Below are positions 1-64,000 of a stretch of 64,000 nucleotides of DNA, in pieces. The position numbers were made by a program, and so were the translations under genes. The notes below the pieces were generated by a model, which saw nothing but the letters and a program-made list of their open reading frames with translations, made no database searches and was not told the DNA's origin. The stretch spans positions 1 to 64,000 of the forward strand of contig RXJR01000023.1 in NCBI GenBank assembly GCA_003963305.1, read 5' to 3'. This DNA comes from Candidatus Melainabacteria bacterium. GTDB taxonomy: Bacteria > Cyanobacteriota > Vampirovibrionia > Obscuribacterales > Obscuribacteraceae. Positions within the stretch are counted from its first letter, which is position 1. Every line of letters starts with the position of its first letter.

Positions 1-1
1 G

Positions 2-1489
2 ACCATCGGTCTCGGACTTTTCATGGTGCTCATCGAAACGATGTACATGCGCACCAGAAAACCCGTCTACAAAATGATGGCGCTATTCTGGACGAAGGTA
101 TTTGCCGTCAACTTCGCTATCGGCGTTGCCACAGGCATCGTCATGGAATTTCAATTCGGCACAAACTGGGCCACCTATTCACGCTTTGTCGGCGACGTCT
201 TTGGATCGGCACTGGCCGCAGAAGGAATATTCGCCTTTTTTCTTGAGTCGGGATTTCTCGCCGTACTTGTTTTTGGCTGGGACAAAGTATCAGCGCGAAT
301 GCACTACTTCGCCACCTGTATGGTCTCGCTGGGCTCGATATTTTCGTCTATCTGGATTGTCATAGCAAACTCGTGGCAACAGACTCCGGCCGGCTATCAC
401 CTGGTCAAAACAGCGGAAGGATTCTGGCGTGCAGAAATTACAGATTTCTGGGCCATGGTCTTTAATCCATCCAGCGTTACCCGACTGATTCATGTCTGGT
501 TCGCCTCATTCATACTGGGAGCGCTCTTTGCGCTCAGCATCAGCGCTTTCTACATTCTCAAAAAGAAACATCTGGAATTCGCCAAACATACATTCAAGAT
601 AGCCCTCGTCTACGGAGCCTTTTTTACTTACGCTGAACTGGCATCAGGACACTTTCAAGCAGACAAGGTTGCTCATACGCAACCAGCCAAACTTGCGGCT
701 CTTGAAGCACACTTCAAGACAGGAACAGGCGGCACAGGCATGTACGTGATCGGATTTCCAGACGTGAAAGAAGAAAACGTAAAGTTTGGCATTGAAATTC
801 CAAACTTACTCAGCTTCCTCGTCTACCAGGATCTGAACAAACCGGTGAGCGGGCTGGACAAGTTTCCGAAAGAAGATCAACCACCAGTGGTGATACCATT
901 CTTCGCCTACCACTTGATGGTGGGTCTGGGAGTTTGTTTTGCAGCGCTGACAAGTCTGGGACTATTTTTCTGGAAACGCGGCTCACTGTTCGAACAGAGC
1001 TGGCTGCTATGGATGTTCGTCTTCGCGGTACTGGGTGGTTATGCAGCCAACCAGTGCGGATGGGTGGCTTGCGAAGTAGGCAGGCAGCCATGGCTGGTGT
1101 ATGGTCTTCTGCGCACCCATGACGCCGTTTCGAAAGCAATTACCGGCGACGTTGTGCTCGCCTCAATATTGATGTTCGGTGTAGTCTATTGCTTTTTGTT
1201 CGTAATTTGGGTCACTGTACTGACCGACAAAATTGTCAAAGGTCCGGAAAAAATAGAGGAAATACAAGAACACCTACCGATACCACAAGACAATGTGAGC
1301 TTCTGGAAGTTCGCCGGAGAAATAATGAAGAAGGGTTTGTATTCACTCACACCACAACCAGCAGATTCATCCGCGACACAGCAACAGGTGGATTCATCCG
1401 CCACATCGCAAGCGGCGGATTCACCCATAACTCAGCAGCAGGCAGATTCGTCCGTACCGCAAAAAACGGAGAACGCAGATGATACTTAA
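2..1489 (+). CDS. cydA: Cytochrome bd quinol oxidase subunit I (5' partial)
   Basis: Subunit I carries the three haems and the quinol site of the bd terminal oxidase in the inner membrane. It oxidises quinol and reduces O2 to water. The frame is open from base 2, and the residues before the first in-window ATG (TIGLGLF) match the family, so the true start lies upstream. Family motifs seen are a [13 protein letters not shown] block near the visible start and [12 protein letters not shown] around residue 350. The Q-loop looks short. The last 45 or so residues are an unusual hydrophilic tail of repeated ADSSATQQQ-like units. The stop overlaps the start of cydB by 11 bases, which suggests translational coupling. 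Confidence 0.96.
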
Positions 1490-2495
1490 CTACATTTGGT
1501 TTGTTCTTCTGGGCGTTTTGCTCACCGCATATGGTGTGCTGGATGGATTCGATTTCGGTGTCGGTATTTTGCACTTGCGCGCCAGGACAGATGAAGAACG
1601 CCGATTGATAATCAACTCTATCGGTCCTCTCTGGGACGGGAACGAGGTCTGGCTGGTGGTTTTTGGCGGCGCACTCTTCGCTGCATTCCCGAACGCATAT
1701 GCCACCGCGCTGTCTGGATACTATGTTCCAATCATGATCATGCTCTGCGCTCTAATTTTCAGAGCAGTATCAATAGAATTCCGAAGCAAAAAGAACAGCC
1801 AAGTCTGGCGCCAGACATGGGACGTCTCCTTCTGCGTATCGAGCACGCTAGCAGCCTTCATCTTCGGTCTGATAGTGGGCAATCTGTTCATCGGTCTGCC
1901 GATCGGTGCGGACATGGAATATCACGGCCACATCCACGAGTACTTCAATCCGTACACCTTACTGGTTGGATGTTTTGCCGTTGCGGTTTGCGCCATGCAC
2001 GGTTCGATCTACCTGTATCTCAAAACTGAAGGCGAACTGCAAAAACGAGTGCACGGTTGGATGTGGCAAACCTTTGGAATTTTTCTATTCTTCTACATCC
2101 TCACCACGATCTACACGCTCGTGCAAATTCCAGAAGCTGTAATCAATTTCAAACGCTGGCCATGGGCAAGCATTGTTGTAGTTCTCAACGTGCTCGCAAT
2201 TGCCAACATTCCTCGAGCAATCTATTTAAACCGCCCCGGATACGCGTTTGTTTCATCAATATGCACACTGGCAGCCTTCACTTTCTTATTCGGAATCGCC
2301 ATGTATCCCAATTTGCTCGTCTCCAGTTTCGGACACCAGTACAACCTCAACATCTACAATTCTGCTTCCTCTCAAAAGACCCTGAGCATTATGCTCATCG
2401 TAGCCGCCTGCGGATTGCCGTTCGTTCTGAGCTACACAGCAGTGGTCTACTGGATTTTCCGAGGGAAAGTTCAGCTGGGCAAAATGAGCTATTGA
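1479..2495 (+). CDS. cydB: Cytochrome bd quinol oxidase subunit II
   Basis: Second membrane subunit of the bd oxidase, needed for assembly and haem insertion. At 338 residues it has normal length. The N-terminus carries the family signatures [11 protein letters not shown] and [12 protein letters not shown], followed by about eight hydrophobic segments. The ATG lies inside the end of cydA (11-base overlap), so the two are co-translated. No small CydX-like frame was seen directly after it. The next gene is on the opposite strand, so the operon ends here. The menaquinone gene mqnC elsewhere in the window suggests menaquinol as electron donor (inference). Confidence 0.96.
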
Positions 2496-2515
2496 AGAGT
2501 CCTGGAGAATGACGC

Positions 2516-2962
2516 TTACTTCGGCGTATCGCTTTTTTCGTAACGGGCTTTTGTGCCTTGCTTTGGAACAGGATCTAGCTCGACATAAGTTGTCTGTTCA
2601 TCAGGCATGCGGTTGAAGGTCCACTCATCGCTCAGATCAAGAATCACAAGTTCGACCGTTGTGAAAACCTTGCAACCAGGTACGAGATGTCCGCCAAATG
2701 TCTTACCGGTTGCATCGGAAACAGCCATGTGCACATGCATCCCGGTATCAGACAATGTGCCTGTGATCGAGACGATTTCCAGCGGACCCTGTATCGTTTT
2801 CGCTTCGCTCGCACCAGCCGTGCGCAGATTCGCCACTGACAGAGAGCCAACCGCAGAAGCAATAACGCCCGCCTTGACACCACCCTCGAAGGCAATTCGT
2901 TTAAACGCGCTATGCAGTTCTTCGCCCGGTTTAAGCCGTTCAACTAGCGATTTTTGCGCCAC
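2516..2962 (-). CDS. PPC/DUF296 domain protein
   Basis: A 148-residue single-domain protein of the PPC (DUF296, COG1661) family. This is the fold found alone in bacteria and joined to AT-hooks in plants, where it forms trimers and is linked to DNA binding or nucleotide metabolism. Visible family features are the start (SLVERLKPGEEL), the central SITGTLSDTGMHVHM block and GGHLVPGCKVFTTVEL. Residues after about 120 are a short polar tail. It is convergent with cydB and 20 bases from it. A possible ribosome site (GGAGG) lies just upstream of the ATG on the minus strand. The cellular role is unknown; the family call is firm. Confidence 0.85.
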   Translation of the reverse strand: MAQKSLVERLKPGEELHSAFKRIAFEGGVKAGVIASAVGSLSVANLRTAGASEAKTIQGPLEIVSITGTLSDTGMHVHMAVSDATGKTFGGHLVPGCKVFTTVELVILDLSDEWTFNRMPDEQTTYVELDPVPKQGTKARYEKSDTPK

Positions 2963-3154
2963 CGTACCTGCCTCCTTTCAACCAAGAGAATAAGCAAAAC
3001 AGAATGCTGCATCGACTTATCCACGCATAACTCTAGAACACTGCTACGAAGGTTCTCTCCCTCCCTACATTAAAAAAGTACGGGACGCCGCCTATTCGGT
3101 AACTTTTCACCGAGCCTCCCAGTCTCAACTGAAAACACTACTGGAGGCAGAACA

Positions 3155-3598
3155 ATGAAAGGCTTACTGTTTATGGGGATACTGGGGTACGCACTCGGCA
3201 CACTTTTTGCGCCGAAGAAAGGATCCGAGCTCCGTGAAGACATCAAAAATGTAGTTGCTGACTTACGAGAAAACGGATCGGATGCGTTCTTGGATGCTCA
3301 GGCCAGAGCCTCAGAATTGCTTGACAAAGCGAATCCTACAATCGATTCAATCAAAGAAAAGGCGCTGAACATGAAAGAAGGCGCCATGCACATGAAAGAA
3401 AGTGCTATGGACAATGCCATGCAGCTTAAAGAAAGCGCCATTCAAGTAAAAGAAGGGGCGCTGAAGCTAAAAGAAAACGCTGCCAAATCCTTCCAGGACG
3501 GCTATTCAAAAGAACAGGCTGCGGCAAAACAACGCAAAATGGAAGAAGCCAACTTCGATCCATCCAATTCAGCAACGAGCACAGCCAGCAGTTTCTAA
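3155..3598 (+). CDS. YtxH-like protein with amphipathic repeats
   Basis: A 147-residue protein. Residues 1-30 fit the YtxH domain: a short glycine-rich hydrophobic segment (LLFMGILGYALGTLF) followed by the signature APKKGSELREDI. Residues 65-115 are a run of near-repeats of 7-11 residues (MKEGAM, MKESAM, LKESAI, VKEGAL, LKENAA), a pattern of long amphipathic helix as in LEA-like stress proteins. The tail is Ser/Thr-rich. A GGAGG ribosome site precedes the ATG and a strong terminator follows, so it is probably monocistronic. Related proteins are often stress-induced and membrane-associated, which is family knowledge and not shown here. Confidence 0.8.
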   Translation: MKGLLFMGILGYALGTLFAPKKGSELREDIKNVVADLRENGSDAFLDAQARASELLDKANPTIDSIKEKALNMKEGAMHMKESAMDNAMQLKESAIQVKEGALKLKENAAKSFQDGYSKEQAAAKQRKMEEANFDPSNSATSTASSF

Positions 3599-3621
3599 CG
3601 AATGCTCTAGAAATTCGACTC

Positions 3622-3650
3622 AACGAGGAAGTTCGCTTCCTCGTTTTTTC
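3622..3650 (+). terminator. Rho-independent terminator after the YtxH-like gene
   Basis: A perfect 10-base-pair stem (AACGAGGAAG with CTTCCTCGTT) is closed by a TTCG tetraloop and runs into six T. It lies 24 bases after the YtxH-like stop codon. Confidence 0.93.
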
Positions 3651-3772
3651 TGGCAAAAAGTAACAAACCGGTAACTTTTTAAGTCTAATCTTCAAGCATC
3701 GGCAAATTATGCCCGGGATGCGAACTTATTCGCACCGGCGGCTGCATTGCGCTTACTACAGGACAATTTACT

Positions 3773-4219
3773 ATGAAGAAGAAAACAAATCTCTTGGAAC
3801 TGTTGGTCTGGGCAGCGCTCGTCAGCTTCATAGCGATCGCTCCAGCGCACAGTCAGTCTGTCAACAACGGTCAGACACTCTTCGGAGATTCGACCTGGAC
3901 AGCCAACTTCGACATGGGCAGTTCGGTGGATGCAGCAGGCAATCAAGCTGACGCAGCCGACTCCAGCGGCGATACAGGCGATCAGTCGCACCGCACTTAC
4001 ACGGCACTGAAACCAATTGAACCAGCCAGGTCCCCAAAACCTGAACTCGAATATGCCCACAACGGCAATATAACGATGGGCACCATGGGCGGCATGACCT
4101 CATTTCCTTCCGGCAGCTACAGCTTCGGATTCAGTGGCGGAGGCGGATCAGCTTCGCCTTTCAACACCGGCTTGCCATCCACCTCGACGGGATCGGTTGA
4201 TCTGAATATTACGGACTAG
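3773..4219 (+). CDS. Small secreted protein, unrecognised
   Basis: I do not recognise this 148-residue protein. Residues 1-27 form a clear Sec signal peptide: basic start MKKKTN, hydrophobic core, probable cleavage after AHS. The mature part is low in charge, rich in Gly, Ser, Asp and Thr, and has no cysteine. Near the end is a glycine-rich stretch (FGFSGGGGSASPF). It could be a surface or envelope protein. An AGGA ribosome site lies about nine bases before the ATG. It stands alone between the upstream terminator and a gene-poor stretch. Confidence 0.65.
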   Translation: MKKKTNLLELLVWAALVSFIAIAPAHSQSVNNGQTLFGDSTWTANFDMGSSVDAAGNQADAADSSGDTGDQSHRTYTALKPIEPARSPKPELEYAHNGNITMGTMGGMTSFPSGSYSFGFSGGGGSASPFNTGLPSTSTGSVDLNITD

Positions 4220-4387
4220 CTAGGAAGTAACGAATCAGTAAGCCGAATCTGCCATGTGCACACTGCGGTCTTGCACCGAAAACGATTGCACCAAGAGCGC
4301 TACCAAAATAACTGCTGCCGCGCCGGGACCGAGCATGTCCGGTCACTCTGAACTCACGCGCTCTCGTACTCACCGCATCCCCTTTCC

Positions 4388-4852
4388 ATGAGAGCGCAAC
4401 GGGATAGGCGTAAGGTAAAGGTGACTTCGAAAAAGAATGGCTTGCGAAGGTTGCCGTGCTTACCTCTGCTTCTCCTCCTAGATTACCCGCCGGTGAATAA
4501 AAAACAAAAACCGCTGAGTTCGGCGGTCAACGCCAACACGAACTTTAACTCGGCGAACGCCAATAGATCAGGCAGCGCTGCAGGCGAACGAGGACCCAGA
4601 CAAACTTTCCTTCAAACACACAATACAGGTAATTCCACGGAAGATTCACTGGTTCCGGATTTCCCCCCAGCGGCGCTGGTCTGAGATTCGTCAGCAAAGA
4701 GATTCTGGAAGAACATGTCGCCCCCCGGCGACACCGTCAAAATCACGGGAGTGAAGCACATGATGAGCAATTATCCCAGTGCGGATCGAGTCGGGCGAGA
4801 TGATCCAGGCAAACTGATCGGTATCAACGCCCCTCGTAAAACCTATCCTTGA
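4388..4852 (+). pseudogene. Possible decayed gene, unrecognised
   Basis: This covers most of the otherwise empty stretch 4220-4941. A 98-codon frame runs 4388-4684. After its stop, protein-like sequence seems to continue in other frames: GLRFVSKEILEEHV near 4680-4720, then GDTVKITGVKHMMSNYPS and GKLIGINAPRKTYP up to a TGA at 4850-4852. A short open frame from the ATG at 4715 (45 codons) covers that last part. One reading is a gene broken by frameshifts, one of them near the C-run at 4720-4726. Chance open frames are a real alternative. No family was recognised. Confidence 0.25.
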
Positions 4853-4941
4853 AGCGCACGATATTAGATGAACCTTGAACGCCTGATTCGATTATCTTAG
4901 ATAGGCAATCTAGGTGCCCGCGGGAGCTTAGGTTTCAACCA

Positions 4942-6774
4942 TCACGGAGCCGCGGCCGAAACGTATTCGAGTCTGCCATTCTGTCCACGCCTGATGTTGA
5001 TCCAAGCTACGTCATCAAGCGTGTAATTCGAATCGTGAACGGAGCGAAAGCTGTCCGTTGACAACCTGCAGGCGGTGATTGTAGTTTCCTTCAGACGAGA
5101 ATCGTCGAAACGACCGCCTGTAAGATTTGTGGACGCAATTTTTGCTTTGTCTAATTTGCAATTCACAAAGAGTGTTTGAATCATGTAGCATGCATTTATG
5201 TCGGCATCAGTGAGATTGCAGTTTATGATGATTCGAGCACGACAATCTGCGCCGATTAGCTTGGCTCCTTTCAGGTTGCAGTTTGTCATTAAAACGGATT
5301 CGACGTTGCCACACGGGATCGACGTGTGTTCAGGAAACATCTTGGTGTTTTCAAATTTTGCACCGGCAAGATTACAATCCTGAAACTGAACGCCTGAAAG
5401 ATTCGCGCCGGTGAAGTCGGCACCTGATAGATCCATTTGAGCGAAAGTTAAGGGGCGACTCGTCTGACAAAATGACAGATTGGCTTTTCGAAGACTTACG
5501 TGCTTCGCACAAGCTTTCAATAATGCATCTTCCAGGCTGAATGCATCACACTCAAATAATACTTTATTGTTTGAGCTGAGTATTCGAGTGACGCCGTTCT
5601 GTGCCTTTTCATTTCGAATTGCAGGAAATTTTTGTACTTTTGATTTTGTCTGGCATAGTGTAGCGCGATTGCCTCCCAAACAGTCGATCAAGTGTGTTGA
5701 AGACAAGTCACAGTGGTTGAACCTGACGCCAGGCAGCGCGCCATTGTATATGGTGGTATTGTTCAAGTTTGCATTTGTAAAATCTGCATACGCAAATGTT
5801 AGAGAGGTGAGTCTTGCGTTGCTAAGATTCGCGCGAACGAACTTTGCATTCGAAAGACTGCCACCCCCGATATTTGAACCGGCCAAATTTGCATCTGAGA
5901 AATCTGCATTGTTTAATGGACCGTTTAGCCTGACACTAGCTCCAGTATCAGAACCTTCCTTGCAGAGATCCGTTTCGAACCGACACGCATCCCAATGACA
6001 ATGCGAAAGGTCAGTTTCCTTAAAGTTTGCGTCTTTCAATTCTACGTTTTCAAATTTGCAGTTTAAGAAATAACTGTTAGAGAAGTCCGCGCCGTTCAGA
6101 AGAAGTTTTTTGTCTGAGGACTGACCGACGAAATTTGCATTGGTGAAGTATGAATTGCGAAAGTCTGCATTGGTGAGGTTAACTGAATTTTTGCACGCTT
6201 CGTTGACTGCCTCGGTCAGAGTAATTCCCGGGCGTGCTTTGTAAATGACTTTTCCAGAGGTATCTCTGATAACCACCTCTTGCTTCGATAGACGCGCTGA
6301 ATTCTTAGCGATGTCAGCGGACAGCAGACTTTTTCCGACCGCCGCCAAGCTGAAGGTGCTTCCAGTAAAATTCTTGTTAATTCTGCGGAAGTCAGTAGAC
6401 ATGAGATTTCCGTCAAGATCAACTTCCACCAGAGTTGCGTCAGTAAATTTTGCGCCATGAAAGTCTGCATTAATCCTGCAGTCGATGAGCTGACTTCGCG
6501 AAAAATCCGCACCTGCCATTTTGGCCAATCGAAAAAACGATATCTGCAGATGTGTCAAAGTCAAACCAGAGAAGTTTGCACCTGAGAGATCCGCATCGGC
6601 GTTGCAAGCTTCCAAAATCGCTTCTTCGAGGGTGTGCGCCTTTTTTGCCCGGTAGAGAACTTTTCCATTGATGTCCAGAATTTTCAGATCCGAAGCTGGA
6701 GTCGAAAAAGATGCCGTTTGTTGTGGGTTTGCTTCTAAGGCAGAGGTCGTACTAGCCATTGCTATCGCCACCAT
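4942..6774 (-). CDS. Pentapeptide-repeat protein with three repeated header modules
   Basis: A 610-residue protein built of A(D/N)LxxAxF-type pentapeptide repeats, which fold as a right-handed quadrilateral beta-helix. The repeats are split by three copies of a non-pentapeptide header at about residues 30-58, 166-194 and 396-422. Each header reads roughly as hydrophobic-x-D-x-x-G-K-V-(L/I)-(Y/F), then (T/S)LEEAxxEAC. The Cys count is high. The first ATG (6774) gives a weak N-terminus. Upstream, the same frame without an ATG encodes a convincing signal peptide whose likely start, ATG at 6844, is one base out of frame. The protein is therefore probably exported or was before a frameshift. Function unknown. 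The nearby IS fossil marks this as a rearranged region. Confidence 0.85.
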   Translation of the reverse strand: MVAIAMASTTSALEANPQQTASFSTPASDLKILDINGKVLYRAKKAHTLEEAILEACNADADLSGANFSGLTLTHLQISFFRLAKMAGADFSRSQLIDCRINADFHGAKFTDATLVEVDLDGNLMSTDFRRINKNFTGSTFSLAAVGKSLLSADIAKNSARLSKQEVVIRDTSGKVIYKARPGITLTEAVNEACKNSVNLTNADFRNSYFTNANFVGQSSDKKLLLNGADFSNSYFLNCKFENVELKDANFKETDLSHCHWDACRFETDLCKEGSDTGASVRLNGPLNNADFSDANLAGSNIGGGSLSNAKFVRANLSNARLTSLTFAYADFTNANLNNTTIYNGALPGVRFNHCDLSSTHLIDCLGGNRATLCQTKSKVQKFPAIRNEKAQNGVTRILSSNNKVLFECDAFSLEDALLKACAKHVSLRKANLSFCQTSRPLTFAQMDLSGADFTGANLSGVQFQDCNLAGAKFENTKMFPEHTSIPCGNVESVLMTNCNLKGAKLIGADCRARIIINCNLTDADINACYMIQTLFVNCKLDKAKIASTNLTGGRFDDSRLKETTITACRLSTDSFRSVHDSNYTLDDVAWINIRRGQNGRLEYVSAAAP

Positions 6775-6917
6775 CGTGGCGATGCTCGTTGCAATCGCTG
6801 CAAGTCTTAGAACAGGATGGAAACTGGCTCTGCTAGCGCTTCATTGTTATGTTTGCACCAGGTTGTGTTTTCCTTTCCTTCGCATGCAGCAAATGTGAAT
6901 CAGAAAAATCGAAAGAA

Positions 6918-7435
6918 TCAGTCGTCTTTTGTATACATTCCTTTTTGAGCAGACATCGATAATTTGAAAACCATCGTCAGCATCGTATCTCGTGTCAGCT
7001 TGCCGCGAGTTTTAACGGTTCTCAGCCTAACGATTCGATAGGGTTTGTCGTTTGTAAATGAATCCAATGCTCCGCAGGAAAATCGAGAAATGTTAATAGC
7101 ACGTCTCGGTCTTTTGCAAGGCATTCAGTGGCTTTTGCGATATTTTGCCTCGTCGCTTTTTACAAAGCGATCGAACGCCTTCTCTGTTTTCCTTAGTCTC
7201 CGCCATCCAGACCTGATGCAGGTTTTCCTTGGCGCGAGCATGAATATGTTTCAGTAATTTCCAAAACATTTACTGTTCTGTGCATCCAGCACCGCTACCA
7301 ACGCGTATCGCCAAATACTTGTGGCAGAGCTTTCCAGAACCCGAGAGATCCATAACCTACTGCAAGTTCTGGAATGGTTTTAACCCCAACCGCTTCAACT
7401 CATTCAACGCTTCCAGCCATGATTGCTCGCTTTGC
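6918..7435 (-). pseudogene. Decayed IS256-family (mutator) transposase
   Basis: Minus-strand fragments in several frames follow the usual order of an IS256-family transposase. In order they are SEQSWLEALNELKRLGL (about 7430), ELAVGYGSLGFWKALPQVF, RCWMHRTVNV, ARAKENLHQVWMAET, KAFDRFVKSDEAKY, DRDVLLTFLDFPAEHW with TTNPIES, and finally VRLRTVKTRGKLTRDTM and AMVFKL-like sequence ending at 6918. There are at least three frameshifts, an in-frame TAG between GDTRW and RCWMH, and a short deletion after IES. In the LAVGDG-type motif, which normally holds a catalytic Asp, this copy has Tyr. The N-terminal third is not recognisable and no terminal inverted repeats were found. The element is dead. The open frames on the plus strand here are its shadows. 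Confidence 0.85.
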
Positions 7436-7621
7436 TGGCTAAATCGTCCGGAACGTCTCGGTGAGCTAATTCAAGGAATTAAATTCGTTGATGGTATCCA
7501 ACAAGAAATCGCTGCCTAAAATTTTCCAGAACACAACATTTGAAACAATCCCCTTTTGCAAAATAGCACCCCTAATCGATACTTCAAAGTTCTAGTTATT
7601 TTCTGACGATCCCGACCAAAC

Positions 7622-8248
7622 CTACGAGGCAAAACGTAGAATCAATTCAGTCGAACCGCATGCGCTCATTTGATGGACTCTGCGCAAAGTTTTCTCCGCA
7701 CGAGAACAGACATAGGGATTTGTATCAGTCGTCAGTGCGCTAAGGACAGCTTCGGGAAGATTAGCGTTTTCGGACAGTCTATACCTGACGTCCGGATCTG
7801 GATCTTTAACCAAGTTGTATAGCACCGCTAATGGCGTGTTAGGATTTTCCGAAACGGCGGACCGAACGCTGGAATCACTATGATAAGAGAGCTTCAACAA
7901 AGTCGGTCGCGACGTATTGGAGTTCTCTGCAATACGTTCCAGTACGCAAGAATCTCCATAGAGCGAGAGTGCATCTAGTATTTTTGCGGGAGTAGACGGA
8001 TGCCTGGCCAGGATGAGCCGGACATTAACCAAGTCGGCGTCCGTTAATGGGTTAGACGCTGCATCCCAAGTACTGCAATGTCGCAATATTCTCTGTAAAA
8101 CTTTCACTGCCCCCGGCTCATCGAAAAACGCCTGGCAGACTAAGCCGAGAGCTTCCTTAAACTGTCCAGGGGAGGACCATTGAAATTCTTTTAAGAAGTC
8201 GACTACGTCGTTGAAACCATTAAAGCTGGAAAGAAAAGAAGAAACCAT
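7622..8248 (-). CDS. LRV/HEAT-like repeat protein
   Basis: A 208-residue soluble protein. From about residue 75 to 190 it holds four or five helical repeats of about 23-25 residues, with the pattern (A/S)xxxNTPxxxLxxLxxDxDxxVRxxxxxN. Examples are ARHPSTPAKILDALS, AENSNTSRPTLLKLS, SENPNTPLAVLYNLV and SENANLPEAVLSALT. This fits leucine-rich-repeat-variant or HEAT-type solenoids, which bind proteins. The first 70 residues are a separate, unrecognised helical region. There is no signal peptide. It stands alone between the IS fossil and the kinase/regulator pair. The partner is unknown. Confidence 0.7.
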   Translation of the reverse strand: MVSSFLSSFNGFNDVVDFLKEFQWSSPGQFKEALGLVCQAFFDEPGAVKVLQRILRHCSTWDAASNPLTDADLVNVRLILARHPSTPAKILDALSLYGDSCVLERIAENSNTSRPTLLKLSYHSDSSVRSAVSENPNTPLAVLYNLVKDPDPDVRYRLSENANLPEAVLSALTTDTNPYVCSRAEKTLRRVHQMSACGSTELILRFAS

Positions 8249-8344
8249 GACTAACCACCTCGATCAGAAGAACACAATTTCAGTATGATCGACAAATCGT
8301 GTGCGCCACGTGGAGTCCGAGATCTGCAACAGAGCGGGCATGAA

Positions 8345-9592
8345 CTACGCAACCGTGGAGATAGGCAGAGCAAGCAGAAATGTGCTGCCTGAGCCGAGTT
8401 TGCTCTTCACGAAGAGAGTTCCCTTATGGCTCTCTACAATCGCCTTAGCGATGGCCAAGCCGAGCCCGGTGCCGCCGTTTCTGCGTGAACGAGATTTATC
8501 AACACGATAGAACCGATCAAAAATTTTCGGTATATCGTGCTCAGCAATACCGATACCATTATCGGTTACGCTTACTTCGACATACGCGCCGTGTACGCGC
8601 AGCGAAATACGAACACTTCCGCCTGGATCAGTGAAAGCAAGTGCGTTATCTAGCAAATTCGTTGTCGCGCGTCGAATAGAGTCATAGTGACACCATACTT
8701 TGGCTTCAACCAGTTCGTGGGTTATTTCAACGCCCTTTGCGCCATACAAGGGAGCAAGGTCGTGTACAGTTTCGAGCACGAGATCCCCCAGTGCAACATT
8801 CTGCCTGGGCAAACCGACACTTGGCGACTCTAACTTTGCCAGCAGTAGCAAGTCCTGGCTAAGACAGGAGATCCGTTGGCACGATTCCAAGATCCCCAAT
8901 ACCCGTGGTCTGGCTTCATCGTTCTCAGCCAGGTCCATCTCGAGGGCCTCAACGTTTGCTTGGAGAACTGTTAGCGGTGTCTTTAGCTCATGTCCGGCAT
9001 CGGCAAGGAAGTTGCGAGTAAGGTCGAAACTCTTCTGCAGAGGCACAAGCGACCTCCCTGCATACATATATCCTATTGACGAGAGTGCAACCAAGAGCAA
9101 CAAAAGAGAGATGTAGCCAGTACGAGCATAAGCCACCATCGCATCATCCCGCAGGGTTGTGGGCAACGCAATTTGCAACCAGCCCAGGTCTTTACCCTGC
9201 CGAATTAGCGGTTGCGAAAGGACTCTCATGGTCTGGCGATTAATTTGTAACTCCTGTATCGTAGTTTGCTTGGCACTCAGAAATGGCACATTGAAGTCTG
9301 GACCATGTTTTTCAACGAGCTTCGCAGCGCTGTTGTAAACCTGAATCTCTGCGGTATAGGAGAAAGGCCAAGGCGTCTTGTGCTTGCGCCAACGCTGTAG
9401 ACCGGGACCGGGAGCATTCACCTCCAGAAATGGATACAGCTGGGCCGAGAGCTGCTTCATCTGATTGTCGAGCATCACTGTCAACTGCTCGTAAAAGGCA
9501 AAACTGCTAAAGCCAGTCATTGCAAAACAAACTACAGTAATCGAACACGTAAAAAATGCCGCTAATCGCCATCTCAATCTCAAGAACATCAT
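8345..9592 (-). CDS. Sensor histidine kinase (OmpR-partner type)
   Basis: Membrane-bound sensor kinase of 415 residues that phosphorylates the response regulator encoded just upstream. A transmembrane helix at about 8-32 and another at 158-177 enclose a periplasmic sensor of about 125 residues with no recognised domain. A HisKA domain follows with the H-box DAGHELKTPLT (His201), then an HATPase_c domain with N box LLDNAL, G1 DNGIGIAE, F box FDRFYRVD and G2 GGTGLGLAIA. All catalytic motifs are intact. The start overlaps the regulator stop by four bases (ATGA), so the two are co-translated. The signal sensed cannot be told. Confidence 0.93.
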   Translation of the reverse strand: MMFLRLRWRLAAFFTCSITVVCFAMTGFSSFAFYEQLTVMLDNQMKQLSAQLYPFLEVNAPGPGLQRWRKHKTPWPFSYTAEIQVYNSAAKLVEKHGPDFNVPFLSAKQTTIQELQINRQTMRVLSQPLIRQGKDLGWLQIALPTTLRDDAMVAYARTGYISLLLLLVALSSIGYMYAGRSLVPLQKSFDLTRNFLADAGHELKTPLTVLQANVEALEMDLAENDEARPRVLGILESCQRISCLSQDLLLLAKLESPSVGLPRQNVALGDLVLETVHDLAPLYGAKGVEITHELVEAKVWCHYDSIRRATTNLLDNALAFTDPGGSVRISLRVHGAYVEVSVTDNGIGIAEHDIPKIFDRFYRVDKSRSRRNGGTGLGLAIAKAIVESHKGTLFVKSKLGSGSTFLLALPISTVA

Positions 9593-10263
9593 TGCGCATC
9601 AACCATGTAGCCATAACCTCGAACATGCCGAACCACCGAGCGCGCGTTTGGAATATCAAGCTTCTTACGCAAATTCTTAATATGTGTGCGCACAGTTTCA
9701 GGCAGTGCTGCTGTATCTGAGCGCCAAACGCGCTCCACCAATTGCTCCGATGTAAATGCCACGCCTTTGTGACGAGCAAGGAAAGACAACAACTCGAACT
9801 CTTTGAGGCTTAGCGGTATGGTTTGTTCCCCTCGCGCAACTGTGCGCGTGCGCTGGTTGAGACTCAAAGTCCCAATCGCTAAGACTGTCCCTGTTCTTAC
9901 GGCACTGCGACGAAGCAGGGCCCGTACTCTGGATAATAGTTCTTTGAGCTGGAACGGCTTAGGCAAGTAATCGTCAGCGCCCAGATCGAGCCCAGCAGCC
10001 TTGTCATCTACAGATCCTTTAGCAGTCAACATAATTATCGCTGCGTCACCACCGCCTGACCTGTATGTTTCGCAGACTTTAAGGCCGTCTATCCCCGGCA
10101 GCATAATATCCAGGATAACAAGCTCGTATGCTGATAGTCGCAGAAGGGCAAGAGCAGTGTTTCCGTCTTCAGCTACTTCCACAGTACTATGCTCGCGTTG
10201 CAACACATTTCGAAGCACCGCAGTCAGCGCCGGCTCATCGTCTACGATTAGAATCTTGGCCAT
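9589..10263 (-). CDS. OmpR/PhoB-type response regulator
   Basis: A 224-residue DNA-binding regulator, first gene of a two-gene operon with the kinase. The receiver spans residues 1-120 with acidic pair DDE at 8-10, phospho-acceptor Asp52 (VILDIMLPG), and the Thr and Lys of the switch (MLTAKG, LPKPF). A winged-helix effector domain occupies about 128-222 with the usual LSLKEFELLSFLARH and VRTHIKNLRKKL blocks and a C-terminal VRGYGYMVD hairpin. It probably controls target promoters when phosphorylated by the adjacent kinase. The targets cannot be told; the 650 bases upstream hold the promoter. Confidence 0.95.
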   Translation of the reverse strand: MAKILIVDDEPALTAVLRNVLQREHSTVEVAEDGNTALALLRLSAYELVILDIMLPGIDGLKVCETYRSGGGDAAIIMLTAKGSVDDKAAGLDLGADDYLPKPFQLKELLSRVRALLRRSAVRTGTVLAIGTLSLNQRTRTVARGEQTIPLSLKEFELLSFLARHKGVAFTSEQLVERVWRSDTAALPETVRTHIKNLRKKLDIPNARSVVRHVRGYGYMVDAQ

Positions 10264-10919
10264 AGTAGACCTAAAATTTTACTTCCTTTCGAAAGGCTCT
10301 ACCAACCCGATTTCAGCCAGTTTTATCACCTGGAATACACCGATCAAGCGCACGACGCACTCTCCAGGGTTGCTCTAGGTCTAATACCTCCAAATTAACC
10401 AACAGCTCCTTGATTTAGTTGAAGGATGAATCCTGCCAGTAGACTTTAAGGTGGCGATTGTCTCGTCTATCCACTTGCTCACAAAGGCCTAGGTACGGAG
10501 GAGCGAGATTTACTGTTAACACGCCCCTGACCATGGTTGAGATATCCCCTATAACAAGTTCAGTCTCTCCTGGTGTGCCTGTTTTTGTAATTGCAAAACA
10601 AGTTCCAAGGCTAGCTCCAATCTCTCAGTATATTGACCTTGCGTGCAGACGACGTGAATATTGGACGAACATATCCTGAGTAAAATAACCTGATTAACAC
10701 CGGACTCGGTGTATCAGCCTTCACGTCATCTATACGGAGAGGCAATAGACTGAAAGTGACAGGCGTGACAAAAGAATTAAGGAATCACCAATTTGAGATT
10801 TTTGCTAAGTGCCGTACAAAGGGAATCTAGTAGGGACAGGCCCTGACCGGCATTCAGATTTGCGCCGGTTCAAACTCCCAACAGGCAGCTCTATTTTAGC
10901 CGCGAAAAGGAGTTCGTAT
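10264..10919. other. Long intergenic stretch without recognisable gene
   Basis: About 650 bases between the divergent regulator gene and the small frame at 10920. No convincing coding frame, tRNA, terminator or repeat was found on either strand. It must hold the promoter of the regulator/kinase operon, but I could not place it with confidence. A CCTTTCGAAAGG palindrome sits at about 10285-10296, just upstream of the regulator start. Confidence 0.5.
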
Positions 10920-11114
10920 ATGTTAGATAATTCACGTCATCTCGATGCTACAGGCCCACACTTTCACCGAGCCAAGAGTTCACCAACACTGATGGCAGTG
11001 ATGAAGGAAAAAAGTAAAACAATTAGGCGCCTTCGGTGGATGCAGTCGCAAAACTTCCTGGGACAAGCTTTAATTCAAGGCGCATGGCTATTTAGAAAGC
11101 ATATCTTTCACTAA
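10920..11114 (+). CDS. Small basic protein, unrecognised
   Basis: A 64-codon frame beginning MLDNSRHLDATG. It is rich in Arg, Lys and His with a hydrophobic-basic C-terminal half (FLGQALIQGAWLFRKH). The case for it is an excellent ribosome site, AAAAGGAG, eight bases before the ATG at 10920. The frame stays open further upstream to 10809, but no ribosome site supports that longer start. No family is recognised. It could be a real small protein or a chance frame. It is convergent with the sugar-nucleotide gene that follows. Confidence 0.35.
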   Translation: MLDNSRHLDATGPHFHRAKSSPTLMAVMKEKSKTIRRLRWMQSQNFLGQALIQGAWLFRKHIFH

Positions 11115-11166
11115 TCGCCTTTTCCTCTTAACGAAACAGACGACTCCGATATCCACTTACATCAGG

Positions 11167-13740
11167 CTACGCATTTTGCAAGTAGCGCACCAGCTGCGTG
11201 TATTCGTTCAAGTCTGCGGACGTATGCTGAAGGTCTTGACCGTCAGCATAGACGTGCACCAGCGGCTCGACCGCATCAGGCAGCACAAGAATCCAGTGCT
11301 CCGGACGAGTTTGAATCTTGACGCCATCCAGCAATTCCATTGGACGATCGTGATGCTTCTCGACGAGCAAGCGCATAACGCGACCTTTTCTCTCCCACGG
11401 GCAATGCACAGAATCGACCTGATAAATCAATTGCGGCAATTCAGAAACAGCCTGGTGCAACGATCTTCCCTGGTAGGTAAGATGCTCGAGCACTTGTCCG
11501 ACTGCAAACATGCCGTCGTAACCGTTCTGGAATTCAGGGAAGATGAAACAACCGTTGGCGCTGCCACCCAGCACTGCATCTTTCAATTTGGCAGTGGTTG
11601 AGCCGATTTCAGTTTCGGAGGCTTTGCATCGAACAACTTTGCAGTTGTACCGACCGGCGATTCTTTCGATTGCAGAACTGGCGTTCACCGGCACCACAAT
11701 CGAACGACCTGGTTTGTCGCGCAAGATGATATCGGCAACTACCGCGAGAAGCAGCTCACCACGAATGATTTGCCCCGTCTCGTCGACAAGCGTCATCTGT
11801 TCACCGTTACGCCCGATCTGCACGCCGAGCTCAGCGTTGAGCGCACGTACAACGTCAGCCAACTGTTTCCTCATCGCAATCCGCTCTTCCTGACGAGGAG
11901 GAGTGTTACGAATGGATGAGTTGAGCACCACAGTCTCGATACCCACCTGACCGAGCAAATCGGGCAGAATTACGCCTGTTTCAGCCATGGCGTAGTCGAT
12001 AACAACCTTCGGTGCTTGCGTCGCAATGGCACCAGCCTTGGTGACACGAGTATAGTTAGATCCCGGCACGATACAAAACGGCACTTTGTCTTCTTCGAAG
12101 ACTTGTCCCTTAATGTGGTGCAGGAATTCATCCATATAATATTCGCGCACACGGCTCGGGAAGCCGATGTGACCAACGTCAGCAGGTTGCACACGAGGAA
12201 AGTCTTCCTTGAAGAAAGTAGATTCGATCTTCCGCTCCATCGCTTTGGTGATTGCTACACCTTCGCTGTCGAAAAATTCGATCGTCACTTTCTCGGGCTC
12301 TCGCTGAGAGACTCGAACGTGTACAAGTCCACTTGCTCTTTGAGTCTTGACGTAATATCTGGAAATCGGCAGTGACATCGACTCCAGGTTCTGAACTTCC
12401 ACACCGACTGAAATCAATCCGGAAACCATGACTCTGCTGATCATTTGACTGACGCGCCAGTAGTCTCGGCTGACTAGAATCGGACCGCCTTTCAGAGTCG
12501 CACCGTAAGCTGCGGCGAGGTTGACGGCGAACTCCGGTGTAATTTCCACATTGGCCAGACCGCGAACGCCATGTGCACCAAATAAGGTGCGAGGAGCTCT
12601 CGTACCCCAGATTACAGACGAAATGACGTGAGCACCTGAATCAATACTCTTATCAGGCCAGATGCGCACATCAGGGCTGACGATAGCTTCCTGCCCAATA
12701 GACGACTCGGCACCAATGATTGCCCCTTCGAGAATCTCAGCGGAGTTGTGCACGGTACAGTTGTCGCAAACAACGCAAGCGCGAAGTTGAGCCTGATTGC
12801 CGATATAAACGTTCGACCAGATAGTCGGACGCTTCATCTTTACCTTTTCCTGCACGACAACATTGTCACCGATACAAGTGTAGGCTTCCAACTCAGTGTC
12901 TCTGCCGATACGACAGTTCTCGCCAATCATGATAGGCGGCGTAAGTTTTACAGTCGCGTCGATCTGAGTGCCTTGCCCAACCCAGACGCGATCTTGAATT
13001 TGAGGATATTTGATCTTCAAATTCATTTTTCCATCGAGCACATCCTGATGCGCCTGGCGATACATCTGCAGGTTGCCGATGTCGCACCAGTAGCCGTCTG
13101 CAACGTAGCCGTAGAGAGGCTCATTGCGCAACAACAGCAATGGGAAAAGATCGTTGGAGAAATCTTGTTCGCGGCCCATGACCACGTACAAAAGCACTTC
13201 CGGTTCGAGAATGTAGATACCGGTGTTGACAGTGTCAGAGAAAATTTCGCTGGCGCCTGGCTTTTCAACGAAGCGTTGCACTTTATGGTCATTGTCGACA
13301 ATAACCACACCGTAATCGAGTGGATTTTCCACACGCTTCAAAACGATAGTCGCTTTCGATTTCTTCTCTTTGTGAAACTTGACGGCAGCACTCAAGTCGA
13401 TGTCAGTCAGACCGTCGCCGGAAATAACAACAAAAGTGTCGTCCAACTGATCCTGGATAGCTTTGACACAACCTGCCGTGCCGAGCGGTCGACCCTGTTC
13501 TGTTGAATAACTGATTTTGCAACCGAAATCAGAGCCGTCGCTAAAGTAATCTCTGATTGCATCCGGAAGATAGAACAAGGTGAATATGATGTCTCGCATA
13601 TTGTGCTCTTTCAAGAGCTCCACAATATGCTCAGCCATCGGTTTGTTCATCACCGGAACCATTGGTTTAGGCAAATTACTAGTCAGCGGTCGCAATCTAG
13701 TTCCAGAGCCGCCAGCCATGATTACCGCTTTCATGTTCAC
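11167..13740 (-). CDS. Mannose-1-phosphate guanylyltransferase fused to degenerate phosphoglucomutase-like domain
   Basis: An 857-residue protein with three parts. Residues 1-235 are a nucleotidyltransferase domain with the intact signature GGSGTRLRPLT and a GDGLTDIDL metal site, so it should make a nucleotide sugar from a sugar 1-phosphate and an NTP (GDP-mannose is a family-level guess). Residues 245-375 are left-handed beta-helix hexapeptide repeats (IGENCRIG, IGDNVVV). Residues 385-857 follow the phosphoglucomutase/phosphomannomutase fold (GVRGLANVEITPEFA). The expected active-site loops are changed: VRVSQREP (475-482) in place of TASHNP, GRNGEQ (643-648) for DGDGDR, FPEFQNG (734-740) for GEESGH, and LPDAVEP for RPSGTEP. 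The same domain layout is known from cyanobacteria. It lies next to a glycosyltransferase gene. Confidence 0.88.
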   Translation of the reverse strand: MNMKAVIMAGGSGTRLRPLTSNLPKPMVPVMNKPMAEHIVELLKEHNMRDIIFTLFYLPDAIRDYFSDGSDFGCKISYSTEQGRPLGTAGCVKAIQDQLDDTFVVISGDGLTDIDLSAAVKFHKEKKSKATIVLKRVENPLDYGVVIVDNDHKVQRFVEKPGASEIFSDTVNTGIYILEPEVLLYVVMGREQDFSNDLFPLLLLRNEPLYGYVADGYWCDIGNLQMYRQAHQDVLDGKMNLKIKYPQIQDRVWVGQGTQIDATVKLTPPIMIGENCRIGRDTELEAYTCIGDNVVVQEKVKMKRPTIWSNVYIGNQAQLRACVVCDNCTVHNSAEILEGAIIGAESSIGQEAIVSPDVRIWPDKSIDSGAHVISSVIWGTRAPRTLFGAHGVRGLANVEITPEFAVNLAAAYGATLKGGPILVSRDYWRVSQMISRVMVSGLISVGVEVQNLESMSLPISRYYVKTQRASGLVHVRVSQREPEKVTIEFFDSEGVAITKAMERKIESTFFKEDFPRVQPADVGHIGFPSRVREYYMDEFLHHIKGQVFEEDKVPFCIVPGSNYTRVTKAGAIATQAPKVVIDYAMAETGVILPDLLGQVGIETVVLNSSIRNTPPRQEERIAMRKQLADVVRALNAELGVQIGRNGEQMTLVDETGQIIRGELLLAVVADIILRDKPGRSIVVPVNASSAIERIAGRYNCKVVRCKASETEIGSTTAKLKDAVLGGSANGCFIFPEFQNGYDGMFAVGQVLEHLTYQGRSLHQAVSELPQLIYQVDSVHCPWERKGRVMRLLVEKHHDRPMELLDGVKIQTRPEHWILVLPDAVEPLVHVYADGQDLQHTSADLNEYTQLVRYLQNA

Positions 13741-13842
13741 TTTCCTCGCAATTGATCGTGATAGTTGTTAATTAGGAGAATGCCTGAAAACTCCCGGTGT
13801 TCGCAGGTTGGTCGACATCCAAGCAGTTGCCGACCGGTTCCT

Positions 13843-15105
13843 TTAAGAACGCTTGGTTGGAGGCAAGGCGGGAGCAGCCACCGCAGTTGGTGCAGCAGGC
13901 GTTGATGAGACGCCATCATTACCAATTTGAGCAGCTTCCACCAGAACTTTTTCGTAAACCTCTAGTGTGCGCTTGGCGATCACTTTCCAGTTATAGATAT
14001 GGCGCACTTTTTCGTAGGCGTCTTTCTTCAAAGCAGTAGCCAGCTCAGGATTGCGAAGAACCTCAAGCAGCCCCCACGTGAGACTGCCCGCATCACCAGC
14101 GTAAGTCGTCAAACCGGTGACACCATGTTCGACGAAATCGGTCAAACCGCCACTGTCAGAAGTGACAACAGGAACATTGGCTGCCATGCCTTCCAGCGCC
14201 ACAATTCCAAACGGTTCATACAAGCTCGGAATGCAAACCACGTCGGAAATCTTATAGAGATCCTTCAAATCGTTATCGCTGACATAACCGAGGAATCGAA
14301 CGTGATGATCAATACCGAGCGCGTGAGCTTGTCGCCGCAACTCTTCCATGTGATAACCGGTTCCGACGATCAGGAATTTCGCTCCGGGACATTGTGAAAT
14401 CACAGCCGGTGCTGCATTCAACATAATCTGAACGCCCTTCTCCTGCACCAATCTGCCCACGAAAAGAATGATCGGCTCATGGGGAGCGGCATACCGATTG
14501 CGCAACGGTTTGGGATCAAACTCGTAATCGAAAACTTCGGGATCGGTGCCATTTGGAATGACAACAATCTTGTCCTTCGGCATACCGAACAGGCGCTGCA
14601 ATTCATGGAACATGTGCTGACTGTTGACGATCACTTCCCAAGATTCGAAGGTCAAACGCCATTCCGCCTGGTGAATGTAATGTTGCATTTCAGTGTGCAC
14701 GCCCGTCATACGACCGGCTTCGGTAGCGTGCATGGTGGCAATAACTGGAATACCGAATCCTGACTTCATCACCCAGGCTGCGTCAGTAACCATCCAATCA
14801 TGAGCATGCACGATGTCGAAAGGTTTTTTTCGGTGCAGCTGAATGGCGTACTGCAGCAGTCCAAAATTCAAGCGATTCACCCAACTCAAAAAATCAGGCG
14901 TCGGATCGGTTTGCGTTTTGACACGATGAACGTGCACGGCTCCATCCATCTCATGCTCAGCACAGCCAGGGTGGTCGGCAGTGACCACATGAACTTCCCA
15001 ACCAGCAGCGGCAATTTCTTTGGACAGGGCCCAAACGACTCTTGCCAATCCGCCGATTACACGGGGAGGATATTCCCAAGCCAACATCAAAACGCGCTTC
15101 GCCAC
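13843..15105 (-). CDS. GT4-family glycosyltransferase (starch/glycogen synthase-like)
   Basis: A 420-residue cytosolic GT-B glycosyltransferase. The N-terminal half begins MLAWEYPPRVIGGLARVV, the glycine-rich acceptor loop shared by glycogen-synthase-like GT4 enzymes, and continues with HAHDWMVT. The C-terminal half has the nucleotide-binding FVGRLVQEKG block and the donor-binding motif EPFGIVALEGMAA with its two Glu. The last 30 residues are an Ala/Pro-rich tail. It is in the same direction as the nucleotidyltransferase gene and 102 bases before it, and about 10 bases after gpsA, so the three may be co-transcribed. Donor and acceptor cannot be told: glycogen-like glucan or surface polysaccharide are both possible. 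Confidence 0.88.
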   Translation of the reverse strand: MAKRVLMLAWEYPPRVIGGLARVVWALSKEIAAAGWEVHVVTADHPGCAEHEMDGAVHVHRVKTQTDPTPDFLSWVNRLNFGLLQYAIQLHRKKPFDIVHAHDWMVTDAAWVMKSGFGIPVIATMHATEAGRMTGVHTEMQHYIHQAEWRLTFESWEVIVNSQHMFHELQRLFGMPKDKIVVIPNGTDPEVFDYEFDPKPLRNRYAAPHEPIILFVGRLVQEKGVQIMLNAAPAVISQCPGAKFLIVGTGYHMEELRRQAHALGIDHHVRFLGYVSDNDLKDLYKISDVVCIPSLYEPFGIVALEGMAANVPVVTSDSGGLTDFVEHGVTGLTTYAGDAGSLTWGLLEVLRNPELATALKKDAYEKVRHIYNWKVIAKRTLEVYEKVLVEAAQIGNDGVSSTPAAPTAVAAPALPPTKRS

Positions 15106-15115
15106 TTTCAGTCTC

Positions 15116-16111
15116 CTAATACTCGCTGGATGGGGGTCTACCCATCAGCGTCATTATCGCCCCTTTGGGCGTCGTTTTACCTTTCAAAGCGGCATCGACT
15201 TGTTCTGCAATGGGCAGTTCCAGTCCCAACCGTTTAGAAAGTTCACAAACCGCCTCGGCAGTGGGCACTCCTTCAGCAATTGCTTCCAATCCTGTCAGCA
15301 CTTCTTCTAATTTTTTACCCTGTGCAAACTCCATTCCCAACCGATAATTTCGGCTGCTTGGACCGTCACATGTGGCAAAAAGGTCTCCCATTCCAGCCAA
15401 TCCAGACAGAGTTGCCGGTCGCGCGCCGAGACGCACGGCTAATCTTGTCATCTCTGCCAGTCCACGCGTCAAAAGCGCCGCCTTAGCATTGCTGCCAAGG
15501 TGCAATCCGTCAGAAGCCCCTGCCGCGATGGCGATGACATTCTTTAATGTGCCACCGAGCTCAACGCCAATTAAGTCGTCGTTGGAGTAAACACGAAAAC
15601 CAGGCAGACTGACAACCTTCTGGACGTCCAGGGCAACACCGATATTGGAGCAGGCGATCACAGAGGCAGTCGGCAGCCCGAGCAGAATTTCGGCGGCGAG
15701 ATTAGGTCCCGAAAGTGAACATACAGGCAGATCCGGTATTACATCCGAAATTACTTCCGACATTCGCTTCAATGTGGAAAGTTCAAGACCCTTTACAGCG
15801 CTGACAATGACGCTGCCCTTGCTGGAGGCGAGAATAGGCTTGAGCCTTTCCGCGAGACTTCTTGTCGACTGTGAGGTGCAGCAAAAGAGAATGACATCCG
15901 CATCAGCAACCGTTTCGCATAGATCGCTTGAGGCAACAACTTGATGAGGAATTTCGATTTTGAGCGGTCGTTCGATTAAATGAGTGGAATTGATGCGCTC
16001 AGCTTTGGCCGCGTCCTGAGTCCATAAACGTACATTGCGTCCGGCATTTGCCAGTAACCAACTGAGAGTAGAGCCCCAGCTACCCGCGCCAAGCACGGCA
16101 ACATTGTTCAT
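15116..16111 (-). CDS. gpsA: Glycerol-3-phosphate dehydrogenase [NAD(P)+]
   Basis: Makes sn-glycerol 3-phosphate from dihydroxyacetone phosphate with NAD(P)H, the first step to membrane phospholipid. It has a Rossmann dinucleotide site at the start (VAVLGAGSWGSTLSWLLA), the central SGPNLAAEI motif and the catalytic-domain block ELGGTLKNVIAIAAG (Lys is catalytic in the family), then RGLAEMTRL and LSGLAGMGDL. At about 331 residues it has normal length. I prefer the ATG at 16111, which puts the Rossmann motif at the very N-terminus as in the family. An in-frame ATG at 16132 would add seven residues. Neither start has a strong ribosome site. The glycosyltransferase gene follows closely. Confidence 0.96.
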   Translation of the reverse strand: MNNVAVLGAGSWGSTLSWLLANAGRNVRLWTQDAAKAERINSTHLIERPLKIEIPHQVVASSDLCETVADADVILFCCTSQSTRSLAERLKPILASSKGSVIVSAVKGLELSTLKRMSEVISDVIPDLPVCSLSGPNLAAEILLGLPTASVIACSNIGVALDVQKVVSLPGFRVYSNDDLIGVELGGTLKNVIAIAAGASDGLHLGSNAKAALLTRGLAEMTRLAVRLGARPATLSGLAGMGDLFATCDGPSSRNYRLGMEFAQGKKLEEVLTGLEAIAEGVPTAEAVCELSKRLGLELPIAEQVDAALKGKTTPKGAIMTLMGRPPSSEY

Positions 16112-16273
16112 TTTTGCCGACTCGCTATACATGAATGTTGCATAAGTGGATGTATTTTACACCAGCGTTTTGGTCTGATGTTGCGCCGATAACTTCAGCT
16201 TCACAGAAAGAATCTCAATAAATTCAAGACTTAAATGAGGAGTTCGTGAACAGTGTGACTCTTTTCATCATTG

Positions 16274-16304
16274 AAAGACGAAAACGCCACTATATGTGGT
16301 GGCG
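16274..16304 (-). terminator. Rho-independent terminator of the signalling operon
   Basis: Read on the minus strand, an 8-base-pair stem (CGCCACCA with TAGTGGCG, one G-T pair) and a four-base loop are followed by TTTTC and more pyrimidines. It sits just downstream of the GGDEF gene stop. Confidence 0.7.
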
Positions 16305-16311
16305 GCACGAC

Positions 16312-17973
16312 TTACGTTATCGGGTCGGCTTTTATAAACTGATTGCCTTTGACAGCCATGGCGCAATTCTTTCCGGCTTGCTTAGCGGCATTGAGAGCAC
16401 TGAAGGCAGATTGCACCCAGCGCTCCAGGTCCATTGTCTTGGAATCAAGCACGCTGATACCGGCACTGGCAGAGGCGAAGAAGCCGGCATGGAGCGGCGT
16501 AGAGTGCGCCGTAGAAGCAAAGTCAGCCAGCAGCCGAGCAGCCAGATTGAGCGCTTCTTCCTCATCAATTCCTTCGGCGATAATGCCTAACTCATCGCCT
16601 CCATAACGACCGATGATGTCGCTTTGCCTGAGGCGTTTGCGCAAGAGAAGAGAAAGTGCGACAAGCACCTTGTCGCCACCCGGATATCCGTGTCGTTCAT
16701 TGATATGACGGAAATTGTCGATATCAATAAGAATCAAAGCAGTGAAATTGCCCTTGCGCTTTTGCTGCGCAATCGTCACCTGCGCCTGTTCCATAAATGA
16801 TGAGTGATTGAGGAGATTCGTCAAACCATCTTTATGCAAGAGAGTTTGCAGAAATCTCGAACGCTCCAATCGAGCCGATACGCTCGAAAGCAAGAGAGCC
16901 GGCGGCACGGGCTTGACCAGATGGTCGTCACCACCAGAACGCGCCGCTTCGATGCGCGCTTCAATATTTCCTTGAGTGGTCAAAAATATGACAGGCAGTG
17001 TGGCATGTCGCTCGTCTTGTCGCAAATATCTAGCCAACTCATAACCGGTCATGCCAGGCAGCATCACATCTAACAACACGAGATCGGGATTGAAGGACGA
17101 AATAAACGAATCGAAGTTTTTCGGATCAGTGCAAGTGCGCACTTGATAGCCGGCTGATTCCAGGAAAGCGCGAATAAATGCCGCTTGATCGGGATCATCT
17201 TCGACCGACAAAATTCTTGGCGCTTCCTGCCTGCGCTTATCGAGAAGATAGCGCATACGTCGCAACATAGCCTTCATATCGACGGGCTTTTCAAAGTGCG
17301 CATCAGCACCGCAGTGGATGGAGCGAACTTTGTCTAGAAACCCTGTCTGCTTGCTGACAATAATAATTGCGATATCGTCGCCACCGGGCAAAGTGCGCAC
17401 GTGTTCAACGAGTTCGTATGCGTCACCGTCAGGAAGCGGAATCTCCACGATCAGGCCGTCGGGCATATCACGAACGACTTCATTGATGCCGGCAGCCATG
17501 CTGCGCGCAGTGCGGAAGGTCATGCCGCCTTCTTCAACCAGTTTGCACAGAAGCGAAAGATCTGATTGATTCTCATCAACAATGACAATCTCTGAGCGCC
17601 CTTTGCCGCGACCGCCGCTGCCTAAATTCGTCGTCTCAGCCGCCTCATCATTGGTCGAAAACTCATTGGCAAGGGCGTTGAGCAACGCTTTCAACTTATC
17701 CACATCGGCACGAGGAGGACGCGATGTATCCCGCAACAAGGCATTGCAGTAATCCTCGCCTTCCGAGCCCATCGACGAAACAGCCGGGTAACCGTACATG
17801 CTGCCGGACCCAGCCAACCAGTGGAACTGGCGGCTCAACTGTTCGATCACCTCAGCATTAGACGGATTCTGAGAGAGAGACGAAACCATCTCGATTATCT
17901 TGCCGATACGTTCTGAAGAACGTCGGATATATTGCTCTTTAAGTTGACCGAAAGTTTGAGACCAGGCCTGCAT
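16312..17973 (-). CDS. Hpt-REC-REC-GGDEF diguanylate cyclase
   Basis: A 553-residue phosphorelay protein that should make cyclic di-GMP. An Hpt-like domain at 1-110 has RQFHWLAGSGSMYG (His51). The first receiver (128-245) has Glu177 where the phosphorylated Asp should be (LIVEIPLPDG), so it looks permanently acidic or inactive. The second receiver (252-370) is intact: EDD 258-260, Asp302 (LLDVMLPG), Lys354. The GGDEF domain (375-545) has IDIDNF and the active-site variant GGDEL (458-462), and an inhibitory I-site RQSD five residues before it. It is the last gene of an operon with two CheY-like regulators and a histidine kinase, which are its likely phosphate source. A terminator follows. Confidence 0.92.
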   Translation of the reverse strand: MQAWSQTFGQLKEQYIRRSSERIGKIIEMVSSLSQNPSNAEVIEQLSRQFHWLAGSGSMYGYPAVSSMGSEGEDYCNALLRDTSRPPRADVDKLKALLNALANEFSTNDEAAETTNLGSGGRGKGRSEIVIVDENQSDLSLLCKLVEEGGMTFRTARSMAAGINEVVRDMPDGLIVEIPLPDGDAYELVEHVRTLPGGDDIAIIIVSKQTGFLDKVRSIHCGADAHFEKPVDMKAMLRRMRYLLDKRRQEAPRILSVEDDPDQAAFIRAFLESAGYQVRTCTDPKNFDSFISSFNPDLVLLDVMLPGMTGYELARYLRQDERHATLPVIFLTTQGNIEARIEAARSGGDDHLVKPVPPALLLSSVSARLERSRFLQTLLHKDGLTNLLNHSSFMEQAQVTIAQQKRKGNFTALILIDIDNFRHINERHGYPGGDKVLVALSLLLRKRLRQSDIIGRYGGDELGIIAEGIDEEEALNLAARLLADFASTAHSTPLHAGFFASASAGISVLDSKTMDLERWVQSAFSALNAAKQAGKNCAMAVKGNQFIKADPIT

Positions 17974-17981
17974 CGTGTAGC

Positions 17982-18347
17982 TCAGCCCTCGAGAATTGCT
18001 TTCACTTGGTTCGCGAGAATGGTCGGGTCGAACGGCTTGGTGAGCACGCCGATAGCGCCCATGCGTTTTAATCTTTCAATCTCGCTGGTCATCGCTTTTG
18101 CGGTCAAGAAAATGACCGGAATGTCTTTAGTGCCGGCATTAGCCTGCAGCGCTTCCAGCGTCTCTGAACCGTCCATAACAGGCATCATCATGTCAAGCAA
18201 GATGACATCAGGTCTTTCAGCCGCAGCTTTGGAGATACCGTCAGCGCCGCTATCAGCTTCCAGGACTTCCAGACCGCCCAGAATGCTCAAACTCATGCTG
18301 GCTATCGATCTGGTGTCTTCTTCATCGTCGATGATGAGAACTTTCAT
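17982..18347 (-). CDS. CheY-like single-domain response regulator
   Basis: A 121-residue receiver with no output domain. The acidic pocket is DDEED at 7-11, phospho-acceptor Asp52 (ILLDMMMPVMDG), Thr in FLTAK and Lys in LTKPFD. It is closely similar to the next regulator upstream in the operon (both begin MK-L-IDDEEDTRSIASM), so the pair arose by duplication. It lies 8 bases before the Hpt-GGDEF gene. It could shuttle phosphate between the kinase and the Hpt domain of its neighbour, as in other phosphorelays (inference). Confidence 0.94.
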   Translation of the reverse strand: MKVLIIDDEEDTRSIASMSLSILGGLEVLEADSGADGISKAAAERPDVILLDMMMPVMDGSETLEALQANAGTKDIPVIFLTAKAMTSEIERLKRMGAIGVLTKPFDPTILANQVKAILEG

Positions 18348-18397
18348 TGTCCGCTCCTTAATTGTCTTCAGAACTACGATATACCCGCCAACGCGAT

Positions 18398-18799
18398 CTA
18401 ATCGTTCGACCTGGCCCGTGGTTCAGGCATAGGAATAGTCTTCAATATATCTGTTATTTGCTCGGTCAAAGTGGTTGGGTCAAAGGGCTTGGTCAAAACG
18501 GCAAGAGCGCCCAATTGTTTTAAATTGTCGAACTCTTCGAATCTTCCTTTTACGGTCAGGAATATGACAGGGATGCGCTCAGTAGCTGGATTTTTGCGCA
18601 AATTCGTCAGGGTCTGGGTTCCATCCATTTCAGGCATGAGCAAATCGAGAATAATGACGTCAGGTTGTTCATCGGCGGCCTTCTGCAATCCTTCTCTGCC
18701 GCTCGATGCTTCAATCACATCCGCACCGCCAAGCAATCCCAGACACATACTGGCGATACTGCGGGTGTCCTCTTCATCATCGATCACGAGAATCTTCAT
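18398..18799 (-). CDS. CheY-like single-domain response regulator (paralogue)
   Basis: A 133-residue receiver with DDEED at 7-11, Asp52 (VIILDLLMPEMDG), Thr in FLTVK and Lys in LTKPFD. All residues for phosphorylation are present. The last dozen residues (MPEPRARSND) extend beyond the fold. It is the sister copy of the regulator that follows 50 bases downstream. The two differ most in the helix 4/5 face, which would let them recognise different partners. Gene order kinase, regulator, regulator, Hpt-GGDEF suggests one relay. Confidence 0.94.
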   Translation of the reverse strand: MKILVIDDEEDTRSIASMCLGLLGGADVIEASSGREGLQKAADEQPDVIILDLLMPEMDGTQTLTNLRKNPATERIPVIFLTVKGRFEEFDNLKQLGALAVLTKPFDPTTLTEQITDILKTIPMPEPRARSND

Positions 18800-18924
18800 A
18801 TTGGCTACCTTATGGGTTCAAGTCGGGCAGCTCGCTGCTCTCCTCGGACCAATCGTATTAAAGCTAGCTGATCTTATCCGAATTTCGGCGTGAGCAGCAA
18901 GCTGCTTGGCATGCTGATTGGTGT

Positions 18925-21291
18925 TTATCCGAACATTTTTTCTTCCGGTTTGAGAGGCGGTTTCGCGGCTGCGACGGGCATCGGCATAGGTTGACCAGAA
19001 GCTGACGCTTGCAAAGTCTGAGGCTGAGCGCTACCCGGCTGAGCCGGTGCTCCTTTGGCCGCGGCACCTTGACCGCCGCCCGCTCCTGCTGCACCTGCCT
19101 GCGGTGGTATCTTGAACCAGAAAATACTGCCCTTACCTTCCTCACTCTCAACGCCGATGGTGCCACCATGCGCTTCGATGATGCCCTTACAAATTGCCAA
19201 ACCAAGCCCCGTACCACCCTTCTTGCGAGCGTCGGAAGCCTCGACTTGCTGGAATCGTTGGAAAAGCAGATTCTTGTATTTCGGCGGAATACCTCGACCT
19301 CTGTCGATCACTTTCACTTCCACCCAGTTTGGAATTTCGGAAACTGCCACAGTCACTGTCTGCCCCTTGGGCGAGAACTTGACGGCGTTGGAGACGAGAT
19401 TGACGATTACCTGCACCAGACGATCGCCATCTGCATAAACACTGGCATTGGTATGAATCATCTCTAGCTTGATACCGTTTTGTTCGGCAAAAGCGCGAAC
19501 CGCTTCCGCTGATCGATCGAGCACATTGCTCATCTGAACCGTATCGAAGACCATGTCCAACTTTCCAGATTCCAACTTCTCTATGTCGAGAATGTCGTTG
19601 ATCAACGTAATCAAACGAATCGTGTTGCGCTCTGCTATCGATACTACTTTCTTGGCTTGTTCAGGCAAGCTGCCCAGCGCGCCGACCGACAAGAGGGTGA
19701 GCGAACCGCGGATGGAAGTGAGCGGAGTACGCAGTTCGTGGCTGACTGTGGAGACGAACTCCTTCTTCAAGCGTTCGACTTCGCGGCGTTCCGACACATC
19801 CAGAATGTTTGCCAGATATCTGTAACCGTCGGCAGTTTCAAATTCACTCAATGAAATCTCAATGGGGAAATCTTCACCGCTCTTCTTCAAGGCATCCAAT
19901 TCTCCGATTCTGTTTAGCGCTCGGGAGAAGAGGTTTTCCATGAAATTATGAGTATCGGTCTGACTGCGCTCGCTGAACAACTTAGAGTCGTTGAAAAGAC
20001 AGAGCAGATGGCGCCCGACGATTTCTTCAGCAGCGAAACCGAACATTCGTTCACTGGCCGGATTGATCGACTCGATGATACCGTCCTTGGTGATGATGAT
20101 CAAACCAACCAGCATGTTTTCGATGATCGTGCGAATTCTCTTTTCAGAAGCCTTGGTTGCTTCTTCAACAGCTTTTCTGACCGAAATGTCGTGAGCAACG
20201 CAGAACATGGAGCGCTCCGCTTCAGACCAGTACGTTGACCAGAGAACGGTGACGATTGAACCGTCTTTGCGGCGAGTGCGATTTTCGAACTCAGTGTTAC
20301 CCTTTTCTGCACGAACAGCGCGGACGGCGCGAATAGTCTCCTGGTGGTCTTCAGGAATGACCAATTCGATGAATCTTCTGCCCATCAACTCATCAGGACG
20401 GTAGCCCCAGATGGTATTACAGGCGGGGCTGACGGCGACAAACTTTCCATCAACGTCAATGGAACAAATGACGTCTGCCGAGTTTTCGATAACTGCTCGT
20501 TCTTTTCGGCTGGCTTCATTCAAAGCCTCAGCCATACTATGGAATACGCCGTCCAGGTGGGCGATTTCGTCGGTACCGGCTAGTGGCGGATTAAGAGGCT
20601 CGGCTCGGGCCAACCTGATTGAGTTGTCGGTTAGCACATTCAGACGTCGGCTAATGCCTCGACTGAAGTAAAGCGCCAGCGCTACTGCTATCAAGAAATT
20701 GAGCAAGACACCGATGACCAGGTAAATCTTAACCATGGCACGGTTGCGATTCTGCGCTTCAGGTCCTTCGCTTTCGATTTTTCTTTCGTCTTCAGTCAGT
20801 CCACGCAGTTCGTCTTGCAATCGGTCTGCAAGTGAACGAATTTCCTTATACATGTGGCGCGCTCGAAATTGAGCCACGTCAACGCGATTGTCGTCGATAG
20901 CCGATTTAGCTTCACCGAGGATTTTCAAACCGGTGACCGTGATCACCTGGAGGTTTTGCAAAATCTGCTGCTGCCTTGCGTTATCGCCGACGAGATTTTT
21001 CAACTCATCCAGATCTTGAGGAATCTGCCGCACGATTTTGTCATATCTGTCACTGAACAGTGGGCTCTTAGTGATGGAGTAACCACCCATCGCTACGCCC
21101 GCATCATAGAACAGCTTGGACAGTGTGTTAGCCTGCGAAATAATTGCTTTTGAACGAACCTGCCGCTGCACTTCGATTTCAGCCTGGCGTAACAGATATG
21201 TCAAAGTCGCCAAAAAGATGACTTCGAAAATTAGCGGCACGGCGACTAAGATCAGTCCTTTATGTGATAATTTGAGGTTTAATCGCATCAC
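18925..21291 (-). CDS. PAS-containing membrane histidine kinase
   Basis: A 788-residue sensor kinase. Transmembrane helices at about 12-34 and 188-209 bracket a helical periplasmic domain. A HAMP region (210-262), two PAS domains (263-375 and 383-502), HisKA with SHELRTPLTS (His518), and HATPase_c with VNLVSNAVKF, DRGRGIPPKY, FQRFQQVE and GGTGLGLAICKG follow. All kinase motifs are intact. There is no receiver of its own, which fits the two free receivers downstream. The last 55 residues are Ala/Gly/Pro/Gln-rich, possibly a flexible tether. It heads the signalling operon and is paralogous to the kinase at 58979-60838. Confidence 0.94.
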   Translation of the reverse strand: MMRLNLKLSHKGLILVAVPLIFEVIFLATLTYLLRQAEIEVQRQVRSKAIISQANTLSKLFYDAGVAMGGYSITKSPLFSDRYDKIVRQIPQDLDELKNLVGDNARQQQILQNLQVITVTGLKILGEAKSAIDDNRVDVAQFRARHMYKEIRSLADRLQDELRGLTEDERKIESEGPEAQNRNRAMVKIYLVIGVLLNFLIAVALALYFSRGISRRLNVLTDNSIRLARAEPLNPPLAGTDEIAHLDGVFHSMAEALNEASRKERAVIENSADVICSIDVDGKFVAVSPACNTIWGYRPDELMGRRFIELVIPEDHQETIRAVRAVRAEKGNTEFENRTRRKDGSIVTVLWSTYWSEAERSMFCVAHDISVRKAVEEATKASEKRIRTIIENMLVGLIIITKDGIIESINPASERMFGFAAEEIVGRHLLCLFNDSKLFSERSQTDTHNFMENLFSRALNRIGELDALKKSGEDFPIEISLSEFETADGYRYLANILDVSERREVERLKKEFVSTVSHELRTPLTSIRGSLTLLSVGALGSLPEQAKKVVSIAERNTIRLITLINDILDIEKLESGKLDMVFDTVQMSNVLDRSAEAVRAFAEQNGIKLEMIHTNASVYADGDRLVQVIVNLVSNAVKFSPKGQTVTVAVSEIPNWVEVKVIDRGRGIPPKYKNLLFQRFQQVEASDARKKGGTGLGLAICKGIIEAHGGTIGVESEEGKGSIFWFKIPPQAGAAGAGGGQGAAAKGAPAQPGSAQPQTLQASASGQPMPMPVAAAKPPLKPEEKMFG

Positions 21292-21313
21292 GGTTCTGAT
21301 CTACTCTCGAAGG

Positions 21314-22249
21314 TCACTTGTGTTGTGTTTTCTTATACGCGTCGAGCAATTTGCTCAATGCGTCAGTGCCACCACCTGCGGCGGCGGGTTGCTGCGCCGG
21401 TCTGGCAGCAGGAGCTGCAGTCGGCTGCGGTGAATATTGCTGTTGCGGGCTTGGAGAAGGCGATTCCAAGCCACCTCCCATCTCTCTGCTCATGTCTTCA
21501 ATCATCTGTTTCTGTTCATCGTTCATCATTACTTCAGCGTCGCTTTGAACTAACTTATAACCGCCAGGACACTGAAAATAAGTTGGTGGAATTGGAGTTG
21601 CTTGCATTCTGTATGTCTCAAGCATGCGCTTGGGACCTTTTGCATCAGTGTATTCAAGACGCAGAGGCACATACTGAGTCGTAGGCAAGCCATATGCAGA
21701 TGCCAGCAAATCACCAAGGCGAGCAGGCACCGTAATTTCGTCTGAGACCCAATAATCGGCGGCTGAAACTGTTGACGTCTTAGGCTTACCATTCGAACCC
21801 ATGCGGGTGATCGGTCCGCCTCCACGCATGACAAACTGTGTCGCTCTCATTCCAGCTATTGTGTTCGATTGACCACGAGCCCACTGCCGGTTGGCCAGGT
21901 CGCTCGTCAAACCGCGCTGAGCGAGTGTGCGTTTGTAGCTGTCTAAAGTTGTCTGATAGTAGCACCGCGTCTTGTCATTGAACATGACGATATTCCAGTC
22001 TGGTGCTTTCGTGACCATGGCGAATCCGGCTTTCGGATTAACGCACTTCAAGCCAGAAGGGCTTATATACAAGTACTGATCGCCCAACGTCGAACTCTTC
22101 TGGGTCAAGACCCATCCTCTGTCGTCAGCGGAGACAGAGGAGACCGATAATCCGAAAAATACAACAGCCAGCCAGACAGCCCAAAAACCGCTCCCCGGCT
22201 TCGTTTGCGGCACAGTGTCTGATATTCGAGAAAAGAGCACGCTGAACAA
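21314..22249 (-). CDS. Secreted protein, unrecognised, possibly DUF4412/LolA-like
   Basis: A 311-residue exported protein. A signal peptide occupies about 1-41 (hydrophobic WAVWLAVVFFGLSVSSV, cleavage after VSA). The middle (45-215) alternates beta-strand-like stretches such as YISPSGLKCVNPKAGFAM, TRCYYQTTLDSYKR and AADYWVSDEI. That resembles the lipid-binding-type fold of DUF4412/LolA proteins, but this is only an impression. The remainder is Pro/Gln/Ala-rich low complexity (250-292) and ends in a charged helix. It lies 22 bases before the histidine kinase in the same direction, so it may head the signalling operon and serve as a sensor partner. Confidence 0.6.
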   Translation of the reverse strand: MFSVLFSRISDTVPQTKPGSGFWAVWLAVVFFGLSVSSVSADDRGWVLTQKSSTLGDQYLYISPSGLKCVNPKAGFAMVTKAPDWNIVMFNDKTRCYYQTTLDSYKRTLAQRGLTSDLANRQWARGQSNTIAGMRATQFVMRGGGPITRMGSNGKPKTSTVSAADYWVSDEITVPARLGDLLASAYGLPTTQYVPLRLEYTDAKGPKRMLETYRMQATPIPPTYFQCPGGYKLVQSDAEVMMNDEQKQMIEDMSREMGGGLESPSPSPQQQYSPQPTAAPAARPAQQPAAAGGGTDALSKLLDAYKKTQHK

Positions 22250-22421
22250 TACCCCCTGAGGTCGACCCTCCGCTAATTCTTTACCCTATGTAGGCAAATC
22301 GGAAACGAATTAACTCCATTTCGCAGTGTGGGACTGAAAGCGACCAGAGACTGCCCGACAAGCGACCCGCCACTGTCTGGAGAATAGCCGATTTCAGTCT
22401 GTTTCGCCGGGTAAGAGTGGC

Positions 22422-22516
22422 GAATGTCGGACCGGATGCTGAATGGTGGATTGGATTCCGAGTGGCGGACTGGATGCTGAATGGTGGATTGGATTCCGAA
22501 TGGCGGACCGGATCTG
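22422..22516. repeat. Five tandem copies of a 19-base repeat
   Basis: Five head-to-tail 19-base units at 22422, 22441, 22460, 22479 and 22498. They read GAATG(T/G)CGGACCGGATGCT and GAATGGTGGATTGGATTCC in alternation, so the higher-order period is 38 bases. Copies 2 and 4 are identical. The array lies between the Uup-like gene stop (22530) and the start of the secreted-protein gene (22249), so it is in that gene's upstream region. It is non-coding as far as I can see. Confidence 0.9.
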
Positions 22517-22529
22517 CCCGTCTCAGGAC

Positions 22530-24356
22530 CTAACTCGCCGAAGGCTCCAGGGCCGCTTTCGCTTCTAGCTCTTCCCAGCGTTCAAACAACCTTGACAGCT
22601 CCTGCTGAGCGCTCTCTACATTCTTAGAAATTTCATTGAGCTTGGCGTAGTTACTCGCTACATGGGGCTTTTCCATTTCTGCATGCAAGTTTTTGATGCT
22701 CTGCTCTGCCTGCTCTATTTTGTCGGCGATGCCAGCCAGTTCACGTTTCTCAGCCGTGGTCATACCAGAGCGAGCTCTGTCTTTTGTTCTGGTCGGTTTG
22801 CGATCGTCGACCGGGGAAGACCTGCGTTCAGCTTTTGCCAGTCTCTGCAATGCCTCTTCGCACTGCTCATAGTCGGCAAAATATCGCGCCTCACCGGTTC
22901 CATCGAGAGCCAGGATCTGAGATGACACCGTATCCAGCATCATTCGATCATGCGTTACCAGAATTACAGCGCCTGGAAAATCTTCCAGACTCTCTTCCAG
23001 AACCTCAAGAGAACCAATGTCGAGATCATTGGTTGGTTCGTCGAGAATGAGCACGTCTGCTGTTTTCAGCATCAGGTTAGCAATTAAGATGCGAGCTTTT
23101 TCCCCACCCGAAAGATAACTAATTGGCAGAGGTAGCTGCTCTGTGCGGAAGAGGAATTTTTTAGCCCATGTGGAAACATGCATATTTCTTCCGCGATACA
23201 AAACGGTGTCACCGTCTGCACTCAAAGCTTGCTTGAGCGTTTTTGTCTCGTCCAGTTGTTCTCGGTTTTGATCGAACCAGACAATTTGCAACTGATCGGC
23301 ACGTTTGATCGTGCCACTATCAGGCTCTAGTTGACCGACTAGCATCTTCAGCAAAGTGGTTTTGCCGCTGCCGTTACGCCCGACCAGACCGAGTTTGGTA
23401 CCAGTCGTCAAAAGAATATCGACTCCCGAAAACAGTGTTCTGTCACCGAACCTTTTGGTCAACGCTTTGGCTGAGATAAGCTCTTTTGTTTTCCTGCCGG
23501 ACGCATCAAACCCGATCTCGATAGGCGCATTGAGAGCATTGCGTTGTTTGACTTCAGCAAGATCTTCAATCAACTTGCCGGCGTCGGCGATTCGCCCTTT
23601 AGCCTTGGTCTGCCGAGCTCGCGCACCACGCTGCAGCCAGGCAATTTCACGACGCACCTTGCTTGCCAGTGCTTGCTGTTGATGAAGTTGCGCATTCAAT
23701 CGCTCTTCACGAGAAATCAAAAATTCGCTGTAGTTACCGTTGATGCTCAGGCACCCCTCCGGATAAGTAGGATTCAACTCGATCATCCGGTTGGCTATAG
23801 CTTCAAGAAAGGCGCGATCATGACTGACGACTACAAAAGTGGCAGACAGTGACTTGAGTAAATTTTCCAGCCACAGAACACCTTCGAGATCGAGATGGTT
23901 TGTCGGTTCGTCTAGCAGCAACAAATCCGGTTCTTGCACGAGAGCACAGGCAAGAGCGAGACGCTTACGCCATCCCCCCGAAAGCGAGCTGGTCTTTGCT
24001 TGTCGGTCTGGAAATCCCATCTGAGTGAGAGTGGTATCAATATTGGCAGCCTTTTGATACTCTTCAAACGGAGCCAGCTCAGCGGCTTGCGCCACAATTT
24101 TCTCGACAGTGGCATCAGGGTCGAAATTCTCAGACTGCTTCACGTAAGCGACGCGCAGATTTTTCCGCGCTACAACAGCGCCTTCGTCAGGCTGAATTTC
24201 GCCGGACAAAATCTTCATCAATGTCGACTTGCCAGCTCCGTTTGGACCAATCAAGCCGATTTTCTGATCGTCTTCGATGCCGAAAGTGATGTTTTGAAAT
24301 AGCGGCCGCGAACTGTACGACTTTCCAATTGATTGGCAGCTAACGAGTATTCCCAC
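22530..24356 (-). CDS. uup: ABC-F ATPase, Uup-like
   Basis: A 608-residue soluble protein with two ABC ATPase domains and no membrane part, typical of ABC-F ribosome- or DNA-linked ATPases. Domain 1 has Walker A GPNGAGKST, signature LSGGW and Walker B LLLLDEPTNHLD. The linker carries the Uup-type block WLQRGARARQTKAKGR. Domain 2 has GRNGSGKTT, LSGGE and LILDEPTNDLD. The C-terminal 80 residues (about 525-608) form a basic then coiled-coil region, the Uup hallmark implicated in nucleic-acid binding. Uup loss affects transposon excision and ribosome assembly in E. coli. All ATPase residues are intact. It is transcribed alone. Confidence 0.9.
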   Translation of the reverse strand: MGILVSCQSIGKSYSSRPLFQNITFGIEDDQKIGLIGPNGAGKSTLMKILSGEIQPDEGAVVARKNLRVAYVKQSENFDPDATVEKIVAQAAELAPFEEYQKAANIDTTLTQMGFPDRQAKTSSLSGGWRKRLALACALVQEPDLLLLDEPTNHLDLEGVLWLENLLKSLSATFVVVSHDRAFLEAIANRMIELNPTYPEGCLSINGNYSEFLISREERLNAQLHQQQALASKVRREIAWLQRGARARQTKAKGRIADAGKLIEDLAEVKQRNALNAPIEIGFDASGRKTKELISAKALTKRFGDRTLFSGVDILLTTGTKLGLVGRNGSGKTTLLKMLVGQLEPDSGTIKRADQLQIVWFDQNREQLDETKTLKQALSADGDTVLYRGRNMHVSTWAKKFLFRTEQLPLPISYLSGGEKARILIANLMLKTADVLILDEPTNDLDIGSLEVLEESLEDFPGAVILVTHDRMMLDTVSSQILALDGTGEARYFADYEQCEEALQRLAKAERRSSPVDDRKPTRTKDRARSGMTTAEKRELAGIADKIEQAEQSIKNLHAEMEKPHVASNYAKLNEISKNVESAQQELSRLFERWEELEAKAALEPSAS

Positions 24357-24478
24357 CTTGCAGTCTCCTCAGGTGCAAGCATGATAGCGCGAGTCTAACC
24401 TCGAATAACAGCAATCGCGCCCAATCTTCACGTCACTCAAAATTCATTGGCCCAAAATTCGTCATGCTCGCCTGTTCT

Positions 24479-25426
24479 TTATTCTTTGGCGACCAACTCT
24501 GCTTCAGCTTCACCGTCGGACTTCTCCGCCACCTCTTCTGGGTCCTGCACAATTTTTCCGTAATTAAACAACCTTGTGCGAGGGTCAAGCGCATCTCGAA
24601 GTCCATCGCCGAGAAAGTTGAAAGACAGAACAGTCATGAAGATGAAGAAACTGGGACAGAGAATCAAGTGCGGATGCCCGCGCAATGAGCGCCAGCCATC
24701 GCTGGCGAGAGTGCCCCAACTGCAAGCCGGGGGCGACAAACCGAGCCCGATAAAGCTCAGAGTTGATTCGGAGAGAATTGCCGATGGCACTGTAAATGTC
24801 AGCGCCACGATGATCGGACCCATCGCATTTGGCAAGAGATGCTTCCAGACGATTAACAAACTACTTTGACCGGCAGCACGAGCGGCTTCGATAAACTCTT
24901 CGTGCTGCAACTGCAAAAACTGAGCCCGCACCAGACGAGCTGTGCCCATCCAGCTTACAAGCCCAAGAGCAATAAGTATGCCGGAAGTGCCGCGACCTAT
25001 AAGGACGCCAATTAAAATCATCACCAACAAATCGGGCAAAGCGTAAGCGATATCCACACCACGCATGAGGAGATTATCAATTTTCCCGCCTGCGAATCCT
25101 GCTGTAGCCCCATATATGGTGCCAATAAAAAAGGCGATCAAGGCAGTTGTCACGCCAATACTGATGGAGAGCTGGGAACCGTAAATAATGCGACTGAACA
25201 GGTCACGCCCCAGTTCGTCAGTACCCATCAAATGCTGGGCCGAAGGTGGCGCCAACAGGTCAGCCGTCGTCTGCGAATAAGTGTAAGGCGAGAGTGGAAC
25301 TCCGAGACCTGACAACAATGCGATTAAACAGATAAAGGCGATAATCCAGAACGCAGCATATGCAGTTGGAATTCGAGTCAACCGATACCAGATGTATTTG
25401 AATCCAACTTTGTCTTGCGAAGACAT
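24479..25426 (-). CDS. Peptide-type ABC transporter permease (DppC/OppC family)
   Basis: A 315-residue inner-membrane permease, third gene of an importer operon. The N-terminal OppC-type leader (one transmembrane segment, about 25-46) is followed by MGTDELGRDLFSRIIYG, the family hallmark. The membrane domain has the EAA loop (EAARAAGQSSLLIVWKHLLPN), which docks the ATPase. The C-terminus has DPRTRLFNYG, then an acidic Glu-rich tail. The start overlaps almost directly the end of the partner permease. The substrate, peptide, nickel or oligosaccharide, cannot be decided from the permease. Confidence 0.94.
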   Translation of the reverse strand: MSSQDKVGFKYIWYRLTRIPTAYAAFWIIAFICLIALLSGLGVPLSPYTYSQTTADLLAPPSAQHLMGTDELGRDLFSRIIYGSQLSISIGVTTALIAFFIGTIYGATAGFAGGKIDNLLMRGVDIAYALPDLLVMILIGVLIGRGTSGILIALGLVSWMGTARLVRAQFLQLQHEEFIEAARAAGQSSLLIVWKHLLPNAMGPIIVALTFTVPSAILSESTLSFIGLGLSPPACSWGTLASDGWRSLRGHPHLILCPSFFIFMTVLSFNFLGDGLRDALDPRTRLFNYGKIVQDPEEVAEKSDGEAEAELVAKE

Positions 25427-25427
25427 G

Positions 25428-26345
25428 CTAGCTCACCTGCATTCGTGGGTCGAGAATCAAATAGACAATATCTACGATAGTGTTCGAGATAATCAAAAGC
25501 ACCGCGAAAACAAGCGTTGTGCCCATGATCAAGTCGTAATCGCGATTGCTCACAGCGGTGATGAAAAAACGGCCCATGCCGGGAATGGCGTACATGAATT
25601 CAACGACGAATGAACCCGTTACGAGAATTGCCGTTAAGGGTCCAAGCACGGTGGCGATAGGCACAAGGGCATTGCGCAGCACATGTTTGACTACAGTCTT
25701 GTCGGCAGACAGCCCTTTCGAACGAGCTGTGCGCACCCAGTCTTTTTCCAAAATTTCAAGCACGCTCGCTCTCGTCAACCGCGCCAGGTAAGCAGCGGGA
25801 CTGACAGCCAGTGTGAGCGCCGGCAATATCATGTGTCGAGGCGATTCCCACAGAGCAACCGGCAATATTTTCAGCCAGATGCCGAATATGAAAATAAGCA
25901 GAGCACCGATGACGAATCCCGGCACTGAGATGCCCGCCGTCGAAAGAAACATAGCGGCGAAATCGGCAGCCGATCCTCTTTTCACAGCAGCTATGGTGCC
26001 GAGCGGCACTCCGAAACATATGGCTAGCAGTAACCCGGCTCCGCCCAGTTGCAATGAGACAGGGAAGGCATCAGACAAAATATCGTTGACTGTCCGGCCA
26101 ACATATTTATACGAAATTCCCAGGTCGCCATGCGCCAGACGCTCCATGTAGAACATGTATTGCTCAGGCACAGGTCTGTCGAGATGGTACTTAGCTTTCA
26201 GGTTCGCCACTATTTCTGGTGGCAGCGCTTTGTCACCTTCGAATGGACCGCCCGGCACGATGCGCACCAGCACGAAAGTTATTGAAGCAACAATCCATAA
26301 AACTGGGATAGCCAGCAGTACTCGTTTAACGATCAGACTAATCAT
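25428..26345 (-). CDS. Peptide-type ABC transporter permease (DppB/OppB family)
   Basis: A 305-residue permease with six predicted helices. Family features are the N-terminal RIVPGGPFEGDKALPPE block, GDLGISYKYVGRTV, and the EAA loop VRTARSKGLSADKTVVKHVLRNALVP (positions about 195-220) that contacts the ATPase. The C-terminus is VYLILDPRMQVS, the usual ending. It forms a heterodimer with the permease encoded one base downstream. Together with the lipoprotein upstream it makes an importer core. The ATP-binding subunits are not encoded next to it. Confidence 0.94.
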   Translation of the reverse strand: MISLIVKRVLLAIPVLWIVASITFVLVRIVPGGPFEGDKALPPEIVANLKAKYHLDRPVPEQYMFYMERLAHGDLGISYKYVGRTVNDILSDAFPVSLQLGGAGLLLAICFGVPLGTIAAVKRGSAADFAAMFLSTAGISVPGFVIGALLIFIFGIWLKILPVALWESPRHMILPALTLAVSPAAYLARLTRASVLEILEKDWVRTARSKGLSADKTVVKHVLRNALVPIATVLGPLTAILVTGSFVVEFMYAIPGMGRFFITAVSNRDYDLIMGTTLVFAVLLIISNTIVDIVYLILDPRMQVS

Positions 26346-26362
26346 GAATTATCGCCAGGCTC

Positions 26363-27961
26363 CTAAGGTTCAATGCTCACTCCTTTGTAGAACTGAATAT
26401 CAAGCGCGTTAAACTTCAACCCTTTCACCCACGGCTTAACCATCGTATTTTGCGTAGCAAGATAGATAGGCGCAATCACCGACTGCTCATCACAAAGATA
26501 GTGGTCGGCACGCTCATAGAGTTTTCTGCGCTTTTCAGGATTCTGCTCTGTACCAGCCTCTTCAACTATTGAGTCGTAAGTTTTGTCGTTCCACTCTGTC
26601 GTATTGTTGCCATTGAAGGTGGTGAACAAGTTGGCAAACGTTTCCGGGTCTGGATAATCCGCGCCCCAGTTAGCCCTGAAAATAGGCGGTGGGTCCCTGT
26701 GCAGCGTCTGCAAGTAGACCTTCCATTCCTGGTTCTGCAACTCGATATCGATGCCCAGATTGCGATGCAACTGGTCTTGCAAAGCTTCAGTGACAGTCTT
26801 CACATCATCGCGATTGGGATACAACATGGTGATGCGGGGGAAATTTTTACCACCAGGAAAACCCGCTTCCGCCAACAACTTACGAGCGCCCTCGGGGTCA
26901 AACTTTTCGCCTGTTTGTGGTGAATATCCCATCAATGGTTTGGGAATCCAGCTGCTCGAAGGACGTTCTTTGCGGCGCAGGATTTTTGGAAAAACATCTC
27001 TGTCAATCGCCTTGGCAATGGCGCGGCGAACTCGCGCATCGGTGAAAGGCGGCTTGGTAACGTTGAACCCTATGTAGTTGTTTCGCAGCAGCGCTTCGTT
27101 GTGGTACTCGGGCGAATCTTTGCATCGCTCGACGTCAGGCGTCGAAAAACTTCGATTGTCGACAAAATCCAGCTCGTCATTTTCGTAAAGCGCAAAAGCC
27201 GTTGCTTGCTCGGGCACCATGAACATGCTGATTTTGTCGAGCTTTGGACGCCCCTCGAAATATTTCGGATTCGCCTCCAGCTCGATTTTGTATTCGTGTG
27301 CCCAGTGCTTGAGCATGAACGGACCGTTCGTAACTATATGCTCAGGATCGGTCCAGCGCTTACCCCACTTCTCGATCACATCTTTCCGAGCCGGGCAGCA
27401 AGGGCAAAATGCAGTCAGATATATGAAATAAGCTGCAGGTTTGACAAGCTTGACTTCGAAGGTAAAATCGTCCAGAGCCTTGATGCCGACCGCATTTGAG
27501 TCAGAAATCCTTTTGCTGTTGTATTCAAATGCGTTGACAATGGGATAGAGGAAGTAGGCGTACTGCGCGCCTGAGTTTGGGTCCAGCAAACGTTTCCAGG
27601 CATATTCAAAATCGCCCGCGACTAATTTTTTGCCATCTGTCCAGTAAACGTCGTCACGGAGATGGAAAACGTAACGCCTGCCTCCATCCAGCACATCCCA
27701 GCTTTTAGCGCAGCCCGGAGCGCAGGTGAGTTGCGGAGTGTACTGCGTCAAGCCCGTCATCAAGTTCGATACCACATCGAAAGATGTCGAGTCTGTCTCA
27801 ACTTCCCAATCCAAACCAGGCGGCTCTGTGCCAATGTTTATCCGCAGCGTTCCTGGCAATGCGCCATGTTTCGCAACATTGCAAGATGTCAAAGAAATCG
27901 CCATAAGCATGACGAGGGCGGCAATCGAGGCAGATCGGATGTTTTGTCGAATTGAAATCAT
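26363..27961 (-). CDS. Peptide-binding lipoprotein of an ABC importer (SBP family 5)
   Basis: A 532-residue extracytoplasmic substrate-binding protein. The signal peptide ends in a lipobox SLTSC with Cys27 as the lipidated residue. The mature protein follows solute-binding family 5 (OppA/DppA type): IGTEPPGLDWEVETDSTSF, YVFHLRDDVYWTDGKKL, VTNGPFMLKHW and VRRAIAKAIDRD. It captures short peptides or similar ligands and hands them to the two permeases downstream (17 and 1 bases apart). The gene starts near the strong promoter for the ribosomal-protein genes, but on the opposite strand. Confidence 0.95.
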   Translation of the reverse strand: MISIRQNIRSASIAALVMLMAISLTSCNVAKHGALPGTLRINIGTEPPGLDWEVETDSTSFDVVSNLMTGLTQYTPQLTCAPGCAKSWDVLDGGRRYVFHLRDDVYWTDGKKLVAGDFEYAWKRLLDPNSGAQYAYFLYPIVNAFEYNSKRISDSNAVGIKALDDFTFEVKLVKPAAYFIYLTAFCPCCPARKDVIEKWGKRWTDPEHIVTNGPFMLKHWAHEYKIELEANPKYFEGRPKLDKISMFMVPEQATAFALYENDELDFVDNRSFSTPDVERCKDSPEYHNEALLRNNYIGFNVTKPPFTDARVRRAIAKAIDRDVFPKILRRKERPSSSWIPKPLMGYSPQTGEKFDPEGARKLLAEAGFPGGKNFPRITMLYPNRDDVKTVTEALQDQLHRNLGIDIELQNQEWKVYLQTLHRDPPPIFRANWGADYPDPETFANLFTTFNGNNTTEWNDKTYDSIVEEAGTEQNPEKRRKLYERADHYLCDEQSVIAPIYLATQNTMVKPWVKGLKFNALDIQFYKGVSIEP

Positions 27962-27981
27962 CGCCTCACATTTTAGTCTTG

Positions 27982-28011
27982 TTGACAGGTTTTCTTGGCT
28001 TTAGATATACT
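27982..28011 (+). promoter_or_regulatory. Sigma70-type promoter for rpmG-secE-nusG-rplKA
   Basis: A perfect -35 box TTGACA (27982-27987), an 18-base spacer and a -10 box TATACT (28006-28011) lie about 220 bases before rpmG. It is the best promoter match I found in the window and points at the translation genes. Confidence 0.82.
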
Positions 28012-28021
28012 TGCTGCTTGA

Positions 28022-28046
28022 CGCCTCCCCGGGAGGTCTTTTTTTT
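28022..28046 (+). terminator. Hairpin with T-run inside the rpmG leader
   Basis: CCTCC (28024-28028) pairs with GGAGG (28032-28036) over a short loop and is followed within three bases by eight T. It begins about 10 bases after the -10 box, so if the promoter call is right it lies in the first 30 transcribed bases and could act as an attenuator or a transcript-start hairpin. The short stem makes terminator strength uncertain. Confidence 0.5.
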
Positions 28047-28095
28047 CTGCATTGTTTTTTTCAAAGAGCAAGGCGGAAAATTTGCGGACCGGTGA

Positions 28096-28158
28096 GGGGT
28101 TACAGGATTTCGCAACAGCTTGGCATCACAAACTGAGCCAGAGAGAACCTGAAACCTT
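28096..28158 (+). other. Potentially structured leader RNA segment
   Basis: GGGGTTACAGG (28096-28106) can pair with CCTGAAACCTT (28148-28158) with one mismatch and two G-T pairs. Inside, TTGGC pairs with GCCAG. It matches no riboswitch I can name, and chance pairing is possible. Confidence 0.3.
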
Positions 28159-28232
28159 AATCGTTTGGGTGGAAGTTTCTAAAATCTGCGAATTTTTGGC
28201 ACGATAAAAAGAAACAAGTAGGAGTTAGGAAG

Positions 28233-28400
28233 TTGGCCAAGAAAGACGACCGAGTCATCATCACGTTAGCTTGTGGCGAGTGCAAAAGACGCAACTACAC
28301 CACTATGAAAAACAAGAAGAATGATCCGGACAGGCTCAACATCAAGAAGTACTGCCGCCATTGCAGAACTCATCTTGAACACAAAGAGACCAAGAAGTAG
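28233..28400 (+). CDS. rpmG: 50S ribosomal protein L33
   Basis: A 55-residue protein of the large subunit near the E site. The start is a TTG at 28233, eight bases after a GGAG ribosome site. No ATG is available, so it is easily missed. The protein begins [27 protein letters not shown] and has two CxxC pairs (CGEC and CRHC) forming the zinc ribbon of the zinc-containing L33 type. It is the first gene in the conserved order rpmG, tRNA-Trp, secE, nusG, rplK, rplA. A strong promoter lies about 220 bases upstream. Confidence 0.93.
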
Positions 28401-28505
28401 TCTGTGCCTGCCTTGCATGTGGGCCAATCAGACGACTCTGGCAATGGACTGCTCTCACGGGCAGATAGAGCTTTTCGCGAATGCGAAGCTTGGAGAGACG
28501 AAAGG

Positions 28506-28576
28506 GCGCCATTAGTTTAACGGTAGAACGAAGGTCTCCAAAACCTTTGGTGAGAGTTCGATTCTTTCATGGCGCG
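28506..28576 (+). tRNA. trnW: tRNA-Trp (anticodon CCA)
   Basis: The acceptor stem GCGCCAT/ATGGCGC is perfect, with G as discriminator base. The D stem is GTTT/GAAC, the anticodon stem AAGGT/ACCTT with loop CTCCAAA, and the T arm GAGAG-TTCGATT-CTTTC. CCA is the tryptophan anticodon. The 3' CCA end is not encoded. It is in its usual place between rpmG and secE. Confidence 0.94.
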
Positions 28577-28682
28577 AATTATTTACCAGTCCACAAGCAC
28601 TAGCAGCACCACTGCGCCGGGCTATTCGCGGAATCCAAGTAGACAGTGGCTGAGTCGCAACCAGGGACAAGAGCAAATATAG

Positions 28683-29135
28683 ATGGCGATCAAGCGTAAT
28701 AAGGAATCTCCGAGCGGTCAACCAAAAGACCCGACGAAACCGCCGAAGATCGTAATTAACGACCCGGCAGCTGAATCGCCTGCGCCACCTCCCCCACCAG
28801 AGCCACCATCAATCAAGCCTCCTACAGACGGCGGCAGTGGATCAGGCGGCGGGTCAAGCAGCGGCGGTGGCGGCGCTTCCAAGAAGGGCAAAGCCGAGAA
28901 GAAGGGCAACCCGATCGCCGAAGCGCAACAATTCCTGCACGAAGTAATCATCGAATTTAGAAAGATCACCTGGCCTGAAAAAAGTCAGGTGTTGAGAGAG
29001 ACCTGGAGTGTCCTCTTCTTAGTAGCTGTAATCACCTTGATGGTGCTTGGCTTCGACTGGGTTCTTGGCAATTTAGTCTTTGGACCACTGGAGCACTTTG
29101 CACGATTGCACGGTGGTGGAATAGGCGCCAGGTAA
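28683..29135 (+). CDS. secE: Preprotein translocase subunit SecE
   Basis: SecE clamps SecY in the Sec translocon. The conserved C-terminal part starts at about residue 82: FLHEVIIEFRKITWPEKSQVLRET, then one transmembrane helix (VLFLVAVITLMVLGFDWVL). This single-helix form is the typical non-enterobacterial SecE. The first 80 residues are an unusual Pro/Gly/Ser-rich extension (PAPPPPPEPPS, then GSGGGSSSGGGG), giving 150 residues where about 60-70 is usual. It sits between tRNA-Trp and nusG as in most bacteria. Confidence 0.95.
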   Translation: MAIKRNKESPSGQPKDPTKPPKIVINDPAAESPAPPPPPEPPSIKPPTDGGSGSGGGSSSGGGGASKKGKAEKKGNPIAEAQQFLHEVIIEFRKITWPEKSQVLRETWSVLFLVAVITLMVLGFDWVLGNLVFGPLEHFARLHGGGIGAR

Positions 29136-29219
29136 CCCCATGGTAGCCGGCAGACAGGCTGCCAGGCGATCGCAAGATGCAGGCAATGTGAGACACCGAG
29201 GATAGGACACACAACAAAA

Positions 29220-29780
29220 ATGGCTTTTATCAAAACTGACGGGATACGGCGCTGGTATGCGGTGCAAACTGCTTCCGGTCACGAAAACAAAGTAAAAGAG
29301 CACATTGAAAAGCGCATCGTCACTATGGGCGCTCAAGATCGAATCTTCGGCGTTATCGTTCCCGAAAAAATGGTGAGCAAGGTCAAAGATGGCAAACGCG
29401 TCGAAAAGAAAGAGCGCGAATATCCCGGCTACGTTTTTGTTGAAATGATTTTGGACGACGACTCATGGCGAGTCGTACGCGAAGCACCGGGCGTTACGAA
29501 GTATGTCGGAGCAGGCAAGAAACCGATTCCAGTACAAGACTCGGAAATTCGCCAGATTCTCAGACGTCAGATGGCAGTATCTGGAATCAAAGGCAAGAAG
29601 CAAGCAGTTATCGATGTCAAGGTCGGCGATTACGTCAGAATTACTGGCGGTCCTTTCGCAGACTTTACAGGCGAAGTAACAGAAGTGAACATGGAGCGCG
29701 AGCGCATCAAGGCTTCTGTAATCATCTTCGGACGGGCAACACCTGTAGAACTTGAGTTCAACCAGGTTATAAAAGTGTAA
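29220..29780 (+). CDS. nusG: Transcription termination/antitermination protein NusG
   Basis: A 186-residue NusG. The N-terminal NGN domain binds RNA polymerase (WYAVQTASGHENKVKEHIEKR, PGYVFVEM, VREAPGVTKYVGA). The C-terminal KOW domain has VGDYVRITGGPFADFTGEV and ends GRATPVELEFNQVIKV, which contacts Rho or ribosomal S10 in E. coli. Length and motifs are canonical. It is followed by rplK in the standard order. Confidence 0.97.
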   Translation: MAFIKTDGIRRWYAVQTASGHENKVKEHIEKRIVTMGAQDRIFGVIVPEKMVSKVKDGKRVEKKEREYPGYVFVEMILDDDSWRVVREAPGVTKYVGAGKKPIPVQDSEIRQILRRQMAVSGIKGKKQAVIDVKVGDYVRITGGPFADFTGEVTEVNMERERIKASVIIFGRATPVELEFNQVIKV

Positions 29781-29849
29781 ATGTGGTGGACGCTAGCCCG
29801 AAACTACCATAAGATCATAGGTTCCGCATATCTATAGGACTCGAGCACC

Positions 29850-30272
29850 GTGAAAAAGGCTGTTGGCAAAGTTAAGTTGCAAATTCAGGCTGGTAAAGCC
29901 AATCCCGCACCACCTATTGGACCGGCGCTTGGTCAGCATGGCGTCAACATCATGCAGTTCTGCAAGGAATATAACGCCAAGACCCAAGACAAAGCCGGCA
30001 CCGTAATACCTGTAGAAATCACAATCTACGAAGACAGATCGTTTGACTTCATTCTCAAGACGCCTCCAGCGTCTGAATTGTTGAAGAAAGCAGCCAATAT
30101 CGAAAAAGGCTCTGCTGCTCCAAACAAGACGAAAGTCGGCACGATCAGCAAAGCAAAAATTACTGAAATCGCAAAAATCAAAATGCCCGATCTGAACGCC
30201 ACCACTCTTGAAGCGGCGGAAAAGATGGTTGCAGGAACCGCCCGCAACATGGGTCTGAACGTACAAGACTAG
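29850..30272 (+). CDS. rplK: 50S ribosomal protein L11
   Basis: A 140-residue L11 with a GTG start at 29850. The start ([19 protein letters not shown]) and the block [18 protein letters not shown] are canonical. It binds the GTPase-associated 23S rRNA and is the site of several antibiotics in other bacteria. The RNA-binding C-terminal domain is complete ([14 protein letters not shown]). Co-transcribed with rplA, 36 bases downstream. Confidence 0.97.
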
Positions 30273-30308
30273 GACTGACCACTAACTGACCACTAAGGAA
30301 TTTCGAAA

Positions 30309-31034
30309 ATGGCTAAAGCTACTAAGCGTCAAACCACGCTTTCAAAAGTCAGAGAAGAGAACCGCACACCTCTTACCGCTGAAGATGCAATCAAGCTTCT
30401 GAAGAACAAAGAGCATGCAGTCAAGTTTGACGAAACCGTCGAAGTTCATTTCCGCCTGGGCGTCAACCCCAAGCAGAATGACCAACAGATTCGTTCAACT
30501 GTGAACCTTCCTGGTGGTACCGGTAAAGAAGTAAGAGTGGCTGTTGTAGCCAAAGGCGAGAAGCTCGCTGAAGCAACCGCTGCCGGAGCTGACGTTGTCG
30601 GCGCTGAAGACCTCGTTGCAAAAATCGGCGATGGCTTCCTTGAATTCGACAAGCTCGTTGCTACTCCAGACGCAATGGCAATGTTGTCAAAAATGGGTAA
30701 GGTACTCGGTCCTCGTGGCTTGATGCCAAACCCCAAAGACGGCACAGTTACCTTTGAAGTCGGCAAGACAATCAAAGAATTGAAAGCCGGAAAAGTATCA
30801 TTCCGTACAGAAAAAGATGGCGGATTGGTGCAGATGGCAATCGGCAAGTTGTCATTCGAAGATGACAGATTGCTGAAAAACCTGGCTGCAGTTGTCGACC
30901 AAGTCAACAAAGTCAAACCAGCAACCGTTAAGGGCACCTACATGAAGTCAGTCTTCCTCAGCTCCACAATGGGACCAGGACTGAAACTTGATGTAAACCG
31001 CTTGCAAGACCTGGCCAAATATCTGCACGCTTAG
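30309..31034 (+). CDS. rplA: 50S ribosomal protein L1
   Basis: A 241-residue L1 with signatures FDETVEVHFRLGVNPKQNDQ, VVGAEDLVAKIGDGF, MGKVLGPRGLMPNPKDGTV and KGTYMKSVFLSSTMGPG. L1 forms the mobile stalk of the large subunit near the E site and, in many bacteria, represses its own operon. A strong terminator follows directly, so the usual rplJ and rplL are not attached here. Confidence 0.97.
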   Translation: MAKATKRQTTLSKVREENRTPLTAEDAIKLLKNKEHAVKFDETVEVHFRLGVNPKQNDQQIRSTVNLPGGTGKEVRVAVVAKGEKLAEATAAGADVVGAEDLVAKIGDGFLEFDKLVATPDAMAMLSKMGKVLGPRGLMPNPKDGTVTFEVGKTIKELKAGKVSFRTEKDGGLVQMAIGKLSFEDDRLLKNLAAVVDQVNKVKPATVKGTYMKSVFLSSTMGPGLKLDVNRLQDLAKYLHA

Positions 31035-31062
31035 TTCGCAATAGCGAGTACATAAAGCATTT

Positions 31063-31092
31063 AAAGACGGGCTTCTGCCCGTCTTTTTGTTT
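31063..31092 (+). terminator. Rho-independent terminator after rplA
   Basis: A perfect 10-base-pair stem (AAAGACGGGC with GCCCGTCTTT) with a TTCT loop, followed by TTGTTTT. It starts 28 bases after the rplA stop. Confidence 0.93.
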
Positions 31093-31094
31093 TG

Positions 31095-31274
31095 GAGTCC
31101 GTAGCCAACCGATATCGGTTTACAAAATCTGAGTCCACAGCCAACCGATATCGGTTTACAAAAATCTGAGTCCACAGCCAACCGATATCGGTTTACAAAA
31201 ATCTGAGTCCACAGCCAACCGATATCGGTTTGCAAAAATCTGAGTCCACAGCCAACCGATATCGGTTTACAAAA
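31095..31274. repeat. Five tandem copies of a 36-37-base repeat containing a palindrome
   Basis: Units begin at 31095 (36 bases), 31131, 31168, 31205 (37 bases each) and 31242 (incomplete). The core is GAGTCCACAGCCAACCGATA continuing into TCGGTTTACAAAAATCT. Each unit holds the perfect 14-base palindrome AACCGATATCGGTT. Units differ by only a few bases: GTAG for ACAG in the first, one A to G in the fourth. It lies between the rplA terminator and the end of the convergent TadE-like gene. It has no spacers, so it is not a CRISPR array. Confidence 0.93.
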
Positions 31275-31307
31275 GGCCTGTAAAACCAGAGAGATTGTCC
31301 GAACTAG

Positions 31308-31805
31308 CTAAGGTGATGCCGTTGCACTGTTGGGTACGACGTATGTAATCGGAAAGCTTTGCTGTGAACGGAATTTCAACGGAGACTGTCCGTTGTATGC
31401 AGCCTGCACCACAAACGGTCTGACTTCGACTTCGGTTTGGACCGTGACCGTGCCATTGAGGGCTCCACCGTACGGTTTCAAAGCATCTGCTTGCGCTTGA
31501 GAGACGGTGCTCAGCGGCGGATCGGTAATTAGTTTGAAATTCGAGAGCATTCCCGCTGCACGGGCATTGGCTCGGGCGACAACTGCTTTGGCTCTGCTTG
31601 CCTGGTCTTGCGGGGCACCGCTGGCCGCGACACGGGCAGCCTCTCGGCAAGTGGAGTCGTTGATCTGCACGCCGATAACGATGACTGCCAGGTCGAAAAC
31701 AACCAAAACGATTGGAATCAGGGCAATCAGTCCTATTGCCAACTCGACAATCGACTGACCTTTTTCACGTGTACCGCGACGCCCGCTCAATCTTGCCATG
31801 CACAC
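31308..31805 (-). CDS. TadE-like pilus/secretion protein
   Basis: A 165-residue membrane-anchored protein. The N-terminus has the TadE motif: basic start, then GQSIVELAIGLIALIPIVLVVF, where Glu follows the Ser-Ile-Val as in other TadE/TadF pseudopilins. A single transmembrane helix spans about 20-45. The NDSTCREAARVAASG block that follows is also typical of TadE/TadG proteins. The remainder is a small extracytoplasmic domain. No other tad gene is next to it; a TadG-like protein lies at 40471. It may be part of a dispersed tight-adherence or type IVc pilus system (inference). Confidence 0.8.
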   Translation of the reverse strand: MCMARLSGRRGTREKGQSIVELAIGLIALIPIVLVVFDLAVIVIGVQINDSTCREAARVAASGAPQDQASRAKAVVARANARAAGMLSNFKLITDPPLSTVSQAQADALKPYGGALNGTVTVQTEVEVRPFVVQAAYNGQSPLKFRSQQSFPITYVVPNSATASP

Positions 31806-32033
31806 TCCGGAGTCTGTAGCCCTACAGTACCTAGTTTCTCATATATTGATGGGGCTTACCGACGATCGGTTCTTTCTCGCTTTAAACATTCCCGTAACTG
31901 CAACAAATCAAACGGTAGACACGACGTAATGTGGGTACGCGCACAAACCGGTGGTTGAGCTTTATTCAATTGCCAACACAGACTATGAGTTACGTATTTT
32001 TTCGCGAAACCGAGACAGTGACGGGACAAACCA

Positions 32034-33191
32034 TTGCTATCACGAAACACCGAGCCGCAAATCGTGTTTAGAAACGCATTAACCAGAGGATCTTCAGCTT
32101 GCGATGTGCAAGACTTCGATAATCCGCAAGAAACTACTATTGAGCCTTGTGACATTTGTGGACAAGAACTTGATGACGAGCACGCCTGCTTACAGTCGAT
32201 TCCCTCGTCAGTCTTACGAGTACAAGATCCGCGCATCGGATCGATTGTCGTCGATCACTACATTCTTGAAGAATTTGTCTGTGAAAGCAGTACGAGCCTC
32301 GTATATAAGGCTCGCCATCAGCTTCTCAACTCCCATGTAGCAGTCAAAATCTCAAACAGGAGCGGACTACGAGACCCTTTCTCTGTAGTGAGAACCAGCA
32401 GAGCCGCAGTCATTGCGGTGCGCCTTGAACATCCGAACATTGTTCGCTGCATCGAATTCAGCCATGAGCCAAACCAGCAGGGCATCCTCATAATGGATTG
32501 GTGTACAGGAACTCCACTTTCGCAAGTGATCGGGAAAGAACTTGCGCTCACACCAAGGAGAGCGCTGAGCTTACTGGAAGGGCTCTGTGACGCTCTTCAC
32601 TACGCACAAACACAAGGCGTAAATCACATCAATCTGCACCCTGGCGGTATTCTGATTGACAACATCAGTGGATACGAACAAGCCAAATTGCTCGATTTTG
32701 GCCTGATGAAAATGATAGCTCCGCACACTTCAGACATCGTCGAAAGCAGCGAACATTTCAAATACGCAAGCCCGGAGGAACGGTGCGGACAGCCACCCGA
32801 CCAGCGCTCTATGATCTACTCGCTGGGGCTGATCTTGTTGGACATGTTAACCGGGCGTGTCGAAGCTCTAAACAACCAAAGCCCAGGCAACGCACGGTTG
32901 GAAGTACCAACGTTGCTCCAACTTCGGTCTGACATGGCAGAAGCGGCAGTAATAGACAAAATTTTGTCACGGTGCCTGGCGACCAAAGCTTCACGACGCT
33001 ATCAAAATATTGACGAACTTGGACTTGCCATCAATCAGGCAAAAATAGAAGTGGATCGCATCCAACGCGCAGAGAATCTTCGTCTCACGAATTCCAAAGA
33101 GCAACGAAGCACTCTGCTCTGGGTTTTATTGCTGGCAATAATTTTCGGTATTTGCGCAGCGTGGAATACAATCGCAAGCGGACTACATTGA
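32034..33191 (+). CDS. Kinase-fold membrane protein lacking catalytic residues (pseudokinase)
   Basis: A 385-residue protein with a TTG start that is uncertain. Residues 39-52 hold a small Cys cluster (CDIC, then C52), possibly a zinc knuckle. Residues 72-345 follow the Hanks-type protein kinase fold with the ATP lysine K105 (VAVKIS), the DFG motif at 221-223, SPEE and DQRSMIYSLGLILLDMLTG. The glycine loop is missing (FVCESSTSLVYKA), and HRDLKPxNIL reads HINLHPGGIL, so the catalytic Asp is Asn200. A transmembrane helix at 360-380 ends the protein. It may act as a membrane-anchored scaffold or sensor. Activity is doubtful. Confidence 0.82.
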   Translation: MLSRNTEPQIVFRNALTRGSSACDVQDFDNPQETTIEPCDICGQELDDEHACLQSIPSSVLRVQDPRIGSIVVDHYILEEFVCESSTSLVYKARHQLLNSHVAVKISNRSGLRDPFSVVRTSRAAVIAVRLEHPNIVRCIEFSHEPNQQGILIMDWCTGTPLSQVIGKELALTPRRALSLLEGLCDALHYAQTQGVNHINLHPGGILIDNISGYEQAKLLDFGLMKMIAPHTSDIVESSEHFKYASPEERCGQPPDQRSMIYSLGLILLDMLTGRVEALNNQSPGNARLEVPTLLQLRSDMAEAAVIDKILSRCLATKASRRYQNIDELGLAINQAKIEVDRIQRAENLRLTNSKEQRSTLLWVLLLAIIFGICAAWNTIASGLH

Positions 33192-33223
33192 TCAACGCCG
33201 TACATTATACGGGTGCGTCCAGA

Positions 33224-34450
33224 TTATCTAATTGACACCACATGCGGTGCAGACACCTGACGTGGCTCTCTAGCCACATGCCTGTAAGTAGTGGAAAAAC
33301 CTTCCGCGGCAGCATAGCCTAAAATCCGCTCCACATCTCGTTCAATGACGGCTCCCGCCATCTGAGTGACTTCGTCCTCCCAGGGCACGTCGAAATCATT
33401 TGCTCCGTAACTGAGCCCCTTGAGGGCGTTCGCATTTTGAGTCAACACGGAAGTGCGTAAATGTCTGACGTTATCCAGAAAGATCCTGCAAAGGGCGAGA
33501 TGCCGCAAGTATTCGTCGGCGCCAATTTCCTTGCCACCCAGCTCATTATTGTATGGTTTGTAAGTCCAGCAAAGAAAACTAAACAAACCGCCATTGGTGG
33601 CATCTTGAAAGTTGCGAACAGTCTCCAGATGGTCCAATCGCTCGTCGAGACTCTCATCAAAACCAATGACCATGGTAGCCGTAGTAGACAAGCCAGCTTC
33701 AATGATTTTTTGCTGAGTGTCCATGTATTCAGCGACAGTATATTTCTGAGGGCTGTGACGTTTGCGAAAAGAATCTGCCAAAATTTCAGCACCACCACCG
33801 GTGATCCAGCGAACTCCGGCTTGCTTCAGCCGTGACAGCGCTTCCGGCACTGAGATCTTGCTTACTCTCGCAATGTAGAGGAGTTCAACCACAGTCATGG
33901 CATAGAATTCGAGCGAATCACCGTACTTTTCTCGAATAGAACCAAAGAGATCGACATAGTAGTCAATCTTCAATTCAGGATTGAATCCACCATTGAAACC
34001 GAATAAATCGCCTCCGACTTCAAGCAACTCATCTATCTTGGCAAAAATCCATTCTTTGGATCGCACATAGCCTTCAGGCGATTTGGGCAATCTGTAAAAG
34101 GAACAGTAGTCGCATAGTGCAACACACACATTGGTGTAATTGATGATCCGCATCAGAAGATAGGTTGCGGTTTTCGGCGCGTGGTAGCGATCGCGCACGA
34201 TGTTGGCAAGCATTCGTAATTGCTCGTCACTTGCGTTTTTCCAGAGCGACTCAGCATCGGCGCGACTGATACGCCCGCCATTTCGGAGGGAAGCTTCAAT
34301 TGAGTCAACGTTCATGGGTTCACCAGATTGTCTTGACTTTGATATGGTAGCAAAACAGACTGGCGCTTTCGCTTTGAGTAAGGTTTCATTGCACTTCGCA
34401 ACCATGTTGCTCAAAAATTCATTATTATCACTAGTAAGGAGCTTGCTCAT
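33224..34450 (-). CDS. mqnC: Cyclic dehypoxanthine futalosine synthase (radical SAM)
   Basis: Radical SAM enzyme of the futalosine route to menaquinone; it cyclises dehypoxanthine futalosine. The 4Fe-4S site is CxxxCxxC with Cys109, Cys113 and Cys116 (NVCVALCDYCSFYR), inside INYTNVCVALCDYCSFYR, which is typical of MqnC. Other family blocks are GGFNPELKIDYY and TGGGAEILADSFRKRHSP. The first 45 residues are extra compared with usual MqnC proteins; an ATG at M46 could be the true start, but a longer reading is open. The menaquinol product fits the bd oxidase at the start of the window. Confidence 0.88.
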   Translation of the reverse strand: MSKLLTSDNNEFLSNMVAKCNETLLKAKAPVCFATISKSRQSGEPMNVDSIEASLRNGGRISRADAESLWKNASDEQLRMLANIVRDRYHAPKTATYLLMRIINYTNVCVALCDYCSFYRLPKSPEGYVRSKEWIFAKIDELLEVGGDLFGFNGGFNPELKIDYYVDLFGSIREKYGDSLEFYAMTVVELLYIARVSKISVPEALSRLKQAGVRWITGGGAEILADSFRKRHSPQKYTVAEYMDTQQKIIEAGLSTTATMVIGFDESLDERLDHLETVRNFQDATNGGLFSFLCWTYKPYNNELGGKEIGADEYLRHLALCRIFLDNVRHLRTSVLTQNANALKGLSYGANDFDVPWEDEVTQMAGAVIERDVERILGYAAAEGFSTTYRHVAREPRQVSAPHVVSIR

Positions 34451-34507
34451 TACGGTTTAAGAACTTACGCTTAAGCTGGTGGGCGAGTCATATGGAGTAG
34501 GTATCTC

Positions 34508-35458
34508 TTGGTCAAATTCAAGGACTATTACCAAATCCTCGGAGTGCCGAGGAATGCCACAGACAAAGACATCAAAGCGGCATATCGTAAGCTGGCGCGC
34601 GAGCACCATCCCGACGCGAACAAGGGCAACAAAGCGTCCGAGGAGAAGTTTAAAGAGATAGGCGAAGCCTACGAGGTCTTGAAAGACCCTGAAAAGCGCC
34701 GCCGTTACGACACTCTTGGAGCGAACTACAAAGCAGGGGCAGACTTTAGACCGCCGCCTGATTTCGGTGCAGGCGGCTTCACCTTCGACTTCGGAAACCT
34801 GGGTGACCTGGGACGGGGCGGGGCATTTTCAGACTTTTTCGAGGCGCTATTCGGCCAGGCCGGCTTCGGCGGTCAGGGTGCGGGCGGCTTCCGGACTCAG
34901 GGCGGTCCTCAAGGGGCACAACAGCCGCGTCGTAACGACCAGGAAGCAGAAATCGAGCTTAACCTGGAGGAAGTGCTCAAAGGCGTCACCAAAACCCTTC
35001 AAATCACGCAACCAGGACAGAAGCCGCGTACACTCGAGGTCAAAATTCCGCCTGGAGTGCGCACAGGCTCAAAAATCCGCGTACAAGGCGAAGCCGGAAA
35101 AGGCGGAAGCACTCCCGCCGGAGACCTGTACCTGAAGGTTAAGGTCAAGCCAGACCCGAAATTCACTATAGACGGGGACAACATAATTTCGGAAGTGTCG
35201 CTGTCACCAGCACAAGTAGTGATTGGTGCCGAACTGAGCGTAACAACCCTGGAGGGCAGTGTGCGGATTCGTGTGCCGGCCGGCACTCAAAACGGGCGAC
35301 TGCTGCGCCTGCGCGGCAAAGGGCTGCCAAAACTGAAAGGGGGACCACGCGGAGACCTGCTCGTTCGAGCCAAGATTGTCGTGCCGACTACGCTTACTGA
35401 TGAAGAACGCTCGCTCTATGAGCAGCTGGCAAAACTGGAACAAGACAAAGCCAAATAA
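34508..35458 (+). CDS. DnaJ-type co-chaperone (CbpA-like, no zinc finger)
   Basis: A 316-residue Hsp40 with a TTG start (GGAG site upstream). J domain at 5-70 with HPD at 34-36 (AREHHPDANKG), which stimulates DnaK ATPase. Then a Gly/Phe-rich linker (70-140) and the DnaJ C-terminal substrate-binding domains (150-310). There is no CxxCxGxG zinc-binding domain, so it is type II, CbpA-like, and not a true DnaJ. The C-terminal part has the usual VKIPPGVRTGSKIRVQGEA and LRLRGKGLPKLKGG. It is convergent with the TPR gene and only 3 bases away. Confidence 0.92.
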   Translation: MVKFKDYYQILGVPRNATDKDIKAAYRKLAREHHPDANKGNKASEEKFKEIGEAYEVLKDPEKRRRYDTLGANYKAGADFRPPPDFGAGGFTFDFGNLGDLGRGGAFSDFFEALFGQAGFGGQGAGGFRTQGGPQGAQQPRRNDQEAEIELNLEEVLKGVTKTLQITQPGQKPRTLEVKIPPGVRTGSKIRVQGEAGKGGSTPAGDLYLKVKVKPDPKFTIDGDNIISEVSLSPAQVVIGAELSVTTLEGSVRIRVPAGTQNGRLLRLRGKGLPKLKGGPRGDLLVRAKIVVPTTLTDEERSLYEQLAKLEQDKAK

Positions 35459-35461
35459 GAC

Positions 35462-36778
35462 TTAAGGGGTCTTTTCGCCGGACTTATCGGCTGGTTTTTC
35501 GGATGCCTTATCGGCAGATTTGTCTGTTGATTTATCCGCTGACTTATCGGCAGACTTGTCTGTTGGTTTATCCGCTGGCTTATCGGCAGACTTGTCTGTC
35601 GGGTCAGCCGTAGCCGACCCATCAGAAGTTTTAGCGTCGCTTGATGGATCTTTCTTGTCATCTACGACAGCGTCTGACTTGCCTTCAGAAGTCTCACTGC
35701 TTTTGGCCTCATCGGGCTTGGCGTCAGGCTTGGCGTCCGGATCTTCGTCAGACTTTTTCTCCAGCGTATTGGCGGTTAACCACTCCTGGTAAGCCTGCTC
35801 TTCCTTGCCTTCATTGTGATAAATCTCAGCATAAAGACGATGCAATTGAGCATTGTCTTTGAACTTAGCCTTCTGCGAATCCAACACGGACCGTGCTTCA
35901 GGCACACGGTTTTGCAAAATCAACATCTCAGCTAACAACAACTTGGCTTCAATGGAGACTGGCTCCTTATCAGCAATTGCGCGCTGCTCCTTAATCGCAT
36001 CAGGAACAGAATCATGGTTTTTCTCAACCAGTTCTTTTGCTTCCATCGGATATCCAAGCGTGCGTGCTTTTCCAAAAGCCTGGATATATTCTTCAAATCC
36101 ATCTTTTTCCTGATGATTGCGAGCCATCGCAATGCCGAGCAACATTTGCACCGACGAATTTTCGGGATCTTTGTCTGAAATGCCCTTGAGTAAGTTGATC
36201 GCCTTTTCTTCATCTAGGTTTGACATGTAAAGTCGCGCCAGTTCAAGAGACGGCTGAAAGTCCATATTCGTTTTTATGACCTGGTCATACTGCTTCGTGG
36301 CTTCTTCGATGCGTCCGGCCCGCCCCAGTGCGCGCGCATAGTTCAAGCGAACATATTTGCTCACCGGGCACATGTAGGTAGCCGTCTTGAGCAAGTCGAA
36401 ACCTTCCTCGGTTTCACCACGATCTTTGGGCGCATCGACGAAGACATTGCCGGCGCACATCAAATTTTTGACGTTCCACTTATCTTTGTCGAGAAGTTGC
36501 CGAGCAGCACCAAGGGCACCATCAACGTCCCCCTCGCGCATCAAACGCGAAGGCTCCATGTCGTAGACATCCGAGAGCAGCTTCTGCGAACAGAGGTAGA
36601 GCACCTCCTTATCGTTTGAAACAGAACCAGGCACAACTCCATCACCAGCATAGAGTCGCATCTCCTCAGGCTTGACAATAGTGAACCAGAATCCGACGGC
36701 ACAAATAACGGCTATGAGAGTTGCCCACGAGAGTAAGCCCTTCCAGGCCACTTCATTTTCGGTACCGTCACCTGTCAC
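35462..36778 (-). CDS. Membrane-anchored TPR protein with (S/P/T)-(A/T)DK repeat tail
   Basis: A 438-residue protein. One N-terminal transmembrane helix (about 14-34: LSWATLIAVICAVGFWFTIV) with no cleavage site suggests an anchor. The middle (60-340) is TPR or Sel1-like helical repeats (RLNYARALGRAGRIEEATKQYDQVI; LLAEMLILQNRVPEARSVL). The last 100 residues are low complexity, rich in Lys, Asp, Ser and Pro, ending in four-residue units such as SADK, PADK, PTDK, STDK. At DNA level this is a 12-base tandem pattern at about 35480-35600, prone to copy-number change. It lies 33 bases downstream of holB in the same direction. Confidence 0.82.
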   Translation of the reverse strand: MTGDGTENEVAWKGLLSWATLIAVICAVGFWFTIVKPEEMRLYAGDGVVPGSVSNDKEVLYLCSQKLLSDVYDMEPSRLMREGDVDGALGAARQLLDKDKWNVKNLMCAGNVFVDAPKDRGETEEGFDLLKTATYMCPVSKYVRLNYARALGRAGRIEEATKQYDQVIKTNMDFQPSLELARLYMSNLDEEKAINLLKGISDKDPENSSVQMLLGIAMARNHQEKDGFEEYIQAFGKARTLGYPMEAKELVEKNHDSVPDAIKEQRAIADKEPVSIEAKLLLAEMLILQNRVPEARSVLDSQKAKFKDNAQLHRLYAEIYHNEGKEEQAYQEWLTANTLEKKSDEDPDAKPDAKPDEAKSSETSEGKSDAVVDDKKDPSSDAKTSDGSATADPTDKSADKPADKPTDKSADKSADKSTDKSADKASEKPADKSGEKTP

Positions 36779-36811
36779 GCAAATACTCCTCTTGAAACAA
36801 ACATTGACAAG

Positions 36812-37807
36812 CTAACATCCCGCCGCTCGACGCAATCTCCACCAGGAGAGCACGAAAGTTTCGATTGCTGCTTTTGCCGATACATAGTGTCCCATCTGAA
36901 GTTTCACTTCCTCTGCTAAAGATAGCAAATCAGCAAGGTACCCCGCAGCCGCACTATCCTTACATGCCCGGTCACCAATGCGAGATATCTCCAGATTTGT
37001 GGCGAGATCAAGTATCTTGCTCACCGCATTGGGATCTTCAGATTCCTCAATGGCAGTTTGAATGGAACGTGACAAATCAAGAGCGTAAAGATTCAGATGC
37101 GAATCGCGCGCCTTGAAGATGCTCTTAACCGAGTCGATAAAGGGTTTCAATTCCGGCGAGGCGGCACTATTATCAGCGGCTGCGTTCTTGAGAATCGCAG
37201 CCGACAGCGCAGTCTGCCTCTCAGGCGGACTCTGCATGGGTATCACCTGGCAGCGACTCACCACAGTTGGTAGCACGTCATCTTCGCTGGTGGCAAACAA
37301 AAAGAACAAACAACGCGACCCCGGGTCCTCGATAGTTTTCAGAAGGGCATTGGCAGACGGTCTGTGAAAAGCCTCCTGCGATGCATCTTCAATAATGACG
37401 ACGCGGAAAAAATCTGAATACTTAGTCAGCTCTTCCGACAAACTCCTCGCCTTTTCAACGGCGATTTTGCCGCTTTTGCTTCCTTCCCCAGTAAGCGTAA
37501 GCCAAGCCTGTGGATGTTTTTCAGCATTTATCCACTTGCAATTGACGCACTGGTCTTTCTCGGCAAGCCCAGCCAACTGACAAGCCCTGTCACTGTTGTG
37601 CTCGAGATTGGAACAATTGAGAAATGCAGCCACCATGCGAGCAAAAACCCATTTGTCTTGCGGAGCGGCAGTGTGCGCCTGACTGGCCGGGCCTCTGCCG
37701 GTGAGCAAATAAGCATGTGACAACCGTTGCGAGTTGATTGCTGCAGTGACAATCGATGTGGCAAATGAGTGCCTTTGAGCCAGTTCTTTATCGAAGATAT
37801 TACTCAT
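36812..37807 (-). CDS. holB: DNA polymerase III subunit delta'
   Basis: A 331-residue clamp-loader subunit. N-terminus QRLSHAYLLTGRGPASQAHT gives the AAA+ fold, but the P-loop is not a normal GxxGxGKT, as usual for delta', which does not hydrolyse ATP. A zinc-type Cys cluster (C-x-C-x-x-C: NCSNL, RACQL, QCVNCKW) lies at about 64-94. Sensor-type VVIIEDASQEAFHRPSANALLKTIEDPG and the arginine finger VVSRCQVI (SRC motif) follow. It loads the sliding clamp together with gamma/tau and delta. It is divergent from purA. Confidence 0.88.
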   Translation of the reverse strand: MSNIFDKELAQRHSFATSIVTAAINSQRLSHAYLLTGRGPASQAHTAAPQDKWVFARMVAAFLNCSNLEHNSDRACQLAGLAEKDQCVNCKWINAEKHPQAWLTLTGEGSKSGKIAVEKARSLSEELTKYSDFFRVVIIEDASQEAFHRPSANALLKTIEDPGSRCLFFLFATSEDDVLPTVVSRCQVIPMQSPPERQTALSAAILKNAAADNSAASPELKPFIDSVKSIFKARDSHLNLYALDLSRSIQTAIEESEDPNAVSKILDLATNLEISRIGDRACKDSAAAGYLADLLSLAEEVKLQMGHYVSAKAAIETFVLSWWRLRRAAGC

Positions 37808-37932
37808 GCCGGTTCTCGTGTGAAGTTTGCAGCCGCATCAAATATTAGTCTAAACACAGAGCCGATGACGATACTCGCGCGCTGACAACCTCGGGCATAA
37901 ATAATCTTAACGTAATTAGCTGCCGGCGCCGT

Positions 37933-37961
37933 TTGACAGCTCTTGGCGAGTATCCTAGACT
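37933..37961 (+). promoter_or_regulatory. Sigma70-type promoter for purA
   Basis: A perfect TTGACA (37933-37938), a 17-base spacer and TAGACT (37956-37961) lie about 135 bases before purA. The -10 box overlaps an inverted repeat CTAGAC/GTCTAG (37955-37960 and 37970-37975) with a nine-base loop, which might be an operator. Confidence 0.75.
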
Positions 37962-38095
37962 ATCTGTTTGTCTAGAAAGACAGAGTCGAAAAGCGGCTCT
38001 GTGTTCGTGCGGAACTAGCCGTCGCGCATTTCGGCTGGAATTTCGTAAGTTTGGACTTGTCAATTTGGATTTTATGAACTCGAGAGGCTAGAAGC

Positions 38096-39430
38096 TTGGC
38101 AAACGTAATCGTCGTCGGCGCTCAGTTTGGAGATGAAGGTAAAGCAAAGGTAACGGACCTGTTGGCAAAGAATGCCGATGTCGTCGTGCGTTACCAGGGC
38201 GGCTGCAACGCCGGACACACTGTCGTTGTAGATGGTGAAACCTACAAATTCCACTTGATTCCTTCCGGCATTTTGTATCCGGGAAAAGTCTGCATTTTGG
38301 GACCTGGCATGGTGATCGAGCCCAAGGCTTTTATCAGCGAAATCAAATCTTTAACCGATCGTGGGCTTGACGACTCGCGACTGAAACTCTCAGCAACCGC
38401 TCACGTGACGATGCCATATCACTTGATCATCGACGCAGCCGAAGAAGACAGCCGCGGCGATAACAAGATCGGCACCACCAAGCGTGGTATCGGTCCAACT
38501 TATGCCGACAAGTGCGCCCGCTCTGGAATCCGCATGGAAGACCTGCTCGACAAAAATGTTTTGAAGTCGAAACTGGACTGGATGGTTCCGCGCAAAAACG
38601 TCATTCTGGAGAAGCTGTATAACCTGCCGGCTCTCGATCCGAAGGCTGTTCTGGAAGAGTATTACGAATACGGTCAGCAGATGAAGAAGTACGTTTGCGA
38701 CACGTCAGAGCTGATCTTTCAGTCAGTTGGAAATCGCAAAAACATCCTTTTCGAAGGTGCTCAGGGCACTTTGCTCGATCTCGACCATGGTAGTTATCCC
38801 TTCGTGACCTCATCGAGCCCTACCGCTGGCGGTGCCTGCATCGGCGCCGGTATCGGACCGACAATCATCGACCGCGTCATCGGCGTATCGAAAGCCTACA
38901 TGACTCGCGTCGGCGAAGGTCCATTCCCAACCGAACAAACGGGCGAAATCGGCGAGCAGCTCAGACAAATTGGAAAAGCCTGGGCCGAAGTTGGCGTCAC
39001 CACTGGCAGACCGCGACGATGCGGTTGGTTCGATCTGGTGCTCGGACGCTACGGCGTTCGCATCAATGGTCTCGACTGCCTCGCTATCACGAAGCTTGAT
39101 GTTCTTGACGACTTCGATGAAATCAAAATCTGCGTTGCTTACAAAGACAAAGAAACCGGCAAGACCTACAAAGAATTGCCAAGCATCGGCAGCTCGTTCC
39201 AGCGCATGGAACCTATCTATCAGTCGTTCCCAGGCTGGAAGGAATCGACGAGCTCATGCCGCAGCTTGAAAGACCTGCCGACTAATGCTCAAAACTACCT
39301 GAACTTCCTTGCCGAAGAGATGGACGTTACGATCGCTATCGTCAGCGTTGGTCCGAAGCGCGATCAAACGGTCGTTATCGAAGATCCGATTCATGGACCG
39401 AAGCGGGTTTTGAGCAAAGTAGCTCCTTAA
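38096..39430 (+). CDS. purA: Adenylosuccinate synthetase
   Basis: Catalyses IMP + aspartate + GTP to adenylosuccinate, the first committed step to AMP. Length of 444 residues is normal. The start is TTG at 38096, with a GAGAGG site before it and the protein beginning [18 protein letters not shown]. The catalytic Asp13 and His41 (NAGHTVV) are present. The GTP loop reads QFGDEGKAK where most enzymes have QWGDEGKGK, and GGCNAGH where GGNNAGH is usual. The aspartate-binding block [12 protein letters not shown] is intact. The strong promoter upstream fits a single-gene unit. Confidence 0.95.
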
Positions 39431-39450
39431 CCGAACTAGCAGCAATCGGC

Positions 39451-39480
39451 GACTAGCAGACTAGTCTCGACCAGCGTCGA
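39451..39480. terminator. Two adjacent small hairpins between convergent genes
   Basis: GACTAG/CTAGTC with loop CAGA (39451-39466) is followed at once by TCGAC/GTCGA with loop CAGC (39467-39480). They lie between the convergent purA and TPR genes. No T-run follows, so a terminator role is only suggested. Confidence 0.35.
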
Positions 39481-39487
39481 TTAGCGA

Positions 39488-40393
39488 CTATCGAAACATC
39501 TGCATTAGCTCGGCAAAGAATGCTCGAACTTGTATCTTCAGCATTCCCGCCAGATCGTTGCTTCTTGTTTTACAGCGATCTACTCCCGCAAGCGCAGTAA
39601 CGGAGTCTGGATCGATCTCCAGAATTTTCTTGTACTGAGCCATGGCCAGACTGTAATTCTGCAGGAAATATTCCTGCAAAATCGCCATTTTGTTGAGCTT
39701 TTCGACAGATAGCGGGTCCGCTTGTAAAGCTTTCTGCAAGCAGGATTGGGCGGTCGCATAATCGCCCTGCATTTCGCAAAGTTCGCTTAAATCGACTAAC
39801 CACTGCCCATTGGTCGGTTGCAGTTTCAAGGCGGCTTCCAGCTGCTGCCGAGCCTTGCCAAACTGCCCACGTTTCAAGTAGAGCTTATATCCAACATAAT
39901 TGACATCGGGGTCGCTGCCGGCCTGCTTCTGCAAAACGCCCAGCTCATCTTCAGCTTCCTTCAAATAGTCGCTTGCGATAAGAACTGTGCAAAGTTGTAT
40001 ACGAGCGTCTTTGCTGTTTGGATTAATCGACACTGCATGCCGCGCCAGCGTTATCGCTTGCGGCAGGTTCAAATACTCCATGTACATCTGAGAAAGCGCC
40101 ACGACTGGCTCTATCAAATGAGGATCGGCATTCATAACTTGCTTGTATTCACTCATCGCGCGAGCGAACATGCCCATCTGCCGATGCAACCGCGCCCCCG
40201 CGAGACGCAACTGAGGATTGTTCGGGTCGGCTTCAATCATGCGCTCGAACAAGTCAGTGGCTTTGATGTAAGACCGAGTCTTAGTCAATTCGACGATGCG
40301 CTTTATACCGGAATCGTCCGATTCGCTAAGACAAGCTGCCGGATTCGTCGAAACCGCTGCCAGCACCAAAAATGTCAAAAAACTGCGCTTCAT
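39488..40393 (-). CDS. Secreted or lipid-anchored TPR protein
   Basis: A 301-residue protein. An N-terminal signal peptide (MKRSFLTFLVLAAVSTNPAACLS) with a possible lipobox (PAAC, Cys21) is followed by about seven TPR-type helical hairpins spaced 34 residues apart, such as ATDLFERMIEADPNNPQLRLAGA, AMSEYKQVMNADPHLIEP and ARQQLEAALKLQPTNGQW. TPR solenoids bind proteins. The partner is not known. It is divergent from the TadG-like gene upstream (78 bases apart), and may be its accessory, by analogy with TPR proteins (TadD) in tad clusters; that link is speculative. Confidence 0.78.
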   Translation of the reverse strand: MKRSFLTFLVLAAVSTNPAACLSESDDSGIKRIVELTKTRSYIKATDLFERMIEADPNNPQLRLAGARLHRQMGMFARAMSEYKQVMNADPHLIEPVVALSQMYMEYLNLPQAITLARHAVSINPNSKDARIQLCTVLIASDYLKEAEDELGVLQKQAGSDPDVNYVGYKLYLKRGQFGKARQQLEAALKLQPTNGQWLVDLSELCEMQGDYATAQSCLQKALQADPLSVEKLNKMAILQEYFLQNYSLAMAQYKKILEIDPDSVTALAGVDRCKTRSNDLAGMLKIQVRAFFAELMQMFR

Positions 40394-40470
40394 TAGTTTT
40401 GCCCTGATACCAATGGTAGCAGAGCACCGACGGTGCTATCATCGCAATCACCATTGATATCCAGGTTTAT

Positions 40471-43008
40471 ATGGACCAGCACAGCGAAAAAACCGATCAG
40501 CGCCCGGCCACTCGCTCGGAGCAAGAATCAACTCCGCTCAGACCAACAAGCAGCAACGACTGGCAAGCACTTCTGCAGTTAACCGTCATCGCTACAGTTG
40601 GCAGCGCTTTCATTGCATTGTATGTGCTGTGGATCGGCATGTCAGGTCATCATAAACGCAACGTTGATACGGCAGCCCAGGCGGCATTATATGCAGCGGA
40701 ACAGTTGTCTCTCATACACGTAGACAGCACCAGTTTCGGAAAAGTCGGGTTGTGCGATGCAGCAGCGGATGTTTCAGGAACATTCAGCTATGCCCCTGGA
40801 CAAGCAAGAGTCACCGGACTTAATACCATATATAAGACCCTGGCGGTTGATACTGCAATCGCGAAGCATCTGAAGCGCAAGGTGATGCTTGACTTAATCG
40901 AAAAGGACCAGGCACAAGCAAAGATGGTCGAGAAAGAGCTGAGCATGCGTCTGCACGAAGCAGCCGAGCCTGATCTGATGGAAGCCCAGTCTTCGGATTC
41001 TTCGTCGCAACTATACGCGAACTCGAATACAAAGCCGAACAATATCTATCGCGACGTCTACAGAATGCTGGCCTCAGACAAATCGACACCCGATCTTTCC
41101 TTAATCGAGGTGAGACTGAAACTCGGCAGATACAGGCTACCGGCAGCCCCTTCGGAGACATGGCCCACGGGCAAGATTCGATTAATGGACCAGACCGAAC
41201 AATTCGAATCGGCAAAAAATGGTCAGGCTCCATATGCGGTGCTTGTGGAAGCCATTTTTCAAACCAAACCGAAAAATAATTCCGACCAGATTCAAACAGT
41301 AAGCAAAAAACATTGTGCATTAATCGCCGCACCACCGCAGCCTCCCGTCAAGTCAACACTCGTAATGAACTTCCCTGATGGAACGCCACCCGTACTGGAT
41401 TGCGCGATGGCACTTCTGACTACGCCCGGATTGAGCGGCAACGGTGATTGGCAACAAGTTGTGGGCAATGAAGTTCCAGGCAGAGGAAGCCTGTCGCCTT
41501 CCCTTCAACCTGTGCTGCCGGGCATGTCCGCCTCAGATGCATTCAGCGTCATGCTCTACCACTGGTTGAAGAGACAGGGACCGACTGTGAACGAGCAGCA
41601 GCTCTACGCCTTGCTCAATGCAAAATGGAACAGTTCCGCGTCACTGATGAAATATCAGCGCGAACCCGTTAACGGTGATGAAGGTAATGCAACACCGAAC
41701 AGCTGCCTGGCGATTGATACAGGCGCACGGCAATACGCAATTCTCAATCAGACCGGTCCTGGTGGCATAGGACAAACTGCTCTCAGCAAGGCTTTCGAAA
41801 TCTACTCAGGAGCGATTGCAAGTTCATCCCAAACTAACTTTCCGCAGAACGCTCTGCCTCTTTTCGTAGATCAAGACGGCAATTGCAACCTATCGGGTCG
41901 GCACGACTATAACGACAAATTCGTAAACGACTATCTCAAAGCTGTTTACGACACTAACATAGCCGCAATCGAATCAGCGGCAGTATCTAGAATGGTTATA
42001 GCGCGCACATCAGCAGAACTGACGCAGCTAGAGCAAAAAATCTACATCGAAAAACAAGAACTAAATTCGGTGATAAATCGTTTGAATCGATCTGGGCAAG
42101 AACACCCACCAGGCAAAAACGGAACGACACCAAATGAGGTGGCACGTCAGAACACGCTGATTAAAGAAAAGATTGACACACTTAATTCGGTGATAGCGAG
42201 TGATGAAGAAAAACGCAGTGCTTTGCGCGCCACCAACAAACTAGCCCAGCAAACCACAAGAACAGCAAATCAAGTCGCCACCTCGACTTACGAGCTATGC
42301 GCACACTCATTCAAAGTTTGCAAAGACGGAATATACAAAATTGATAAGCCTTATTCGGCATATTTGATTTCCAAGAAATTTATATTCACCCCACATACTC
42401 AACCAGTCGATGAATCAGACTTTTTCAAACCATATGCTGAAGTTTCCACTAATTCGAAACCATGGCTAGTTAAAGGTTTCGACGTGGTGACACCGATTGA
42501 AAACGGACCAGTTAAACCGGAAGCGCTGGTCGTGGAAGGCAAAACTTTTGCCGAATTTGCCGCCGCGAATTCTCTTCAAAGAGCAAATACAAAAGTAGTT
42601 TTTCTGACAACTGACGAACTGTTCAGTTCCAATACGCCGAGACCGATGGTTTTCAACTTCTATCCATTTGGCAACATAAAAATTCCAAGCGGGCAACTCT
42701 TCTACTACTGCAAAGATGCGATGAAGACAGGCGCTGCACCGTCTGTGAGCTGGTCTGTTGTAATACGCGATCTGGTCGCTTCAGTAGGGCAAAACAGTCA
42801 GGGATTTCCAACTGGAGATCCGATTGCCTCAAATCAGCCGGACTGGTGCAAAATTTCCGACCAGCATGAGTGTCCAGGGCTGGCATGCGAATTTCAGCTG
42901 CGCACGCCGCTGCCTGTGATCACAAACTCGCCCGAAACCTCGTTGACAAATCCGGTCAATAACGCCCAGATCCAGCAGATGCCGCCCGTACCGGCAGACA
43001 TGCTCTAG
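40471..43008 (+). CDS. Large TadG-like membrane protein
   Basis: An 845-residue protein. After a hydrophilic N-terminus, one transmembrane helix (about 34-56: LQLTVIATVGSAFIALYVLWI) is followed by HKRNVDTAAQAALYAAE, the conserved N-terminal block of TadG and related pilus proteins. The rest is extracytoplasmic, about 780 residues with a coiled-coil zone (about 510-605: QLEQKIYIEKQELNSVINRL and more) and Pro-rich ends. I recognise no von Willebrand domain as TadG often has. It is divergent from a TPR gene. No pilin or ATPase is nearby. Confidence 0.65.
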   Translation: MDQHSEKTDQRPATRSEQESTPLRPTSSNDWQALLQLTVIATVGSAFIALYVLWIGMSGHHKRNVDTAAQAALYAAEQLSLIHVDSTSFGKVGLCDAAADVSGTFSYAPGQARVTGLNTIYKTLAVDTAIAKHLKRKVMLDLIEKDQAQAKMVEKELSMRLHEAAEPDLMEAQSSDSSSQLYANSNTKPNNIYRDVYRMLASDKSTPDLSLIEVRLKLGRYRLPAAPSETWPTGKIRLMDQTEQFESAKNGQAPYAVLVEAIFQTKPKNNSDQIQTVSKKHCALIAAPPQPPVKSTLVMNFPDGTPPVLDCAMALLTTPGLSGNGDWQQVVGNEVPGRGSLSPSLQPVLPGMSASDAFSVMLYHWLKRQGPTVNEQQLYALLNAKWNSSASLMKYQREPVNGDEGNATPNSCLAIDTGARQYAILNQTGPGGIGQTALSKAFEIYSGAIASSSQTNFPQNALPLFVDQDGNCNLSGRHDYNDKFVNDYLKAVYDTNIAAIESAAVSRMVIARTSAELTQLEQKIYIEKQELNSVINRLNRSGQEHPPGKNGTTPNEVARQNTLIKEKIDTLNSVIASDEEKRSALRATNKLAQQTTRTANQVATSTYELCAHSFKVCKDGIYKIDKPYSAYLISKKFIFTPHTQPVDESDFFKPYAEVSTNSKPWLVKGFDVVTPIENGPVKPEALVVEGKTFAEFAAANSLQRANTKVVFLTTDELFSSNTPRPMVFNFYPFGNIKIPSGQLFYYCKDAMKTGAAPSVSWSVVIRDLVASVGQNSQGFPTGDPIASNQPDWCKISDQHECPGLACEFQLRTPLPVITNSPETSLTNPVNNAQIQQMPPVPADML

Positions 43009-43028
43009 CCACAAGTTGGGGAGAGAAT

Positions 43029-43523
43029 TTAGTTATTGTTGTTGTTGGCTTTCTTGCGACCGCGCTTTTTGGTGCTGCCTTCTGCGCCTTCACCATCTTC
43101 GCCTTCTTCGCCGGCATGCTCTTCGCTGGGTCCGTGCACAGCTTCTTCGAGAGCTTCGAGGCGCTCAAGAATTTCCTCGATGTCGTCCTTAGTGGCGATG
43201 CCAAATTCTTTCACAGCTTTCTTAGTAGAACCAGAGAGTTTTGACAACTTCTTCTCGGCATCATGGGTGCGCTTTCCGGCTTCATCCTGAAGATTCCGCA
43301 AGAACTGCTGAAAATTCTCAGTTTTTCCTTTGCCTGAGTCTTCCAACTCATCCAGAAGGTCCTGTCCCACTTTCACCAGGTCTTCCATGGCCTCGCTGAG
43401 AGCAGCCTTGACGCGCTCAACGTTGCTTGTCGCTCCGACTCCAGCCAGAACGGCTTTTTTCAAAATCTTTGCTCTGTCGTTTGACTTTTCTGATTTATCT
43501 TTCTTCGCTTGATCCTTGCCCAT
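43029..43523 (-). CDS. Phasin-like coiled-coil protein
   Basis: A 164-residue soluble protein. Lys/Asp-rich N-terminus, then KKAVLAGVGATSNVERVK and a long amphipathic helix (45-125), then FGIATKDDIEEILERLEALEEAV. That last block is the signature of PhaF/PhaI-type phasins, which coat polyhydroxyalkanoate granules. The acidic Gly/Glu segment (130-150) and a basic KKRGRKKANNNNN tail follow; the tail has PhaF-like basic character. No PHA synthase is in the window, so the role is inferred from sequence resemblance alone. It is convergent with the TadG-like gene. Confidence 0.65.
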   Translation of the reverse strand: MGKDQAKKDKSEKSNDRAKILKKAVLAGVGATSNVERVKAALSEAMEDLVKVGQDLLDELEDSGKGKTENFQQFLRNLQDEAGKRTHDAEKKLSKLSGSTKKAVKEFGIATKDDIEEILERLEALEEAVHGPSEEHAGEEGEDGEGAEGSTKKRGRKKANNNNN

Positions 43524-43638
43524 TTGTCACCTTCTTCTCTGCTGATGATGTAAGGTCGCCTCAAATTTCTCGAGAAATTCGATGTCTGGGCCTTTTGTCC
43601 CAGTAGTCTGCCAGTCCGCCAATATGTCTCAACAGTTG

Positions 43639-43658
43639 GTGACTTCCGAGGAAGTCAC
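43639..43658. other. Perfect intergenic hairpin
   Basis: GTGACTTC pairs with GAAGTCAC around a CGAG loop. There is no T-run. It lies between the divergent phasin-like and phosphatase genes and could be an operator or a processed-RNA hairpin. Confidence 0.4.
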
Positions 43659-43845
43659 GCAGCGAGCTGCCGGACTTATCAAGATAGTACGCCACCGGCC
43701 GAGCAAAGAGCCTCCTGACAGGTTCTTTGCAAAGACATTGAAACCTTTTTTTAGCTCGAATTAGTAAACTTATCCTACATCTAGACGGCTCAACCACGAG
43801 GCTCACTACGTGGGGCTGACGCCCAGCATTCGGGAGGTATCAACT

Positions 43846-45537
43846 TTGGTCACTGCTCGACACCTGCGCCAGGTAACTGCGATATCACTTGGCTTGCTTT
43901 TGCTGGTGACTCTGATTCTTCCAGCCTGTGCACCTACTTACGCACAATCGACACCGACTCGACCCAAATTAGTAGTGCTTCTGGTTGCCGACCAGTTTTC
44001 ATACAACTACATCCCTCGATATCTCGACAAACTCACCTCGGGTGGTATCAGACTTCTGATGGACAAAGGTGCAACTTTTACCAACTGCAAATTTACCAAC
44101 GCCGGCACGCAGTCTGCAGTCGGACACTCAATCATAGCGACTGGAGCGTATCCGTGGTGCACGGGCATCGTTGGTGATAACTGGTATGACCGTCGGAAAA
44201 ACAAGCCTATTTCCGCTGTATCAGATGATGCAATGAAAATTGTTGGTGCAGCCGCATCCGGCAGCAGCAGCCATTATATGCAGGGAACAACAATCGGCGA
44301 CCAAATGAAGCTGGCAACGAATGGACGCAGCAAAGTCGTCACTATCTCGCTTGCCGATCGCTCAGCACTTCTTCTCGCCGGCAAGTTAGCCAATGGAGCC
44401 TACTGGTGGGACACAAAAAGCGGTGCATTCATCACGGCGGCACAATATGGCAGCGAGTTGACAGGCTGGGTGCAGGCATTCAACGACCAACATTATGCTG
44501 ATCGATATCTAGGAAAGCAGTGGCAGAGGCTCCTTCCAGAAAACCAATACACGGCGTCGACGCATGACGACTATTCGCATGAGCGCCCTATTCCAGGCGA
44601 CAGTACTCAATTTCCGCACACCATTACAGGGGGAGCAAACGCACCCGGCGAGGCTTTTTACAATGCCTTCGCTATGACCCCGTGGTCGAATCAGATGCTT
44701 TGCGATTTCGCAAAAGAAGCAATCGACAAAGAAAGTCTCGGAATGCATACAGATCCGGATCTACTGGCAATCAGCTTCAGCGCGGGAGAATTGCTAGGCG
44801 GTGCATTTGGTCCATACAGTCAGGAGGTAGAAGACCTGACTCTGCGGCTCGATCAATCTATTTCCGGACTGATTCAAAGCCTCGATCAAAAAGTCGGTCT
44901 CGACAATTGTCTGATTATTTTCACATCAGATCACGGCATCGCCCCAATTCCTGAATTTCTAAAAGACCGTGGTCTGGATGCGAGCCGTATCGACGTCAAG
45001 AATTTCAAAACAACTCTTGACGCACAGCTCGATAGCAGACTGGGCGCCGAAGATTGGATCGAGTCGTTCGAGCCGCCAAATCTATATCTAAACCTGAGCG
45101 CGATCGATAGACAAAAGTATCGTCAACCTGATGTCGAAGCGCTGACAGCAAAGATGGCTCATTCGATAGCAGGCGTCGGGGAAGTATATACAGCCGCACA
45201 ATTTTTCACAAATCAACTGCCCAGCGGACCACTCATGGATGCAGCGAGAAAGAGCTATTACTGGGGCAGAAGCGGTGAATTATTTGTCATGCCACGCCCA
45301 GGGCACATTTTTATTTCTGAAACAACGGGCACGGCAACTGGATCACCATATAATTATGATACGCAGGTCCCTCTGGTTATCTCGGGCAGCAACGTGCTAA
45401 ACGGGCGCTTCGGACAATCGTCGAGTCCTGCCGATATCGCGCCGACAATCACCAACATCCTTGGGATTGAGCAACCTTCGTTGTGCGAAGGTCGAGTGCT
45501 CACTGAAGCGTTATCAGGCAATTCACGCGGCAGATAG
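43846..45537 (+). CDS. PafA-like alkaline phosphatase superfamily enzyme
   Basis: Exported phosphomonoesterase or phosphodiesterase of the alkaline phosphatase superfamily. I take the TTG at 43846, which has a GGGAGG site eight bases before it and begins MVTARHLRQVTAISLGLLLL; a GTG at 43810 would extend the protein by 12 residues. The signal peptide ends near PACAPTYA; PAC could also be a lipobox. Active-site features are VLLVADQFSYNY (metal Asp), the Thr nucleophile block (NAGTQSAVGHSIIATG), and ITFTSDHGIAPIPEF plus GHIFISET for the second metal. It may scavenge phosphate. A ribosome-site-linked polA follows 24 bases downstream. Confidence 0.85.
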   Translation: MVTARHLRQVTAISLGLLLLVTLILPACAPTYAQSTPTRPKLVVLLVADQFSYNYIPRYLDKLTSGGIRLLMDKGATFTNCKFTNAGTQSAVGHSIIATGAYPWCTGIVGDNWYDRRKNKPISAVSDDAMKIVGAAASGSSSHYMQGTTIGDQMKLATNGRSKVVTISLADRSALLLAGKLANGAYWWDTKSGAFITAAQYGSELTGWVQAFNDQHYADRYLGKQWQRLLPENQYTASTHDDYSHERPIPGDSTQFPHTITGGANAPGEAFYNAFAMTPWSNQMLCDFAKEAIDKESLGMHTDPDLLAISFSAGELLGGAFGPYSQEVEDLTLRLDQSISGLIQSLDQKVGLDNCLIIFTSDHGIAPIPEFLKDRGLDASRIDVKNFKTTLDAQLDSRLGAEDWIESFEPPNLYLNLSAIDRQKYRQPDVEALTAKMAHSIAGVGEVYTAAQFFTNQLPSGPLMDAARKSYYWGRSGELFVMPRPGHIFISETTGTATGSPYNYDTQVPLVISGSNVLNGRFGQSSSPADIAPTITNILGIEQPSLCEGRVLTEALSGNSRGR

Positions 45538-45560
45538 AAAGACATTTCAAGGAGAAAAAA

Positions 45561-48500
45561 ATGAAGCCAGATGAAACCCTGGTTCTCGTTGATGGCAGCT
45601 CGCTGGCATTTCGATCGTTCTTTGCACTTTTCAAATCTGGATTACGGCGGCAAGACGGACGACCAACCTGGGCAGTTTACGGCTTTTTCAATTCACTCTT
45701 TGATGTAATCGAAAAACAGCGTCCGCATGGACTCGCGGTTTGCTTCGACCTGGCCGGACCAACATTCAGAGAAAAGGAATTTGCCGACTACAAAGCAAAC
45801 CGCAACGAGATGCCTGATGATCTCGCCGTACAATGGCCGCTAATCAAAGATGCAGTGCAGTTTCTCGGCATTCCGTTATATGAACTGGAAGGATTTGAAG
45901 CAGACGACGTCATCGCTACTGTTGCCAAAACTGCAGTCGCTAAAGGCATCAAAGTACAAATTTTGACAGGTGATAAAGACGCATTCCAACTGGTCGACGA
46001 CACCAACGATTCTATCCGTGTCTTGATGCCTGGTCAGAAAGAATTGATCGTCTACGACCGGGCCAAAGTCTTCGAAAAATTAGGCGTATGGCCAGAGCAA
46101 GTCATCGACTACAAAGGATTATGCGGTGATGCGTCAGACAACATCCCAGGTGTAAGGGGCATCGGACCAGTCACAGCCGTGCAGTTGCTGACAGCATACG
46201 GAACGGTCGAAGGCATTTACGAGCACCTCGACGAAATCAAATCGAAATCAGTCAAGCAGAAACTTACAGATGGCAGACAGAGCGCTTTCGACAGCAAACG
46301 CTGCGCTACGATGGTTACAGACATTAAGCTCGATTTTGATTTCGAGCATTGCCAGCTTAATTCACCGCCACTAGAGGCGGTGCAAGAGTATTTCCGAAAT
46401 TTAGAGTTCAAGACAATGGTGAATCGCTTGCCAAAAATCATGGCCCGATTCAACGAATACGCGACGGTCGGAGCTGTGGCCGGCGTCGCTCGTACCACAG
46501 AAGTCAACGCTTACGCAGGCGGGTCCGGCGGGGGATATGGCAGTAGCAGCGGCAGTTCAGTCGGTGTCGGTTCTGATGGTGGCGGCGGCACAGACAGCAA
46601 TTTCGGCACAGGCAACAACGCAGGCGGCACTAGTGGTAGTGGCACAGGAACAACGATAGAGAAAATCGAAACCGCCGCTATTTTGATAGAGCCTATTGCC
46701 ACTCTGGCAGTTCCACCCACACCAGAAGTGGTACTGACGCCGGACGATCTGAACTCAGTAGTAAAAAAACTAACATCGTGCCCGGTGTTCTGCGTCGATC
46801 TGGAACTATCAGGACCCAGCTCACTTGAGTCTGAAATTCTTGGTTATGCTTTCGCCTGGAGTAAAGACTTGAGCATCGATCCGGATCAAGGACTGATGCT
46901 AAGCGAAAGTTATGACCCCAGCTCATGGTCGGTCGACACTGCCTACATTCCAGTGCACCACACTGACGCAAATCAGCTTACGCCTGATCTCATAACTGCT
47001 GCTCTCAAACCACTACTTGAGAGTAAAGAAATCGGCAAAGTATTGATGAATTGCAAAGCGAAAATGAATGCTCTTTCTCTGCAGGGCATCAAACTGGAAA
47101 ACATCGTCTTCGACCCAATGCTTGCAAGTTATCTGATAAATCCTGATGAAAAGCACGCCTTAAAAGATCAGTCCGAACGTCTTCTGGGCTACTCGACTGT
47201 GCGCTCGACTGAGAGTGCTGCAGCCGGTAAGAAACAGCTGACAATCAACTTCGCCGCAGTTGATAAAGTCGCCACCAGCGCAGCAGACGATGCACGCGTC
47301 ACGCTGGAGCTGACTCGCTTGTACATGACGAGACTTGATCACGACCAGCGATATTTGCTTTACGAGATGGAAATCCCGCTGGCAGCGACACTATCGAGAA
47401 TGGAACAAAACGGAGTCGCCCTGGATTTGCCGTATTTGAATCAATTCTCGGCAGAACTATCCAGTGACCTTTCCAGACTGGAAAACGAAATTTACGAGCT
47501 GGCAGGTCATTCATTCAATATCAATTCGCCGATGCAGCTTCAGAAAGTATTGTTCGAAGAACTGAATCTGAAAACCAAAGGCAAAACGAAGACCGGTTAT
47601 TCAACTGATGCCACGGTCTTGGAAGCACTTGCCAAAGAGCACGTGATTGTACCGAAGATTCTGGAATACAGACAGCTTTCGAAGTTGCGTTCCACCTATG
47701 TGGACGCACTGCCGAAATCAATCTCGGCAAGAGACAATCGTTTGCATGGTGAGTTCAACCAGGCTACTACGGCCACGGGACGACTATCCAGTTCAAATCC
47801 GAACCTGCAAAATATTCCAATTCGAAGTGAAGTCGGGCGCCGCATTCGCAAGGCGTTTATACCGCAAGATGCAAACTCTTACCTGCTTTCGGCAGACTAC
47901 TCGCAAATCGAATTGCGACTTCTGGCGCACATGTGCTCAGACGAGATATTGATCGATGCTTTCAAGAAAAATCAAGATATCCACGCACGAACATCCGGCG
48001 AAATATTTGATGTACCCATCGAACAAGTGACGTCGGAGATGAGAAGAATTGGTAAGACTCTCAATTTCGCGCTTGTCTATCAGCAAGGTGCTTTTGCCAC
48101 TGGTCAAGATCTGGGCATATCGACAAAGGAAGCACAGTCATTCATCGACAAATATTTCGCGCGCTATCCTAAGGTTCGAGGATTCCTAACACAGACCATT
48201 GAAGAAGCGCGAAAGACCGGATATGTCTCGACGCTATGGGGAAGAAAACGCTACTTCAGGTTCCTCAATGACAGAAGCGATCCGGTGCGCAAAGCTGACG
48301 AGCGGGCTGCCTGCAATGCACCAATTCAGGGCAGTGCAGCAGACCTGATGAAATTGGCGATGATCAGACTGGACAAAGAGCTGACAGAGCGCAAAATGAA
48401 AACCAAACTTATTCTGCAAGTGCACGATGAGCTCGTGCTGGAGGTTCCTGCAGATGAATTGGAACTGGCGAAGGAAGTGGTACTCCAGTCTATGCAAATG

Positions 48501-48563
48501 GATCAACCCCTGCAATTGCCGCTAAAAGTTGATATCAATGTCGGGAAGAATTGGGAGAAGTAA
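45561..48563 (+). CDS. polA: DNA polymerase I with altered proofreading domain
   Basis: A 1000-residue Pol I with an AAGGAG ribosome site before its ATG. Residues 1-295 are the 5'-3' nuclease. Residues 315-365 are a Gly/Ser-rich linker. Residues 390-590 are the 3'-5' exonuclease fold: the first metal motif (D413, E415) and Asp577 remain, but the residues matching E. coli Asp424 and Tyr497 are Lys501 and Ser573. Residues 600-1000 are the polymerase: motif A LSADYSQIELR (Asp779), motif B RRIGKTLNFALVY (Lys832, Phe836, Tyr840), motif C QVHDEL (Asp956). It fills gaps in repair and replaces RNA primers. Proofreading is probably lost. Its 3' end overlaps the convergent lipoprotein gene by 29 bases. 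Confidence 0.94.
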   Translation: MKPDETLVLVDGSSLAFRSFFALFKSGLRRQDGRPTWAVYGFFNSLFDVIEKQRPHGLAVCFDLAGPTFREKEFADYKANRNEMPDDLAVQWPLIKDAVQFLGIPLYELEGFEADDVIATVAKTAVAKGIKVQILTGDKDAFQLVDDTNDSIRVLMPGQKELIVYDRAKVFEKLGVWPEQVIDYKGLCGDASDNIPGVRGIGPVTAVQLLTAYGTVEGIYEHLDEIKSKSVKQKLTDGRQSAFDSKRCATMVTDIKLDFDFEHCQLNSPPLEAVQEYFRNLEFKTMVNRLPKIMARFNEYATVGAVAGVARTTEVNAYAGGSGGGYGSSSGSSVGVGSDGGGGTDSNFGTGNNAGGTSGSGTGTTIEKIETAAILIEPIATLAVPPTPEVVLTPDDLNSVVKKLTSCPVFCVDLELSGPSSLESEILGYAFAWSKDLSIDPDQGLMLSESYDPSSWSVDTAYIPVHHTDANQLTPDLITAALKPLLESKEIGKVLMNCKAKMNALSLQGIKLENIVFDPMLASYLINPDEKHALKDQSERLLGYSTVRSTESAAAGKKQLTINFAAVDKVATSAADDARVTLELTRLYMTRLDHDQRYLLYEMEIPLAATLSRMEQNGVALDLPYLNQFSAELSSDLSRLENEIYELAGHSFNINSPMQLQKVLFEELNLKTKGKTKTGYSTDATVLEALAKEHVIVPKILEYRQLSKLRSTYVDALPKSISARDNRLHGEFNQATTATGRLSSSNPNLQNIPIRSEVGRRIRKAFIPQDANSYLLSADYSQIELRLLAHMCSDEILIDAFKKNQDIHARTSGEIFDVPIEQVTSEMRRIGKTLNFALVYQQGAFATGQDLGISTKEAQSFIDKYFARYPKVRGFLTQTIEEARKTGYVSTLWGRKRYFRFLNDRSDPVRKADERAACNAPIQGSAADLMKLAMIRLDKELTERKMKTKLILQVHDELVLEVPADELELAKEVVLQSMQMDQPLQLPLKVDINVGKNWEK

Positions 48564-50142
48564 GTCCGCTGATTTTGAAAGCGCTTACCTGTCCATTGCT
48601 TAAATCTCCTACTTTGATTTCATTGTTGTTAGTGTCGGCAATGTAGACTTTCTGTCCGTCGATAGCCAGACCGTTGGGTTCGTTGAACTCGGGATGATTG
48701 CCGACTGCATTTCCCGGTTTACCGGTGCCCCAGACCGTCGAAACCGTTTTCGAAACCAGATCGATCCTCTTAATCTTGTGATTGAGTGTATCGGCGACGT
48801 AGAGCTTATTCCCAGCAGTAATAATGCCCAGTGGATGCTTGAGAAAAGCCTTGTTGAGTGGACCGTCGACATCACCGAAATCAAAGAGCCCTTTGCCAAC
48901 AATGGTTTTGACTTTGCCCGTCTTCGGATTGATGTCGGCACTCCTTACTGAATTCGATTCACTGTCTGTAAAATAGACCTTACCCACACTAAATGTAATA
49001 CCACTTGGCTGAGCCAGGTCCGCATCCAGCAAAGGTTTGTCGGTAAGCCCCTCCTCGCCTGAGCCCGCAAATACATACATGTGATTGTTGTTGAAGAACA
49101 ATGCATAAATCTGATGAGCGCCCGCCATGGATATATATAATCGGTCTTTAGCCATGACCAGATCCCAGGGCGAATTTAATCGCGCTTGTTTTGCATCGCC
49201 AAAATCTGGTGGGGATATGTATTCGTTAAGCACACCATCACCAGATATGGTGCTAACAATCTGCTTGTCGAGATCGACCTTTCTCAATCTCTGATTTTGA
49301 GTATCGGCGACATACAAAATATTGTTCGAGACTGCAAGCCCGCGTGGATGGTGAAATTGAGCTCTATCATAGGATCCGTCAGCGAAACCTGCCTGACCTG
49401 TTCCGATTACATTCACCAACTTGCCGTCGAAACCAGCGACGACGATTCGATTGTGCCCCGAATCAGCGATGTATAGCAACTTACGTTTAGCATCAAGACA
49501 AAGCTTCTCTGGAAAGCTGAGCGGAGTGGTATCACGAGCCGGCTCAGGGCTAATAACGAGTGGCTTTTCGTCAAGTTTTCCATTTTTCTTGTACTTCTCA
49601 ATGAGTTGGTTGACTTGCTGATCGAGTTGTTGGTAGCTGCGTTCGCCGAGAAGCATCTTTACGAGCCCACCTTCAGGGTCAATCAATACAATGGTCGGAT
49701 AAGCCTTCACGCCGTAAGCCGACCAGATCACATTGTCAGCATCATTCACGACCGGATGCTCAAGCTCCATCCTGCGAACAGCGTCTTGCAGCGGCTTTGT
49801 ATCTTTCTCGGAATCGTATTTGGGAGCATGAACGCCGATCACAACCAGATCATTAGGATGTCGCTTTTGCAGCTCTTTCAAAATCGGAATCGTATGAAAG
49901 CAGTTGACACAACTAAGATTCCAGAAATCGAGTAAAACGATCTTGCCTCGCAGATCCTTCAGCTTGAGAGGACTGGCTGTATTCAACCAATCTTTCGCGC
50001 CGTCAAGTTCAGGCGCCTTCACACTGAGCGCTGGTAGTTCTGATTTAGAGCAACCGCTTAACAGAACCGATGCAAAGCAAAACGACGTAAAAACAAGGAT
50101 TGACGACGCTAAAATTGATGGCAACCAATTGCGGATTTTCAC
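48535..50142 (-). CDS. Thioredoxin-NHL-repeat lipoprotein
   Basis: A 535-residue envelope protein. The signal peptide ends in the lipobox LLSGC (Cys31). A thioredoxin-like domain occupies 40-195 with the redox pair CVNC at 78-81 (DFWNLSCVNCFHTIP), and cis-Pro YPTIVLID. Then six or so NHL repeats (215-530) form a beta-propeller, for example LLYIADSGHNRIVVAGFDG, LYVADTQNQRLRKVDLD and KLYVADTLNHKIKRIDL. The layout resembles NHLRC2. It may act on envelope thiols or bind a ligand. Its 5' end overlaps the histidine kinase by four bases, so the two are probably co-translated. Confidence 0.88.
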   Translation of the reverse strand: MKIRNWLPSILASSILVFTSFCFASVLLSGCSKSELPALSVKAPELDGAKDWLNTASPLKLKDLRGKIVLLDFWNLSCVNCFHTIPILKELQKRHPNDLVVIGVHAPKYDSEKDTKPLQDAVRRMELEHPVVNDADNVIWSAYGVKAYPTIVLIDPEGGLVKMLLGERSYQQLDQQVNQLIEKYKKNGKLDEKPLVISPEPARDTTPLSFPEKLCLDAKRKLLYIADSGHNRIVVAGFDGKLVNVIGTGQAGFADGSYDRAQFHHPRGLAVSNNILYVADTQNQRLRKVDLDKQIVSTISGDGVLNEYISPPDFGDAKQARLNSPWDLVMAKDRLYISMAGAHQIYALFFNNNHMYVFAGSGEEGLTDKPLLDADLAQPSGITFSVGKVYFTDSESNSVRSADINPKTGKVKTIVGKGLFDFGDVDGPLNKAFLKHPLGIITAGNKLYVADTLNHKIKRIDLVSKTVSTVWGTGKPGNAVGNHPEFNEPNGLAIDGQKVYIADTNNNEIKVGDLSNGQVSAFKISGLTSPNSSRH

Positions 50143-51941
50143 GAAACTGTTTTCTCTGATTTCACCGAAACTGTTTTCTCCGATTCCACCAGAATTGTTT
50201 TCTCTGGTTCCGCCAAAACGGTTTTCTCTGGTTCTACCGAAACGGTTTTCTCTGGTTCTACCGAGACGGTTTTCTTTGATTCCACCGAAACCGCCCTTTC
50301 TGGTTCTACCGAAACTGTTCCCTCGGTTTTCACCAGGCGGTCTTCAGAGAGTGCACTAAAATTGTCTGCAATCGGCAGCTCGAACCAGAATTCAGTCCCA
50401 GTACCGATTTCTGTATTAAACCCGATGGTGCCGCCATGTTCTTCAACAATTCCTTTGGAAATAGCAAGACCCAGCCCGGAACCTTTGCGTCTGATGCCAT
50501 CACCCTCTTCTACTTTTTCAAACTTGCCGAATATTTTGTGACGCTGATCCTCGGCGATACCAGGTCCTGAATCTTTCACGGAAAAGCGAATATGACCGGA
50601 ATCTGGTTGTGTCACTTCGACTATGATTTGATCCTTCACTTTCGAGAACTTGATAGCGTTCGAAATCAAGTTAGTTAGAACCTGTATTAGCCGGTCCTCA
50701 TCAGCCATTACGAAGCCGAGCGCATCCATCACGACATTGAGCGTGACTCCCGCTTCAAGAGCCATTCCCTTCATCCCATCAACCGCTAGCGTCACCAGGT
50801 CGAGAGTATCCAGTCGCGACACATTGATGTGCAACTTTCCTTCTTCAATCTGCTTCACATCAAGCAGATCATTGATCAGTCGGAGCAATCGAGCACAGCT
50901 GATGTTGGCGGTACTCAACAACTCTTTCACCTGCTCCGATCCATGCTCTGCCATGGCGTGATCGATGAGCTGCATCGCGCCCTGAATCGACGTTATAGGC
51001 GATCGCAATTCATGCGACACATTGGAATAGAAATCTTTGAAGCGCTGTTCCACTTCTTTGCGTCGAGCAATTTCAGCTTCCATTTCGTCAATCGCTTTCA
51101 ATCGTGCTCGATCCATGCGATCGATGCTCCAGGCATTCCAGAAAATCACTGTCATAAAAATCAAAACGAGCATGGCAACGAGCAGTGTCAAGCCCATCTC
51201 TGACGAGTAGAATTTGTGCCGCTCTCCTTCCATGCGCAGCCAACCTAAAAGCAATGGCAGCAAAACCGCGGCCGGCAGCAAGCGACGCGCAAGAACACCA
51301 CCTGCAGTGTCACGGGAGAGAATTGAGGCGAACCCATGTTCCGGTCGAATCAGGAGAACACCCAGAGAAAGAACCGCAATGGTGATGCCTTCCAATAAGG
51401 AAATTCGCAGGCAGGAGATAAAAATGCAGAATCCAGGAATACCGAAGATCACGCCAAGCAGTGTCATCATCGATAGAAAAGCGGCTACAACCGTAAACAG
51501 ATCGGCCACTCGAAAGCGCCTTGAAGGCAAATCGATACAGAGTAAAGCAATACTGATTAGTAGCAACGAGAGGGCATCGTTAGCAGCCAGAGAATTGAAG
51601 ACCGAGAAGGCAAACCCGCCTGACATAGCATCCAGGGATTCTTGACTGGAAGCCATGAGCAGGTCTATCAGGTCGTGACCAGCGATAAAACAAAGCACAG
51701 CAGCAAGGACCAGCCCCAGAATATGCAGCGGCGATTTAACACGCTTAACCTGTAACACGCAAAGCGACGCGCCGGCCAGAATAAACGGAAAAGACGGAAT
51801 GGACTTGAAAACGACCAGAGCGGGTGCAGCCGTCGTCCATGCTATTAACGACATTTGTCCGATCAAAAACGTCACAATACCGCTCATCAGGCTAATGAGC
51901 TGCATATTGCGATTAAATCGTGTTTCAACCGAGGCGGTCAT
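50139..51941 (-). CDS. Multi-pass membrane histidine kinase with repeat tail
   Basis: A 600-residue sensor kinase. Seven or eight transmembrane segments fill about 12-270, without a recognised named sensor domain. HisKA has NVSHELRSPITS (His310). HATPase_c has LISNAIKF, DSGPGIAED, FGKFEKVE and GSGLGLAISKG. The C-terminal 55 residues are seven- to eight-residue repeats (VSVEPEKT, VSVESKKT, ILVESEKT), a low-complexity tail that ends in the overlap with the lipoprotein gene. The response regulator that starts 160 bases away on the opposite strand is a likely partner (inference). Confidence 0.9.
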   Translation of the reverse strand: MTASVETRFNRNMQLISLMSGIVTFLIGQMSLIAWTTAAPALVVFKSIPSFPFILAGASLCVLQVKRVKSPLHILGLVLAAVLCFIAGHDLIDLLMASSQESLDAMSGGFAFSVFNSLAANDALSLLLISIALLCIDLPSRRFRVADLFTVVAAFLSMMTLLGVIFGIPGFCIFISCLRISLLEGITIAVLSLGVLLIRPEHGFASILSRDTAGGVLARRLLPAAVLLPLLLGWLRMEGERHKFYSSEMGLTLLVAMLVLIFMTVIFWNAWSIDRMDRARLKAIDEMEAEIARRKEVEQRFKDFYSNVSHELRSPITSIQGAMQLIDHAMAEHGSEQVKELLSTANISCARLLRLINDLLDVKQIEEGKLHINVSRLDTLDLVTLAVDGMKGMALEAGVTLNVVMDALGFVMADEDRLIQVLTNLISNAIKFSKVKDQIIVEVTQPDSGHIRFSVKDSGPGIAEDQRHKIFGKFEKVEEGDGIRRKGSGLGLAISKGIVEEHGGTIGFNTEIGTGTEFWFELPIADNFSALSEDRLVKTEGTVSVEPERAVSVESKKTVSVEPEKTVSVEPEKTVLAEPEKTILVESEKTVSVKSEKTVS

Positions 51942-52101
51942 GTCTGAAAAGCCAAGCGGTATAAGAGGCTGACCATGTTATTCATATACCTCACTAATTG
52001 CTAGACTAGTTACCGGCCAGGTCTGGTCGTGAATTGATTTTGCGAGACCTGAGCTGGATGAGCGATCCGGCACTGATACGGTCTGATAATGAGGCGAGCA
52101 A

Positions 52102-52788
52102 GTGGCAAAAATTCTTGTCGTTGAAGACGATCCGCAGATTCTTAAGGTAGTCACCGATTGCCTCAAGATTGACCACCATACCGTCGAAACAGAGGAAGAC
52201 GGGGCGATCGCGCTGGAGAAACTGAGACTCTTTGAATATGACGTGTTGATTTTCGACTGGAATTTACCAGGCGTTTCAGGCGTTGACTTGTGTCGAGAAT
52301 ATCGAAATCGGGGCGGCAAAGGCAGCGTTTTAATGCTGACCGCAAACACGACCATCTCCAACAAAGAAGAGGGGCTTGGCTCAGGAGCCGACGACTATCT
52401 CACGAAACCATTTGAAGTTAGAGAGCTGGTCGCCCGAGTCAAAGCTCTGGCTCGACGGTCTTCAGTTGCACTGACAGCGAACATTCTCAAGGTCGGTGAT
52501 GTGATGCTGGATCGCGATAAGTTCTGCGTAACAGTCAACGATGAACCAATCAAGCTGGTGCCGAAAGAATTTGCGCTGCTTGAATTTCTAATGCGCCACC
52601 GCAATATCGTTTTCAGTGCCGACGCTTTGCTAAGCAGGGTCTGGAAAGCTGAAGAAGACGCTTCGCCTGAGATTATCCGCACCCATATCAAAAACCTGCG
52701 AAGAAAACTCGAACGTGATGGGAAGCCATCCATCATCGAGACGGTTTATGGTGTCGGATATAAGGTGGTAGATACAAATGCAGGTTGA
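52102..52788 (+). CDS. OmpR/PhoB-type response regulator
   Basis: A 228-residue regulator with a GTG start and GAGG site. The receiver has acidic residues EDD 8-10, phospho-acceptor Asp52 (LIFDWNLPGVSG), Thr in MLTANT and Lys in LTKPFE. The winged-helix DNA-binding domain occupies about 130-225 (FALLEFLMRHRN, IRTHIKNLRRKLE, VYGVGYKVVD). It is divergent from the membrane kinase and its stop overlaps the start of the GH43-like gene by 11 bases, so it is co-translated with a secreted glycosidase-like protein. Confidence 0.95.
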   Translation: MAKILVVEDDPQILKVVTDCLKIDHHTVETEEDGAIALEKLRLFEYDVLIFDWNLPGVSGVDLCREYRNRGGKGSVLMLTANTTISNKEEGLGSGADDYLTKPFEVRELVARVKALARRSSVALTANILKVGDVMLDRDKFCVTVNDEPIKLVPKEFALLEFLMRHRNIVFSADALLSRVWKAEEDASPEIIRTHIKNLRRKLERDGKPSIIETVYGVGYKVVDTNAG

Positions 52789-54673
52789 CGGCGGCGTACT
52801 TCCAGAGCGACTTTCCAACAAGTTTGTCAAAAAAAGACGTTTAGCGTCGCGCTTATTGAGTACATTCTTGTTGCTTACGATATTGCATTTTCCGCTCGCT
52901 GGCGGAGTGCTCGCTGCGGAGGCGTACACTTCAGAGTCCGCCCCTTCCAAGTTGACCGGTTCCAAGCTGCTTGCTTCCAATTTGCCCACCGTCCTGGCCG
53001 AACCAACAACCTACTGCAACCCGCTCAACCTTGACTATGCCTATACGCCAAATAAAGACTACTCAGTCAACAACTGCCACCGCTCCACAGCTGATCCTGT
53101 ATGCGCGCTGTACAAAGGCAAGTACTATCTATTTTCTACAAACCAGGAAGGCTACTGGTGGTCTGACAATTTATTGACCTGGCACTTCATATCCCATTTC
53201 TTCAAAGAGAACAGCTCAGCCGACCAGGTTTGCGCACCAGCGCTCTGGGCAACAGACAAGGGATTGCTCTTCCTGCCGTGCTTCAATCCCAAAGACACGA
53301 TGCCACTCTACAGAAGCGCCGAACCGCTAGCAAATAAGTGGGAAGAAGCGACGGATTCCTTTCCAGTCAAAACCTGGGATCCTTCACTTTTCGAAGACGA
53401 TGATCAGCGGCTCTACGTGTACTGGGGTTCAAGCAACGTCTATCCGATTCGCGGGGCAGAACTTGACCCTGAAAACCAGTTCAAGCTCAAAGGCCCGATA
53501 CACGATTTCTTTACGCTGCACCCTCAAATTCATGGATGGGAGCAATTCGGAGAAGATAATCAACACGGCACGATGGATCCATTCGTTGAAGGCGCGTGGA
53601 TGAATAAGTTCGGCTCCAAATATTATTTACAGTATGGCGCACCAGGGACCGAATTCAATGTCTATGGAGATGGCGTCTATACCTCCGATCACCCGCTTGG
53701 ACCATTCACTTATCAATCATTCAATCCATTTTCATGGAAACCGACTGGTTTCATCTGCGGTGCTGGACATGGTGCAACTTTCGTCGACAAATTCGACAAC
53801 AAATGGCACATAGCCACAAACGTAATCGCTTTGAAGTACAAGTTCGAACGACGCCTTGGTTTGTTCCCCGCCGGTGTTGATAAAGATGGTGTGCTCTTTG
53901 CAGACACATCATTCGGCGACTATCCGCACCGCGCCCCCCAGACAAAGACAGATCCCGGAAGCACATTTACTAACTGGATGCTGCTTTCATACAAGAAAAA
54001 AGCCTGGTCTTCGCCATCAGAAAGTAATCCCGAACTTGCTTTCGATGAAGACATAAAGACGTACTGGACAGCACCAGATGGAAAGTCCGGGCACTTCCTT
54101 GCCGTTGATCTGGGCACTCCGTGCAACATAAACGCAATTCAAGTAAACTTCGCCGACGAGAAAGCCAAGTTGTACAACAAACAACTCAACATCCATCATC
54201 GTTACCAGATTTTTGAATCAAACGATGGAAAAGACTGGAATTTGCTCGTAGACAAAAGCAAAAACGAAAAAGACGTCCCACATGATTACATCGAATTTTC
54301 AAGTGCTGTCAAAACGCGCTTTCTCAAAATCGTCAATATTGAAATGCCGACAGGATCTTTTGCTATCGGTGATTTGAGAGTATTCGGAAGCGCGCCCGGT
54401 GAAAAACCCGGCTTGGTCAAAGGATTCGCAGTTTCTCGTGATCCCAAAGACAAGCGAAACTGCTCTCTTACCTGGCAAACCGTGCCTGGTGCATACGCCT
54501 ACAACATTGCATTCGGTACTGCGCCGGACAAGTTGTATGGTTCCTTTCTAGTCTATGACAAAAACAGTTACGACTTGCATTCTCTAAACACTGACTCTAA
54601 CTACTATTTCACCGTTCAGTCAGTCGCTGAAACGGGCGTGTCGCCAGCCGGCTCAGTAGTTCAAGTCAACTAG
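52778..54673 (+). CDS. Secreted GH43-like protein with F5/8C and FnIII domains
   Basis: A 631-residue exported protein. A long signal region (residues 1-48, hydrophobic LLSTFLLLTILHFPLAGGVLA) precedes a five-bladed propeller domain (about 75-385) of the GH43/arabinanase type: TADPVCALYKGKYYLFST, TWDPSLFEDDDQRLYVYWG, DPFVEGAWMNKFGSKYYLQY. The acidic residues at the expected catalytic positions (D, D, E) look present but were not proven. A galactose-binding F5/8C domain (about 395-545) and a fibronectin III-like domain (550-631) follow. It probably cleaves or binds a polysaccharide outside the cell. Its start lies inside the regulator gene. Confidence 0.85.
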   Translation: MQVDGGVLPERLSNKFVKKRRLASRLLSTFLLLTILHFPLAGGVLAAEAYTSESAPSKLTGSKLLASNLPTVLAEPTTYCNPLNLDYAYTPNKDYSVNNCHRSTADPVCALYKGKYYLFSTNQEGYWWSDNLLTWHFISHFFKENSSADQVCAPALWATDKGLLFLPCFNPKDTMPLYRSAEPLANKWEEATDSFPVKTWDPSLFEDDDQRLYVYWGSSNVYPIRGAELDPENQFKLKGPIHDFFTLHPQIHGWEQFGEDNQHGTMDPFVEGAWMNKFGSKYYLQYGAPGTEFNVYGDGVYTSDHPLGPFTYQSFNPFSWKPTGFICGAGHGATFVDKFDNKWHIATNVIALKYKFERRLGLFPAGVDKDGVLFADTSFGDYPHRAPQTKTDPGSTFTNWMLLSYKKKAWSSPSESNPELAFDEDIKTYWTAPDGKSGHFLAVDLGTPCNINAIQVNFADEKAKLYNKQLNIHHRYQIFESNDGKDWNLLVDKSKNEKDVPHDYIEFSSAVKTRFLKIVNIEMPTGSFAIGDLRVFGSAPGEKPGLVKGFAVSRDPKDKRNCSLTWQTVPGAYAYNIAFGTAPDKLYGSFLVYDKNSYDLHSLNTDSNYYFTVQSVAETGVSPAGSVVQVN

Positions 54674-54764
54674 AAAAGAATCCCTATTTTTCTTACGACC
54701 ACAGTAACTGAAGAGGACAAAATTCAGCGAAGATTGCAATAAGTCAATTCGAGAGGAGCGGACA

Positions 54765-55937
54765 TTGAAACGTCTAACTAGTTGTTTAATCTTACTGTCG
54801 ACTGCCTGCCCCAGTGCGCTGGCTGATTTGACAGCAGCTCCTTCCTACAAGACTAACTGGGTGCAACCAAAGCAGCAGAGACTGTTTACAGCCGCTGACG
54901 ACAAAATCAAAGCCAAACTCATCGTTAGCCGAAACATCTTTGACGAGGGGGAAGCCAGAACTTCGGGCAAACTGACAATTCTGCGCAACGACAAATTCGC
55001 AGGATCCGACCGATATATGAGCCAAAAGGGTAAAGAAGACATCGTCAATATTTCAGGACCCGCAATTGCTGCCATTGGAAATGAAGACGAAAACGCTGTA
55101 GAAGTTCATAAGCAGTGCTATCAGGAAATCACGGATTACGAATACACATATAACGACAAAACAAAACGCTACGACCGTGGGAAACCATCAATAGATCCAG
55201 GCGACATCAGTGCGCAGAAAAGTCATCAGACATGGGGCAACAGTTTCAGCGAGGTTGGAAATACTCGAGCAGCCCTGCACTGGAGACAAAATCTGTATGA
55301 GTTCGGCGGTTCAAATCCAACGCTCACAATCAAGAAAGGTCGACACATTTTGTACTCTGCAGCCGTCGAACCGCCCTCACTGGCAGGCAGCGACGAGAGA
55401 AAAGATAAAGCTCCTGAGTGCTTCGGTCCGTTTGTTACAACCCAAATCGACCCGGCCGGCAAAGTGCTGACAGATTTGCGTGTTACGCGTGTGGTTGGCA
55501 GTGCACGGTTGGGATGCGAAATGATCTACTACTACGATCGAACTTCGCACAAGATGAAAATATCCACGCACGAATGGGGCTTGAACAGTCCACGCCTCGC
55601 GGATTTGCGCGGTGACAATAAGATCGAATACATTACCGAAGACTGGAGCCTGTCGAAGCCAGACATGGGCGGTCCCATACAAATCTGGCGCTGGAGCAAG
55701 GGTCATAAGCTCGTCGACATCACTCGGCAATTTCCAAATGAAATCGAGAAACATGCTCATGCTGCTTATGCGCAATGGAAAAAAGACCATACGAGAGCCA
55801 GCCTATTGGCATACGTTGGCGACCTCTGCTTACTCAAGCAAAAGAAGTCTGCCCTCAAGGCATTGCATCGCATGAACAGTGACACTGAAACCAATGACAA
55901 AATAACAGCACAACTCAAGGATGCACATTATCTCTAA
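54765..55937 (+). CDS. Secreted protein, unrecognised
   Basis: I do not recognise this 390-residue protein. A TTG start follows a GAGGAG site, and a Sec signal peptide (MKRLTSCLILLSTACPSALA) is clear. The body is a mixed alpha/beta domain with Tyr-rich and Lys-rich strands (YEYTYNDKTKRYDRG; ARLGCEMIYYYDRTSHKMK) and ends in TPR-like helices. It follows the GH43-like gene by 91 bases in the same direction and precedes a PDZ protein by 45, so it may share a transcript with these exported proteins. Confidence 0.6.
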   Translation: MKRLTSCLILLSTACPSALADLTAAPSYKTNWVQPKQQRLFTAADDKIKAKLIVSRNIFDEGEARTSGKLTILRNDKFAGSDRYMSQKGKEDIVNISGPAIAAIGNEDENAVEVHKQCYQEITDYEYTYNDKTKRYDRGKPSIDPGDISAQKSHQTWGNSFSEVGNTRAALHWRQNLYEFGGSNPTLTIKKGRHILYSAAVEPPSLAGSDERKDKAPECFGPFVTTQIDPAGKVLTDLRVTRVVGSARLGCEMIYYYDRTSHKMKISTHEWGLNSPRLADLRGDNKIEYITEDWSLSKPDMGGPIQIWRWSKGHKLVDITRQFPNEIEKHAHAAYAQWKKDHTRASLLAYVGDLCLLKQKKSALKALHRMNSDTETNDKITAQLKDAHYL

Positions 55938-55982
55938 CCGCTTCTAAACGCTAACTAGTAGCAACAACGTCAGCAGAAAAAA

Positions 55983-56639
55983 GTGCAGAAATTCTACAAG
56001 CAAGCCTTCTCAACATCAATGCTAATGCTCATTAGTGCTTGTTTTGGATGCCCATGCCCATGCCCATGCCCGGTCTGGGCAAATAGCTTGAAAGACGAGG
56101 CGATTCCACAGGACAGACAGGGTGCAATTATCGAGAATCGAATTGATGCCGGCAACGCAACCGTTGACTCGGCTCCGCTGCAAGGCAAAGTCGAACGAAA
56201 ACACTCATCAGGATTCAGTCTGTTCGGAAGACACTGGACGAGTGAAGAATATCGCAATCTAAACTACGGAATTCTCGGAGTAGTCATGGTCAGGCATCCA
56301 TTCAGCAAAACTGAGCGTGTAGCTCAAGTATTTCCAGATTGTCCAGCCGCTCTGGCTGGTATCAAACCCGGTGACATAGTCGTAAAATATGCGGATCACG
56401 TAGTAGACGGACATGAGAATCAGCGCACCACTTGGCACACCGCAGACGGTATCGCCGGCACACATGTTGATTACACAGTGCGCAGGCGCGGTCAGTTGAT
56501 CACATTTGACTTAATCCGCATGAACATTGAGGATATTCCAAACAGCAGCATTCGCCGGATGTTCGAACGAATGCTTCGTGATCTGGGACCACCGGGAGTG
56601 GCAGAAGAGAAATTGCGGAAGCGGCATAACGAAGAGTGA
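55983..56639 (+). CDS. Exported PDZ-domain protein
   Basis: A 218-residue protein with a GTG start. The signal peptide includes GCPCPCPCPVWA, encoded by a tandem TGCCCA hexanucleotide. A PDZ domain follows at about 88-190: YGILGVVMVRHPF, QVFPDCPAALAGIKPGDIVVKYADHVV, and TVRRRGQLITFDLIR. PDZ domains bind C-terminal peptides, but there is no protease domain here. A short helical tail ends the protein. It is the third of three exported-protein genes in a row and is convergent with an ABC-F gene. Confidence 0.78.
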   Translation: MQKFYKQAFSTSMLMLISACFGCPCPCPCPVWANSLKDEAIPQDRQGAIIENRIDAGNATVDSAPLQGKVERKHSSGFSLFGRHWTSEEYRNLNYGILGVVMVRHPFSKTERVAQVFPDCPAALAGIKPGDIVVKYADHVVDGHENQRTTWHTADGIAGTHVDYTVRRRGQLITFDLIRMNIEDIPNSSIRRMFERMLRDLGPPGVAEEKLRKRHNEE

Positions 56640-56683
56640 TGCAAGTACCAGCACCGCGCGCAACCATGGGGCTGGTAGTGCTA

Positions 56684-56700
56684 GCACCCGGGACGGGTGC
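56684..56700. terminator. Weak hairpin between convergent genes
   Basis: GCACCC pairs with GGGTGC around a GGGAC loop, between the PDZ gene and the ABC-F gene. There is no good T-run on either strand, so its role as terminator is unsure. Confidence 0.3.
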
Positions 56701-56718
56701 GCTAATTCCGACTCTACC

Positions 56719-58326
56719 TTACCACTTGCCTTTCTTCGCAGGTTCTTTGAACTTGTGCTCTTGCAAATACTCCTCGTAAGTACCGAGGAAGTTGACGACG
56801 CCGTTTGGTGTAAATGAGATCACTCGCGTGGCAACGTCCGAAATCAAATCACGATCATGTGTGACGATAAAGACGGTGCCTGGGAATATTGAAAGCCCCT
56901 CTGCCAAAGCGGAGACTGCCTCTAGATCGAGGTGATTGGTCGGCTCATCGAGAACAAGAATTGGATTCTTCTGCATCATCATTCTTGCCATGAGCAGACG
57001 TGCAGATTCGCCTCCAGAGAGCGATTCCGTCGCCTTCAGACTCTCATCACCAGAGAACAACATGCGTCCGAGCAGACCTCTGACGAACTGATGTCCTTCA
57101 TCTTTCATGTATGCCATCAACCAATCAAGTGCCGTCGAGCCTGGTTGAATTGCTTCATGATAATCCTGAGGATAATAGCTCCACGTGGCAGCATCGCCCC
57201 ACTTGATCGTGCCGGCGTCCGGCTCAAGATCGTTGATCAAGCAGCGCAACAAAGTTGTTTTGCCCACACCGTTCGAACCGATGATGGCAACTTTGTCACC
57301 TCTAAATATTTCCAGATCCAGATCTTTGAAAAGCACTTTTCCATCAAAGCCTTTCGTTAAGCCTTTGGCAATAAGCACTTCTCGCCCAATCGGTTTTTCC
57401 TGCTCGAAACGAATGAACGGACGCTGTATATTCGACCGCTTTAATTCCTGTGGTGCCAGCCGAGCAATTTCCTTTTTACGAGACTGAACCTGGCTGGAAC
57501 GCTGACCAGCTGCGAATCGAGCCACGAACTCTTGCAGTTGAGCAATCTTCTTGGCTTTGTCTTTGTTTTCAGCTTCAACACTCTGACGAGCCTGCATCTT
57601 GTGTTCGACCATGTCGTCGTAATTGCCGGGATAGAGAATAATGGTGTCATAGTCAATATCGGCAATGTGCGTACAGACAGAGTTGAGGAAGTGCCGGTCG
57701 TGAGAGATTACAACCAGAATTCCTTCATAGGTATGCAAGAATTCTTCTAACCAATGAATGGATTCGAGATCGAGGTGGTTCGTCGGTTCGTCCAGCAGAA
57801 GTGCTTCCGGTCCAGCGAACAGTGCCTGCGCCAACAGCACTCTGAACTTATAGTCAGTCGGCAAAGTGCTCATCAAGTTTTCATGTTCGTCGTCGGGGAT
57901 ACCGATACCACGCAATATTTCGCCTGCTTCAAATTCGGCTGTATAGCCATTCTCGTCAGCAATAATCGACTCGAGATCGCCAAGCCTGGTCATTTGCTCT
58001 TCGGTCAAATCGGTAATTTCGCATAACGCATCACGCTCTTTGAATGCCGACCAGAGCACTTCGTTACCCATCACAACGGTGTCGATGATGCGCTCATCAT
58101 CGTAAGCGAACTGGTTCTGTTTAAGGACGCCTACTTTCTTGGGGCGCGTAACCGTTCCGCGATTTGTCGGATCGACCTGACCAGTGAGGATCTTCATGAA
58201 TGTAGACTTACCGGCACCATTTGGACCGGTCAACCCATATCTATTACCGGGGCTGAATTTGACCGAAACATTGTCAAATAGAGTTCTTGTGCCGAATCCT
58301 TTGGATACTTTGTCAACTACAATCAT
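56719..58326 (-). CDS. ybiT: ABC-F ATPase, YbiT-like
   Basis: A 535-residue ABC-F protein with two ATP-binding domains. Domain 1: Walker A GPNGAGKST, Walker B LLLDEPTNHLD. Domain 2: Walker A GSNGVGKTT, signature LSGGE, Walker B LVLDEPTNHLD. It matches E. coli YbiT closely in layout and wording (NISVKF-like opening, EFEAGEILRGIGIP, CTHIADIDYDTIILYPGNYD, PFIRFEQEKPIGRE). No Uup coiled-coil tail is present, so it is distinct from the gene at 22530. The paralogues in the window represent two ABC-F subfamilies. It probably acts at the ribosome E site. Confidence 0.92.
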   Translation of the reverse strand: MIVVDKVSKGFGTRTLFDNVSVKFSPGNRYGLTGPNGAGKSTFMKILTGQVDPTNRGTVTRPKKVGVLKQNQFAYDDERIIDTVVMGNEVLWSAFKERDALCEITDLTEEQMTRLGDLESIIADENGYTAEFEAGEILRGIGIPDDEHENLMSTLPTDYKFRVLLAQALFAGPEALLLDEPTNHLDLESIHWLEEFLHTYEGILVVISHDRHFLNSVCTHIADIDYDTIILYPGNYDDMVEHKMQARQSVEAENKDKAKKIAQLQEFVARFAAGQRSSQVQSRKKEIARLAPQELKRSNIQRPFIRFEQEKPIGREVLIAKGLTKGFDGKVLFKDLDLEIFRGDKVAIIGSNGVGKTTLLRCLINDLEPDAGTIKWGDAATWSYYPQDYHEAIQPGSTALDWLMAYMKDEGHQFVRGLLGRMLFSGDESLKATESLSGGESARLLMARMMMQKNPILVLDEPTNHLDLEAVSALAEGLSIFPGTVFIVTHDRDLISDVATRVISFTPNGVVNFLGTYEEYLQEHKFKEPAKKGKW

Positions 58327-58529
58327 GACCTTTTGATTCCCTTACGCAGAAAGACGCGTGAGCGCGCCACTTATCCGGGCGATTATACTGGGAAAATCCT
58401 CACTTTGGGCAGTGGCACAAGCCTCGACAGCAATGCAATCAGTGTGGATTTCCCGATTTACCAAGGTTCTTGACGTTCTTAGACTGCTGTAACAAACCAT
58501 GTTTGCAATAGCCAAGAACAGGTGATTTT

Positions 58530-58868
58530 ATGAAAAATCGATTCTACAGGACGGCGCTCGTGCTCGCCGCCTGCCTACTTTCAGCAGAAATTGCACGAGC
58601 CCAGGGTCTGATTGGAGCTCCCGACTGTCCAGGTTATGGCAGGACGCCATATGAACCCAGTCCCACCTATATGGACGACAACATCTCGCCAATCATCTCG
58701 ATACTAATACTGGTAGCGCTAACGTTCATACCATTACCGGTAAGAAATCGTTCACGCTGGATGCGCAGCGGAATCGATCTGGTAGCGGCAATCATCGTTC
58801 CGATAGCGGTCAAGATTGCAGTACTGCAACTGACAATGGCAGTCGCACCGCTGAATTATGGACTTTAA
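58530..58868 (+). CDS. Small exported membrane protein, unrecognised
   Basis: A 112-residue protein. A signal peptide (MKNRFYRTALVLAACLLSAEIARA, cleavage after ARA) is followed by a short Pro-rich segment and two hydrophobic segments at about 52-70 and 84-105. The layout resembles small VirB2-like or pilin-like proteins, but I see no specific signature. A GGTGATTTTATG start region has a weak ribosome site. It stands between the ABC-F gene (opposite strand) and the histidine kinase. Confidence 0.6.
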   Translation: MKNRFYRTALVLAACLLSAEIARAQGLIGAPDCPGYGRTPYEPSPTYMDDNISPIISILILVALTFIPLPVRNRSRWMRSGIDLVAAIIVPIAVKIAVLQLTMAVAPLNYGL

Positions 58869-58978
58869 ACGAGGCGAGTGCTTACGAAAACCAGGCTCGA
58901 AGGTTTGAAAAGGCTCCGGCATCCAACAATTCTTTAAAACCCTACGGCGCCACTATTGGGTTGTGATGTTGATATCAT

Positions 58979-60838
58979 ATGGTCATGAAGCTCAACATGA
59001 CACTGCCACAGAAAGGTCTTCTTCTAGTAGTGGTGCCACTTATCATTCAATTGGGTGTGCTCGGTTATCTCACATACTTGCAATTAGAAGAAGAACAAAT
59101 CACCGTCAAAGCAGCTCACGCAAGCGAAGTCGACAGTGCCATCAACCAGCTCGTTAAAAATTTCCTCGACAACACCACGGCGCTGGAATGGGAACCAAAC
59201 AACGGTAAGAATCGTGCCGACTCAAACAATAGTAAGAATCGCGACGACTCTAACAACAACCAGATCGATGATACCGAATATCAAACGTTCAAGTCCGAAA
59301 TAAGTCAAACACTGGCGCGCCTGAAAGAACTACTCAAAAACGAACCGCAAAAAAAGGAAACAGTCGAAGAAATCGAGCGCACGGCGATCAGTGCAACAAA
59401 TATCCTGGAAGCACACAAAGCAAATAGTCGCACTAGTCTCGGGGATGATTCTCCGAAGTTGCAGAAACGCAAGTTTAGAGCCTGCAAGGAGCGGCTTAAC
59501 GAACTGTTGTCACAACAGCTAATTCCACTTTGCAGTGAAGCGAAAAGGGTAGTTGCGATCAGTCCTGAATTGCAAGCTGAAAACCGCAACCGTGTGCGCG
59601 TAGTCTTACTTGCCACAGTTCTTCTAGATATTTTGTTTGCCATTGTTGTGGCCGTCTACTATAACCGCGATATCGTCAAACGACTGACTACAATTTTTGA
59701 TAACAACCTGCGCCTGGCAAGCGGCCTGCCACTCCTTCCGCCGGTCTCGGGAAACGACGAAATTACAAAACTAGACAATGTCTTTCATAAAATGGCTGCA
59801 GCACTGGAACAGGCAGCGCAAAAAGAACGCCTGGTTGTCGAGAATGCTCGCGATTTAATTTGTTCGCTCGATGCGAAAGGCGCTTTTCTGACTGTTTCCC
59901 CCGCATCGGCTATTTTGTTGGGTTATAGTCCTGATGAATTGATCGGTGGCAAAATCAGCAATTTGATTCATTCCTCTGACAGGGATGCGACTCAAAATAA
60001 TCTGAAACTGATGATGGATGGTGAGCAGCTAGCTCCATTCGAAACACGCCTGGTGCGCAAGGATGGTGCAATCGTCGATGGATTATGGTCGGCAAGCTGG
60101 TCACCAACAGAGGAATCTCTATTTTGTGTTGTACATGACAATACCGAGCGCAAACGAGTTGAACGACTCCGCCAGGAAATAGTCCAGATGGTAAGCCATG
60201 ACCTGCGTACACCACTGACTTCGATCAGGGGCATACTTGAAATGCTGGAGAATGATGCATTTGGAAATCTAAATGACCGGGGCAAAAAGATGGTAGGTCT
60301 AGCCAATCAGAGTAGTTTGAGAATGCTGTCCTTAATTCGAGATCTATTGGAGATCGAGAAGATGGAAGCAGGCATGCTTGAGCTGAACCGAATGAGAGTT
60401 CCTATTAACTCTTTAATCGAACAATCAATTGCTACAGTGCAACCAATCGCGGTCGAGAGAAAGGTCAACCTTGTTGGCGATTCAAATCCATCAGAAATCT
60501 TTGTCGATGGCGACAGAATCATTCAAGTGTTGGTCAACCTGATAGGTAACGCCATCAAATTTTCGCCACCAAATTCAACTGTAAAGATACAAGTGAAAAC
60601 CGACAATCAATCAACTGAATTCAGCGTCATTGATGAAGGTCGTGGTATACCGGATTCCTCACTGAGTCATATTTTTGAACGATTCAAGCAACTTCAAGAA
60701 TCAGATTCTAAAAAAGAAGGTGGATCTGGTTTAGGCCTGGCAATCTGCAAGGCACTTGTTGAGTTGCACGGCGGCGATATATCTGTATCCAGCGCAATCG
60801 GCAAGGGTAGCAACTTCTCATTCAGGATTCCAAACTGA
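58979..60838 (+). CDS. PAS-containing membrane histidine kinase (paralogue)
   Basis: A 619-residue sensor kinase. Transmembrane helices at about 13-33 and 206-228 bracket a helical periplasmic domain with an Asn/Asp-rich insert (74-97). A HAMP-like segment (229-280) and one PAS (282-392) follow, then HisKA with SHDLRTPLTS (His407) and HATPase_c with VNLIGNAIKF, DEGRGIPDSS, FERFKQLQ and GGSGLGLAICKA. All kinase motifs are intact. It is paralogous to the kinase at 18925-21291 (PQKGLLLVVVPL against SHKGLILVAVPL, and similar PAS ends) but has one PAS fewer. No regulator is beside it; three small paralogous genes follow. Confidence 0.93.
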   Translation: MVMKLNMTLPQKGLLLVVVPLIIQLGVLGYLTYLQLEEEQITVKAAHASEVDSAINQLVKNFLDNTTALEWEPNNGKNRADSNNSKNRDDSNNNQIDDTEYQTFKSEISQTLARLKELLKNEPQKKETVEEIERTAISATNILEAHKANSRTSLGDDSPKLQKRKFRACKERLNELLSQQLIPLCSEAKRVVAISPELQAENRNRVRVVLLATVLLDILFAIVVAVYYNRDIVKRLTTIFDNNLRLASGLPLLPPVSGNDEITKLDNVFHKMAAALEQAAQKERLVVENARDLICSLDAKGAFLTVSPASAILLGYSPDELIGGKISNLIHSSDRDATQNNLKLMMDGEQLAPFETRLVRKDGAIVDGLWSASWSPTEESLFCVVHDNTERKRVERLRQEIVQMVSHDLRTPLTSIRGILEMLENDAFGNLNDRGKKMVGLANQSSLRMLSLIRDLLEIEKMEAGMLELNRMRVPINSLIEQSIATVQPIAVERKVNLVGDSNPSEIFVDGDRIIQVLVNLIGNAIKFSPPNSTVKIQVKTDNQSTEFSVIDEGRGIPDSSLSHIFERFKQLQESDSKKEGGSGLGLAICKALVELHGGDISVSSAIGKGSNFSFRIPN

Positions 60839-60957
60839 ATAAGTTTGTGTTGCCACAAATCCGACACAAGTTCAACACAACAAGATCATAGAACCCGTGG
60901 TTAACTGCGAATGTGCCCTTCAAAACATTCCATTCGAAGACTGCGAGGCCCATTGCC

Positions 60958-61365
60958 ATGAAACTAGACGCCAGTGAACAGAAAGTAGAATCTTCAACCG
61001 TAACTGCCATAACGCATTCGCTTGTCTCCCTCGATGACTTCAAAGGGGCGAGCCGTAAGAACTCAACGAAGCCAGAGCCAGTACCTGAAGTTATCTCGTT
61101 TAACGACAGGAACGATCCGTATAAAGACACGAAGCACAGTGCATTGACGGAGTACGTTCTAAAGCGAAGTGAAACTGCACCTGAAGAAGAAAAAAATGGT
61201 CACCATAAATTTGAAAATGCTTGCATCCGAGTCGAACATGGAAGAGCAGTATTCGTCGAAAAAAAAGAACCTCTAGAAGAAACAAAAACAGCTCAAGAAT
61301 TCGAGTTGGCGATGAAACTCCGAAGTTACGAAATTCAATGTCCTCGCCCTAGAGTTTACGACTAA
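60958..61365 (+). CDS. Small protein family member 1, unrecognised
   Basis: A 135-residue soluble protein of a family I do not recognise. I start it at the ATG 60958 because the two following genes begin the same way; a GTG at 60913 would add 15 residues. The N-terminal 50 residues (MKLDASEQKVESS, SLVSLDDFKGA, PVPEVISFND) align with the other two. Beyond that it is charged, Lys/Glu-rich, with an amphipathic middle and an Arg/Tyr/Cys end (YEIQCPRPRVYD). No signal peptide. It begins 119 bases after the kinase gene. Confidence 0.65.
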   Translation: MKLDASEQKVESSTVTAITHSLVSLDDFKGASRKNSTKPEPVPEVISFNDRNDPYKDTKHSALTEYVLKRSETAPEEEKNGHHKFENACIRVEHGRAVFVEKKEPLEETKTAQEFELAMKLRSYEIQCPRPRVYD

Positions 61366-61480
61366 GAATCCGCGCCTTTCCAGGCATACGCTCTCAAGCA
61401 TTTACTACACAACAAAGACGTACGACCGAGTTCACTATGAACTCTAATTGTCGTCGCCTTACAAAAGGAGAAAACTTACC

Positions 61481-62068
61481 ATGAGACTAGAAGCCAATGA
61501 ACATGTTAAAGAATCTTCCCCAGCCGGGCAAGGGTCACTCGTGTCGCTTGAAGACATGAAAAATGCACAAGCAGCAAATAAGTTGAAGGACGACGCAGTA
61601 CCGACAGTACTCGTCTTTAAAAATTTGCTCCCGAATGACTCAACAGAGCGCGGACAAGCCGAGGGACGTGGGGCTAATGAAGTGGCGACACCGCTCAACA
61701 AAAGCCAAACAGCTTCACAGGAAAAGGAGCACACAGTAACGATAAACAATCTTGTGTCGGGATCTGACGTACTAGCGCGTGCAATCATCTTCGATGGTAA
61801 TGGAGACGGTCCTGATGCAATCGATCGAAAAATCGTGACCGAGAACATCAAACCAGGGGGTGATCTAAATGATGGCTCGATCACGAACAGCAGCAGAGAA
61901 CCAGGGGCTACTGGAAAACATGGCACTACCGAAAGAAGCGATGGATGCGACGTAAACGATGCAGCGATCATAAACTACGGTAGCGAGCCGGGTTCTGATG
62001 TAAAACACACTGCAATCATACGGAACTTGAGCGGGTCGGCTTGTAATTTAAACGATCTGCTTAAGTGA
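61481..62068 (+). CDS. Small protein family member 2, with internal repeats
   Basis: A 195-residue protein. The ATG at 61481 follows an AAAGGAG ribosome site ten bases upstream; a TTG at 61448 would extend it by 11 residues with a weaker site. The N-terminus (MRLEANEHVKESS, SLVSLEDMKNA, PTVLVFKN) aligns with members 1 and 3. The second half has several near-repeats of about 20 residues of the form x-PG-x-D(L/V)(N/K)-x-x-I-x-N, for example EPGSDVKHTAIIRN and CDVNDAAIINYG. It could fold as a small beta-helix. No signal peptide is seen. Confidence 0.7.
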   Translation: MRLEANEHVKESSPAGQGSLVSLEDMKNAQAANKLKDDAVPTVLVFKNLLPNDSTERGQAEGRGANEVATPLNKSQTASQEKEHTVTINNLVSGSDVLARAIIFDGNGDGPDAIDRKIVTENIKPGGDLNDGSITNSSREPGATGKHGTTERSDGCDVNDAAIINYGSEPGSDVKHTAIIRNLSGSACNLNDLLK

Positions 62069-62141
62069 CGTCACTACGTACAAAGCTCGCACGAAAGTCC
62101 ATCCAATAAAGCAGCAGCAGCTAAGTAGGAGCACCTCCAAC

Positions 62142-62825
62142 ATGAGACTAGAGTCCGATGAACAATTCACGAAATTCTCCGCACCTGGCAAAGAGACAAT
62201 GTCACTCGTATCTCTAGAAACCATGAAGGATGCACGCCTCACAAACAAAATGAATTCGGAACAACTTCCGACCGTTATTGTTTTCGACGATTCCAATCAG
62301 CAACGCGTCGCAGACTCGAGTGCATTGGCAGGGAATCAAAGTCCACTACTGGACGATCCTGATTCGCCGTGGTACAAACTCAGTTTGCTCGGGGACCGTC
62401 CAGTAAACAGCAAGGTGATTCCTGATCAACCGGTAGATAACGATGCGATGCAAGACGTGCAGGCTAATCCGCAGAACGCCGCATCGAACCAGCCGAAAAT
62501 GCTCTGGAGTGCAGAACGCAACATCGAGATGTCACAAGTTGGTGGGCGCCAGGACACTCAACACTTCTGGCCGGGTGCAGACTATGTCGATGAACCGGAG
62601 CCAGACCACTCTGAAAATGAAGGAAACGATTTCGAATCGATTGAGGAGTTAGCGAAACCGGTTGGAGACTTCGCTCGCCAGGTTGGCAACTCACTGATAG
62701 CGCCGGAAACGTCCATCAATCGCGGTGAAGTAACTGCACAACAAATCGACGATTGGTGGCGAAGCGCATTCAGCATTCTCGAGAGAGGACACGGTGACAT
62801 GAACATAAGAAGCGACGGGTTCTGA
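62142..62825 (+). CDS. Small protein family member 3, unrecognised
   Basis: A 227-residue protein. A GGAG site lies before the ATG 62142. The N-terminus (MRLESDEQFTKFS, SLVSLETMKDA, PTVIVFDD) is the same module as in members 1 and 2. Residues 60-150 are polar and Pro/Asn/Gln-rich. The C-terminal 75 residues (EELAKPVGDFARQVGNSLIA, QQIDDWWRSAFSILERGHG) look like a helical domain different from member 2. The three members therefore share one head and differ in the rest. Confidence 0.7.
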   Translation: MRLESDEQFTKFSAPGKETMSLVSLETMKDARLTNKMNSEQLPTVIVFDDSNQQRVADSSALAGNQSPLLDDPDSPWYKLSLLGDRPVNSKVIPDQPVDNDAMQDVQANPQNAASNQPKMLWSAERNIEMSQVGGRQDTQHFWPGADYVDEPEPDHSENEGNDFESIEELAKPVGDFARQVGNSLIAPETSINRGEVTAQQIDDWWRSAFSILERGHGDMNIRSDGF

Positions 62826-62901
62826 TCTAAAACTAATTGCAAGCATACCTAACTTCAAGAACACAGCTTGAAATCTAAACGAGGAGAGGAAATAATGCTC
62901 G

Positions 62902-64000
62902 CTACAATGTCGGAATCACGATATACGACTGATGTTGCGAATCGTGGAATATCGTTTGCCTTGCCACTTTCCAGTCATTAAGATCGGCATATGCATGTTG
63001 AATTGCCGAAGTATTTGGAGTTCGTCCAAAATGTGGGAAGTTTGAGCTGGCTATGGTTACTCTGATTCGATGTCCTTTTCTAAAGAGTGCAGCAGTCCAC
63101 CCAATATCAAGATTAAATTCGTAAACCTTTTCCGGTTCAAGCAAATCAGGCTCACTGAGCGAGTTTCTACGACTTGCCCTGACAATACTATTGACGATAT
63201 TTATCGACAATCCGCATTCTGCGACATCACACAACATTACAGCGAAGTCCGTATCATCTGCAGTTGATGATGCGTAGAATCTCGCTTTCACTAGCCCCAA
63301 TACGGTCAGATCTTTTTCGAGAACTTCTGACGTGTACACGAGAACATCATTTCGAATTTCATTCTTGCGCTGACTCATTGGACCCATAGGGGCCAGGTCC
63401 TCGACGCAACAGCTATGTCCGCCCTGACTCAAAACCGGCGCCGAGGGGTCATGCAAATATACATCCCAGGGCTCATCACCGGGAAGGTCAGTGGAGAGTG
63501 TTCCATCACCACTTAGTGAATTTGCTCTACCACCAGAATGCAAATAGTAAGTTCTATCAGTGGTACCAGTCGGAGGCCAGGAGTCAAAGCTGCTCCATTC
63601 ATTTGCGTTTAGAACAAATACTTGCACTTTCGGACCATCCTTGTGGTCTAAAGGTAAGTAGCCCATGTGCCTGTCCAACCAGTGCAATTGCAGCGGATTG
63701 ACTATGTTCCGCGCCTGACTGCCAAAATCACTCGATCCAACGTGCTGCTGCCACGGCAAATGGTGCCATGGTCCAATCACGAGTTTTTGTTCGCCTCGGC
63801 TGGGATCGGACTGCTGCAGCTTATCCATCTCAATAAAGTTGTTAATGGTTCCCGTAATGAACACGTCGTACCAGCCACCTACGTGCAAAACTGGAACAGC
63901 TACTTGCGAGTAACAGTTGCGGATCGATTTTGCACTCCAGTAGTCATCGTAGGTGTCATGGTCAAGCCAATCTACATAATATGGTGCGTACTTTCTAGCA
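62902..64000 (-). CDS. CocE/NonD-type hydrolase (N-terminal part outside window)
   Basis: The C-terminal part of an alpha/beta hydrolase of the X-Pro dipeptidyl-peptidase/cocaine esterase family. The frame stays open through base 64000 on the minus strand (YYVDWLDHDTYDDYW precedes LHVGGWYDVF), so the start and the catalytic serine are beyond the window. Visible are the catalytic Asp (GGWYDVF) and His (GPWHHLPWQ) regions and the C-terminal jelly-roll domain (LHDPSAPV, SEVLEKDLTVLGLVKARFYASS). It hydrolyses an ester or an amide bond; the substrate is unknown. It is convergent with family member 3. Confidence 0.9.
   Translation of the reverse strand, partial: ARKYAPYYVDWLDHDTYDDYWSAKSIRNCYSQVAVPVLHVGGWYDVFITGTINNFIEMDKLQQSDPSRGEQKLVIGPWHHLPWQQHVGSSDFGSQARNIVNPLQLHWLDRHMGYLPLDHKDGPKVQVFVLNANEWSSFDSWPPTGTTDRTYYLHSGGRANSLSGDGTLSTDLPGDEPWDVYLHDPSAPVLSQGGHSCCVEDLAPMGPMSQRKNEIRNDVLVYTSEVLEKDLTVLGLVKARFYASSTADDTDFAVMLCDVAECGLSINIVNSIVRASRRNSLSEPDLLEPEKVYEFNLDIGWTAALFRKGHRIRVTIASSNFPHFGRTPNTSAIQHAYADLNDWKVARQTIFHDSQHQSYIVIPTL

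Follow-up and report, generated by a model that had tools for sequence, protein, structure and literature searches.

A tandem palindrome array downstream of rplA in an Obscuribacteraceae genome, a candidate binding site for proteins related to IS1595 transposases

Introduction

A stretch of 64,000 nucleotides, here called the window, from the genome of a member of the Obscuribacteraceae (Candidatus Melainabacteria bacterium, assembly GCA_003963305.1, contig RXJR01000023.1, positions 1 to 64,000) contains a tandem array of five units between rplA and a convergent TadE-like gene, and each unit carries the palindrome AACCGATATCGGTT. Sequence comparisons make it probable, with a good share of doubt, that the array arose by tandem duplication of a binding site for lineage-specific proteins of IS1595-type transposase descent, which are given the working name ZRWH. 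A ZRWH dimer would bind the palindrome, ZRWH would autoregulate its own gene through an upstream palindrome, and the dispersed and tandem copies would let ZRWH dock regionally, for local control or to organise the DNA. The first-pass annotation of the window had suggested a dimeric DNA-binding protein, which is the best supported of its ideas: a candidate family was found, and binding as a dimer is presumed.

Titles and abstract openings of the open-access PMC literature contained no description of a palindrome-ZRWH system, and no paper on the 14-mer itself was found. The proposed reading also suggests a function for ZRWH, a family without description in the literature searched. In the following, G-numbers denote genomes and L-numbers loci; G000 is the window's own genome (7.48 Mb).

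The array and its neighbours

The features of the region are, in window coordinates:

30309..31034, + strand: rplA, ribosomal protein L1 (PF00687, 1.5e-61)
31063..31086, + strand: terminator-like hairpin after rplA, separate from the array (10 pairs, 6 of them G-C, T-rich tail)
31095..31274, no strand: tandem array, five units of 36-37 bp (Tandem Repeats Finder)
31107..31120, no strand: palindrome AACCGATATCGGTT, copy 1 (exact match)
31143..31156, no strand: palindrome AACCGATATCGGTT, copy 2 (exact match)
31180..31193, no strand: palindrome AACCGATATCGGTT, copy 3 (exact match)
31217..31230, no strand: palindrome AACCGATATCGGTT, copy 4 (exact match)
31254..31267, no strand: palindrome AACCGATATCGGTT, copy 5 (exact match)
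31308..31805, - strand: TadE-like gene, convergent neighbour (PF07811, 1.2e-4, 22.6 bits, just below the cut-off of 22.9)

Tandem Repeats Finder gives the array a period of 37, 4.9 copies and 96% matches, and the five palindromes follow each other with start-to-start spacings of 36, 37, 37 and 37 bp. Terminator-like sites are near their chance number (2 in 1001 bases, 1.3 expected from shuffles), despite which the hairpin has ten pairs and stands directly after rplA. Repeat finder, exact matches and hairpin call thus confirm the initial description of five palindrome-bearing units after the rplA terminator. The rest of the window has no further match to AACCGATATCGGTT at up to 2 mismatches; dinucleotide shuffles of the window gave a mean of 0.18 matches, and none of 100 reached five.

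The spacers inside the array are 97% identical to one another and the palindrome is 14 bp long, unlike a CRISPR-type layout with long conserved repeats and unique spacers; some older palindrome arrays outside the window do have dissimilar spacers. A plasmid origin of the array was rejected, as a plasmid search with the array matched its terminator part only (four Burkholderia records).

The usual neighbours of rplA are rplJ-rplL, which are absent beside it here; rplA is followed by the TadE-like gene on the opposite strand (window 31034-31805). The sequences downstream of rplA look alike by eye in L389, L392, L393, L395, L397 and L399. Other tandem repeats of the window lie at 22421-22513 (38 bp, 2.4 copies), 35507-35599 (36 bp, 2.6 copies) and 50142-50319 (24 bp, 7.4 copies, 80% matches).

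Distribution of the palindrome

A search of the own genome, as had been recommended, yielded eight copies of the 14-mer AACCGATATCGGTT, five of them in the array, and 15 copies of the 12-mer ACCGATATCGGT; the reversed control gave none in either case. Further arrays with other spacers are located on contigs C28 and C32. Within the order, 25 of 53 genomes contain the 14-mer, with 434 copies (table sum) against one for the reversed control. In a sample of the phylum the 14-mer is at background level: it occurs in 7 of 292 genomes when that of the window is counted, and the control in 8, and without the window's genome 6 of 291 genomes have one copy each. Copy numbers vary strongly inside genera (50, 49 and 2; 28, 68 and 5), the highest being that of G025 (68).

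Pairs of the 14-mer close together were found in 20 stretches of a collection of 84,980 species. Thirteen of these carry the names Obscuribacterales, Obscuribacter or Melainabacteria, three belong to a record named Cyanobacteria bacterium SZAS LIN-3 and three (L070, L075, L081) to one named Proteobacteria bacterium Centralia_MAG_505. The public name of the latter is probably wrong, as it matches G009, a member of the window's family. The remaining stretch, far from the lineage, is from Sphingomonas sp. JC676 and has two AACCGATATCGGTT copies 42 bp apart (L074:2105-2160); the ORFs listed around it include no ZRWH-like protein. A viral origin was discarded, and the 14-mer matches in viral contigs, among the matches listed, were taken as chance and omitted from the counts.

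The ZRWH protein family

All ORFs of at least 100 codons from 11 genomes were compared, those within 600 bp of a site being counted as near; these sets, like the gene positions around sites given below, rest on crude ORF calls. ZRWH is the largest recurrent group among the near ORFs. Recurrence near sites proves little alone, because the largest group among control ORFs farther away, another family, also has 16 members. The full-length ZRWH profile matches 16 of 262 near ORFs, in 7 genomes, versus 3 of 623 ORFs that are far from sites or in site-free stretches.

ZRWH proteins are predicted to combine a zinc ribbon and helices related to the ends of IS1595 transposases with a DprA-like winged helix, and have no recognisable catalytic part. 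Pfam DprA_WH (PF17782) was found in seven of eight ZRWH proteins; the eighth, from G347, has no Pfam match but reaches 191 bits against a full-length profile from which G347 sequences had been excluded. The NCBIfam model NF033547 (IS1595 transposase) matches 11 of 15 members (best 1.5e-7), each time with a score far short of the 75-bit cut-off. Its best stretches in seven members and one relative all fall at the N- or C-terminal end (N-terminal in two members) and leave the middle, with the catalytic DDE, unmatched; by Pfam, DprA_WH occupies the middle of ZRWH, where that of the IS1595 profile would be. Zn_ribbon_IS1595 was detected in one of four ZRWH proteins, at E 0.42 only, and above cut-off in the relative L488. 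No HuH domain was matched by Pfam in the family enriched beside sites.

An AlphaFold model of a ZRWH protein has a mean pLDDT of 75.5. Its winged helix is near that of DprA 3maj (Z 8.4, 1.3 A over 55) and also near Zalpha domains, a resemblance that suggests a DNA-binding protein; a Z of such size is common among winged helices. With one ZRWH protein of G008 as query, tblastn (E 1e-3) found nothing among 72,556 plasmids and 50,697 phages, and a pattern scan of viral contigs with alignment A2 returned no ZRWH relative; both searches reach near relatives only. G347 encodes a second IS1595-related protein (L488:943-1776, 277 aa) with zinc ribbon PF12760 and the C-terminal end, in which no winged helix was matched and which apparently has no catalytic part.

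Palindromes upstream of ZRWH genes

The 250 bp upstream of 56 full ZRWH genes were inspected. Part of these genes come from loci chosen for sites, hence a separate set of 39 was taken by family membership and not by palindrome. Perfect inverted repeats with arms of at least 8 precede 29 of the 56 genes (arms of at least 10 in 25), 19 of the 39 (15) and, with G008 left aside, 14 of 34 (11). The corresponding numbers are 54 of 776 (28) for other upstream regions of the same loci and 44 of 540 (22) for those with a gap of at least 100 bp. For arms of at least 10, 15 of 39 ZRWH genes thus compare with 28 of 776 (p 5e-11) and 22 of 540 (p 5e-10, both uncorrected for kinship), a control that errs high because many of its loci were picked for sites. 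This marked excess of the palindrome, or of a variant core, before ZRWH genes relative to other genes argues for ZRWH as the binder.

All ten listed full-length ZRWH genes of G008, an eleventh match falling outside the ten, have a palindrome centred 85-113 bp before the start, with the centre GATATC in eight and GTTAAC in two. Upstream cores in other genomes include ACTGATATCAGT, ATTGATATCAAT and GGCGATATCGCC. Of 28 ZRWH upstream regions, 21 have a TTGAACTTTTT-like motif, placed either between the palindrome and the start or simply ahead of the start. The motif before most ZRWH genes, e.g. upstream of L241:12294-13241, resembles a -35 element. Promoter regulation had at first been thought unlikely, which is reasonable for the window array between convergent genes; elsewhere copies sit just upstream of this promoter-like motif of ZRWH genes.

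Several observations count against ZRWH as the binder. The window has no ZRWH-profile match, and 15 of the 56 genes have no palindrome label, including all four of the window's genome, where an imperfect relative is seen upstream of three of the four genes by eye and of none by a stricter rule. Neither full-length ZRWH gene of G347, the genome with the sharpest clusters, has such a palindrome within 250 bp; for one G347 gene a copy lies at 247 bp when measured from the ORF start. Core type and ZRWH protein tree show only a loose agreement (13 changes against a shuffled mean of 18.0; 7 of 500 shuffles as low), and the four GTTAAC cores do not group. Apart from these points, an imperfect inverted repeat of different sequence, ACAGATGAAATTT..AAATTCATCTGT, precedes the ZRWH gene at L448 (G000, contig C9) immediately ahead of the TTGAACTTTTT motif, in the spot where other ZRWH genes have the palindrome.

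Association and clustering with ZRWH genes

Across the 53 genomes, the number of ZRWH matches by C-terminal profile correlates with that of the 14-mer (Spearman 0.53, uncorrected for kinship). None of nine genomes with a single profile match, presumably DprA, has the 14-mer versus 25 of the 44 others (p 2e-3, kinship uncorrected). By a looser split, drawn after seeing the table, none of 14 genomes with a best E above 1e-17 has the 14-mer versus 25 of 39 others (Fisher 1.9e-5, kinship uncorrected). Two of the three ZRWH genes of G347 do not surpass the 1e-17 limit, and the 14 genomes include five with two or three matches and five that are less than 80% complete. The lack of the 14-mer in genomes with few or weak ZRWH matches is a further argument for ZRWH as the binder. 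Against it count the 14 of 39 genomes with good ZRWH matches that have no exact 14-mer, among them G346 with 16 ZRWH-profile matches; some of these 14 have another palindromic core upstream, and in others none was found.

Clustering was tested in G347, G007, G029, G000 and G008 at a single distance of 50 kb with a binomial test that treats sites as independent, using the 12-mer for G000 and the 14-mer elsewhere. Sites of one array were merged, and loci lying 2.5 kb or less from a ZRWH match were omitted. Matches left out as DprA or as being without winged helix were G347 C5:551697 and C1:2312021, G029 C1:1087241, G007 C9:127884 and G000 C3:159146, and weak and partial G029 matches and one G007 match with stops were kept. 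Site loci within 50 kb of a ZRWH match number 18 of 21 in G347 (expected 0.8), 10 of 23 in G007 (2.4) and 19 of 32 in G029 (10.4). In G347 all 21 lie within 100 kb (expected 1.6), and its two site clusters were spotted before ZRWH was known; G029 shows no excess at 10 kb (4, expected 2.2) and a marginal one at 100 kb (23, expected 18.0). Crowding is weak in the window's genome (3 of 9, expected 0.4), and insignificant in G008 beyond the genes' own sites (2 of 3, expected 0.7). The crowding of non-adjacent copies around ZRWH genes in several genomes supports ZRWH as the binder, against which count 7 of 24 G007 sites on a contig without ZRWH match. It is unusual for sites to crowd around the gene of their likely binder, and this arrangement lends itself to testing regional DNA organisation in cis. 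A replication origin or terminus was rejected as explanation: the strong dnaA match of G347 is on another contig than the site clusters, and the GC skew is too weak to use.

The palindrome may also be the operator of a different regulator, with the ZRWH genes as mere members of its regulon. The position upstream of the promoter-like motif suits any regulator, and recurrent families such as the far group of 16 exist away from sites too. The specific enrichment of ZRWH among the near ORFs and the differences in core from one ZRWH gene to another speak against such an operator, as does the orientation of the gaps reported below, and we regard it as unlikely.

Position of the copies relative to genes

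Among 128 sites of seven genomes, 69 are in gaps, which make up 6-16% of the DNA, 52 inside called ORFs and 7 at locus edges; 30 of the 52 belong to G029, and many such ORF calls are probably spurious. Of 51 site-bearing gaps, 24 are convergent, 23 co-directional and 4 divergent, compared with 104, 274 and 131 of all 509 gaps (convergent excess p 5e-6, divergent deficit p 1e-3), which is unlike the placement of a promoter operator.

The same preference would suit a gene-end hairpin, be it a bidirectional terminator or a REP-like transcript element. T-rich tails adjoin 22 of 54 sites in G029 and 6 of 9 in G007, and the first six G008 sites inspected are 24-47 bp past a stop codon. Such tails were found at none of 20 G017 sites and at none of the eight G000 copies outside the window array, and the window array is preceded by a separate terminator. 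One G007 site is inside moeA, copies before ZRWH genes sit upstream of the promoter-like motif, and the isolated arm mismatches of long-armed sites (see below) include no G-T. An RNA hairpin is for these reasons decidedly unlikely.

The protein with the moeA site was aligned to E. coli MoeA and shows a gap, of 3 residues only, at that place; the site therefore seems to have been born by substitution. Insertion into genes was rejected on this single in-gene site inspected. The proposal of evenly spaced sites about 3.5 helical turns apart does not hold in general: elsewhere the distance between neighbouring sites ranges from 28 to 85 bp without a constant phase, and fixed helical phasing was dropped.

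Long palindrome arms

In G008 and G017 the core is often central in long, near-perfect, locus-specific palindromes. Between 10 and 20 bp out from the 12-mer, pairing is seen at 95 of 121 positions in G008 and at 122 of 231 in G017, against 38 and 69 with permuted right arms (0 of 2000 permutations as high), the sites being partly non-independent (array units, possible duplicate contig ends). The left arms of different loci are only 27-31% identical on average. No pairing excess at this distance was seen in nine other genomes; at 4-9 bp from the core it occurs also in G029, G016, G035 and, weakly, G347. Long arms of unrelated sequence likewise surround the ZRWH palindromes of G022, G352, G343, G345 and G031.

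In 20 long-armed sites a single C-A was the sole isolated mismatch within the arms, and G-T was not seen. The lack of G-U pairs would suit a process at the DNA level, for instance template switching at the core. Such switching at palindromes is a known phenomenon, and the long locus-specific arms may preserve a natural record of mutation by this route.

Taken further, catalytically dead IS1595 descendants might be sequence-specific chromosome-domain proteins, each gene surrounding itself, over as much as about 100 kb, with palindromic docking sites of its own that arise and are kept by point mutation, and in some lineages a hinge-like template switch at the core might rewrite both arms into perfect, unique palindromes. 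This extension is speculative and more doubtful than not.

The palindrome as a REP- or MITE-like unit spread by a transposase would agree with its dispersal beside genes of transposase descent and with the strong variation in copy number within genera. The long arms of G008 and G017 are unrelated between copies, so any unit that is copied can be little longer than the core; in addition, no catalytic DDE stretch was matched in ZRWH (NF033547 best stretches, Pfam), and the moeA site, the sole in-gene one examined, fits substitution rather than insertion. Spread as a mobile element is accordingly very unlikely.

Age and conservation of the arrays

For the comparison of arrays, 14 loci were entered, of which one yielded none; arrays were detected by their similarity to the core, with up to 4 mismatches allowed, and the comparison is thereby biased towards a conserved core. 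Identity in nine older arrays is 0.89-1.00 between adjacent cores and 0.32-0.79 between spacers (e.g. 0.95 versus 0.66, 0.98 versus 0.54 and 1.00 versus 0.56). In five young arrays, including that of the window, core and spacer identity are both at least 0.90. A palindrome that is widespread in the family, with a core better kept than its surroundings in older arrays, argues for a binding site.

rplA was found in 46 of 53 genomes, and 500 bp downstream were inspected at 30 loci (412 in one). The 12-mer occurs at three of these: five copies in the window's genome, a single copy 46 bp after the rplA stop in G002, of the same genus, and a single copy at 96 bp in G006. It is absent from G001, of the same genus, and from 26 other loci. 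The window array is probably a young amplification of a site shared with one close relative, independent gain being the alternative; a single site in the rplA-tadE gap, as in G002, would probably have given rise to it by local tandem duplication. The recent expansion assumed at first fits the near-identical spacers and the G001 gap without a copy.

Neutral slippage of a functionless tandem repeat would account for a young, uniform array missing in G001, and two of the five young arrays have a core slightly more divergent than the spacer (0.91 versus 0.95 and 0.94). Slippage alone had been envisaged for a repeat absent elsewhere and unconserved. The array is not private slippage, because the palindrome is family-wide and present in the rplA gaps of relatives (G002 and G006), and its core is kept over the spacer in the nine older arrays, which leaves this explanation a very small chance.

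Comparison with known systems

The sites of parS/ParB, matS/MatP and Noc are likewise palindromes of about this length that concentrate in one chromosomal region. The present system differs from these in having no clear tie to dnaA and several ZRWH genes per genome. HIP1 copies of cyanobacteria number thousands, versus tens of copies here, and the core here is AACCGATATCGGTT, linked to a protein gene, and not GCGATCGC. The likeness to HIP1 (GCGATCGC) lies in an iterated palindrome typical of one lineage (PMC4390886, excerpt).

ZRWH resembles IS1595 transposases in its N-terminal helices and C-terminal end, which match NF033547 below cut-off, and through the relative without winged helix (L488), which has Zn_ribbon_IS1595. 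It differs in that the profile middle is unmatched in any best stretch and a DprA-type winged helix is found there.

REPtrons consist of TnpAREP (RAYT) and REP, short palindromes between genes, often tandem and tied to a domesticated transposase gene, and REP sequences favour convergent and co-directional gaps, according to the portions consulted of PMC8266576 and PMC3733652. The likeness lies in dispersed, often tandem, mainly intergenic palindromes paired with a transposase-descended protein. The GTAG/CGTC tag of REP is not conserved here: GTAG was present within 8 bp of 9 of 173 sites (reversed tag 1) and CGTC of none (reversed tag 5). The linked protein is IS1595-related without recognised catalytic part, whereas that of REPtrons is an HuH enzyme; TnpAREP is mostly single-copy, as far as the consulted part of PMC8266576 goes, versus up to 22 ZRWH-profile matches per genome, DprA and partial ones included. 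Moreover, the 14-mer is found unchanged in different genera, copies concentrate near the gene in several genomes, and the long arms, where present, are unrelated between copies. By this comparison the system appears REPtron-like yet outside the REPtrons, because tag and HuH enzyme are missing, and built from another transposase. If ZRWH is indeed the binder, it would represent a second, independent route from a bacterial transposase to a partner of dispersed palindromes, starting from a DDE lineage versus the HuH lineage of REPtrons.
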